In this document: positions 1 to 39,597 of the stretch, piece after piece | Position numbering within the stretch: position 1 is the stretch's first letter | Layout: every line of letters starts with the position of its first letter | Assembly: GCA_020629005.1 (NCBI GenBank) | Contig: JAHDEE010000036.1 | Span: 1-39,597, forward strand | DNA from: Chitinophagales bacterium | Lineage (GTDB): Bacteria > Bacteroidota > Bacteroidia > Chitinophagales > UBA2359 | Reading direction: 5' to 3' | Length of the DNA stretch: 39,597 nt | Notes under the pieces: generated by a model | The model's database searches: none | Told to the model about the DNA's origin: nothing | The model's input: the letters and a program-made list of their open reading frames with translations, nothing else | Position numbers and translations under genes: made by a program

Positions 1-165
1 AAAGAGCAAAGAGCAAAGAGCAAAGAGCAAAGAGCAAAGAGCAAAGAGCAAAGATCAAAGAGCAAAGATCAAAGAGCAAAGAGCAAAGAGCAAGACCAAA
101 GAGCAAGACCAAAGAGAAAAGACCAAAGACCAAAGACCAAAGATCAAAGATCAAAGAACGGGTGA
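1..165. repeat. Heptamer tandem repeat (AAAGAGC and variants)
   Basis: The window opens with a run of seven-base units, mainly AAAGAGC, degenerating to AAAGATC and AAAGACC towards the right; two AAGACC units break the phase. The array runs into the 3' end of xerD: its last codons (Phe, Asp, Leu) and TGA stop lie inside TTTGATC units when read on the minus strand. The left end lies outside the window. Seven is not a multiple of three, so copy-number change would shift frame if it reached further into the gene. Confidence 0.95.
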
Positions 166-1046
166 AACTGTTGCAGTGTATCCCTCAGATACTGCTGACT
201 TACTTTCGAATAGATTTCTGTTGTCATGATGGACGAATGACCGAGCATGTCCTGGATGGCTCTGAGGTCAGCTCCGCGGTCATAGAGATGAGTGGCAAAG
301 CTGTGTCGAAAAGTGTGCGGGGAAACCGTCTTTTCTATTTCGGCTTCCAGGGCCAGCTTCTTCACTATCTTGAAAACGCTTACCCTGCTGATACCTGCTC
401 CACGCACATTTAGAAAAACAATATCTTCCGCTTCCTTTTTGATTTTGCCTTTGCTTCTGCTTTGGGTCAGATAAAGCAATACTGCCTTGCAGGCAGTTGG
501 ATTTATTGGTACAATCCGCTCTTTGTCACCTTTTCCAATTACCCCTATAAAACCCTGATCGAAATGAAGTTTGGAAATCTTAAGATGGATCAGTTCACTT
601 ACTCTTAAGCCACAGCCATACAATACCTCCAACATTGCCCTGTTTCGATGTCCATCCGGTCGGCTAAGATCGATAGCAGACAACATCCTGGTCACTTCTT
701 CGATTGACAGGACTTCTGGTAGCTTTTGCGCAATCTTGGGACCGTGCAGCATTCTAGTAGGATTGATTTCAATTAGCTCTTCGATGATAAGGTACTTGTA
801 GAATGCCTTCAAGCCGGAGATGATTCTTGCTTGCGATCGTGCTCCAATGCCTGACTCACTGAGAAATTTCAGGTAGCTTTGAAGATCACTTAGCATCACT
901 TTCGTGACTTTGATTTGTCGCTCTTCCAGAAATTCTGTAAATCCTCGCAGGTCACGAAGGTAGGCCTCTACGCTGTTCTTCGACAACTGTTTTTCGAAGC
1001 TGAGATAGGCTTTAAAGCCTTTACTAATAGGGGTGGAGGTTTTCAA
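144..1046 (-). CDS. xerD: XerD-like tyrosine site-specific recombinase
   Basis: This 300-residue tyrosine recombinase probably resolves chromosome dimers at dif with the FtsK translocase. The N-terminal SAM-like core-binding domain covers about residues 7-95 and the catalytic domain about 108-295. The full active-site set is visible: R148 in GCGLRVSEL, K172 in GKGDKER, H244 and R247 in SPHTFRHS, H270 in LGH, and nucleophile Y279 in EIYSKV. Length fits XerC/XerD. A single Xer protein near aroQ is common in Bacteroidota, so xerD is the usual name, though XerC cannot be excluded by eye. The last residues and stop codon come from the flanking heptamer repeat, so the C-terminal tail has probably been altered by repeat growth. 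It is transcribed away from the helical-repeat gene. Confidence 0.93.
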   Translation of the reverse strand: MKTSTPISKGFKAYLSFEKQLSKNSVEAYLRDLRGFTEFLEERQIKVTKVMLSDLQSYLKFLSESGIGARSQARIISGLKAFYKYLIIEELIEINPTRMLHGPKIAQKLPEVLSIEEVTRMLSAIDLSRPDGHRNRAMLEVLYGCGLRVSELIHLKISKLHFDQGFIGVIGKGDKERIVPINPTACKAVLLYLTQSRSKGKIKKEAEDIVFLNVRGAGISRVSVFKIVKKLALEAEIEKTVSPHTFRHSFATHLYDRGADLRAIQDMLGHSSIMTTEIYSKVSQQYLRDTLQQFHPFFDL

Positions 1047-1099
1047 ATCACGTCAAAGTTAGTGAAAGCTGATGAGGGCTGTGTTTCCACGACCGGGAT

Positions 1100-1279
1100 G
1101 GCTTCAAAATAGCCGCGGGCGCAACGGTATGAAGTGCTGTGACAGCGTGGTGACTGACAGCCAATGATGGCTCCGACCTTAGGAGGAGACGGCAGTGGCT
1201 GATCAGGAACAGCTGTAACAGTACTGAATAATAGTGTAGCACGCGTAGCCCCTTTCCACGACCGAATTCGTTTCGCTCC
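1100..1279 (+). repeat. 180 bp structured intergenic element, copy 1
   Basis: First of five related elements. It fills most of the 363-base gap between xerD and the helical-repeat gene. The right end is GTTTCGCTCC (1270-1279). The left end is a degraded form of the family motif, with CAAAATAGCC at 1105-1114. An outer stem pairs AGTGCTGTGACAGC with GCTGTAACAGTACT (12 of 14 pairs, one a G.U on the plus strand). Inside it AGCCA pairs with TGGCT, and an inner hairpin pairs CTCC with GGAG. The plus strand is assigned as sense from the G.U pairs. Confidence 0.85.
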
Positions 1280-1409
1280 AAAAGAGTCTAAACAATTCTC
1301 TATTTTGCCGTTAAAATGTATGCCTTTGCAGGGCGGATTGCTTGCAAGGGTCTGGATTGGCAAGCGGAACTCTACCCAGGTAGTGGATGTTTAAGCAGCG
1401 TTGAAATGA

Positions 1410-2849
1410 ATGGCTAAAATGGATGTGATGTTAGAGGATAAGTTGATAGATATATTGAATGAGGAGGATTTTGATTCGTTTCATGCGCTGCTTCGTGAGT
1501 ACAAGGACAGTGAGGATCGCGACGCTAAAGAGCAGATTGTACAATGCGGCCGTGACTTGTTTGAGGACCGGTTTTACTACCCCAGAATCGATCCGAATGT
1601 TGAAGCAGAAATTGCTCTGGAGCCGATGTTGAAGGAGGTGGATTTGCTTCGTGACTTTGCGCCAGAGAGCTCCTTTGATTACCTGTATGGGCTTTGCTAC
1701 GATTTGGCACATGAGCCAAGTGAAGCCAGGGCAAAGGAAAATTTTGAGCAATGTTTGCAACATTACAGGTTGGCATTGAAGGCTGAATTGAGTGATTGGC
1801 AGTATGGTCAAATCTCCAATGCATTTTGGGTCAATGCACTGGCGAATGTAACCTATGATGCAGCGGCTTTCGATGAGGCTCGTGCTTGTATGACGGCGGC
1901 AATGCGGGATTATGAGCTGGTCGACGATGGGCAGCAACATCATTCCAGGTCCCTCTTTGGTCCATACCTTTTTTCGGCTTTCTCGATTTTGAATACGGCT
2001 TATGAGCAGCGAGAGCAGGAGCATCAAAAGCTGCTTGCTGAGATAGAGAAATTCATAACAGCCCAAGCGGATCGCAGGCAATTGCTTTATTGGCGCCTGG
2101 CACTGGTGCTTGATTACAGATTGTTTGAGGCACAGTACATTGAGGAGGAGAATATTTCAAAAGCGGAACTTTGTGAACGGATATTGGCGTATCAAGCCGG
2201 GGTATTGCAACACTTGCAAGCCTATGAGTCTGAGCGCTCTGAAAACCATCTGCGTATGGGGCAGGTTTGGTTGGGGCGATATGGGCATACTGCTGAGCTA
2301 AATGATGCACAGTTTGCCTTGAAGCATTTTGTGCGATCTTTGGAGCAAGACTCAAAAAACTCTTCTGCAACCTGGGGAATCATGCAAGCCACGACTGCTG
2401 TGCTAGAGGCATTGGAAAAGTCCGGCGATCATGAGTTGGCTTTTCAAACATACAAGGAGCACATGTTTATCTTGATGAGGTGTCAGGATGATTTTGAAGG
2501 CGACTTAAATTTTCATCTGAAGATGGGAGATTTTTTGTCCAGGCATGATTTGCTTTACTCTCGTGCTCAGCAAACGGATATGGGAGGATTAGCTGCCCTA
2601 GGTAATTACAGACTGGCAATCGAGCACGGTAAGGGGCATTACCCTTCTGCCTATGTTGGTGCTATCGCTTTGTTACTTCGCTGGGATGATCGGGAGGAGG
2701 CTATGGTTGTTTTTGAAGCCTGGAAGAAGATGGTTCGTGAATTGGATCAACATCTGGATTTTGAGAAATACAAAAGTGATCCCAGACTGAAGAACATCCT
2801 CCCCGAGCTGGAGGAGTTTCAACGGGAGAGAAATGATATGGGAGCCTAG
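1410..2849 (+). CDS. Uncharacterised helical-repeat (TPR-like) protein
   Basis: I do not recognise this 479-residue protein. It has no signal peptide or membrane segment, is acidic, and is rich in Leu, Ala, Glu and aromatic residues spaced as in antiparallel helix pairs, for example LAHEPSEARAKENFEQCL and LANVTYDAAAFDEARACM. That pattern resembles a tetratricopeptide-type solenoid acting as a cytoplasmic protein-binding scaffold; this is inference from composition and spacing. ATG at 1410 is used, but ATG at 1419 (MDVMLED) is equally possible because no clear ribosome binding site is seen. It sits between xerD and aroQ, which are often direct neighbours in this phylum, so it may be an insertion. 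No catalytic motif was found. Confidence 0.8.
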   Translation: MAKMDVMLEDKLIDILNEEDFDSFHALLREYKDSEDRDAKEQIVQCGRDLFEDRFYYPRIDPNVEAEIALEPMLKEVDLLRDFAPESSFDYLYGLCYDLAHEPSEARAKENFEQCLQHYRLALKAELSDWQYGQISNAFWVNALANVTYDAAAFDEARACMTAAMRDYELVDDGQQHHSRSLFGPYLFSAFSILNTAYEQREQEHQKLLAEIEKFITAQADRRQLLYWRLALVLDYRLFEAQYIEEENISKAELCERILAYQAGVLQHLQAYESERSENHLRMGQVWLGRYGHTAELNDAQFALKHFVRSLEQDSKNSSATWGIMQATTAVLEALEKSGDHELAFQTYKEHMFILMRCQDDFEGDLNFHLKMGDFLSRHDLLYSRAQQTDMGGLAALGNYRLAIEHGKGHYPSAYVGAIALLLRWDDREEAMVVFEAWKKMVRELDQHLDFEKYKSDPRLKNILPELEEFQRERNDMGA

Positions 2850-2947
2850 CAAAGCAAGGTGATATTAGCTTTTACTTCGAGCTTCCTTCGATCGGCTACG
2901 GCGAAGTTGCCGAGCTATTGGAATTTGGTAAAATAAATGACAATCGA

Positions 2948-3370
2948 ATGAACAAGGTGCTGATCATAAACGGTCCAAATCTAAATCTGCTGGGCAAGAG
3001 AGAGCCTGATATCTATGGAAAGGAAAGCTTTGACAGTTTGCTTTCAATGCTTAGGAGGCAACATAGCGATCACCAGATCGACTACTTCCAATCCAATCAC
3101 GAAGGAGAAATAGTGGATCAATTGCAGCAGTCGGATGGAAGTTATAAGGGTATTATCCTCAATCCCGCGGCTTATACACATACTTCTGTTGCCATCGCTG
3201 ATGCCATTGCTGCCATAGAAACACCGGTTATCGAGGTACACATTTCCAATCCAATGGCCAGGGAAAGTTTTAGACACAAATCCTTCGTCGCTCCTTACGT
3301 AATTGGCTCTATCAGTGGCTTTGGTCTCAAAAGCTACGAACTCGCGCTCAGTCATCTGCTTTCTCTCTAG
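2948..3370 (+). CDS. aroQ: 3-dehydroquinate dehydratase, type II
   Basis: AroQ converts 3-dehydroquinate to 3-dehydroshikimate in the shikimate pathway, normally as a cytoplasmic dodecamer. The 140-residue product carries the family signatures: IINGPNLNLLGKREPDIYG at residues 6-24 with active-site R18 and Y23, the FQSNHEGE segment (47-54), LNPAAYTHTS (71-80) and VHISNP (97-102) followed by the RESFRHKS loop. ATG at 2948 is chosen because the protein then begins MNKVLIINGPN like its relatives; the frame is open back to 2918 but that extension is atypical. The TAG stop is the last three bases of the CTAG that begins a 166 bp MITE-like element, so the element's end supplies the terminator codon. 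Confidence 0.95.
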   Translation: MNKVLIINGPNLNLLGKREPDIYGKESFDSLLSMLRRQHSDHQIDYFQSNHEGEIVDQLQQSDGSYKGIILNPAAYTHTSVAIADAIAAIETPVIEVHISNPMARESFRHKSFVAPYVIGSISGFGLKSYELALSHLLSL

Positions 3371-3532
3371 TGCTACGCAAACGAAGTCCGCAACACCTTT
3401 AAGGGCTTCTATTTCTGTCATCCTTCGTTGCTCGTCAGTCACGTAGCTAAGGCTATGCTCCATCCTCGCGCCTAGGCTGACAAAAAGATAAGCTCCTTAA
3501 AGGTGTCACATACTTTGTTTACGCAGCACTAG
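3367..3532 (+). repeat. 166 bp MITE-like element with CTAG ends (full copy)
   Basis: The ends are long imperfect inverted repeats: CTAGTGCTACGCAAACGAAG on the left, and on the complement of the right end CTAGTGCTGCGTAAACAAAG. Both continue into CACCTTTAAGG, and weaker pairing extends through CTTCTATTTCTGTCA against its right-hand counterpart, so the whole unit is a long hairpin. It encodes nothing and has the size and form of a non-autonomous transposable element. The terminal CTAG may be a duplicated 4 bp target, but being palindromic it could equally be part of the repeat. Confidence 0.85.
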
Positions 3533-3801
3533 GACAAATATTTTAGCTGATCAAAAGATAAATTTGAAAAGTGGCGTTTTTTGAGCCAAATTTGGGGATA
3601 ATTCTCGTCAGTTAGCACTTGATAACCTGCGCAATAGGTATTTGTAAAATCTACACTTGATCGGATTTGCCAAATTTAACCTTTGCAGCCACTTCAAGTA
3701 CGATTTTTGTACTGCACTTTTTAACATTTTTCAGCTGTATCCTTTGGACGCTGAAAACGTTAAGAATGCAGTTAGTCGAGAATCTTCTTTAGTCATTACA
3801 C
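3533..3801. other. Leader region before the DUF4175 gene
   Basis: About 270 AT-rich bases follow the MITE-like element. I see no ORF with coding character, no clear -33/-7 promoter pair and no convincing hairpin. It presumably carries the promoter of the downstream operon. Confidence 0.5.
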
Positions 3802-6800
3802 ATGAGCAAGTCAACAAGCAATTACGATCTTCTGATAGGAAAACTGGATCAGTTTATTAGAAAATTCTATGTCAATAGACTGATCCGTGGTACCCTCTAT
3901 GCCGTAGGGCTTATCCTTGGGCTATTTTTGCTCTTTGCAGCGCTAGAGTACTTTTTCGAATTCTCATCAGGCGTAAGAACTACCATGTTCTACGGCTTCA
4001 TTGCTACTTCCGTCGCCAGCATTGGCTATTGGGTAGCGCTTCCTTTGCTGAACTACTTCAAGCTAGGTCGCGTGATTTCGCACCAGCAGGCAGCAGGCAT
4101 CATTGGCGAGCACTTCGGAAATGTGCAGGACAAGCTGCTTAATATATTGCAGTTGAAGCAAAAGAGCGAAGGCCTGTCAGATGCCAGCTTGATCAATGCC
4201 AGCATCGACCAAAAGATCGAAACCCTCAAGCCTGTGCCATTTAGTTCGGCGATCAACCTAAACGGAAATAGGAAATATGCGAAGTACGCTCTGATTCCGC
4301 TCTGTTTATTGGCACTTATTTCATTCGCTTATCCTGCACTGATTACGGATAGCACCGGACGAATTATCCAACATGATCGCGAGTTTGAGAAAGAAGCACC
4401 TTTCACTTTCGAATTGTTGACAGATGATCTTGAAGTAGTACAGTACGAAGACTTGAAAGTAGAGGTAAAAGTCAATGGTGAGATTCTGCCAGAGACTGCC
4501 TACATCAACATAAACAAATTTCCTTATAAACTTGTAAAGGAAAGAGCCAACCTCTTTACTTACAAGTTCAATAAGCTTCAAAAGAACACCAGCTTTTTCG
4601 TAGAAGCGGATGGATTCAGTTCTGACGATTACGATATCACTGTGATCCCAAAACCTTCAATCGTAGGTTTTGAAGTAGCACTGGATTATCCTGGCTATAC
4701 TGGCAAGAAAGATGAAATACTGAAAAATACCGGAGATGTTTTGGTTCCGGCGGGTACCAAAATGGACTGGAAGTTTGAAGCCAGCAACACAGACGAAGTA
4801 GCCCTGCAATTTGCCGGTGTAGACTCGCTGGTGCAAGCGCAGCGAAAAGGGGAGGAGTACTTCTCTTTCAGTAAGCGAATTTATGCGGGTACGCCTTATA
4901 CGGTGTTTATTTCCAGCGCTAAAGTGCCCATGGCAGACTCGATTTCCTACGCAGTTAATGTCACTCCGGACCTTTATCCCGCCATTACTGCTGAGCAATT
5001 TGTCGATACAACCAACAACAAGATCATCTACTTCCGAGGAGAAGCAAGTGATGACTACGGAATCAGCGAATTGAAGTTTGTCTACAATGTCACCTCGAAA
5101 ACCAGCCCAAACAAGGGGCTGAATTCGACTCCTATTGAAAAGGGAGTAAATCCGAAGGGGACTAGCTTTACTCATTATATCGATGTAGAGACACTCGAAC
5201 TTGCCCCAGGTGACGAGCTGAGCTACTATTTCGAAGTTTGGGATAATGATGCGGTCAATGGCCGCAAATTTGCCCGTTCACAGACCCTCAATTATGAGCT
5301 TCCAACTATTGATGAAATGGAAGACATCGCAGATAATAACAACGATGCCCTTAAAGATGACATGAAAGATTCTCTAAAAGAGATTGAAGAGCTCCAACAG
5401 GAGATTCAGGACATGAAAGAGAAAATGGTGGACAAAGAGGAGCTGGAATGGGAAGACAAAGAAGAGCTGGAAAAAATGCTTGAAAAGCAAAAAGAAGCCC
5501 AGCAGCAGGTACAACAAATGCAGCAGAACTTCCAGAAGAATCTGGAGAAGCAGCAAGAGTATAAAGAGTTTACACCCAGCGTAATGGAGAAGCAACAAAA
5601 GTTGCAACAGATGTTTGAAGACATGCTGTCTGAAGAGCAAAAGGAAATGCTCGAAAAGATGGAAGAGAAGATGGAGGAAATGACTCAGGAGGAGTTGATG
5701 GAAAAAATGGAGGAAATGGAGCTTACAGACGAGCAACTGCAAAAGGAGCTCGAGCGTATGATGGAACTGTTCAAACAACTGGAGTATGAAATGAAGATGA
5801 CAGAAACCATCGAAAAGCTGGAAGAACTAGGAGAGGAGCAAGAAGAGCTGGGCGAAGAAACAGAACAATCTGACGGCAGCAAAGAGGAGATGGAGGAACA
5901 AAAAGAGGAGCAGGAAAAGATCAACGAGGAGATGGAGGAGATCATGAAAGACATCGCCGAGCTGGAGGAGATGAACGAGGAGATCAACGACAAGGAAGAG
6001 AGCATGGACGAAACCCAGGAACTGGGTGAGGAAGCTCAAGAGGAGCAGGAGCAGAGTATGGAAGACATGGAGAACCAGGATTCCAAATCCGCAGGTGAAA
6101 AGCAGCAAAGCGCTGGTCAAAAAATGCAGGAGATGGCCCAGCAGATGCAACAGCAAATGATGGATCAGCAAATGGAGCAGGGCTCAGAAGATATGCAAGC
6201 CATCCGTCAATTACTTGAAAATTTGATCGACCTTTCTTTAGATCAGGAAGATGTCATGGATAGAGTCCTTGAAATGGATGTCAACAATGCCAAGTACATA
6301 GAATTGGTACAGGAGCAGTACAGCCTCAAAGACGACGCACAATTGGTGGAAGACAGCCTCATCGCATTGAGTAAAAGAGTGTTTGAAATCGAAGCCTACG
6401 TAACCAAGGAGCTGACCGAAATGGGCAGCAATATGGAAGATGCCATCGATCGCCTGGAGGCGCGTAAGAAGGAAGACGGCACCGTCAACCAGCAATACGT
6501 GATGACTAGCATCAACAACCTGGCGCTGATGCTGGATGAATCATTGCAAAAAATGCAGCAGCAGATGGCTCAGCAAATGGATGGAAATCAAAACTGTTCA
6601 GGTAGCTGCAATAAGCCCGGCGGAAGCGGAATGGGCAAGCTCGGTAAAATGCAAAAACAATTGAACGACAAGATGTCCCAAATGAGCGGCAAGATGGGCG
6701 GCAAAAAGCCCGGTCGTGGCCAAATGAGCCGGGAAATGGCTGAAATGGCAGCAGAGCAATCCGCCATTCGGGATGCACTTAGAAAAATTACTCAGGAGAT

Positions 6801-7146
6801 GACCAAAGACGGTCGAGGCGATGGCTCGCTCGAAGACCTGATGAAAGAAATGGAAGAGACAGAGGAGGAGCTGGTAAACAAGCGACTTACCTCTGAAATG
6901 ATAGCTAGACAGCAAGACATTCTGACACGACTTCTGGAGGCAGAAAAAGCAGAGCGCGAGCGCGAACTGGATGACAAACGAGAATCCAACACAGCTCGCA
7001 ATATCAACCGGGAAATTCCCCCCTCCATCGAGGAATACCTCAAGAAGCGAAACGCAGAAGTCGAATTGTACAAGACTTTGCCACCAGACCTGAAGCCTTA
7101 TTACAAGTCTTTGGTCGAAAAATATTTCAAGGCAATCAGTTTCTAA
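3802..7146 (+). CDS. DUF4175-type membrane-anchored coiled-coil protein
   Basis: This 1114-residue protein matches the overall layout of Bacteroidota DUF4175 proteins, whose role is not established. Hydrophobic segments at about residues 30-51, 61-84 and 161-180 should anchor it in the inner membrane. A beta-rich, probably periplasmic region follows to about 510. From about 513 to 800 the sequence is extremely rich in Glu, Gln, Met and Lys with heptad spacing, so a very long coiled coil is expected. A Gly/Cys-containing linker (GNQNCSGSCNKPGGSG, near 930) leads to a further charged helical C-terminus. It heads a plus-strand set with an RsbW-like ATPase and ybeY, an order I recall from other Bacteroidota. 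Length and composition suggest a structural envelope or scaffold role, but this is inference. Confidence 0.85.
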   Translation: MSKSTSNYDLLIGKLDQFIRKFYVNRLIRGTLYAVGLILGLFLLFAALEYFFEFSSGVRTTMFYGFIATSVASIGYWVALPLLNYFKLGRVISHQQAAGIIGEHFGNVQDKLLNILQLKQKSEGLSDASLINASIDQKIETLKPVPFSSAINLNGNRKYAKYALIPLCLLALISFAYPALITDSTGRIIQHDREFEKEAPFTFELLTDDLEVVQYEDLKVEVKVNGEILPETAYININKFPYKLVKERANLFTYKFNKLQKNTSFFVEADGFSSDDYDITVIPKPSIVGFEVALDYPGYTGKKDEILKNTGDVLVPAGTKMDWKFEASNTDEVALQFAGVDSLVQAQRKGEEYFSFSKRIYAGTPYTVFISSAKVPMADSISYAVNVTPDLYPAITAEQFVDTTNNKIIYFRGEASDDYGISELKFVYNVTSKTSPNKGLNSTPIEKGVNPKGTSFTHYIDVETLELAPGDELSYYFEVWDNDAVNGRKFARSQTLNYELPTIDEMEDIADNNNDALKDDMKDSLKEIEELQQEIQDMKEKMVDKEELEWEDKEELEKMLEKQKEAQQQVQQMQQNFQKNLEKQQEYKEFTPSVMEKQQKLQQMFEDMLSEEQKEMLEKMEEKMEEMTQEELMEKMEEMELTDEQLQKELERMMELFKQLEYEMKMTETIEKLEELGEEQEELGEETEQSDGSKEEMEEQKEEQEKINEEMEEIMKDIAELEEMNEEINDKEESMDETQELGEEAQEEQEQSMEDMENQDSKSAGEKQQSAGQKMQEMAQQMQQQMMDQQMEQGSEDMQAIRQLLENLIDLSLDQEDVMDRVLEMDVNNAKYIELVQEQYSLKDDAQLVEDSLIALSKRVFEIEAYVTKELTEMGSNMEDAIDRLEARKKEDGTVNQQYVMTSINNLALMLDESLQKMQQQMAQQMDGNQNCSGSCNKPGGSGMGKLGKMQKQLNDKMSQMSGKMGGKKPGRGQMSREMAEMAAEQSAIRDALRKITQEMTKDGRGDGSLEDLMKEMEETEEELVNKRLTSEMIARQQDILTRLLEAEKAERERELDDKRESNTARNINREIPPSIEEYLKKRNAEVELYKTLPPDLKPYYKSLVEKYFKAISF

Positions 7147-7158
7147 ACCAAAACCAAA

Positions 7159-7190
7159 GCGCTCTGCAGCAGTTATATGCTGTAGAGTGC
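7159..7190 (+). terminator. 13 bp hairpin between the DUF4175 and ATPase genes
   Basis: GCGCTCTGCAGCA (7159-7171) pairs with TGCTGTAGAGTGC (7178-7190) around the loop GTTATA. The two non-Watson-Crick positions are G.U on the plus strand, so the structure is best as plus-strand RNA. No T-run follows. It may therefore be an RNA processing or stabilising hairpin rather than a classical intrinsic terminator. Confidence 0.55.
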
Positions 7191-7257
7191 AACTTTACGC
7201 CGCACCATTAAGCATGGATAGCTTCCCAAGAGCCGTCCAAAGAAACACTGCGCGCAC

Positions 7258-7674
7258 ATGGCAAATAGTAAAGGCTTCGAGCTATCCATCAGGTCAACAC
7301 CGGAAAACATCCGGCTAATTGAACCTTTCGTAAGAGAGGTGCAATTATCCTTTAGGTTCAATGATGATATCTTTTTTAATATGCTGCTTGTTGTGACAGA
7401 GGCAGTAAACAATTGCATTCTTCACGGCAATCACGCTGATCCAAAGAAGTACGTTACCATCAAATTGAAGCCCGGCAAGACCAGCCTTCGGTTTGTGATT
7501 GGTGATGAAGGCGAAGGGTTTGATCCTAATTCTATCCCGGACCCAACAATGCCCGAACGCTTGCAGGATCCCAATGGGCGCGGCGTATTCCTGATGCGCC
7601 AACTATCAGATAAGCTGAATTATTCTAAATGCGGAAGATTGGTCGAGATCGACTTTCGTCTCCCGGCAAGCTAA
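7258..7674 (+). CDS. RsbW-like ATP-binding protein (HATPase_c, anti-sigma type)
   Basis: A 138-residue stand-alone GHKL ATPase domain of the RsbW/SpoIIAB type. Such proteins bind ATP and often phosphorylate an anti-sigma antagonist or sequester a sigma factor. The N box is at VTEAVNNCILHGN (about 47-59), the G1 box is GDEGEGFDP (about 82-90) and the G2 box is GRGVFLMRQL (about 107-116). There is no dimerisation or sensor domain, so it is not a sensor kinase. Start ATG 7258 follows a 111-base spacer holding a hairpin after the DUF4175 gene, and ybeY follows after nine bases, so co-transcription is likely. No partner STAS antagonist or sigma factor is in the window, so the regulatory target is unknown. 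Confidence 0.88.
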   Translation: MANSKGFELSIRSTPENIRLIEPFVREVQLSFRFNDDIFFNMLLVVTEAVNNCILHGNHADPKKYVTIKLKPGKTSLRFVIGDEGEGFDPNSIPDPTMPERLQDPNGRGVFLMRQLSDKLNYSKCGRLVEIDFRLPAS

Positions 7675-7683
7675 GTCCTATAC

Positions 7684-8112
7684 TTGAAGATTCATTTCCA
7701 CACCGAAGCTCCCTGCACTTTCAAGCTGAAAGATCGGCGTAAGCTGCGGTCCTGGCTCCTGACAGTTGCATCTGCGAAACAATTCGAGATCCTGAATCTC
7801 AATTACATTTTCATGAGCGATGAGCAATTGCTGGAGGTCAATCGCCAATACCTCGATCACGATTATTACACCGACGTCATCACCTTTGACAACTCCGACC
7901 AGCCCCAGGAAATCGAGGGCGATATCTTCATCAGCATTGACCGAATCCACGACAACGCAAGCACGCTCGATGAAGACTTCGAACGGGAGTTACATCGTGT
8001 TATGGTGCATGGTCTCTTGCACCTATGCGGCCTGGCTGATAAGACGGATGAGCAACAAAAGGAAATGAGAGCAGCCGAAGACAAAATGCTGGATCTATTG
8101 CTGGAACCCTAA
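7684..8112 (+). CDS. ybeY: Endoribonuclease YbeY (16S rRNA maturation)
   Basis: YbeY is a single-strand-specific metallo-endoribonuclease needed for 16S rRNA 3' maturation and ribosome quality control. The 142-residue protein has the conserved TDVITFD stretch (63-69), EGDIFIS (78-84) and the metal-binding HGLLHLCGLADK (109-120). Zinc ligands would be H109, H113 and D119, where the textbook third ligand is His; an Asp here is, from memory, usual in this phylum. The start is a TTG codon: no in-frame ATG lies between the previous stop and the conserved N-terminus MKIHFHTEAP. It lies nine bases after the RsbW-like gene. Related genomes often have mnmG next; here a structured repeat element and the convergent surE follow. 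Confidence 0.92.
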   Translation: MKIHFHTEAPCTFKLKDRRKLRSWLLTVASAKQFEILNLNYIFMSDEQLLEVNRQYLDHDYYTDVITFDNSDQPQEIEGDIFISIDRIHDNASTLDEDFERELHRVMVHGLLHLCGLADKTDEQQKEMRAAEDKMLDLLLEP

Positions 8113-8123
8113 GTTTCCTTTTT

Positions 8124-8302
8124 GGAGCGAGAGGGCATAGGTACGCGCAAGCACCTGTCCTGCTCTTCGCTATTATGAGCAGCCCCGCCGCCTGTTCCTG
8201 CTCAGCAGCTCCTGTCTCTCCTAAGGTCGAGCCAGCATCTGCTGGCAGTCACCACGGCTGCAGCGCTACTCATAGCCGCTGCGATCAGGGCTATTTTGCA
8301 CC
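8124..8302 (-). repeat. 180 bp structured intergenic element, copy 3
   Basis: The element lies between the convergent ybeY and surE genes. Its left end is GGAGCGA (8124-8130) and its right end is CTATTTTGCACC (to 8302), so it is inverted relative to copies 1, 2 and 5. The outer stem pairs TATGAGCAGC with GCTACTCATA; the single mismatch becomes U.G on the minus strand. CAGCAG pairs with CTGCTG inside it, and an inner CTC/GAG hairpin replaces the CTCC/GGAG of copies 1 and 2, with one base lost from each arm. On the minus strand it would form the 3' untranslated region of surE. With the heptamer tract at 8318-8399 it fills the 343-base gap. Confidence 0.83.
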
Positions 8303-8317
8303 AGTTCTCCTTCGCGG

Positions 8318-8399
8318 AAGTAAAGAAGTGAGCGAGTAAAGAGCCAAGAGCAAAGATTAAGGAGTAAAGATTAAGGAGTAAAGAGCAAGGATAAAGGGG
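8318..8399. repeat. Degenerate heptamer repeat tract
   Basis: This is a second purine-rich tract of the class seen at the window start, with units such as AAAGAGC, AAAGATT and AAGGAGT. A 14-base pair of units (AAAGATTAAGGAGT) occurs twice in succession. It directly follows structured element copy 3 and lies downstream of surE. No coding potential. Confidence 0.75.
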
Positions 8400-8455
8400 A
8401 TGTTTTAGTTGATGAGTTGTCGGGGTTGAAGACTGCCCGAAGCACTCGAAACGTA

Positions 8456-9238
8456 TCATACTGACTTGCTCTTCTCAAGCTCCCAGGCATCAAAAAACTC
8501 CAAATCATCGTGAGCAGTCAGATCGGTCATCACTGGTACCACTGAAATATAACCCTGCTTTAAGGCATGTAGGTCTGTATCTGTGCCTTTGTCGTGCACT
8601 AGGAAATCGCCAGTCAGCCAGTAGTACTTTCTGCCATGTGGATCTGTACGGGAAACAAATTTTTGTGTCCATTGAGCATCTGCCTGTCGGCAGAATTTTA
8701 TCCCTTTGAAGCTGCCATCTTCGGTGGTAGGGAAATTGATGTTAAGCAGCTTAGATTTGGGCAGGCCCTTGTCTAATGCCATTGCAATGATTTTTCGCAT
8801 GGCCGCTTTGATGTGTGTGAAGTCCACCTCTTCATCAAAGGCTACATTGGAAAAACCAATAGATTCAATGCCTGCAAGCGCAGCCTGCATTGCTGCAGAC
8901 ATAGTGCCGGAATAAATCACATTGATCGAGGAATTTGATCCGTGGTTAACACCTGATAAGCAGAGCAGTGGAGCCTCTGTAAACAGCTGATCCATAGCCA
9001 GTGAAACACAGTCGACTGGGGTGCCGGAGACGGCATAAGCTCCTGCGACCAGATCACCAAACAAGGAAACCTTCTTCATACGAAGCGGCTTGCCAATGGT
9101 GATTGCATTGCTCTTAGCAGATTGTGGTCGATCCGGTGCAGCGACGATCACTTTGCCAAATTCACTAGCCACTTCCACTAAAGCACGGATTCCATTTGCG
9201 TGAATCCCATCATCGTTTGTAACAAGTATATGCCCCAT
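8456..9238 (-). CDS. surE: 5'/3'-nucleotidase SurE
   Basis: SurE is a metal-dependent survival-protein phosphatase that removes phosphate from nucleoside monophosphates and short polyphosphates. From ATG at 9238 the product has 260 residues and begins MGHILVTNDDGIHANG, with metal ligands D9 and D10. Further signatures are the PQSAKSNAIT loop, the GTPVDCVSLAMDQL segment and SGVNHGSNSSINVIYSGT with its conserved Asn. The frame is open another 42 codons upstream into the ald coding end, but that extension lacks family similarity and is not used. It is the last gene of a minus-strand run after ald (76-base gap), with a TAAGTTTGC box in that gap that could give it its own promoter. Confidence 0.93.
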   Translation of the reverse strand: MGHILVTNDDGIHANGIRALVEVASEFGKVIVAAPDRPQSAKSNAITIGKPLRMKKVSLFGDLVAGAYAVSGTPVDCVSLAMDQLFTEAPLLCLSGVNHGSNSSINVIYSGTMSAAMQAALAGIESIGFSNVAFDEEVDFTHIKAAMRKIIAMALDKGLPKSKLLNINFPTTEDGSFKGIKFCRQADAQWTQKFVSRTDPHGRKYYWLTGDFLVHDKGTDTDLHALKQGYISVVPVMTDLTAHDDLEFFDAWELEKSKSV

Positions 9239-9255
9239 CAATTGGTTTTTGGACT

Positions 9256-9264
9256 GCAAACTTA
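9256..9264 (-). promoter_or_regulatory. Possible -7 box (TAAGTTTGC) for surE
   Basis: On the minus strand the sequence fits the Bacteroidota -7 consensus TAnnTTTG and lies 18 bases before the surE ATG, giving a short leader. A TTTG occurs upstream but 26 bases away, longer than the usual spacing, so only the -7 match is supported. Confidence 0.35.
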
Positions 9265-9314
9265 CGAAAATTGCTTGTTCATTCCTGCGCCAAACAGTCG
9301 TCGGACAGCTGGTA

Positions 9315-10517
9315 TTAAAAGCTACTGGTGAGCAATAGATCCAAATTGGTGTACTTGAGAGCAAAGCGTTCGCTAAGATGTCGGTTGGTCAAGGTACCCT
9401 TGTAGAGGTAGACACCATGTCGTACACCCGTCGAATTTTGAATGAGGTTATCAAAGCCGCCAAAGGTTTCGATCTTCAGCAGATCTGGTGACAGCACATT
9501 GCTGATGGTGTAAGAGGCAGTTCGTGCAAATCTTGAGGCAATGTTAGGAACACAATAGTGAACGACGCCGAATTTGGTGAAAGTGGGCTTATCGTGCGTG
9601 GTGACAACGGAGGTATCGAAGCATCCTCCCTGGTCGATACTCACATCCACGATTATGGCTCCGTCTTTCATCTTGCTTACAATTTCCTCGGAAACCATCA
9701 CCGGAGTACGGCCAAGTTCGGAATGTATTGCCCCAATCGCTACGTCAGCTTCTACCAGCTCTTTTTCCAATACGTCTGGATAGATTGCAGAAGTAAATAC
9801 CCTTGACTTTACATTGTTCTGAAGTCGCATCAATTTGTACATGCTATCGTCAAATACACGAACTTCAGCTCCTAGTCCTAAAGCAGTTTTGGTAACATAC
9901 TCGCCAACTACTCCAGCACCCAGCACCACTACTTTTGCAGGCGGTATTCCTGCTATACCTCCAAGCAATATACCTCGTCCCTGATTTGCACTACTTAGAT
10001 ACTCAGCGGCAATCAACAAAGCAGCCGAACCAGCAATCTCACTCAATGCCCTAACCACAGGATAGGTGTTGTTTTCGTCGCGTATATATTCATAAGCAAC
10101 GGCAGTCACCCGCTTCTTGATTAATGCCTCCAAAACCTCCGTTTTTAAGGTAGGCAAGTGGATTGGAGAAAAGATGATTTGAAATGGCCGGTACATGGAA
10201 AGCTCATCCTCGCAAGGGGGCGCAACTTTTACCAGGATATCCGCCTCAAATACTTTTTTGGGATCAAAGGCAATATCCGCCCCGGATTCAGAGTATTCAT
10301 GGTCTGTAAAGCCGGAGTTTTCTCCTGCTTTCGTTTCAATAACAACTCTATGCCCACCGTTGACCAGCCTTGCGACTGATTCGGGGGTGAGGGCTACTCG
10401 CTTCTCCTGGAAGGAAGTCTCTTTTGGAACACCGATGTATAGCTTGGTTCGGCCAGTCCCTACCGGAAGCAGCATCTCTTTTGGCCGCAAACTGAATTCG
10501 GCGCTAAAGTCTGACAT
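9315..10517 (-). CDS. ald: Alanine dehydrogenase (AlaDH/PNT family)
   Basis: The enzyme interconverts L-alanine and pyruvate plus ammonia using NAD. The 400-residue product opens its catalytic domain at IGVPKETSFQEKRVALTPE (about 28-46), the hallmark of AlaDH and the transhydrogenase alpha subunit. The Rossmann fold has VVVLGAGVVGEYV near 206-218, and the C-terminal part includes HYCVPNIASRFARTASYTISN, the conserved alanine-dehydrogenase-like tail. There are no transmembrane segments and no transhydrogenase partner genes, favouring alanine dehydrogenase over PntA. The start ATG 10517 adds about 25 residues before the conserved core, as is common in this phylum. It follows tsaE by 68 bases and precedes surE. 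Confidence 0.9.
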   Translation of the reverse strand: MSDFSAEFSLRPKEMLLPVGTGRTKLYIGVPKETSFQEKRVALTPESVARLVNGGHRVVIETKAGENSGFTDHEYSESGADIAFDPKKVFEADILVKVAPPCEDELSMYRPFQIIFSPIHLPTLKTEVLEALIKKRVTAVAYEYIRDENNTYPVVRALSEIAGSAALLIAAEYLSSANQGRGILLGGIAGIPPAKVVVLGAGVVGEYVTKTALGLGAEVRVFDDSMYKLMRLQNNVKSRVFTSAIYPDVLEKELVEADVAIGAIHSELGRTPVMVSEEIVSKMKDGAIIVDVSIDQGGCFDTSVVTTHDKPTFTKFGVVHYCVPNIASRFARTASYTISNVLSPDLLKIETFGGFDNLIQNSTGVRHGVYLYKGTLTNRHLSERFALKYTNLDLLLTSSF

Positions 10518-10585
10518 ACTAATGATTTTAGCTCTTTATGCGGGATACACTAGCAAAAATCTGGCCGTAAATACTGACACACTTG

Positions 10586-11020
10586 CTATTGGCTTAGCAA
10601 ACTGTAGATGGTTCTCTCTTGATTATCAAGGACTTCGATCCTGACGGCCACATGTTGCTCCACCAAAGGTAAAACAATTTGTGGCCACTCAATAAAACAA
10701 TAGCAACCAGAGTACAAATATTCCTCTATTCCCGCATCCAGGGCTTCCTGAAGATCTTTCAGGCGGTAAAGATCCAGATGGTAAACAGTTTCTTTTCCCA
10801 GGTATTCGTTCACCAGGGAATACGTTGGACTATTGACCTCATCGGCAACCTCTAGCTCCTCGCAGATGGCCTTGATGAAGGTGGTTTTACCAGCTCCGAG
10901 ATCTCCGGTAAAAGTAAATAGTCGGCTTTCCGGGTAGCTGCTCAGCAGTTGTCTGGCTACCGGTGGTAGCTCAGACAACTGTGTCACTTTTGTACTACTT
11001 TCCATTAGATTCATGTTCAA
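10586..11020 (-). CDS. tsaE: tRNA t6A biosynthesis ATPase TsaE
   Basis: TsaE is the small ATPase of the TsaB-TsaD-TsaE complex that makes N6-threonylcarbamoyladenosine at A37 of ANN-decoding tRNAs. The 144-residue protein shows Walker A GDLGAGKTT (39-47), the switch-like NSPTYSLVNEY, the Walker B-like HLDLYRL and the C-terminal EWP motif, all typical of the family. Several starts are possible: ATG 11020, 11014 or 11005; the last gives MESSTKVTQLSELPPV and fits relatives best, but no ribosome binding site decides it. It lies 41 bases after porX and 68 before ald; tsaE beside porX or ald is a neighbourhood I recall from other Bacteroidota. Confidence 0.92.
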   Translation of the reverse strand: MNMNLMESSTKVTQLSELPPVARQLLSSYPESRLFTFTGDLGAGKTTFIKAICEELEVADEVNSPTYSLVNEYLGKETVYHLDLYRLKDLQEALDAGIEEYLYSGCYCFIEWPQIVLPLVEQHVAVRIEVLDNQERTIYSLLSQ

Positions 11021-11061
11021 TCAGGCTTGTTTTCGATTGGAGCATGAAGATAGACTTTCTC

Positions 11062-12615
11062 CTACTTGTTGCGCAGCTTTACAACAGGAATGATCATCTC
11101 TTCCAAACTGATTCCCCCGTGCTGGAAGGTGTTTCGGAAGTAATTGACGTAGTAATTGTAGTTGTTGGGATAGACAAAGAAGAGGTCACGCTTAGCAAAG
11201 ATATAGCTGGAGCTCACATTGGAGCTTGGAAGCCCTATTTCCTTAGGGTTTCTAGTGCTTAGCACATCCTTTTCATCAAATTTGAGGTTCTTACCCAGCT
11301 TGTAACGCAAATTGGTGCTGGTATTCTTGTCGCCAACTACCTTGACAGGATTTTGTACTCTGGTAGTTCCATGATCCGTCGTAATGACCACATTGATGTC
11401 CTGCTTCTCAGCAAGTTTTTTCAATCCCTCCCAGAGCGGCGAATGCTCAAACCAGGACTTGGTGATCGACCGATAAGCGGTTTCATCACTGGCCAGCTCC
11501 TTTAGCACTTCCATCTCTGTTCTGGCATGACTCAACATATCCACAAAGTTGTAGACAATCACATTCAACTGATTTTGCAGCATGTTGTGAATGTTATCAG
11601 CCATCTGCTTTGCATAGTAATGGTTCGTAACTTTAGTATAGCTGGTTCTGATATCGTAACCCAGTCGCTTCAATTGTTCATTCAGCAGGAATTCTTCGTT
11701 TAGGTTTTTGCCGCCTTCCTGATCATCATTTAGCCACTTGTCCGGATACTTTTTGGAAATCTCGTACGGTGTTAGCCCTGCAAAGATGGCATTACGGCTA
11801 TACTGGGTTGAAGTTGGAAGTATGCTACAATAGGTATCTTCTTCCACGGTCTTGAAGGCTTCTCCCATCACCGATTGAATAACTTTCCACTGATCCCATC
11901 TTAGATTGTCGATGACCAGCAGGAAGTTCGGAATATCACTTTCCATCAGCGGAATCAGCTTTTGCTGAAAGAGTTGATGCGACATCACCGGGCCTTCGCC
12001 CTCACCCTGAAGCCACTTCTTGTAATTCTTGACTACAAACTTTGACCATTCATTATTGGCCTCGTTTTTTTGCATGGAAATGATCTCTTGCATTTCCTTA
12101 GTCTTGGCATTGTCCAACTCCAGCTCCCAGTAGGTGATCTTCTTGAAGATGTCTTCCCATTCGGCATAGTTGGGTCCCATAGAGATAGCACCAAAGATCT
12201 TGTTGAACTGTTGCTGGTAGCTTGAAGTGGTTTTTTCACTGACTAAGCGAGTGTTGTCAATGATCTTTTTAAGCGTCAGCAGGATTTGGTTGGGGTTTAC
12301 AGGCTTGATAAGGTAATCGGTGATTTGCGAACCGATAGCCTCTTCCATTATATTTTCTGCCTCATTTTTAGTGATCATTACTATGGGCAGATTGCTATGT
12401 ATTTCTTTGATCTGTGTTAGTGTTTCCAGACCGGATAGACCCGGCATAGACTCGTCCAGAAAGACTACATCAGGAGTCTCGTCCTTGCATTGCTCAATGG
12501 CATCATGTCCGTTGGCAACTGTTGCGACATCATATCCTTTCTGCTCCAGAAACATGATCTGTGGCTTCAGCAATTCGATTTCGTCGTCGGCCCACAGGAT
12601 TTTTACTTTGTTCAT
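11062..12615 (-). CDS. porX: PorX-type response regulator with PglZ phosphatase domain
   Basis: PorX is the two-component effector linked to the type IX secretion system; with the PorY kinase and SigP it controls T9SS genes in Porphyromonas, and its PglZ domain is reported to cleave oligonucleotides. The 517-residue protein has an N-terminal receiver domain (1-120) with acidic residues D10/D11, phosphoacceptor D54 in VFLDESMPG, and K in LIKPVN. A helical linker follows. The alkaline phosphatase-like PglZ domain (about 200-510) shows LLVIDNLRWDQW, the nucleophile region PTSTQYSRNAIFAGL, TTDHGTTR and FQHGGISLEEM, consistent with two zinc sites. It starts a minus-strand run with tsaE, ald and surE, and is divergent from the HD gene. 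No porY is present. Confidence 0.94.
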   Translation of the reverse strand: MNKVKILWADDEIELLKPQIMFLEQKGYDVATVANGHDAIEQCKDETPDVVFLDESMPGLSGLETLTQIKEIHSNLPIVMITKNEAENIMEEAIGSQITDYLIKPVNPNQILLTLKKIIDNTRLVSEKTTSSYQQQFNKIFGAISMGPNYAEWEDIFKKITYWELELDNAKTKEMQEIISMQKNEANNEWSKFVVKNYKKWLQGEGEGPVMSHQLFQQKLIPLMESDIPNFLLVIDNLRWDQWKVIQSVMGEAFKTVEEDTYCSILPTSTQYSRNAIFAGLTPYEISKKYPDKWLNDDQEGGKNLNEEFLLNEQLKRLGYDIRTSYTKVTNHYYAKQMADNIHNMLQNQLNVIVYNFVDMLSHARTEMEVLKELASDETAYRSITKSWFEHSPLWEGLKKLAEKQDINVVITTDHGTTRVQNPVKVVGDKNTSTNLRYKLGKNLKFDEKDVLSTRNPKEIGLPSSNVSSSYIFAKRDLFFVYPNNYNYYVNYFRNTFQHGGISLEEMIIPVVKLRNK

Positions 12616-12772
12616 CTATTATTCTTTGTTTTGACGGTTGCTTAACGGAACTTTGCCGATCAATTATTGCTCTTTAACGTTTTTTAGTATTAGGGGATAG
12701 AGAATCATTAACTGTCCATTTTGACTTGCTAGAAATGATTTATCCATCGTTATTTTTCTCCAGTCACAATCA

Positions 12773-12799
12773 GACAGTTATTGATTCCCAATCCCTAAG
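12773..12799. repeat. 27 bp dispersed repeat, copy A
   Basis: GACAG-T-TATTGATTCCCAATCCC-T-AAG recurs with two changes at 18739-18765. It lies in the porX/HD divergent spacer, 39 bases before the HD start. Its complement contains GGGATTGGGAATCAAT, reminiscent of GGGAATT-type heptamer tracts seen in other Bacteroidota genomes. Confidence 0.6.
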
Positions 12800-12838
12800 G
12801 GAGAAAAAGACCAGACCGCAAAGAACAAACCACTATTC

Positions 12839-14092
12839 ATGTTAAAGCAAGTATCGATTTTAAATAAGAAGAAGATTATCAACGATCCGGTGTATGGATT
12901 CATTCGTGTTCCATCTGAGATCGTATACGATATGATGGCCCATCCTTACTTTCAGCGGCTTAGGAGGATTCAGCAATTGGGCTTGACATCCTACGTTTAT
13001 CCTGGCGCCTTGCACACAAGATTTCATCATGCTTTAGGCGCCCTGCATCTAATGGGCCAGTCCATCGAATCTTTGCGCTACAAAGGTAATGAAATTACGC
13101 AGGAAGAAGCTGAGGCAGTGAGTCTTGCAATACTTTTGCATGATATTGGGCATGGTCCTTTTTCGCATGCACTTGAACACAGCATTGTTACAGAGATCAA
13201 CCATGAAGATTTGTCTCTTGCCTTTATGCAACACTTTAATCAGGAGTTTTCAGGTGCTCTGGATCTTACAATAGAAATCTTCAAAGGCACTTACCGCAAA
13301 CGGTTTTTGCACCAATTGGTCAGCAGTCAACTGGATATGGATCGACTGGATTATCTAACTCGGGATAGTTTCTTTACCGGGGTAGCTGAAGGCGTCGTGA
13401 GTTATGATCGGATTATCCACATGCTGGATGTACTAGACGATGAGCTGGTAGTGGAGGCTAAAGGCATTTATTCGATTGAAAAGTTTCTGATCGCCAGACG
13501 AATTATGTACTGGCAAGTGTACTTGCATAAAACCGTGTTAAGCGCCGAAATGACTTTGGTGAAGATTCTTCAAAGAGCCAAGGAACTCGCCACGAAGGAA
13601 GTGCAGTTGTTTGCTACACCTGCCTTGCATCATTTCCTGTACAATGTAGTGGACCAAAAGGCTTTACAATCCAAGCCTGTAGAAACCTTGAGTCTATTTG
13701 CCGGTATTGACGACGTTGATGTGATGGCCTCGATCAAGGTGTGGGCAAGCTGCGAGGACAAAGTGCTTGCTTCATTGTCCAGACGACTTGTAGAAAGAGA
13801 TTTACTAAAGATCAGAATTCAATCTGAGCCATTCCCTCTTGAACAAGTAAGATACTTACAACAAATGTGCATGAAACATGCCTCTATCAGCGAGGAAGAG
13901 GCCGAGTACTTTGTTTTTAGTGATTCTACCACCAATTATGCGTATTCGCAGGCAGCGGACAATATCAATATTTTGCAAAAGGATGGAAGCATTTTGGACA
14001 TTGCAACGGCTTCTGACAACCTTAATATCCGTGCGCTCACCTCTCCGGTGACAAAGTACTATTTGTGCTATCCGGATTACTTAGGTGTTTAA
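12839..14092 (+). CDS. HD-domain phosphohydrolase (SAMHD1/dGTPase-like)
   Basis: A 417-residue cytoplasmic HD phosphohydrolase of the dNTPase-like group. The N-terminus reads [12 protein letters not shown], the start typical of this family. The metal site is built from H64 in [10 protein letters not shown]101-D102 in [12 protein letters not shown] and an Asp of [13 protein letters not shown] (about 164-176), so all four ligand positions appear present. Related proteins hydrolyse dNTPs or nucleotide signals, but the substrate cannot be read from sequence. In Bacteroidota this gene is often found upstream of lpxD; here a kinase remnant and two repeat elements now separate them. It is divergent from porX across a 223-base spacer. 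Confidence 0.9.
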
Positions 14093-14277
14093 TCTCTTCG
14101 TCATACTTTTGTTTCGTACCGATCACGTCCTGATATGTCACAGGAAGTTGGATGTTGAAAGTGCTGCCGACACCAAATTCGGAGCTGACTTCGATTCGGC
14201 CCGAATGTAATTCGACGATTTTCTGGCAACTTGCCAAACCGATTCCTGTACCCTGGTACTGACTTTGGTTGTGTAGG
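14081..14277 (-). pseudogene. 3' remnant of a sensor histidine kinase (HATPase tail)
   Basis: On the minus strand the frame reads [17 protein letters not shown] and continues through [12 protein letters not shown] and [12 protein letters not shown], the G2 box and last strands of a PAS-type histidine kinase ATPase domain. Everything upstream (sensor, phosphoacceptor His, N and G1 boxes) is absent: at about 14277 the sequence switches abruptly to the right half of the CTAG-ended MITE-like element. No start codon belongs to the kinase part. The frame continues to a stop at 14037 inside the HD gene, so the exact original C-terminus is uncertain. A deletion between element copies, or insertion followed by deletion, would explain the structure. 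Possible relation to the porX partner kinase is speculation. Confidence 0.8.
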
Positions 14278-14353
14278 GCTCCATCCTCGCGCCTAGGCTG
14301 ACAAAAAAATAAGCTCCTTAAAGGTGTCACAAACTTTGTTTACGCAGCACTAG
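14278..14353 (+). repeat. CTAG MITE-like element, right half only
   Basis: These 76 bases match the right half of the 3367-3532 element nearly base for base (GCTCCATCCTCGCGCCTAGG at the left, ACGCAGCACTAG at the right). The left half is missing and replaced by kinase coding sequence. Confidence 0.85.
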
Positions 14354-14468
14354 CCTGTTTGTATTTAAATTATCAGTAAGTGAGTCTAAGTATTTGATAG
14401 GTAGTTTTTTAGGTTAGTTTATTCTTTGGTATGGGTTGGATGTAGGGATTGGTGCTGCGAGGAATGCT
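14354..14468. other. AT-rich spacer between two repeat elements
   Basis: Low-complexity AT-rich sequence with no coding signal, promoter or hairpin that I can support. It links the partial MITE-like element to structured element copy 2. Confidence 0.5.
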
Positions 14469-14647
14469 GGTGCAAAATAGCCGCGGGCGAAACGGTATGA
14501 GCTGCTGTGACAGCGTGGTGAATGCTGGCCAATGCTGGCTCCGACCTTAGGAGGAGACAGCAGTGGCCTTGCATGAACAGCTGACACAGTAGTGAATAAT
14601 AGTGGAGCACGGGGTGCCCATTTCCACGGGCAATGTTGTTTCGCTCC
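14469..14647 (+). repeat. 180 bp structured intergenic element, copy 2
   Basis: The ends are GGTGCAAAATAGCC (from 14469) and GTTTCGCTCC (14638-14647). The outer stem pairs CTGCTGTGACAGC with GCTGACACAGTAG (one G.U, one mismatch). GGCCAATGCTG pairs with CAGCAGTGGCC inside it, and the inner hairpin is CTCC/GGAG. Compared with copy 1 the middle stem keeps pairing while bases differ. It lies in the sense direction 228 bases before lpxD. Confidence 0.87.
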
Positions 14648-14875
14648 TGATTTAGAAGACGTTTTGCTTGAATTTGCATCACAAGATCGCAACCCTGCAG
14701 CCCCATTTTTCGATATTACTTTGAATCCTAAGTTGAAGATATGTTAGTGGTGAGGGCTAGTTCTTGCGTCTTTAGATTGTCATAGCAGCTATTCCCTGGG
14801 CAATTATGCGCCCGTGCTTATTGAATGTTTGTGCCAGTGGCTCAAAGATTAGGGGATTAATAATTACTTTTGAGT
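14648..14875. promoter_or_regulatory. lpxD upstream region
   Basis: These 228 non-coding bases presumably hold the promoter of the lpxD-lpxC/fabZ-lpxA-ABC operon. TACTTTTG at 14865-14872 matches the -7 consensus but lies only three bases before the chosen ATG, so it is probably fortuitous unless translation starts at the next ATG (14882). Confidence 0.35.
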
Positions 14876-15913
14876 ATGGAAATGAGTGCAGCCGAGCTCG
14901 GTGAGCTATTGAATGGAGAGGTGATTGGAGATCCATCTGTGAGGGTTCACAAACTTACAAAGATCGAAGAGGGGGAAAATGGGGCTTTGAGCTTCCTGGC
15001 AAATCCAAAATATGAGGCCTTTGCTTATGAAACAAAGGCTTCTATACTTATTGTAAATTCTGACTTTGAACCGCAAAAGGACGTACAGTCTACGCTGATC
15101 AAAGTGGAAGATGCCTATAGCAGCTTTGCTAGTATTATGGACAAGCTGGTAGATCGCAGCGCTAAGACAGGGAGGCATGTAACAGCTTTTGTTAGTCCTG
15201 GCGCTAAGGTTTCTGAAGAAGCCTATATTGGTCCCTTTTGTTTTATCGGCGAAGGGGCGATTATCGCTGCAGGTGTGCAGCTGGGTGCTCATATTAGCAT
15301 AGGTGAAGGTACTATTGTTGGAGAGCATACAAAAATTGAGGCTGGCGTAAAAGTATATCATGACTGTGAAATAGGGAAGAACTGTGTGATTCATGCCGGC
15401 ACAGTGATAGGTAGTGATGGTTTTGGTTTTGCGCCTCAGACAGACGGGAGTTTTAAGAAGGTTCCGCAGCTGGGAAAAGTGATTATTGAGGATGAAGTGG
15501 AAATAGGCGCCAATGTTTGCATTGATCGTGGTACTCTTGGTGCTACGAGAATTGCAAGGGGAGTGAAACTTGATAATCTGATACAGGTAGCCCATAATGT
15601 GGAGATTGGTGCCAACACAGTAATTGCAGCGCAAACGGGAGTATCTGGCAGTACAAAGCTGGGAGCCAGCTGCCTAATAGGAGGGCAGGTTGGTTTTGTT
15701 GGACATATCTCTGTGGCTCCCGGATCTAAGATCAATGCGCAAAGTGGCGTAGCCAAAAACATCAAGCAAGCCAACAAATCATGGAACGGTAGCCCGGCAT
15801 TTGCCTTTAATGACAACCTTCGCTCGAAGGTCTATTTCAAACGTTTGCCCGATCTGGTACGGCGGATTGAAGATTTGGAAAAGGAGCTGGCCAAAGATCA
15901 AAGCAACAAATGA
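14876..15913 (+). CDS. lpxD: UDP-3-O-acylglucosamine N-acyltransferase LpxD
   Basis: LpxD adds the second hydroxyacyl chain, N-linked, to UDP-3-O-acylglucosamine in lipid A synthesis, with acyl-ACP as donor. An N-terminal uridine-binding domain (about 1-100, with [13 protein letters not shown]) precedes a left-handed beta helix of hexapeptide repeats from about 107 to 290. H240 in [11 protein letters not shown] matches the catalytic histidine (H239 in E. coli), and the GDGFGFAP-like segment [12 protein letters not shown] is present. A helical C-terminus ([13 protein letters not shown]) ends the protein. ATG 14876 is preferred over TTG 14870; ATG 14882 is also possible. The stop overlaps the lpxC start as ATGA, so translation is coupled. 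Confidence 0.95.
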
Positions 15914-17316
15914 ATCAAAGAACCCTTAAGGCGAAACTCAACTTTAGCGGGATTGGACTGCACACTGGAGCCGCTGTAAACATGTGGGTACATCCTGCTG
16001 CTGCTGGAAGCGGTATTCGTTTCAGACGTGTGGATCTGGAAGATAAGCCGGAGGTGCGTGCATTGGCAGACTATGTGGTGAGCACCAATCGGTGTACGAC
16101 CTTGCAAAATAAGGAGGCGATTGTGCATACCGTGGAGCATATTTTGTCGGCTCTGGCGGGTATGCAAGTTGACAATGCCTTGATTGAACTGGATAATCTG
16201 GAGGTGCCGATTATGGATGGTAGTGCGGCCTTGTTTGTGGAGGCCATTCGGGATATCGGCATTGAAGATCAAGGTGTTTCTCGTAAAGTATTTCACCTGA
16301 CAGAGAACTTGTACCTCAAGGATGAGGAGAAGGACGCCGAGCTGATGATTGTTCCAAGTGAGCACTATGATGTAACGGTGTTGGTTGATTATGCTTCTGA
16401 TTTGCATGGTCCACAACATGCGCATTTGAAGAGCCTCGAGAGTTATGCAGATGAGATAGCACCTTCGCGTACTTTTTGTATGCTGCGGGAGTTAGAGTTT
16501 TTGCACTCTAATAATCTGATTAAGGGCGGCTCTTTAGAAAATGCAATTGTGATAGCTGATCGGGAGGTGGAAGAAGCGGAACTGGATCGTCTGGCAAATC
16601 TTTTTCATCAGCCGAAGGTCCGCATAAGCGATGAGGGTATTTTGGATAATAACAAGTTGCGCTTCCGAAATGAGCCGGCACGTCACAAACTACTGGATGT
16701 GATTGGCGATCTGAGTCTGGTAGGCACGCATTTGTGCGCAAAGTTTATCGCGACTAAACCAGGGCATTCGAGCAATGTGAAATTTGCCGCACAGATAAGG
16801 AAGTATATTCAAAAGAATCGGCACATGATTGATGCGCCGATCTATGACCCCAAGCAGGAGCCGGTTTTCGATATTAATCAGATTGAAAAATTCCTGCCTC
16901 ATAAATATCCTTTTCTCTTGATCGACAAAATTATCCACATGTCGGAAACGGAGGTGGTTAGTGTCAAGAATGTCACGGTCAACGAGCCTTTCTTTCAGGG
17001 GCATTTTCCTGGAAATCCTGTGATGCCCGGGGTGCTGCAGGTGGAGGCAATGGCACAAACAGGTGGTGTGTTGGCAATGAACGTAATGGATAAGGAACAA
17101 GACTATGTAACGTATTTTTTGAGTATCAAGGAGGCCAAGTTTCGAGCCAAGGTGATTCCGGGTGATACCCTGATATTCAAATTGGAATTGGTAAGCCCCA
17201 TTCGCAGAGGCCTTTGCGAAATGAAAGGTACCGCCTATGTAGGCAACAAGTTGGTATCAGAGGCTCAGTTGATGGCCCAGGTAATCCGGGTTGAAGCTGA
17301 TAAACGGAAATCCTAG
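15910..17316 (+). CDS. lpxC/fabZ: Bifunctional LpxC deacetylase / FabZ dehydratase
   Basis: This 468-residue fusion couples the committed lipid A step (deacetylation of UDP-3-O-acyl-GlcNAc) with beta-hydroxyacyl-ACP dehydration. LpxC occupies about 1-305: catalytic E76 and zinc ligand H77 in HTVEHI, zinc ligands H259 and D263 in [10 protein letters not shown], and catalytic H286 in KPGHSSN. FabZ occupies about 318-465: the [11 protein letters not shown] start, active-site H365 in [11 protein letters not shown] and E379 in LQVEAMAQ. The fusion is characteristic of Bacteroidota and some related phyla. It overlaps lpxD by four bases and is followed by lpxA after 13 bases, so all are one operon. 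Both active sites appear intact. Confidence 0.97.
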
Positions 17317-17329
17317 TTAAAACAAATGC

Positions 17330-18121
17330 ATGAGTAATCTCAGTTATATTCACCCCTCTGCAAAAATTGGCAGCAATGTCACCATCGAACCCTTTGCCTA
17401 TATTGGCAATGGAGTAGTGATCGGCGACAACTGTTGGATCGGTCCGAATGCTACGATTTTGGAAGGCGCAAGGATTGGAAAGAATTGCAAGATTTTTCCC
17501 AATGCAGTCGTGTCCGCCATACCACAGGATTTGAAGTTTAAAGGAGAGATGACCACAGTGGAAATCGGCGACAATACAACCATTAGAGAGTGCGCGACTG
17601 TAAACAGAGGCACAGCTGAAAATCAAAAGACCGTGATTGGAAGGAATTGCCTTATCATGGCCTATTGCCATGTTGCGCATGACTGCGTGATTGGTAACAA
17701 TTGTGTTTTGGCTAATTGTGTGAATCTTGCCGGACATGTGCGAATGGAGGATTTTGTGATTTGCGAAGGCCTGGTGGCTGTACAACAGTTTATACGGATT
17801 GGTGCCCACTCCTTTATTGCCGGCGGCTCACTGGTAAGGAAGAATGTTCCTCCCTACGTGAAAGCTGCTCGCGAACCGCTGAGTTATGTAGGGGTAAACA
17901 GTGTTGGTATGAAGCGTCGTGGCTTTGCTCAGGAAAGTATCAAAGTGATCGAAGACATATACCGAGTGCTCTTTGTAAAGGGTTATGGCCTTAGTACTGC
18001 TCTGCAAATTGTAGAAGAGGAAATGCCTGTGACAAGCGAGAAAGAAGCCATTCTTAGCTTCGTAAGGAATTCCCAAAATGGCATCATGAAAGGCCTGGCG
18101 ACCAATGGTTCGGTTGGATGA
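17330..18121 (+). CDS. lpxA: UDP-N-acetylglucosamine O-acyltransferase LpxA
   Basis: LpxA transfers a 3-hydroxyacyl chain from ACP to UDP-GlcNAc, the first lipid A step. The 263-residue protein begins with hexapeptide repeats (IHPSAKIGSNVTIEPFAYIG) forming the left-handed beta helix to about residue 190, followed by the usual helical C-terminus. Catalytic H117 sits in CHVAHDCVIGNN, matching E. coli H125, and the GHVRMEDFVICEGLVAV stretch is conserved. The VSAIPQDLKFKGE region matches the known substrate-binding loop. The last 17 bases overlap the start of the ABC ATPase gene in another frame, implying translational coupling. Confidence 0.96.
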   Translation: MSNLSYIHPSAKIGSNVTIEPFAYIGNGVVIGDNCWIGPNATILEGARIGKNCKIFPNAVVSAIPQDLKFKGEMTTVEIGDNTTIRECATVNRGTAENQKTVIGRNCLIMAYCHVAHDCVIGNNCVLANCVNLAGHVRMEDFVICEGLVAVQQFIRIGAHSFIAGGSLVRKNVPPYVKAAREPLSYVGVNSVGMKRRGFAQESIKVIEDIYRVLFVKGYGLSTALQIVEEEMPVTSEKEAILSFVRNSQNGIMKGLATNGSVG

Positions 18122-18719
18122 TATTGGAAAGCGATACCAAAGGCAATGGATCTTTCAGGGAGTAAATCAGCACTTTGAGAAAGGCAAAAGCTATGCGCTC
18201 CTGGGGCCAAACGGCTCTGGAAAGTCAACGCTGATGCAGATCGTTTCTGCTATTTTAAGCCCCACAGTAGGCAAGGTACACTATGATCTGGCAGGCCAAA
18301 ATTTATCAGCGGATGACATCTACCGTCAACTCAGCTTTTCGGCTCCCTACCTGGAATTAGTCGAAGAATTTACCCTGCTTGAATTGATTAATTTTCATCG
18401 ATCCTTCAAGCCATTGGTTCAGGGGATGTCATCCGATCAGCTTATTCAGCGGGTGGAACTGCAGGATGCCCGACACAAGCAAATTCGCAATTACTCTTCC
18501 GGTATGAAGCAGCGCGTGCGACTTGGCCTGGCCCTGCTGACCCGTAGCGAAATCGTACTACTGGATGAGCCCACCAACAACCTGGATGTAAGGGGCATCG
18601 ACTGGTACCGCGCCCTGGTGCAAGAGCATCGCGCAGACCGGCTGCTAATCATCGCCTCCAATCAAGCGCATGAATACGACTTCTGCGAACATCAGGTAAA
18701 CATACAACAGTGGAAATGA
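18105..18719 (+). CDS. ABC transporter ATP-binding protein, short form
   Basis: A 204-residue ABC ATPase with Walker A GPNGSGKST (about 34-42), the signature YSSGMKQR, and Walker B EIVLLDEPTNNLD with catalytic Glu. The position of the H-loop histidine reads IIASNQAHEYD, so the canonical His is replaced by Asn or shifted; I recall similar SNQ sequences in related Bacteroidota proteins. No permease gene is adjacent. Its start lies within lpxA and it ends the lipid A operon, so a link to LPS precursor handling or envelope transport is a reasonable inference, but the substrate is unknown. Confidence is high for the ATPase class, low for function. Confidence 0.88.
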   Translation: MVRLDDIGKRYQRQWIFQGVNQHFEKGKSYALLGPNGSGKSTLMQIVSAILSPTVGKVHYDLAGQNLSADDIYRQLSFSAPYLELVEEFTLLELINFHRSFKPLVQGMSSDQLIQRVELQDARHKQIRNYSSGMKQRVRLGLALLTRSEIVLLDEPTNNLDVRGIDWYRALVQEHRADRLLIIASNQAHEYDFCEHQVNIQQWK

Positions 18720-18738
18720 GCTATGCGGCGTGCTTAGG

Positions 18739-18765
18739 GACAGATATTGATTCCCAATCCCCAAG
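18739..18765. repeat. 27 bp dispersed repeat, copy B
   Basis: It matches 12773-12799 at 25 of 27 positions, with core TATTGATTCCCAATCCC. It lies just after the ABC gene and six bases before the partial MITE-like element, inside a 363-base gap made almost entirely of repeats. Confidence 0.6.
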
Positions 18766-18771
18766 TCATAC

Positions 18772-18807
18772 CTAGTGCTGCGTAAACAAAGTATGTGACA
18801 CCTTTAA
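18772..18807 (+). repeat. CTAG MITE-like element, one terminal repeat only
   Basis: Thirty-six bases beginning CTAGTGCTGCGTAAACAAAG and ending CACCTTTAA match the terminal inverted repeat of the 3367-3532 element, right-end type in inverted orientation. The sequence then passes within five T residues into structured element copy 4. Confidence 0.8.
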
Positions 18808-18812
18808 TTTTT

Positions 18813-18993
18813 GGAGCGAAGCTATTTGACTTATGGAAATGGGCTCCCCGCTATCCGTTTCAATACAGGTACTATAGCAGGCCTTCGCTGCATCACAGCT
18901 GCGGTCTGCTCAAACAATCACAGCCCCCATCTGTGAGCGCTCAGTGCCTGCTATAGCACCTGTATTTACACTGCTATCGGGGCTATTCTTCTA
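18813..18993 (-). repeat. 180 bp structured intergenic element, copy 4
   Basis: The left end is GGAGCGAA (18813-18820); the right end is a diverged GGGCTATTCTTC. A 21 bp inverted repeat, 18862-18882 against 18946-18966, pairs at all but one position, and that position is U.G on the minus strand. The loop holds a smaller TCACAG/CTGTGA hairpin. With copy 5 it forms a subfamily sharing CTATCCGTT and AATACAGG. The inferred sense strand is antisense to both flanking genes. Confidence 0.85.
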
Positions 18994-19035
18994 CGGTCTC
19001 CCTCTGGCTACAGGCTATTGCAGCGGTATCCCACC

Positions 19036-19066
19036 TTTTCACCTACAATTGATTTGTTAGCTTTGC
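19036..19066 (+). promoter_or_regulatory. Possible Bacteroidota promoter for dtd
   Basis: TAGCTTTGC (19058-19066) matches the -7 consensus TAnnTTTG. TTTT at 19036-19039, 18 bases upstream, is a weak -33 candidate. The start codon would be about ten bases downstream of the expected transcription start. Confidence 0.4.
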
Positions 19067-19082
19067 AAGAAAAACAGGAGTT

Positions 19083-19538
19083 GTGAGAATTGTATTGCAA
19101 AGAGTCTCAGAGGCCTCAGTGACGATCGAAGGGGAAGTGAAATCTGCTATAGGACAGGGGATATTGATTTTGCTGGGAATTGAAAATGCGGATGGAGAGG
19201 AGGATATTGAGTGGCTGGTGAGAAAAGTGATGAATCTTCGAATATTTCCGGATGATGCTGGAGTGATGAACAGGTCCCTTATTGATGTGAACGGGGAAGT
19301 GTTGGTGATTTCTCAATTCACTTTGCATGCAAACACCAGGAAAGGAAACCGGCCCTCCTATATTCGGGCGGCCAAACCGGATGTATCTGTTCCGCTTTAC
19401 GAACGATTCTGCAAGAAACTCTCTTTTGAATTGGGCAAGGAAATCGGAACAGGAGAGTTTGGTGCTGATATGAAAGTGGCGCTAATTAATGATGGACCGG
19501 TAACAATAATCATGGACACGAAGGAAAAATCCTTTTAG
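19083..19538 (+). CDS. dtd: D-aminoacyl-tRNA deacylase
   Basis: Dtd hydrolyses D-amino acids (and Gly from tRNA-Ala) off mischarged tRNAs, acting as a homodimer. The 151-residue protein has the family start MRIVLQRVSEASVTIEGEV and the two active-site motifs: SQFTLHANTRKGNRPSY (about 97-113) and NDGPVTI near the C-terminus, the latter corresponding to the cross-subunit Gly-Pro motif. The start codon is GTG, preceded by AGGAG at 19076-19080 with very short spacing; no in-frame ATG gives the conserved N-terminus. The stop is immediately followed by the ATG of the MazG-like gene, so the two are co-transcribed. Confidence 0.94.
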   Translation: MRIVLQRVSEASVTIEGEVKSAIGQGILILLGIENADGEEDIEWLVRKVMNLRIFPDDAGVMNRSLIDVNGEVLVISQFTLHANTRKGNRPSYIRAAKPDVSVPLYERFCKKLSFELGKEIGTGEFGADMKVALINDGPVTIIMDTKEKSF

Positions 19539-19880
19539 ATGAAGCAGCAAGACTTAAGCATCAAAGAAGCTCAGCAGATTGTGGATCAGTGGATTCAAAC
19601 CATCGGCGTGCGTTACTATAGCGAGCTCACAAATATGGCCATCTTGACGGAAGAGGTAGGTGAAGTGGCTCGGTTGATGGCCCGACTCTACGGAGAGCAA
19701 TCTTTCAAAGATCCGTCAGTAGAGGTTGATCTTGGGGATGAATTAGCTGACGTACTTTTTGTTCTGATTTGTATTGCAAATCAAACCGGAATTGACCTAA
19801 CGGAGGCGCTCAGAAAGAATCTGGACAAGAAGACGAAACGAGATAAGGACAGACACAAGAATAATGAAAAGCTGCGTTAG
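19539..19880 (+). CDS. MazG-like nucleotide pyrophosphohydrolase
   Basis: A 113-residue single-domain all-alpha NTP pyrophosphohydrolase, a class that cleaves nucleoside triphosphates to monophosphate and pyrophosphate, often to clean non-canonical nucleotides. The metal-binding motifs are EEVGEVARLM (EExxE) in the first helix pair and DELADVLFVLICIAN (ExxD) in the second, both complete. It begins directly after the dtd stop with no gap. A dtd-MazG pair suits a housekeeping quality-control role, one acting on tRNA charging and one on the nucleotide pool. Substrate is not determined by sequence. The C-terminus is strongly basic (KKTKRDKDRHKNNEK). Confidence 0.88.
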   Translation: MKQQDLSIKEAQQIVDQWIQTIGVRYYSELTNMAILTEEVGEVARLMARLYGEQSFKDPSVEVDLGDELADVLFVLICIANQTGIDLTEALRKNLDKKTKRDKDRHKNNEKLR

Positions 19881-19894
19881 ATAGTCCCTCGATC

Positions 19895-19923
19895 AAATTA
19901 GGATATTGCCGCGCTCCTAATTT
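19895..19923. terminator. Bidirectional terminator-like hairpin
   Basis: AAATTAGGA (19895-19903) and TCCTAATTT (19915-19923) form a perfect 9 bp stem around an 11-base GC-rich loop. It lies exactly between the convergent MazG-like gene (ending 19880) and the fatty acid transporter gene (ending 19929), with short T and A flanks that can serve either direction. Confidence 0.65.
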
Positions 19924-19928
19924 CCGAA

Positions 19929-21257
19929 TCAGAAGACGAGAATGATTCCTCCGAAAATGAACAGTCCTGCCAACAGCAGCATCAGGGTATAAGGTAAAAT
20001 TTCCTGCGCCTTAAGGCCGGTAATTCCAAGAAGCGGTAGTGCCCAAAAGGGCTGTAGCATATTGGTCAGCTGATCTCCGTAGGCCAGGGCCAGGATGCAT
20101 TCATTTAGGTTGGCACCAAGCCTGCTGGCTGCATCGACGATTATCGGACCTTGCACTGCCCACTGTCCGCCACCACTGGGAACAAAAATGTTTACTAGTC
20201 CAGCACTGAAAAAGGTAAAGATCGGCAGAGTGTTGGCGGAAGCGATTTCTACGAAGAAGTTGGAAAAGACCATCACTAGTCCTGAGTACTTCATGATACC
20301 CATGATGCCTCCGTAGAGCGGAAACTGAATGAGTATGCCTGTGGAGCTTCCGATAGCAGCATTAGCAGCATCCTGAAATGATTCAAAATTTCCGTGCAAT
20401 AGAATTCCCAGTGAGAACAGGATCAGGTTGATGAAATTAGGATCCAGACCGGCTCCCTTTGTGATCTTATAAAGGCAGTAAGCCACCAGTAGGATACCGA
20501 TTGCAGTTCCAAGTAAGCGTGAATGGTCCAGACGTTCAGCGCCCACTGCGGCAGATTGGCTCGATCGCTCGCTAAAGTTTGGGATTTTGTATAGGCTGGT
20601 ACCTCCGCCTCTAGCAGTAAGAAAGAGGAGAATAGGTAGTAGTAGGAGCAGGACTATTGTACAAACGATGTTCATGTTAGAGAAAATCGTTTCACTCATC
20701 GGAATCACGCCGATCTTTTCGGCCAGAAAGTGCCCGGTTTCTGCAATCTTTGCAGGTGCAGAACCGGAAAGCCCACCATGCCAGACCATAAGCCCTGAAT
20801 ATCCTGCAGCACCAATAAGCGGATAATTGAGCGGTATCCTCTTCCTAAGACAGTACTCACCTACTTTTCTTGCGAAGATGGCCCCAAAGATCAACCCTAG
20901 TCCCCAATTGAGCCAAGCGACACATAGGGTGAGCAAGCAGACCCAAAACGCGGCTGAAGCATTGCCTTTTATCAGTACCAACATAAGATCGATAAAGCGG
21001 TTGATGGGCTTGGAGAGGGCCAGGATATAACCAAGTACCAACATCAACATCATTTGCATGGAGAACTTGAGCAGTTCCCAGAACCCCTTCTCCCAGAAGC
21101 CCATGATCTCAAGCATTCGAAACTGCTCGCTATCAACAGGAGCGCTTGTGAGTAATAGAGCCAAGGCTGCTGTAAGCAGCGTAAGGAGTACGGCAATAGT
21201 AAATGGGGAGGGAAGTAGCCATTTGGCCGTATTTACGAACTTTTCCGAGAGCGACAT
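19929..21257 (-). CDS. Short-chain fatty acid transporter, AtoE family
   Basis: A 442-residue polytopic inner-membrane protein of the SCFA transporter family (AtoE-like), expected to move butyrate or other short-chain carboxylates. About ten to twelve hydrophobic segments run through the whole length. Family-typical segments are LPSPFTIAVLLTLL near the N-terminus, GYSGLMVWHGGLSGSAP in the middle, and FVPSGGGQWAVQGPI then YGDQLTNMLQPFWALP towards the end. It begins at ATG 21257, after a 111-base spacer from the upstream secreted-protein gene, and ends next to the hairpin at 19895. No ato catabolic genes are nearby, so the precise substrate is uncertain. Confidence 0.88.
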   Translation of the reverse strand: MSLSEKFVNTAKWLLPSPFTIAVLLTLLTAALALLLTSAPVDSEQFRMLEIMGFWEKGFWELLKFSMQMMLMLVLGYILALSKPINRFIDLMLVLIKGNASAAFWVCLLTLCVAWLNWGLGLIFGAIFARKVGEYCLRKRIPLNYPLIGAAGYSGLMVWHGGLSGSAPAKIAETGHFLAEKIGVIPMSETIFSNMNIVCTIVLLLLLPILLFLTARGGGTSLYKIPNFSERSSQSAAVGAERLDHSRLLGTAIGILLVAYCLYKITKGAGLDPNFINLILFSLGILLHGNFESFQDAANAAIGSSTGILIQFPLYGGIMGIMKYSGLVMVFSNFFVEIASANTLPIFTFFSAGLVNIFVPSGGGQWAVQGPIIVDAASRLGANLNECILALAYGDQLTNMLQPFWALPLLGITGLKAQEILPYTLMLLLAGLFIFGGIILVF

Positions 21258-21368
21258 TAGCTGGAGATTTGGCTTTGGGAGATGCTCCTAAAATACGAGT
21301 ATGCCGGCCAATCACGAAATGAATGCCTGGGTTTCGATTTTCTCCTGGCCAAGGAGCATTTACAGCAT

Positions 21369-22526
21369 CTATTCCCAAACCCGTTCAACAGTCTCAATCA
21401 TTGTCCTTAGAATAAACTGTTGATCGCCTACACTGTATTCCGGGGCAAAAATCTCGGCTGTTAGATAATATCCCATACGGTCTACCACTAACAGGCTGTA
21501 AATATCCTTGCCTTCGACAGGACTATCTGCTAATAGGGTGGCTACATTAGCCTTGAGTCCGCTATTGGTTTTCAACCTGATATCATCTACTAATGTGGGA
21601 TTAGCGATCCTTCGATAGATTTCCTTGAGCTGACGTGTGCAGAAGGGATCCAGGCGCTCATTTCTTCTAGGAGAAGTCCACAAAAGAATTTCCACGCCTG
21701 TTTCATCATCTTTAAAAGCTGTAAATCGATCATTTGGGTTTGTATTGGAGATGGTCATCATGGTTGGCAGTCGTAGTCGAAACAGTCGATCAATGACCAC
21801 CGTCTCCAGATCCGATTGGTCTAAAGTTGTTGGCAAGTCTCCCGGCATAGGCAGGAATCCATGTTCTGGATTCTCTGTAACTTCTGAAGCTTCCTCAAAC
21901 TTTGGAACCTGATCGATTGGAATTTCATCTCGTAGCATAAAGGCTGCCTCATCTAATTGGCCTTGCTTTACTTCTTTTGCTTCGATACTTACTGTGACAT
22001 CTCCATAGTAGTATACTGTCTTCAATGGGATTGAAGAGGTATTGCTTGAAATGACGTCCATAAAATCCAGCCTGTGATTTTGAAACCATTCCGGGTTTAT
22101 TCGGATCTTGGTACTATAATGTACGAGTATTGTGGCATTATGTGTTTTGAGCACCAGCGCATTGCAGTCATAGTCTAGAATTTCCTGCTCTTGCTCTTGG
22201 CTTTCGTAGTTCTCGAATACCAGCGGATTATCCTGTCCACAATCTTGTGAGCGATAGCTGCCTTGGGAGGCATCGAAGTTATACCTTCGGTTATCGTCTG
22301 GATAGTAGATACTCTCTCCCCAAACGCCATTGGAAATGATCCTGTACTTTCCTTGCTTATAATAGAAGTACTGGATAGTGCCGAAAAACTTTTCCAATTC
22401 TTCTCTGGCTTGTTGATCACCATCTGTGTCGATGGTGATTCCGTATTTTATGTAACCCTCAAATTCTCCGGCGAACACTGTGAAGTGCAGCAGAGCGAAG
22501 AGCCCTATGCAAATGATTCTTTTCAT
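21369..22526 (-). CDS. Secreted protein of unknown function
   Basis: I do not recognise a characterised family in this 385-residue protein. It has a clear signal peptide, MKRIICIGLFALLHFTVFA, cleaved around residue 19, then FEGYIKYGITID, an opening like those of exported Bacteroidota proteins that report on iron or redox (DUF4412-like), but the resemblance is weak. The central part is rich in Tyr, Asp and Asn and has two Cys (CGQDN and DYDCN) that could form a disulfide. A second half from about 225 carries a mixed alpha/beta pattern ending ILRTMIETVERVWE. It probably acts in the periplasm or at the outer membrane. It lies 48 bases after the BtuF-like gene. Confidence 0.8.
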   Translation of the reverse strand: MKRIICIGLFALLHFTVFAGEFEGYIKYGITIDTDGDQQAREELEKFFGTIQYFYYKQGKYRIISNGVWGESIYYPDDNRRYNFDASQGSYRSQDCGQDNPLVFENYESQEQEQEILDYDCNALVLKTHNATILVHYSTKIRINPEWFQNHRLDFMDVISSNTSSIPLKTVYYYGDVTVSIEAKEVKQGQLDEAAFMLRDEIPIDQVPKFEEASEVTENPEHGFLPMPGDLPTTLDQSDLETVVIDRLFRLRLPTMMTISNTNPNDRFTAFKDDETGVEILLWTSPRRNERLDPFCTRQLKEIYRRIANPTLVDDIRLKTNSGLKANVATLLADSPVEGKDIYSLLVVDRMGYYLTAEIFAPEYSVGDQQFILRTMIETVERVWE

Positions 22527-22574
22527 GCCTTTCCTGGCTTGAAATATAGTAAACTAATCTAAGTCCGAACGACT

Positions 22575-23342
22575 CTATAACGAATTTAAGTATGGTGGGA
22601 CACATTTCAGACGGCTTCCGTACCAGGAAAACAGCTCTCCGTCCACCAATTGTACTTTTGTATGTGGCAATTGTCGTTGAAACGCTTTTAAATGTTTTTC
22701 CTTAAAGGGATACGGTTCAGATGAAAGGAAAAGCCGATCAGGTGCGAGTGATTGCAGATCATCCAAGGTCATTTCCGGGTATCTGGTCTGTTTTATTAGG
22801 TTCTGAAATCCGGCAAGGTGAAGGATGTTGTCTATGAAAGTTTCCAATCCGGCTACCATGATTGGATCTTGCCAGATGAGGTAGATGATACGCTCTTTTT
22901 TTCGTGGTTTAAGTTTGGACCATGCGAGATCAATTTCCTGCCGCAGCAATAAGGAAGCGGATTGCTTATCTGTAATGGAACCAAGCAAGGAAATCATTTC
23001 CATTGCTTCTGTGAAGGTGCTAATATCGCTGATCCAAACTGGATACAGCTGCATCAGCTCTTCGATTTGCTCTTGCTGGTTTTCCTCTTTATTGGCAATG
23101 ATTAAATCAGGTTGAAGTTCTTTGACCACATCAAGACTAATGGTCTTGGTGCCACCTACTCTCCGCTTGCTTCGGTATACTTCTTCAGGATGAATGCAAA
23201 ATTTCGTGATGCCCACCAGCTGCTTAGACAGACCGAGGTCAAATAGCAATTCAGTCTGCGAAGGTACAAGAGACACAATTCTCTTCGGAGGAAAGTCGAT
23301 TTGGACCTTCCTGTTCATCTGATCAAGAAATTCGAGATTCAT
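22575..23342 (-). CDS. BtuF-like helical-backbone binding protein
   Basis: A 255-residue protein of the ABC substrate-binding group that includes BtuF (vitamin B12) and iron-siderophore receptors. It starts RKVQIDFPPKRIVSLVPSQTELLFDLGL, the usual first lobe, followed by VGITKFCIHPEE, LDVVKELQPDLIIANKEEN and, in the second lobe, SLAPDRLFLSSEPYPF. Unlike BtuF it has no signal peptide or lipobox: the chain begins directly MNLEFLDQ, so it should be cytoplasmic as it stands. An upstream in-frame start was not seen. No permease or ATPase gene is adjacent. It lies 30 bases downstream of the cysteine synthase gene and is probably co-transcribed with it. Confidence 0.85.
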   Translation of the reverse strand: MNLEFLDQMNRKVQIDFPPKRIVSLVPSQTELLFDLGLSKQLVGITKFCIHPEEVYRSKRRVGGTKTISLDVVKELQPDLIIANKEENQQEQIEELMQLYPVWISDISTFTEAMEMISLLGSITDKQSASLLLRQEIDLAWSKLKPRKKERIIYLIWQDPIMVAGLETFIDNILHLAGFQNLIKQTRYPEMTLDDLQSLAPDRLFLSSEPYPFKEKHLKAFQRQLPHTKVQLVDGELFSWYGSRLKCVPPYLNSL

Positions 23343-23372
23343 TTGCTGGATTACAAGGATAGGGTAGGTGAA

Positions 23373-24350
23373 TTAAAGCCAGCCCTGTTCTTTCATATAG
23401 TCGTCGTTGTAAATTTTTCCTACATATCGACTCCCGTGATCGTGAAAAATGATCACGACTACATCATCCTTCTTGAATTCATCTTTCAGTTGAACTAATC
23501 CGGCCATTGCTGATCCACAAGACCAGCCGAGAAACAATCCTTCTTCTTTCGCAAGTCGCCTGGTATAGATCGCTCCATCCTTGTCGGTAACTTTCACAAA
23601 TTTATCGATGATCTCAAAGTCAATATTGAGTGGCACTATATCCTCACCGATTCCTTCTGTTTTGTAAGGGGCTATCTCATTCTCGTCGAATTCCCCTGTT
23701 TCATGGAATTTCTTCAATACAGACCCGTAGGTGTCAATTCCAAAGATCTTGATATCCGGGTTTTTCTCCTTGAGATACCTTCCTGTGCCCGAAATGGTTC
23801 CACCAGTGCCAACTCCAACCACAAGATGTGTGATTTTGCCCTCGGTTTGTTCCCAGATTTCAGGTCCGGTCGATTCGTAATGGGCCTGTCGGTTTGCAAG
23901 GTTATCATATTGGTTGACGTACCAGGAATTTGGGGTTTCTTCTCCAAGTCTTTTGGAAACTGAATAATAGGAGCGCGGATCCTCTGATTCTACGTCGGTG
24001 GGGCATACGACTACTTCGGCGCCTACCGCTCTTAGTATATCAACTTTCTCTTTGGATTGTTTGTCAGTAGTAGTGAAGATGCACTTATATCCGCGATCGA
24101 TGGCGACTAAGGCTAGTCCCATGCCTGTATTGCCGGAGGTACCTTCAATGATGGTGTAACCAGGCTTTAGCAAGCCCTTTTCTTCGGCATCCAGAATCAT
24201 TTTGAGTCCGATTCTGTCTTTTATACTGTTGCCAGGATTGAAACATTCCACCTTTCCTAAGACCAGTGCTTCTATATCACCGATTACGCGGTTGATTTTT
24301 ACAAGGGGAGTATTGCCGATTAGTTCGACTACATTATTCACATATTGCAT
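23373..24350 (-). CDS. Cysteine synthase / cystathionine beta-synthase (PLP)
   Basis: A 325-residue fold-type II PLP enzyme. The PLP lysine is K44 in NPGNSIKDR, the asparagine/phosphate loop is TSGNTG (about 70-75), and the glycine-rich phosphate cup is GVGTGGTISG. Its C-terminal half (LFLGWSCGSAMAG and DHGSRYVGKIYNDDYM) resembles cystathionine beta-synthase more than CysK, ending with the QGWL type terminus. Many Bacteroidota relatives carry two C-terminal CBS domains; these are absent here, so allosteric control of that kind should be missing. It either makes cysteine from O-acetylserine and sulfide or cystathionine from serine and homocysteine. It lies between the LysM genes and the BtuF-like gene on the minus strand. 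Confidence 0.88.
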   Translation of the reverse strand: MQYVNNVVELIGNTPLVKINRVIGDIEALVLGKVECFNPGNSIKDRIGLKMILDAEEKGLLKPGYTIIEGTSGNTGMGLALVAIDRGYKCIFTTTDKQSKEKVDILRAVGAEVVVCPTDVESEDPRSYYSVSKRLGEETPNSWYVNQYDNLANRQAHYESTGPEIWEQTEGKITHLVVGVGTGGTISGTGRYLKEKNPDIKIFGIDTYGSVLKKFHETGEFDENEIAPYKTEGIGEDIVPLNIDFEIIDKFVKVTDKDGAIYTRRLAKEEGLFLGWSCGSAMAGLVQLKDEFKKDDVVVIIFHDHGSRYVGKIYNDDYMKEQGWL

Positions 24351-24389
24351 GCCGGCGAAGATACAAAATCTGGCATGGCTCGTATCTGT

Positions 24390-25838
24390 CTAGCGAGTTC
24401 TTTCGTAATAACTGTACTCTAATATCAATCGCTCATCTAGCATATTGAGTTTCCTGGCAGCTGCAGATGGCAGTTGCATAGCAATATCTTTGTATTCGTC
24501 TGTGTCCGGGAGCCTTCCGATAACTTTCACGTAGATTACTTTTCCATTGACTGGATTGCGGACCTTCATGATCGTGTGCATTTGTGCGTCTTTGTGCAAG
24601 GCATACAGGCTTTCTCCTGCCGAATTATCACCTTTATACCAGGTTGCTATTCCTTTGCCCTTCATGTAGACATATTTACCACTGATATCATTTTCGGCAT
24701 CCGTGTACTTCTTGTAATTGCTGGCTCCACTTCGTGCTGAAGTTGGAGCTGGATTCCGCACTGTTGCAGGAGGATAGTTAGCAGCTCTTGCGGTAGAAGC
24801 ATTGCTTCCCGCGTAAGTTTCTCCTCCCAGAGGAATGCCAGGTTTGAGCACAATCTTCTGGCCCAGGGCAATGCTGTTGCTACTCATTCGATTCCATGCT
24901 TTTAGGTCTTCAAGTTCTAGACCGTACATTCTTCCGATTCTCCAAAGCGTTTCTCCTTGCTGGACTATGTGATAGTCCTTTCGAACGTAGGTATTGCTAC
25001 CAGCGGGAGTGCTCCTGGTGACTGTTGCCTCGCCAAGAGCAGGTTCCGTTTGGCTGATCGCAGGATTAGTGGTTGTGGTTGTAATTGTCGTAACTGTTGT
25101 GCCTCCTTGCCTGATCGTCTTGGTCTGACTTTGAGGGGATTGGTATTCCGGACCATCAAAGAAGGTAGGACGACTGTCATAGGTCGGGTTTCGGGGTTGC
25201 ACAGGTGTTTGTGTCGGTGCAGCTTTAACTGGTTCCTTGCGAACTGGTGCCGGCGTGTTTATGGGAGTCGGATTGCTTTGCTCTGCTGCTTTAACAGGCT
25301 GACTTGTAGTGCCGTGGCCGACGATGATTCTTTGTCCAACGGTGATATTGTTTGGGTCAAGGTCGTTCCAAGAGAGGATTTCGCCAAGTGTGTGGCCGTA
25401 TCTTCTGGCTAGCGAGTACAATGTTTCTCCTTCTGCGATCGTGTGGTATATGGCACCACTAACAGCTGGTGCTGCATTTCCAGGATTGGCCTTTCCAGGG
25501 CTTGTTTGATTTGCTGGAGGGTGGTAGATGGCTCTACTGTCTTTTAGTCCGGGAATGGAAAGCAAATCCCCTTCTTTGATCGTGTTGTTGACTACCTTAC
25601 CTGGATTTGCCGCAATGATATCTTGAACGCTGCAATTGTATTTGCGGGAAATGGCATAGAGGGTTTCTCCGGCCTGAACTCGATGCTGTTTTTGCGACTC
25701 CTGCCCATAGGTGCTACTCGCCATCAGGGTTTTGGATTCATCCAGAGTGATTGATCTTCCTGAGTCGCCGTAAATCGTTTGTCCATCCACGTAGAATGCA
25801 GCGGTGACCCCAAATACAAAGCACAGAAACTTCTTCAT
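24390..25838 (-). CDS. LysM x3 protein with RlpA-like C-terminal domain (paralog 1)
   Basis: A 482-residue exported protein. The signal peptide is MKKFLCFVFGVTAAFYVDG. LysM peptidoglycan-binding modules lie at about 52-97, 131-175 and 289-334, each with the GETLY/GETLW core. Linkers are rich in Pro, Thr, Ala and Gln. The C-terminal domain (about 385-480) resembles the double-psi beta-barrel of RlpA, with GIATWYKG and the NPVNGKVIYVKV strand. The position of the RlpA catalytic Asp (DRGP) reads GRLP, so lytic transglycosylase activity is doubtful. A strong Shine-Dalgarno AGGAGG lies seven bases before the ATG. A paralog with two LysM modules is next upstream. Confidence 0.9.
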   Translation of the reverse strand: MKKFLCFVFGVTAAFYVDGQTIYGDSGRSITLDESKTLMASSTYGQESQKQHRVQAGETLYAISRKYNCSVQDIIAANPGKVVNNTIKEGDLLSIPGLKDSRAIYHPPANQTSPGKANPGNAAPAVSGAIYHTIAEGETLYSLARRYGHTLGEILSWNDLDPNNITVGQRIIVGHGTTSQPVKAAEQSNPTPINTPAPVRKEPVKAAPTQTPVQPRNPTYDSRPTFFDGPEYQSPQSQTKTIRQGGTTVTTITTTTTNPAISQTEPALGEATVTRSTPAGSNTYVRKDYHIVQQGETLWRIGRMYGLELEDLKAWNRMSSNSIALGQKIVLKPGIPLGGETYAGSNASTARAANYPPATVRNPAPTSARSGASNYKKYTDAENDISGKYVYMKGKGIATWYKGDNSAGESLYALHKDAQMHTIMKVRNPVNGKVIYVKVIGRLPDTDEYKDIAMQLPSAAARKLNMLDERLILEYSYYERTR

Positions 25839-25845
25839 GTTATAT

Positions 25846-25851
25846 CCTCCT
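25846..25851 (-). promoter_or_regulatory. Strong Shine-Dalgarno site before LysM paralog 1
   Basis: AGGAGG on the minus strand, seven bases before the ATG at 25838, is a near-perfect ribosome binding site. Most genes in this window have no recognisable Shine-Dalgarno, as is usual in this phylum, so high translation or a special regulation of this gene is suggested. Confidence 0.6.
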
Positions 25852-26139
25852 AGAAGTAATTTATTGTTGAATGAGAAATAAAGTGGCTCCGAAAGGTGTG
25901 AAGGTGCAAACGAGCTAAACTGGAATTTCGGAATCCGGCTCTGATCGTCTAGCGATTCTCGCTAACACTATTCCCTAATTGTGGCCATTTATACTGCGAA
26001 AATAAGCCTTTTTCGCCTTTAGTATAAATAAAACTTAAAACAGAGGAATAAGTAAATGAAGGCTTGTAGGTTAAATAGTTCTGACCTGCCCACATAGCAA
26101 GGCAGATCCTACAATTCTGGTGGCAGAGCCATATTTTGC
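25852..26139. other. Spacer between the LysM paralogs, with a hairpin
   Basis: About 290 bases without a gene. A composite hairpin spans 25989-26027: TTATACT pairs with AGTATAA outside, and GCGAAAA pairs with TTTTCGC inside, with a small bulge. It lies downstream of paralog 2 (minus) and could end or stabilise its transcript; no long T-run follows. Confidence 0.5.
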
Positions 26140-27087
26140 CTACTTGTAAAAGCTGTATTCCAGAATCAGGCGCTCATCCAGCATGTTGAGCTTCTTGGCA
26201 GTTGCTGGGGCAAGTAGCATGGTCACATCTTCGTATTCATCAGTATCCGGAAGTTCTCCCAGGACCTTAACGTAGATTACTCTGCCGTTTACTGGGTTTC
26301 GGACTCGCATTATGGAGTGCATAGGAGCATCTTTATGCAGGGCATAGAGGTTTTCGTTGCTATCTCCGTTATTGGGGCTCCAGGTGGCTACTCCTTTTCC
26401 TTTGACTAAAGTAAACAAGCCTTTTGGGGCATTTTGTGCTTGTATATATTGAGAGTAATTGCTTCCTGTGCGGAAGTGATTAAAGTTCTTGAAGGATTTG
26501 TCTACTTCCGTTGCGACTTCGGTGGCTTCAATTTTGGATTCTGTCAAAGAGGAGTGTTTGTCGCTGATTATTGGAGAGGATGCTATTTCTGCCTCTGATA
26601 CAAAAATAGTCTTTCCAACAGGCAATTCTTCTGGCTCCAATTGATTCCACAGAATAATCTGTTGCTCAGACAAGCGATATTGCATGGCAAGCGAATAGAG
26701 TGTCTCCCCTGCTTGCACAAGATGCGTTTTTCTAGTCTCCGTGGGTAGCTCAAGATCGGCAGTTTCGAATGGTTCACCGATTTTCAAGATCCCACTTGTG
26801 TTATTTGTTTCATCGTCTGGAATCGTGAGCACGGATCCGACCACGATAGTGTTGTTTTTCACCTTTCTTGGATTCGCAGCACGTATAGACTCCACCGTAC
26901 AATTATATCGCCGTGAGATGGCATATAAAGTCTCACCGGCCTCAACTTTATGTTTGAGCCCAGTGCTAGTCACCTCGCTTACAGCAACTTCAGAAGCAAC
27001 CAGGGATTGGATCGAGAACCACATTTGGCCTTGCAGGTTGGCAAGTATTAGCAGAGCGCAGAATGCGCAGCATATCTTCTTTTTCAT
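26140..27087 (-). CDS. LysM x2 protein with RlpA-like C-terminal domain (paralog 2)
   Basis: A 315-residue exported paralog of the neighbouring 482-residue protein. The signal peptide is MKKKICCAFCALLILANLQG. LysM modules lie at about 46-90 and 121-164, and the RlpA-like domain at about 220-315 reads GKGVATWSPNNGDSNENLYA, then NPVNGRVIYVKV and ERLILEYSFYK at the end. As in paralog 1, the catalytic Asp position is replaced (VLGELPD). The third LysM and the long Pro/Thr linker are absent, so the pair arose by duplication with gain or loss of a module. It should bind peptidoglycan in the periplasm. It is divergent from the NfeD gene. Confidence 0.9.
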   Translation of the reverse strand: MKKKICCAFCALLILANLQGQMWFSIQSLVASEVAVSEVTSTGLKHKVEAGETLYAISRRYNCTVESIRAANPRKVKNNTIVVGSVLTIPDDETNNTSGILKIGEPFETADLELPTETRKTHLVQAGETLYSLAMQYRLSEQQIILWNQLEPEELPVGKTIFVSEAEIASSPIISDKHSSLTESKIEATEVATEVDKSFKNFNHFRTGSNYSQYIQAQNAPKGLFTLVKGKGVATWSPNNGDSNENLYALHKDAPMHSIMRVRNPVNGRVIYVKVLGELPDTDEYEDVTMLLAPATAKKLNMLDERLILEYSFYK

Positions 27088-27218
27088 AACACATCTAAAC
27101 TAACTCTCGCGCGGAGCAAGGTGAACTGGGGTGTTCGTACAGATACAAAGGACTATTAGCGCCACTTATTGTACGAATGTAGTTCTTTTAGCTTTCCGCG
27201 TAAAATTAATTTTTTCCT

Positions 27219-27228
27219 TATCTTTTGC
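27219..27228 (+). promoter_or_regulatory. Possible -7 box for the NfeD-kdsB operon
   Basis: TATCTTTTGC resembles the consensus TAnnTTTG with one extra T and lies about 24 bases before the NfeD ATG. No -33 element is clear. Confidence 0.3.
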
Positions 27229-27251
27229 CTCACAGCACATTTCGCTATACT

Positions 27252-28646
27252 ATGAAGAAAGATCAACGGAGACCAGCAATATTGAGCCTCTTTGCTATGC
27301 TAGCACTGCATCTGTTTGTGCTCTGTTATATGCAGGTCCAATCTACTGCTCAAGATACAAAAAACGCCACTGGAAAAGCAGTGTATCTAACGGAATTAAG
27401 CGAAAATATTTTTCCCTCTGCCTGGCGTTTAATCAGAGAGTCGATAGATCAGGCGGAGAAACTTGAAGCAGATTACTATTTGTTAGACCTTAATACTTAT
27501 GGCGGTCTTGTCGATGTGGCAGATTCGATAAGGACCAGATTGTTGAAATCAAAGGTACCTACAATTGTTTTTATTGATAACAATGCTGCTTCTGCTGGGG
27601 CTCTGATTTCGCTTGCATGTGATAGCATCTTTATGGTTAAGGGGGCGCAAATTGGTGCGGCCACAGTAGTCTCTGGCGGAAGCGGAGCAGCCATGCCGGA
27701 TAAATATCAAAGTTATATGAGAGCTACGATGCGGTCTACCGCGGAAGCCAAGGGGAGAGATCCGCTGATCGCAGAGGCGATGGTAGATCAACGAATTGTT
27801 GTTCCTGGGCTTGTTGATACTTCTGAGGTAGTGACTTTCACTTCTGGTGAGGCGCTCAAACATGGCTTTTGCGATCGGATTTTTGAAAATCGACAAGAAG
27901 TTTTGGATTATCTGGAAGCAGATCGTGAACTGCTGGTAGTACACAAACCTTCGGTTCTTGGAACCATCCTGGGCTATCTACAGCATCCTATGGCAACAGG
28001 TATTTTCCTGATGCTCATTTTCTCGGGTATCTACTTTGAACTTCAAACGCCCGGAGTTGGCTTTCCACTGATTGCGGCAACCATAGGTGCCATTCTTTAT
28101 TTTGCCCCAAACTATATGGATGGCCTGGCAGATTATTGGGAAATTGGCATCTTCGTTCTCGGCATAATTCTGCTTGCGGCTGAGGTATTTGCGCTGCCTG
28201 GCTTTGGCGTATTTGGTATACTCGGCGCAATATTGTTCATTAGCGGTTTGGTATTGAGTCTTTTAAGAAACGATATGTTTGACTTTAGCATGGCAGAGAC
28301 GGATGAGGCTTCAATGGCCTTTGTAACGGTACTGGGAGCAATGATACTTTCCCTGATAATCTTGTTTCTTTTTGGCGGTAAGCTGTTTGATTCTCCAGCG
28401 GCATCAAAACTTGTTTTGGATACGAAGCAGAAAACTGACGAAGGTTACACTGTAGGTGATGAAAAATCCAGGTCCATGATTTCCCGGGAAGGACTCGCCG
28501 TGACAGATCTTCGGCTTACAGGCGTGATTGAGATCGATGGTGAGCGTTATGATGCTATCTCGGAAGGTAATTACATCCCAAAAGGAAGTCGAGTGAAGGT
28601 CTTGAGTTATAGGAGCATTTACCTTGTAGTGATGCCAGTGATATGA
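27252..28646 (+). CDS. NfeD-type membrane serine protease (ClpP-class domain)
   Basis: A 464-residue membrane protein of the long NfeD (NfeD1b) type. After a signal/anchor segment (residues 10-35) comes a ClpP/SppA-like domain (about 45-225) with the nucleophile Ser in NNAASAGALI and the general-base Lys region replaced by AEAMVD, so the catalytic Lys is not obvious. Four to five membrane segments follow (about 245-390, including GIYFELQTPGVGFPLI and LAAEVFALPGFGVFGILG), then a C-terminal OB-fold NfeD domain (GVIEIDGERYDAISEGNYIP). Relatives associate with stomatin-like proteins in membrane quality control; none is adjacent. ATG 27252 is chosen over upstream TTG 27225. Its stop overlaps the kdsB start (ATGA). 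Confidence 0.88.
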   Translation: MKKDQRRPAILSLFAMLALHLFVLCYMQVQSTAQDTKNATGKAVYLTELSENIFPSAWRLIRESIDQAEKLEADYYLLDLNTYGGLVDVADSIRTRLLKSKVPTIVFIDNNAASAGALISLACDSIFMVKGAQIGAATVVSGGSGAAMPDKYQSYMRATMRSTAEAKGRDPLIAEAMVDQRIVVPGLVDTSEVVTFTSGEALKHGFCDRIFENRQEVLDYLEADRELLVVHKPSVLGTILGYLQHPMATGIFLMLIFSGIYFELQTPGVGFPLIAATIGAILYFAPNYMDGLADYWEIGIFVLGIILLAAEVFALPGFGVFGILGAILFISGLVLSLLRNDMFDFSMAETDEASMAFVTVLGAMILSLIILFLFGGKLFDSPAASKLVLDTKQKTDEGYTVGDEKSRSMISREGLAVTDLRLTGVIEIDGERYDAISEGNYIPKGSRVKVLSYRSIYLVVMPVI

Positions 28647-29392
28647 GTAGAGCTGTAGCCATTATACCAGCCAGGTACGCCTCGACGCGACTTCCTGGTA
28701 AACCGCTTTTGGAGATTGGTGGTATCTCGATGATCAGAAGGACTTATGCGCAGGTTCTGAAATCCCGTCAAATTTCAGACGTCCTGGTTGCTACAGATGA
28801 TCAGCGGGTCATGTCTCACTTGCTGGAATATGGCTTGAATGCCGTCTGGACCTCTGATCAGCACGAATCTGGCACGCAAAGAGTCTGCGAAGCCTTTCAA
28901 TCCTTGGAACGGACTTTTGAGCTGATTGTGAATGTGCAAGGGGACGAACCTTTTGTCGATCCACAACTGCTGGATAATTTGGTCAGCCAACTGCTTGAAG
29001 GTAAGGCAGATATTGCAACTGCCAAAGCTTTGATTCAAGATAATCCAAGCATACAGGACCCAAACTGTGTAAAGGTGGTTTGTGATCTGGATCACTTTGC
29101 ACTTTACTTTTCAAGGGCTCCCATTCCCTTTCTACGTGGAGTAGATACTGGTCAATGGGTGTCTACTTGTGACTTCTTTCGGCACATAGGCATATATGCC
29201 TTTCGAAAATCTGCGCTGATCAAAATTGCAAAAATTAGCAGTTCAGCGCTGGAACGTGCAGAAAGTTTGGAACAACTTGGCTGGATGGAGAATGGTTTGA
29301 AAATCAAAGTATTGCAGACTGATACTTTCTCTTTGTCTATCGACACGCCTGAAGATCTCGCAAAAGCGAGGCAACTTTGTTATGGATCATAA
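28643..29392 (+). CDS. kdsB: 3-deoxy-manno-octulosonate cytidylyltransferase
   Basis: KdsB activates Kdo with CTP to CMP-Kdo, the donor for the inner core of LPS, linking to the lipid A genes elsewhere in the window. The 249-residue protein has IIPARYASTRLPGKPL (7-22) for nucleotide binding, HESGTQRV, the metal-binding NVQGDEPF (about 92-99), YFSRAPIPF, HIGIYAFR, and SLEQLGWMENG near the C-terminus followed by SIDTPEDL. All expected family motifs are present and the length is normal. It overlaps the NfeD gene by four bases, so it is translationally coupled to it. Confidence 0.96.
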   Translation: MSRAVAIIPARYASTRLPGKPLLEIGGISMIRRTYAQVLKSRQISDVLVATDDQRVMSHLLEYGLNAVWTSDQHESGTQRVCEAFQSLERTFELIVNVQGDEPFVDPQLLDNLVSQLLEGKADIATAKALIQDNPSIQDPNCVKVVCDLDHFALYFSRAPIPFLRGVDTGQWVSTCDFFRHIGIYAFRKSALIKIAKISSSALERAESLEQLGWMENGLKIKVLQTDTFSLSIDTPEDLAKARQLCYGS

Positions 29393-29651
29393 GTTCCATA
29401 CATTAATTTTCCCCTGCTTTTCAAGTCACTGTTTTCTATCTTTTTCTATACGAAAAAAGAGCAATCCTGCCTTTGGCGACTCGCTTTTGCTTCTTCTGAG
29501 CGACGAAGTGGATGAACATGTGCCATGTAATCTTGATTGATAGCTGTTGCCTTTAAAGGTGCATTATCACGCCTTCTTTGGCATCAACCTTGACCACACT
29601 TGGTTCGTAGGTGATTTGCCTAAGTCACACGGAAGAAGAAAAAGAAGCTTG

Positions 29652-32600
29652 ATGTCAAAAGAAAATTTTGTGGGAATAATAGAACGGAGGTTGATAGGAC
29701 GTATTGCGGTTGTGCTGCTTATGCTGCTGTTGCCGGGACAAATGCATTCCAACCCCAATCCCCCTGCTCCGCCACCGTCTGCAGCCTGGCAAATTAATGT
29801 AACCAGGATCGATCCGAGTCCTCAACAGTCGGGCACTCAAATGTTGTTTCGGATCCAGCTGCAATGTTCAGCCGTCTCAGATAATGCCTGCCTCGATACT
29901 GAAATAAGGATTCCGGTACAAGATCCCACATCGTTTAACCTACCATTTTTTCATCCCGCCATAGAAGCCTTTTATCGGGATGATGTAAGCAACGAATGGG
30001 TGATCGATCTTCAAGATGCCATTTATGCTGGAACATCCATTGAATTTGATTTGATTGCCAGAGCTCCTAATCACACAACGCCCGATGGAACTACTTTTAC
30101 TATCGACGCGACCGTAGATGGAAGCAATACAGATCCGGCAAGCGACTCTGCAAGTGGAGCCTGGACGGCAGATGCAAATTTAGGAGTCACCAAGTATCTG
30201 CAATTTGGACCCAATACAGATGCTTTGCTAGATATTCCTGTAAAGTACTTTTTATACCCTTGTGATCCTACCTGGCAAAACAGCTCAAGTCCCGGCCATC
30301 TATATGTGGAGAACTGGACGCTGATCGATCAGTTGCCTCCAGGCACAGTGTACAACTCCTCTTCTGGTACATATAATTCCGGAGATCACACCGTAACCTG
30401 GTCTGACACGGAATATCTCGAGAATGAGAGTTGCGAGTTTGAGGGGCCAACGGATTATTGGGTGGAGGTAACTTTTCCCTCGACTGTTTTTGGGGCAGCG
30501 GCAGTACCTCCCGTCTTAGAAGTTGAAAATACGGCCATTTTTGAGGGCTATGCGATGGGTGCGGCAATGGAACCCGCCAATCTAATGCAGGACACCGAGA
30601 TTTTGCTGCACGGCTTTGGATTGCCTAACCCAATTGGTACACATACCAAAGATGCATCTACTCCTTATGCACGCTCAGCAGACATTACCTACGAAGATGA
30701 TGCGGCAAGCTTCGATATCAGGATCAGGACCGAGGCCTCGGGATCAACACCCTACTTCTGGAGAATTACAGATAATCTTCCTTGTCTGGACTATACTCCA
30801 AATGCCACCACACAATATGAATCGGTAGACCTTGGTGATCCGCCTTGCAGTAATATGGCTTTTCAACCAGATTCACACATAATGCTCAGGATTTACGATG
30901 CTTACGTTAGCTATCCGGATGGTGCTACTTTTGCTGCTTCAAATCCCACGATACCCTTACAGTATGTGGACACAAATGGCAATTCAGGTGTCCTTAACAT
31001 ACCCTTTGATGATTTGGGATTTGGCAGCGTAGAATATCGCATGAATTGGGCAGATATTGAGGCTGTATTGGGACCGGGAGTTGGGCTTTCTTCCGTTGTT
31101 TGGGATTCTGAAGATATTGGGGTGCAAGCCATTGTGACACCGCAGGATAATAGGGTTGTTGCTCAACTCAGCCTTGTCGGAACAGTGGCTCCGGACACAC
31201 CAGCTTATCCAATGTTAGATCAATACAGAGTTCGAAACTATGCCCATTTTGATATCATTTATGGAGATAATGAAACCTATATCGGGTTTATTCAAGATGA
31301 TGTTATTATCGATGACCGTGCACCTATTTTGAGTCCCGTTAAGAGTGTCAGTACCACAACTGGGTTGGTTACTCTCACTGTTACTTCTTCGGGCAGTAGT
31401 TTTAGACCAGGGGAATCCATGATCATAACTGATCTACTTCCATTGGGTTATACCTTTAGCCATGAGGCGCAACAGTATATGAGCTTGCAAGGTGGTAACT
31501 GGTATTGGAGTTTAGGATTCAATGCTACCAATGATACGGACTTTCCTGAGCTTGATAATATACCTGTGCAGAGTTATATAGATGTGGAGGTTATAGACAA
31601 TTACAATGGCACGGGAAGGCAGTTGGTCCGAGCTACTTTTAATGAGCCTCCTATTACGGACGGCTGGGATACTTTCTCGGGTGGTAGATTTTCATTCTAC
31701 GTGAATGAGGTTCCTATGAATTATAGTGCGACCAACTATGTGCAGGCGTTTTTGACTGATCCCGTATCCCAGGAAGATTTGCATTGTCAATGGTCCTACT
31801 ACAGTACACCTACTGCTGCATCAAGTAATGATCCGGATGATTTAGATGCTGATGGTCTAACCACAAATGACGGTTTTTGCCAGCGAAGTACCAATATTAT
31901 CCCCACTAGTACCTTTGTAGACATAAAGTCTTACAAGGCAGTAAGAGGAGACTATTTGCCAGATATGGAATTTGAAGGATTTCCTGCTGTAGCTGGAATT
32001 ACCAGCACTGGGGGATCGGCAGATTTTCAGATCAATGCAACCAACGTTGGTGGGGTAAGTTTGCAGGACTTCGTAATCTACGATATTCTCCCGCACACAG
32101 GTGATACAGGTTTAAGTCAAACACAGGTAGGGACACCCAGGGAAAGTGATTTTACAGCCATCTTCGACGGCATCGACATGTCTACAGTCCCGGCAGGTGC
32201 GGTAATTGAGTACTCAAGGTCGAACAATCCCTGTCGGGATGAATTGACCACCGGCGCAACACCATTTCCGACTGGATGTGTGGATGATTGGACAACTGTT
32301 TTGCCGAGTCCTATTAGTGATGTTCGAGCACTTCGCTTCACTTTCCCGGCTGGAGACTACATGGAGTTTGATCCGGGTGAAAGTATATCCATTGAATATT
32401 CAGTTACTTATCCTGCGGGTACTCAGGTGGGTGAGATTGCCTGGAATAGCTTTGCCTTTGCGGGGACCAGAACTGATGATCTAACAACCATACTTCCTGC
32501 CGAGCCACCAAAAGTAGGAATAGGAATTCCAGAAGTGGATCTAAGTGTGAGAAAGTCGGTGTCTACCTCTACTGCATTTGTTGGGACTCCTGTTCAATAT

Positions 32601-33989
32601 ACCATTGTGATCGATCACGATGGAGATGTTACACCAAATGGGGTATATACCTTGCCTGCCTCAGTGGCGAGAGACGTCTTGATTGTGGACGATGCCATTT
32701 CTCAAGGCCTACAATTGGTGCCCAATTCGGCGATGATTCTGAATTCTTCAACAGGTTTGACTGATGGTGCCACTTTTAATGAGCTTACCGGAGAAATCTT
32801 TATTCCGGAGATTGGTCCAAATGATACTTTTGAACTGACCTACTGGGCTTATGCCGACGATGAGGCTAGTATTGACAATACAGTGGAAATCATGTCTATT
32901 CCGACAGAGCCGGATTCTGATTCTACTGCCGGCAATGGAGATCCAACTGAAGACGATCTAGATACAGTGGGAGCGAATTGGGTCTTGCCGAGTATCGATC
33001 TCCAAAAGCTAGTCGAGAGTGAAGCTGGGTCGGGGACCTATATCGAGGCTGATGCTAGTGATGGACTGACAGGTTCGTATACGGCGGGGCAACCAATCAA
33101 TTACCAGTTTGTTATTTCCAATAATGGTACGACTACACTTTCCAATGTGGCGCTCGTTGACAGCTTAGTAGGATTTGAGTGTGACCAAAGTGTTGGATTC
33201 TTGCTATCTGGGGCTTCTGTGACTTTGAATTGTACCTGGCCATATGGTTATTCTGGAAGTAAAGATCCTTATGTCAATGTTGCTGGTGTATCTGGAACAT
33301 CAACATTAAATGGGGAGACTATCGAGGTGATGGATGTTGACTCTGCTGCTGTCCGCGTTTGTGATGTGCCCTTGATAACTGATCTGGTGGATGATACGAT
33401 TTGTGAAGGTGGATTGTTTGACGCCAGTGCTACAAGTACCACGGTGACTAATGGCATTCCAGTAAACTGGCAGTGGTACAATAATGATGGCCCGGATAAT
33501 CCGGGAACTACTGCCTTAAGTGGCCAGACTTCGGATAAGCTTTTGGCTTTGCCGACTACAGTGGGTGTTTATTCGTATCTGGTGGAGGCTGTCTACACCG
33601 GTGGCGCGCAATGTGTGGCGACAAGTACCGTTACACTCACCATCACCGACATGACAGACGGCCCGGTTGCACTAGCTATTTCTCCGACCTGTACAGGAGA
33701 AGTGCCTAATAATGATGGACAGATCATGATTTCTTTGTTTACCAATGAGCGTTTTGATTATAATCTTGGCAATACCTACACGGGTAGCGAGACCTATGCC
33801 ACTGCTGATCCGATTCCGGCAGATGGAATCATTGCAAGCAATCTGACGAATCCCAGTGGTGCGATAACGTATACGGTAAGGATATTTAATGATGTCGGAT
33901 GTTTTATTGATCGAGTTGTGACGCTGGAAGAGGCTACCTGCTGCGATGCGAACTACTGTGTGCCAATTATAGTCACTCCGGGTCCATAG
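29652..33989 (+). CDS. Large secreted DUF11/Ig-like repeat protein
   Basis: A 1445-residue exported protein. The start ATG 29652 gives MSKENFVGIIERRLIGRIAV and a hydrophobic stretch to about residue 32, a signal peptide with a long n-region; an upstream TTG (29547) is less likely. The bulk consists of beta-rich modules with DUF11-type patterns, for example DLSVRKSVSTSTAFVGTPVQ and IDLQKLVESEAGSG, and repeated phrases such as YTIVIDHDG, NYQFVISNNGTTTLSNVALV and ESISIEYSVTYPAGT. Towards the C-terminus is an Ig-like module (DDTICEGGLFDASA, WQWYNNDG). The chain ends with Cys-rich CCDANYC and no recognisable T9SS sorting domain. A surface adhesin or matrix role is inferred. It follows kdsB after 259 bases that show no other feature. 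Confidence 0.85.
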   Translation: MSKENFVGIIERRLIGRIAVVLLMLLLPGQMHSNPNPPAPPPSAAWQINVTRIDPSPQQSGTQMLFRIQLQCSAVSDNACLDTEIRIPVQDPTSFNLPFFHPAIEAFYRDDVSNEWVIDLQDAIYAGTSIEFDLIARAPNHTTPDGTTFTIDATVDGSNTDPASDSASGAWTADANLGVTKYLQFGPNTDALLDIPVKYFLYPCDPTWQNSSSPGHLYVENWTLIDQLPPGTVYNSSSGTYNSGDHTVTWSDTEYLENESCEFEGPTDYWVEVTFPSTVFGAAAVPPVLEVENTAIFEGYAMGAAMEPANLMQDTEILLHGFGLPNPIGTHTKDASTPYARSADITYEDDAASFDIRIRTEASGSTPYFWRITDNLPCLDYTPNATTQYESVDLGDPPCSNMAFQPDSHIMLRIYDAYVSYPDGATFAASNPTIPLQYVDTNGNSGVLNIPFDDLGFGSVEYRMNWADIEAVLGPGVGLSSVVWDSEDIGVQAIVTPQDNRVVAQLSLVGTVAPDTPAYPMLDQYRVRNYAHFDIIYGDNETYIGFIQDDVIIDDRAPILSPVKSVSTTTGLVTLTVTSSGSSFRPGESMIITDLLPLGYTFSHEAQQYMSLQGGNWYWSLGFNATNDTDFPELDNIPVQSYIDVEVIDNYNGTGRQLVRATFNEPPITDGWDTFSGGRFSFYVNEVPMNYSATNYVQAFLTDPVSQEDLHCQWSYYSTPTAASSNDPDDLDADGLTTNDGFCQRSTNIIPTSTFVDIKSYKAVRGDYLPDMEFEGFPAVAGITSTGGSADFQINATNVGGVSLQDFVIYDILPHTGDTGLSQTQVGTPRESDFTAIFDGIDMSTVPAGAVIEYSRSNNPCRDELTTGATPFPTGCVDDWTTVLPSPISDVRALRFTFPAGDYMEFDPGESISIEYSVTYPAGTQVGEIAWNSFAFAGTRTDDLTTILPAEPPKVGIGIPEVDLSVRKSVSTSTAFVGTPVQYTIVIDHDGDVTPNGVYTLPASVARDVLIVDDAISQGLQLVPNSAMILNSSTGLTDGATFNELTGEIFIPEIGPNDTFELTYWAYADDEASIDNTVEIMSIPTEPDSDSTAGNGDPTEDDLDTVGANWVLPSIDLQKLVESEAGSGTYIEADASDGLTGSYTAGQPINYQFVISNNGTTTLSNVALVDSLVGFECDQSVGFLLSGASVTLNCTWPYGYSGSKDPYVNVAGVSGTSTLNGETIEVMDVDSAAVRVCDVPLITDLVDDTICEGGLFDASATSTTVTNGIPVNWQWYNNDGPDNPGTTALSGQTSDKLLALPTTVGVYSYLVEAVYTGGAQCVATSTVTLTITDMTDGPVALAISPTCTGEVPNNDGQIMISLFTNERFDYNLGNTYTGSETYATADPIPADGIIASNLTNPSGAITYTVRIFNDVGCFIDRVVTLEEATCCDANYCVPIIVTPGP

Positions 33990-33991
33990 AT

Positions 33992-34017
33992 GAGCACAAA
34001 CTTATCAGGCTGTGCTC
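33992..34017 (+). terminator. Weak terminator-like hairpin after the DUF11 gene
   Basis: GAGCACA (33992-33998) pairs with TGTGCTC (34011-34017) around a 12-base loop and is followed by CTGTTTTGATTGTTT. The stem is short, so termination may be partial. Confidence 0.45.
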
Positions 34018-34083
34018 CTGTTTTGATTGTTTCTACAGAGATCGTCATTCTATTGCGATGCCGATAAGCAGAAAGCCTTCGGT

Positions 34084-34103
34084 CTTTTTGCCTGGCCAAA
34101 AAG
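34084..34103. terminator. Small symmetric hairpin
   Basis: CTTTTTG (34084-34090) pairs with CAAAAAG (34097-34103) around CCTGGC. It lies in the 405-base gap between the DUF11 gene and pyrG, 69 bases before structured element copy 5. Similar CTTTTTGCC..GGCAAAAAG stretches are familiar from other Bacteroidota intergenic regions. Confidence 0.35.
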
Positions 34104-34174
34104 AACCAAAGTCCTCTTGACGATACTATTTATTGGCACCACCAATCATCAAAAAGCAACCGCGGAACACCAAT

Positions 34175-34354
34175 GGTGCAAAATAGCCTTGATAGCAGTG
34201 GAAATGCAGGTGCTGCACAGGTACTGAGCGCTGGATCGCTGGGGGCTGTGAGTTTCGAGCAGACCACAGCGGCCATGCAGCGAAGACCTGTGCAGTGCCT
34301 GTATTGGAACGGATAGCAAGTACACAATTGACGCGCTGGAATCGGTTTCGCTCC
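34175..34354 (+). repeat. 180 bp structured intergenic element, copy 5
   Basis: The ends are GGTGCAAAATAGCC (from 34175) and GTTTCGCTCC (34345-34354). The outer stem is a 20-base inverted repeat, 34203-34222 against 34286-34305, in which the three non-Watson-Crick positions are all G.U on the plus strand. The distal stem bases (TGCACAGGT) differ from those of copy 4 (TATAGCAGGC) yet stay paired. Its right end is 40 bases before the pyrG ATG, overlapping the region where a promoter is expected. Confidence 0.88.
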
Positions 34355-34375
34355 AAAGTATTGATCAGTTTTCAG

Positions 34376-34383
34376 TACCTTTG
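34376..34383 (+). promoter_or_regulatory. Possible -7 box (TACCTTTG) for pyrG
   Basis: A perfect match to TAnnTTTG lies 11 bases before the pyrG ATG, implying a leader of only a few bases. The -33 position would fall at the right end of structured element copy 5, where only TTTCG is found. Confidence 0.4.
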
Positions 34384-34388
34384 ATTAA

Positions 34389-36038
<1,650 letters not shown>

Positions 36039-36609
36039 AGGGGGACTTTGCCAGAGAGAAATTGGTATTGGAGAGCTTTTTGCTCTATTTTAGCAGTAGG
36101 CATCAAACCAACAGGGCAAATGTCTTGTTGTGCAGGTGTCACGGGACTTGTTAAGATAGTGTTAATTGTGGCCACTACAGAATTGAATTGATGCTGTAGT
36201 TTTGGCAAATTTTGAGATAAAAATCTTTTCTTTGTCCTGATTTTGAAGAATTTCCCGAATGAGCCCTTGGGTTTAGCGTTTTTAAGGCAGACTGCAAGCG
36301 GAAAACAAATTATGGGGAAGATGCTGGAGGAAATGAAAAAACTGATATTGTCCGACTGAATTTTGAGGGATAGAAAATAAAAATTTTGACCATAAAGGCT
36401 GCTATTCTATTTTTCTGTATTCTGTAGCCAGGTCATTAAAGATGATCTCACCTTACTCTATTGATCAATTGTCTTGATCACTTCAGTCTTAATCAAAAGA
36501 AGCTGCTTTGTTGTGGCTCTTTTTCATCCTCTTTCTTCTCTAGCTAAGCAGGCTTTAAAGCGCGATGTTAACGACCTTCGGGTGCGGATTAAACATTAAA
36601 CGCTTTTTT
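36039..36609. other. 571-base non-coding region before the RNase/CSD/LRR gene
   Basis: There is no gene here. A small hairpin AGAGC-TTTTT-GCTCT (36072-36086) followed by ATTTTAG could end pyrG transcription. Further stems are CTACAG/CTGTAG near 36174-36198 and TGATCAA/TTGATCA (36462-36480). The rest is AT-rich. If the promoter lies far upstream, this would be a long structured 5' leader of a cold-shock-domain gene. Confidence 0.5.
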
Positions 36610-39480
36610 ATGAGTGAGAGTAAGAATAACAGAAAAATTGATTTTGTTATTGATGGAACCAATGTATGTGGATGGCATGAGACCAACATATATGAAGCTG
36701 GAAACAGAGGAAACAAGACGGCAGATTTTACGCTGTTGCCTTTATTGAAATTGGTAGAGGTACTGCTAGCCAGAGGTCAGTCATTTCATTGCTGGTTTGA
36801 TGCCAGCACGCTTAATATTCTAAACGACAATGAGCAGGTCATTTATAATGAATTGCTGAAGAAGTACAACGATAATTTCTACCAAGTGATTGGCGGCATT
36901 AAAGCTGATCCTTTTGTACTTGCCTCGGCCGATAAATTTAATGCGGCCATCATTAGCAACGATAGCTTTGGAATCTATCTGGATAAATATCCATGGTTGG
37001 AACGCAACAAACAACCGCTGAGACTGTTCAAGGGCGGAAAGCCAAAACTAGGTGGTGATAATCATCTGATGGTACCGCATCTGGATATTAACGAGGTCTT
37101 GGATCAAACTGTTGAAGAGATCTATCACGGGCTTAAGTACAATATCCAATCGAGAAAGAGAGGGGTCGTCAAGACTTTCAACGAGAAGAACGGATGGGGA
37201 TTTGTGACTGGTCAGGATGGCGAAGATATCTACTTCAACAAAAAGAACATCCTGGTAAAGGAGGAAATGGATGTGGAATTTGAAATTGGTCGCAACCACA
37301 AAGGGGAGCTTTTTGCCAATAATGTAACCTTCTCCAGAGATGACATTGAGGAGATGCAGGAAAGACTGGACAAGCTGGAGCAGGAGCTAATCCTCTATAA
37401 GGTGGCAAGAAAATTCAAGGAGTCCGATAAAGTGCTCGAAGGGGAAGTCGAATGGTATGACAGAGACAAGGAGTATGGGGTGATCACCTACCAGGGCGAT
37501 AAGTCCTATTTCTTTTACGGCTCTGAGTTTAATCATGCCGAGCATGGCCCGATTCCTGGACAAAAAGTGATTTTCCAAATCGGCAAGAACAAGAAAGGTG
37601 CTTGCGCGATCAAAATTTTCCTTTATGTGGAAGATAAGCAGGTGCAGCAGGTATTTGATCGTTTGAAATCGGGAGATTCCAGCGATGGAGGTAGAGTTGG
37701 AAAATCCAAGGGTAGTAAGCAAAACTCGAGAAAGGAACGTACCAATGGTGCGCAGGCCAATGTTTCGACCAATGGTTCAGTTAGCAAGCCGGGAGCCGCT
37801 CGAGATAAAGATTCTGCCAAGCAAGACAACAAGCGTCGAGATAAGCGAGACAAACGAGACAGCCGCGAGAACCAACGCGAAAGCAGTAGGGATAATGGGC
37901 GAGATAACGGCCGTGAAAGAGATCAGGACCGAAAGTCTGATAAGCGTGATCACAAGAGTGAGAAAGGCAGACAGAAAGAACAGCCACAGAAGAAAGGAAG
38001 CGCAAAGAAGGACAACAAGCAGGAATCCGTGCAGAATTCTGCCCGAAAGGAGGAAACAGCTCAAACCAATGAGTCTTCAGTGAAAAAGGAGGGCAAGCAG
38101 GCCAAAGGAAACAGGGAAAGCAAAGCTGCCAAGCCGACAAAACAAGCCGCCCGGGCCAAGAAAGGAGAAAAAATATACCTGGGTAAAATTACCTCTCTAA
38201 AATCCGGACAAGGTAGAATTAAGCCTTCTAATGCAAAGAAGACACTTGCTTTCAAGCTTTCAGATGCATTGGAAGAAGTAGCCCCATCACTTGAGATAGG
38301 AGCTATGGTGCGCTTTCATCTTGAAATCACGGCAAAAGATATGATTCCGAAAATCATTGAGATGGTTTCGAAAGAATCAGCACCTAATACTTCTGCTGCA
38401 AAGGAAGGATCAGAAACTAAGGAAAAACAGTCCAAAGTAGAGGCAACAGACAATGCTACAAAGTCGAGCGATCGAGGCAAGAAGAAGATGCAGGAGAAAG
38501 ACGACAAACCTTCGACTGAACAAAAGAAAACGACTAGGAGCACATCCAAGTCAAAGTCTCAGGGAGAACTCGACCTTAGCACTGCAAAAGGTAGAAAGGC
38601 CTGGTGGGATGAATTGGAAGGGCAATGGAAAGTTGCGTTCAATTTTATTACGGATGGAGAAGAAGTTAAGACTACGCCTTCTGACAAAAAGCTGTCCGAA
38701 ATTCTGGAACTTACAAGGATATCCCTTAACCCTAGAGGTAGAGAACTTAAAGCGAAAGTCAGCAATCTTAGCGGACTTGCAAAGTTGAGCAAGCTTAAGT
38801 CACTGGATGTTGCCGATCAGAAGCTCAAGAATCTTCGTGGTGTTGAGAAGCTGGAAAAATTAGAGCGCATCAAGCTAAACTCCAACGAGCTCACCTCGCT
38901 TGCGGGCGTGGAAAAGTTGCCAAAACTCAAGGAGTTGCACTGCGCCTGGAATAAGATTAAGAGCATCAAGGAACTTCAGGAACTTCCAAAACTCGATCAT
39001 CTGGTTTGTGGAGGAAATTTGCTGGAATCTGTTGATGAGCTGAAGGCCCTTAGCCGTTTAAAGCGCCTTGAATGTTTCAATATCAGCCTGGATTCGCTGA
39101 AGATATTGAAAGGCTTTGAACGATTGGAACAACTCAATTGCAGCTACAATCCGATTTCTTCTTTGAAAGATATGCCTGAACTACCGGCACTGAAAAAGTT
39201 GAACATGGACTATTGTCAGCTTAGCAGCACAAGTGGAGTTCAGAAACAGAAATCGCTGGTCAAACTTGAAGTCGAATACAATGAATTAAAAGATATCAAG
39301 GGACTCGATAAGCTGGAAAATCTGACACATTTCAATTGCAGCAGCAATAAACTCACTTACAAGCAATTGCAGGGTTTGAAAAAAGTGCCTTCTCTGACCA
39401 ACTTGAGTGCTAAAGAAAACAAACTCAAAGACGATCAACAGGAGAAGCTCCAGGAGATGTTGAAAGATGCGGTGAGCTAG
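36610..39480 (+). CDS. Regnase-like RNase + cold-shock domains + LRR protein
   Basis: A 956-residue cytoplasmic protein of unusual architecture. Residues 8-165 match the Zc3h12a/NYN (PIN-like) RNase fold: D15 in VIDGTNVCGW, D64 in CWFDAST, D100 in KADPFVLASAD and D118 in ISNDSF supply the acidic metal site. Two cold-shock-like OB domains follow, about 183-240 (GWGFVT, DIYFN) and 277-340 (YGVITY, SYFFYG), separated by a helical segment. A Lys/Arg/Asp/Ser-rich disordered linker (355-515) leads to a third OB-like domain (about 518-585), another charged linker, then KAWWDELEGQW (about 663-673) and some ten leucine-rich repeats of 20-22 residues to the end. ATG 36610 is preferred to 36565. Likely role: RNA binding and cleavage with LRR-guided protein contacts (inference). 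Confidence 0.85.
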   Translation: MSESKNNRKIDFVIDGTNVCGWHETNIYEAGNRGNKTADFTLLPLLKLVEVLLARGQSFHCWFDASTLNILNDNEQVIYNELLKKYNDNFYQVIGGIKADPFVLASADKFNAAIISNDSFGIYLDKYPWLERNKQPLRLFKGGKPKLGGDNHLMVPHLDINEVLDQTVEEIYHGLKYNIQSRKRGVVKTFNEKNGWGFVTGQDGEDIYFNKKNILVKEEMDVEFEIGRNHKGELFANNVTFSRDDIEEMQERLDKLEQELILYKVARKFKESDKVLEGEVEWYDRDKEYGVITYQGDKSYFFYGSEFNHAEHGPIPGQKVIFQIGKNKKGACAIKIFLYVEDKQVQQVFDRLKSGDSSDGGRVGKSKGSKQNSRKERTNGAQANVSTNGSVSKPGAARDKDSAKQDNKRRDKRDKRDSRENQRESSRDNGRDNGRERDQDRKSDKRDHKSEKGRQKEQPQKKGSAKKDNKQESVQNSARKEETAQTNESSVKKEGKQAKGNRESKAAKPTKQAARAKKGEKIYLGKITSLKSGQGRIKPSNAKKTLAFKLSDALEEVAPSLEIGAMVRFHLEITAKDMIPKIIEMVSKESAPNTSAAKEGSETKEKQSKVEATDNATKSSDRGKKKMQEKDDKPSTEQKKTTRSTSKSKSQGELDLSTAKGRKAWWDELEGQWKVAFNFITDGEEVKTTPSDKKLSEILELTRISLNPRGRELKAKVSNLSGLAKLSKLKSLDVADQKLKNLRGVEKLEKLERIKLNSNELTSLAGVEKLPKLKELHCAWNKIKSIKELQELPKLDHLVCGGNLLESVDELKALSRLKRLECFNISLDSLKILKGFERLEQLNCSYNPISSLKDMPELPALKKLNMDYCQLSSTSGVQKQKSLVKLEVEYNELKDIKGLDKLENLTHFNCSSNKLTYKQLQGLKKVPSLTNLSAKENKLKDDQQEKLQEMLKDAVS

Positions 39481-39537
39481 TTTCAAAAAAATCGATCAGA
39501 CATCCTGATCATTGATTATACTTGAAAGACCCTTAAC

Positions 39538-39597
39538 AGCACTAGTGCTGCGCAAACGAAATTCGCACCACCTTTAAGGGCTTCTATTTCTGTCATA
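39538..39597 (+). repeat. CTAG MITE-like element, left part, cut by window end
   Basis: From CTAG at 39542 the sequence follows the left half of the 3367 element (GCGCAAACGAA, CACCTTTAAGGGCTTCTATT, TCTGTCAT) until the window ends. Just before it, AGCACTAGTGCT (39538-39549) is a palindrome, as if the right end of one copy adjoined the left end of another. Confidence 0.8.

What the first reader, a model, noticed from the sequence alone, without database searches (positions are those of the whole stretch)
36610..39480. RNase-CSD-LRR fusion protein
A Regnase/NYN-type nuclease domain with its acidic residues kept is fused to two or three cold-shock-like OB domains, a long charged disordered linker and about ten leucine-rich repeats introduced by a WWDELEGQW motif. 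The combination suggests an RNA-degrading factor that binds RNA, may condense through its charged linker, and is targeted by the LRR. I do not recall a characterised protein of this layout.
Basis: partly seen in the sequence, partly recalled or inferred. Interest (0 to 1): 0.75.

Follow-up and report, generated by a model that had tools for sequence, protein, structure and literature searches.

The report
Lineage-specific RNA-cutting protein with adaptors
A family of bacteria related to Chitinophaga carries, in nearly every genome examined, a large undescribed protein that joins a predicted RNA-cutting domain like that of the animal immune regulator Regnase to RNA-gripping cold-shock domains and a protein-docking repeat, which points to an unstudied RNA-decay factor.

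Summary
[quoted passage not shown] It is neither a one-off nor an assembly artefact. Homologues occur in 18 of 20 genomes of the same GTDB family and in none of 378 other genomes sampled from the order. Eight relatives elsewhere in the phylum share the NYN domain, but none has a CSD. All 20 NYN domains keep D15, N18, D64 and D100, and 19 keep D118; D15, D100 and D118 align with Regnase D141, D226 and D244. The NYN domain is 98% identical to the nearest relative while synonymous sites are saturated. The C-terminus is variable: LRR, another domain, or Lys- or Gln-rich tails. WWDELEGQW is the N-cap of the LRR and occurs in other LRR proteins. The gene stands alone; no mobile or viral copy was found. 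RNase Y and RNase E/G are kept in the lineage, so it is an addition. Most likely it is a single-strand-specific endoribonuclease in cellular RNA turnover, with CSDs gripping RNA and the C-terminus recruiting partners. Activity, substrate and partner are not shown.

The parts
36610..39480 (+). whole gene, 956 aa plus stop: NYN-CSD1-CSD2-linker-CSD3-linker-WW cap-LRR
   Evidence: homologues with the same order
36631..37119 (+). Zc3h12a/Regnase-type NYN (PIN-like) nuclease domain, residues 8-170
   Evidence: Pfam PF11977 in 20 of 20 members; profile hits Regnase-1 3v32, E 7e-6
36652..36663 (+). active-site motif D15-x-x-N18 (aligned with Regnase-1 D141 and N144)
   Evidence: D and N invariant in 20 of 20; alignment to 3v32
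36799..36801 (+). D64 of the FDA motif, invariant
   Evidence: 20 of 20
36907..36909 (+). D100 (aligned with Regnase-1 D226)
   Evidence: 20 of 20; role of D226/D244 in PMC4772114
36961..36963 (+). D118 of the ISND motif (aligned with Regnase-1 D244)
   Evidence: 19 of 20, N in paralogue G005b
37150..37338 (+). cold-shock domain 1, residues 181-243, aromatic RNP-like residues W196, F198, Y208, F209
   Evidence: Pfam CSD
37339..37425 (+). short linker between CSD1 and CSD2, residues 244-272; predicted helical in a low-confidence model
37432..37629 (+). cold-shock domain 2, residues 275-340
   Evidence: Pfam CSD best stretch 277-336
37630..38154 (+). charged disordered linker 1, residues 341-515, net basic, fast evolving
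   Evidence: composition; 41% identity to nearest relative
38155..38379 (+). third, degenerate cold-shock domain, residues 516-590
   Evidence: hhalign 97% probability to CSD1 and 96.7% to CSD2; 83% identity to nearest relative between variable linkers
38380..38553 (+). charged disordered linker 2, residues 591-648
   Evidence: 21% identity to nearest relative
38554..38715 (+). WW cap of the LRR domain, residues 649-702, with WWDELEGQW at 665-673
   Evidence: same module precedes LRRs in other proteins of the lineage; helix at 659-673 in the model
38716..39477 (+). leucine-rich-repeat solenoid, residues 703-956, about 11 strands
   Evidence: Pfam LRR_4 E 4e-23; model pLDDT 82; Foldseek to SDS22 and internalins, E 2e-11 to 1e-10
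36200..36382 (.). conserved non-coding block upstream of the gene, possible promoter or leader
   Evidence: 70% DNA identity to the nearest relative, E 4e-12, where synonymous sites are saturated

Best explanation
It is a chromosomal, lineage-specific endoribonuclease of general RNA metabolism. The N-terminal NYN domain holds metal ions with D15, D100 and D118 (perhaps D64) and cuts single-stranded RNA internally. The CSDs next to it grip single-stranded or unwound RNA and feed it to the active site. The long charged linker is a flexible tether, and the variable C-terminus (in this species a WW-capped LRR solenoid) docks the enzyme on a partner, perhaps a degradosome or ribosome component. Shown here: domain order, conserved catalytic residues, purifying selection, wide retention in one family, no mobile context found. 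Inferred: cleavage, RNA preference, docking and cellular role.
For: Profile match to Regnase-1 structures, E 7e-6, and PF11977 in 20 of 20 members. D15, N18, D64 and D100 in 20 of 20, D118 in 19 of 20; D226N/D244N, the aligned Regnase residues, make the catalytically inactive mutant of Regnase-1 (PMC4772114). A Bacteroides NYN protein is a Mn-dependent, non-specific ssRNA endonuclease (PMC11346440). Two CSDs in all complete members. NYN 98% identical at saturated synonymous sites (pS 0.87, pN 0.03), against 21-41% identity for the linkers. Present in 18 of 20 family genomes, mostly single-copy; no conserved neighbours beyond close relatives; no plasmid, phage or viral-contig relative found; only a CSD hit among defence models.
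Against: No activity data. The structure of the NYN part could not be modelled with confidence. The Ala at position 99 means that Regnase D225, the first of its DD pair, has no aligned acid here, although 12 of 20 members (not this one) have a second acid at position 101. CSD3 has lost the aromatic RNP residues. The partner of the LRR is unknown, and the LRR is not kept in all members.
Confidence: 0.62

Rival explanations
1. An anti-phage or conflict RNase: an effector that degrades RNA upon infection, with the LRR as sensor.
For: NYN nucleases and LRR sensors both occur in conflict systems; a CSD model of the defence library matches the CSD part; a Bacteroides NYN nuclease sits in a type III CRISPR locus.
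Against: Kept in 18 of 20 genomes of the family, usually once, without conserved neighbours; no sign of horizontal spread to plasmids, phages or other families of the order; the LRR, the would-be sensor, is missing in three sublineages.
Confidence: 0.13
2. A pseudo-nuclease: an RNA-binding protein (RNA chaperone or translation regulator) whose NYN domain binds but no longer cuts RNA.
For: The acid aligned with Regnase D225 is missing in the family and position 101 is Pro here; paralogue G005b has N at position 118, so loss of activity can happen in this family; inactive relatives exist among PIN/RNase II proteins (DIS3L, PMC4598762; Ssd1, PMC8934651).
Against: The four acids and the Asn are invariant apart from the one paralogue; strong constraint on the NYN domain.
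Confidence: 0.15
3. A maturation nuclease for a specific stable RNA (rRNA, tRNA or a leader RNA) rather than a decay factor.
For: Housekeeping-like retention in the family; other NYN-type enzymes process tRNA or crRNA (PRORP, general knowledge; B. fragilis NYN).
Against: Absent from 378 other genomes of the order, so the substrate would have to be processed otherwise there; CSDs and the disordered linker suggest broad ssRNA binding.
Confidence: 0.1

Closest known systems
Regnase-1/ZC3H12A (MCPIP) endoribonucleases
   Same: NYN nuclease domain with D141, D226 and D244 counterparts and the SND-x-(F/Y) motif; nuclease joined to RNA-binding and protein-interaction modules
   Different: CSDs in place of the CCCH zinc finger, no UBA-like N-terminal domain detected, LRR C-terminus, bacterial; distant sequence relationship (E about 1e-5 to the profile)
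Rrp44/DIS3 N-terminal half (PIN-CSD1-CSD2)
   Same: A PIN-type endonuclease directly followed by two CSDs that bind RNA
   Different: No RNB exonuclease, S1 or CR3 motif found; the nuclease is of the NYN/Zc3h12a branch; likely convergent
MARF1, KHNYN, N4BP1 (NYN plus RNA-binding adaptor proteins)
   Same: NYN endonuclease whose specificity comes from attached adaptor domains
   Different: Adaptors are RRM/LOTUS or KH domains; eukaryotic
Bacteroides fragilis CRISPR-associated NYN and Bacillus Rae1/YacP
   Same: Bacterial NYN ribonucleases
   Different: No CSD or LRR described; the first lies in a cas locus, the second acts on ribosomes; the YacP Pfam model gives only weak hits in 2 of 20 members
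Other Zc3h12a-type NYN proteins of Bacteroidota (L082-L089)
   Same: Nuclease domain found by the same profile
   Different: Fused to DnaJ-type zinc ribbons, coiled coils or an unassigned N-terminal region; no CSD and no LRR

Membership tests
RNase_Zc3h12a (PF11977) NYN domain superfamily | match to the domain profile | tested here: met
   20 of 20 family members match at E below 1, best 1.7e-8; 12 of 61 relatives' genomes over the cut-off; the window copy alone is just under the curated cut-off (21.5 against 23 bits)
RNase_Zc3h12a (PF11977) NYN domain superfamily | conserved catalytic acids | tested here: met
   D15, D64, D100 in 20 of 20, D118 in 19 of 20
RNase_Zc3h12a (PF11977) NYN domain superfamily | PIN-like fold | tested here: inconclusive
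   model with two sequences, pLDDT 37
RNase_Zc3h12a (PF11977) NYN domain superfamily | metal-dependent endoribonuclease activity | not testable with these tools
   needs purified protein
Regnase (ZC3H12A-D) proteins | CCCH zinc finger next to the nuclease domain | tested here: not met
   no such Pfam match; CSDs follow the NYN domain
Rrp44/DIS3 (RNase II family) | RNB and S1 domains | tested here: not met
   none in Pfam scan of 19 members
YacP/Rae1 | NYN_YacP profile (PF05991) | tested here: not met
   only 2 of 20 members, best E 0.07
Cold-shock domain proteins | CSD profile | tested here: met
   19 of 19 members scanned; two domains in the window protein
Cold-shock domain proteins | aromatic RNP1/RNP2 residues for nucleic-acid stacking | tested here: inconclusive
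   largely kept in CSD1 and partly in CSD2 of the window protein, lost in CSD3, variable between members
Leucine-rich-repeat proteins (SDS22-like) | LRR solenoid | tested here: met
   Pfam E 4e-23, model pLDDT 82, Foldseek E 2e-11 to SDS22
Secreted internalin-type LRR proteins | secretion signal | not tested
   no signal-peptide program run; the N-terminus as read (MSESKNNRKIDFVIDG) is not a typical signal peptide
CRISPR-associated NYN | location in a type III cas locus | tested here: not met
   neighbours compared across loci show no conserved partner; the window's large ORFs read include no recognisable cas gene (read by eye, no family search)

The most novel reading that the evidence does not exclude
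One bacterial family has built its own Regnase/Rrp44-like decay factor: an NYN endonuclease on a CSD platform that, through exchangeable C-terminal docking modules and a charged linker, nucleates a second mRNA-decay assembly beside the RNase E/G and RNase Y machinery.
Probability: 0.25. Interest if true: 0.75.

Novelty: new variant of a known kind. Interest (0 to 1): 0.52.

Why it matters
Among the 61 nearest genomes, PF11977 nucleases occur only in this family, and of 14 well-known control genomes only one, an archaeon, has one. A whole bacterial family that retains one fused to cold-shock domains would be a bacterial parallel to eukaryotic mRNA-silencing nucleases (Regnase, MARF1, KHNYN). 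It would add an unstudied endonuclease to RNA turnover in Bacteroidota, and it offers a natural set of C-terminal swaps for testing how such enzymes are targeted.

Tried and rejected
Conserved operon partner: none beyond pyrG in the sister genome. Replacement of a core RNase: rejected, RNase Y is found in all 20 family genomes (in fragments in one) and RNase E/G in 16 (the four without it are all under 90% complete). Mobile or viral origin: no matches. WW motif as a dedicated targeting signal: rejected, it is a general LRR cap in this lineage. Rfam for the upstream block: nothing credible. Literature for an NYN-CSD protein: none found. Truncated pyrG in the sister genome: an assembly gap of Ns.

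Full report
What is there. Window 36610-39480 on the + strand is one open reading frame of 956 codons. The ATG at 36610 is the start: the longer ORF from 36565 is not supported by the sister genome, where the open frame begins only five codons before the same ATG. Upstream lie 571 bases and then pyrG (CTP synthase, named from its sequence); downstream the contig ends after 117 bases. The gene is the only strong match of its kind in its genome; the other matches in the genome are LRR stretches only.

Domain anatomy. Pfam gives two cold-shock domains (E 3e-16) and a leucine-rich-repeat region (E 4e-23), and a sub-threshold match to the Zc3h12a-type NYN nuclease (E 0.006). Homologues were used to strengthen the last one. 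In 20 family sequences the isolated domain matches PF11977 every time, best 1.7e-8. The family profile (A1) finds the crystal structures of Regnase-1 at 7e-6, then ZC3H12B, ZC3H12C and KHNYN. More distant relatives picked up by the same profile score PF11977 at up to 5e-15. The alignment places D15, N18, D100 and D118 on Regnase D141, N144, D226 and D244. D15, N18, D64 and D100 are invariant in 20 sequences and D118 is kept in 19. In Regnase-1 the D226N/D244N double mutant is catalytically inactive and D225 and D226 are named catalytic (PMC4772114). The acid at D225 is not matched here (Ala 99); 12 of 20 relatives have a second acid at position 101, where the window protein has Pro. A two-sequence AlphaFold model of residues 1-350 had pLDDT 37 and decides nothing.

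CSDs. CSD1 (181-243) and CSD2 (275-340) are clear. A third OB-like segment at 516-590, missed by Pfam in this protein, aligns with the third CSD of relatives (Pfam E 5e-6 in G010) and with CSD1 and CSD2 in profile comparison (97.1% and 96.7% probability). It has lost the aromatic residues used for stacking, so it is probably not a strong nucleic-acid binder.

Linker and C-terminus. Between CSD2 and the WW motif lie 304 residues (CSD3 included), 42% of them charged and net basic. Against the sister genome the NYN domain is 98% identical although synonymous sites are saturated (pS 0.87, pN 0.03), CSD1 and CSD2 are 94-95% identical, the linkers 41% and 21%, and the LRR 74%. The protein is therefore under strong selection in its N-terminal half, and its linkers are kept only in character. 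Two second-copy paralogues (G005b, G006b) have acidic linkers, and one of them has N in place of D118. The LRR part folds confidently (pLDDT 82, pTM 0.79), shows about 11 strands and resembles SDS22 and internalins. WWDELEGQW lies in the capping helix before the first repeat (residues 659-673). The same module stands before LRRs in unrelated proteins of this lineage, including stand-alone LRR proteins and double-kinase LRR proteins, so it is an LRR cap and not a special signal.

Family and distribution. A search of 100 relatives and then of 398 genomes of the order found the NYN family in 18 of 20 genomes of the same GTDB family and in none of the other 378. A further 395 genomes drawn from the class and 395 from the phylum gave only eight more hits in total, apart from the window's own genome. 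These eight proteins join the NYN domain to other parts (DnaJ-type zinc ribbons, coiled coils, an unassigned N-terminal region) and have no CSD. The NYN-CSD-CSD core is thus, within the genomes sampled, a trait of one family. One named member is MAG JAHDDV010000197.1, labelled Chitinophagales bacterium. A tree splits the core into two well-supported groups. WW-LRR C-termini are found in both, while other lineages carry a different C-terminal domain (G004, G017, G019), Lys-rich tails (G010, G014) or a Gln-rich tail (G002).

Context. No gene is a conserved neighbour outside pairs or trios of close relatives. There is no match on plasmids, in phages or in viral contigs. RNase Y is found in all 20 genomes of the family (in fragments in one) and RNase E/G in 16, the other four being assemblies under 90% complete; the protein is therefore an addition to the usual RNA-decay enzymes and not a substitute. 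The non-coding block 36200-36382 is 70% identical to the sister genome (E 4e-12) despite synonymous saturation, which suggests a conserved promoter or leader; Rfam gives nothing credible.

Mechanism. The most economical reading is an endoribonuclease in which the NYN domain cuts single-stranded RNA with metal ions, as the characterised members of the superfamily do (B. fragilis NYN is a Mn-dependent, sequence-non-specific ssRNA endonuclease, PMC11346440; MARF1, PMC6294520). The CSDs supply RNA affinity and the exchangeable C-terminus supplies docking. The layout PIN-CSD-CSD is also that of the N-terminal half of Rrp44/DIS3 (PMC4598762), where a PIN endonuclease cuts single-stranded RNA and CSDs bind it; this is a likeness in working, since the RNB and S1 domains of that family are absent. 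A defence role is less likely because of the wide retention, the lone position and the absence of spread. A non-cutting RNA-binding role cannot be excluded without an assay.

Novelty. I found no description of an NYN-CSD protein in the papers searched (the library holds open-licence papers only, so this is weak evidence of absence). Each part is known and the principle (NYN nuclease plus RNA-binding adaptor) is known. The combination, its bacterial family-wide retention and its exchangeable C-terminus are the new elements, hence a new variant of a known kind.

Limits. Activity, structure of the nuclease part, RNA targets, partners and essentiality are untested. Most family members look like fragmented assemblies of 61-100% completeness, so the absences in G008 and G013 may be real or gaps. 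Fusions outside Bacteroidota were not surveyed. Gene names given for window neighbours rest on reading the translations.

Noticed in passing
window 36200-36382: Non-coding block upstream of the gene, 70% identical to the sister genome although synonymous sites are saturated; possible promoter or regulatory leader.
   Followed up: partly
L060 9956-11773 and L059 208-3258: Second copies of the NYN-CSD protein in two genomes have acidic instead of basic linkers, and the one in L060 has N in place of the D118-type catalytic acid, so it may be a regulatory pseudo-enzyme.
   Followed up: partly
L113-L121 (whole loci): The WW cap module precedes LRRs in double-kinase LRR, TPR-like LRR and stand-alone LRR proteins of the same family; it looks like an unnamed LRR N-cap domain.
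   Followed up: partly
L043 4869-7004, L044 5652-8153, L046 5167-7473: These relatives carry a different conserved C-terminal domain (YWAKD...RTFP...) without a confident Pfam match in place of the LRR.
   Followed up: no
L083-L087: Scattered Bacteroidota proteins of about 480 aa end in a strong PF11977 nuclease domain (E 1e-12 to 5e-15) after an N-terminal region of about 330 aa with GF-rich repeats that matches no confident Pfam family.
   Followed up: partly
window 24390-25838 and 26140-27087: Two neighbouring minus-strand LysM-like proteins share a closely similar C-terminal domain, apparently a tandem duplication.
   Followed up: no
window 11062-12615: Response-regulator protein with a C-terminal alkaline-phosphatase-like region that resembles PorX, a regulator of type IX secretion (read from the sequence, not searched).
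   Followed up: no
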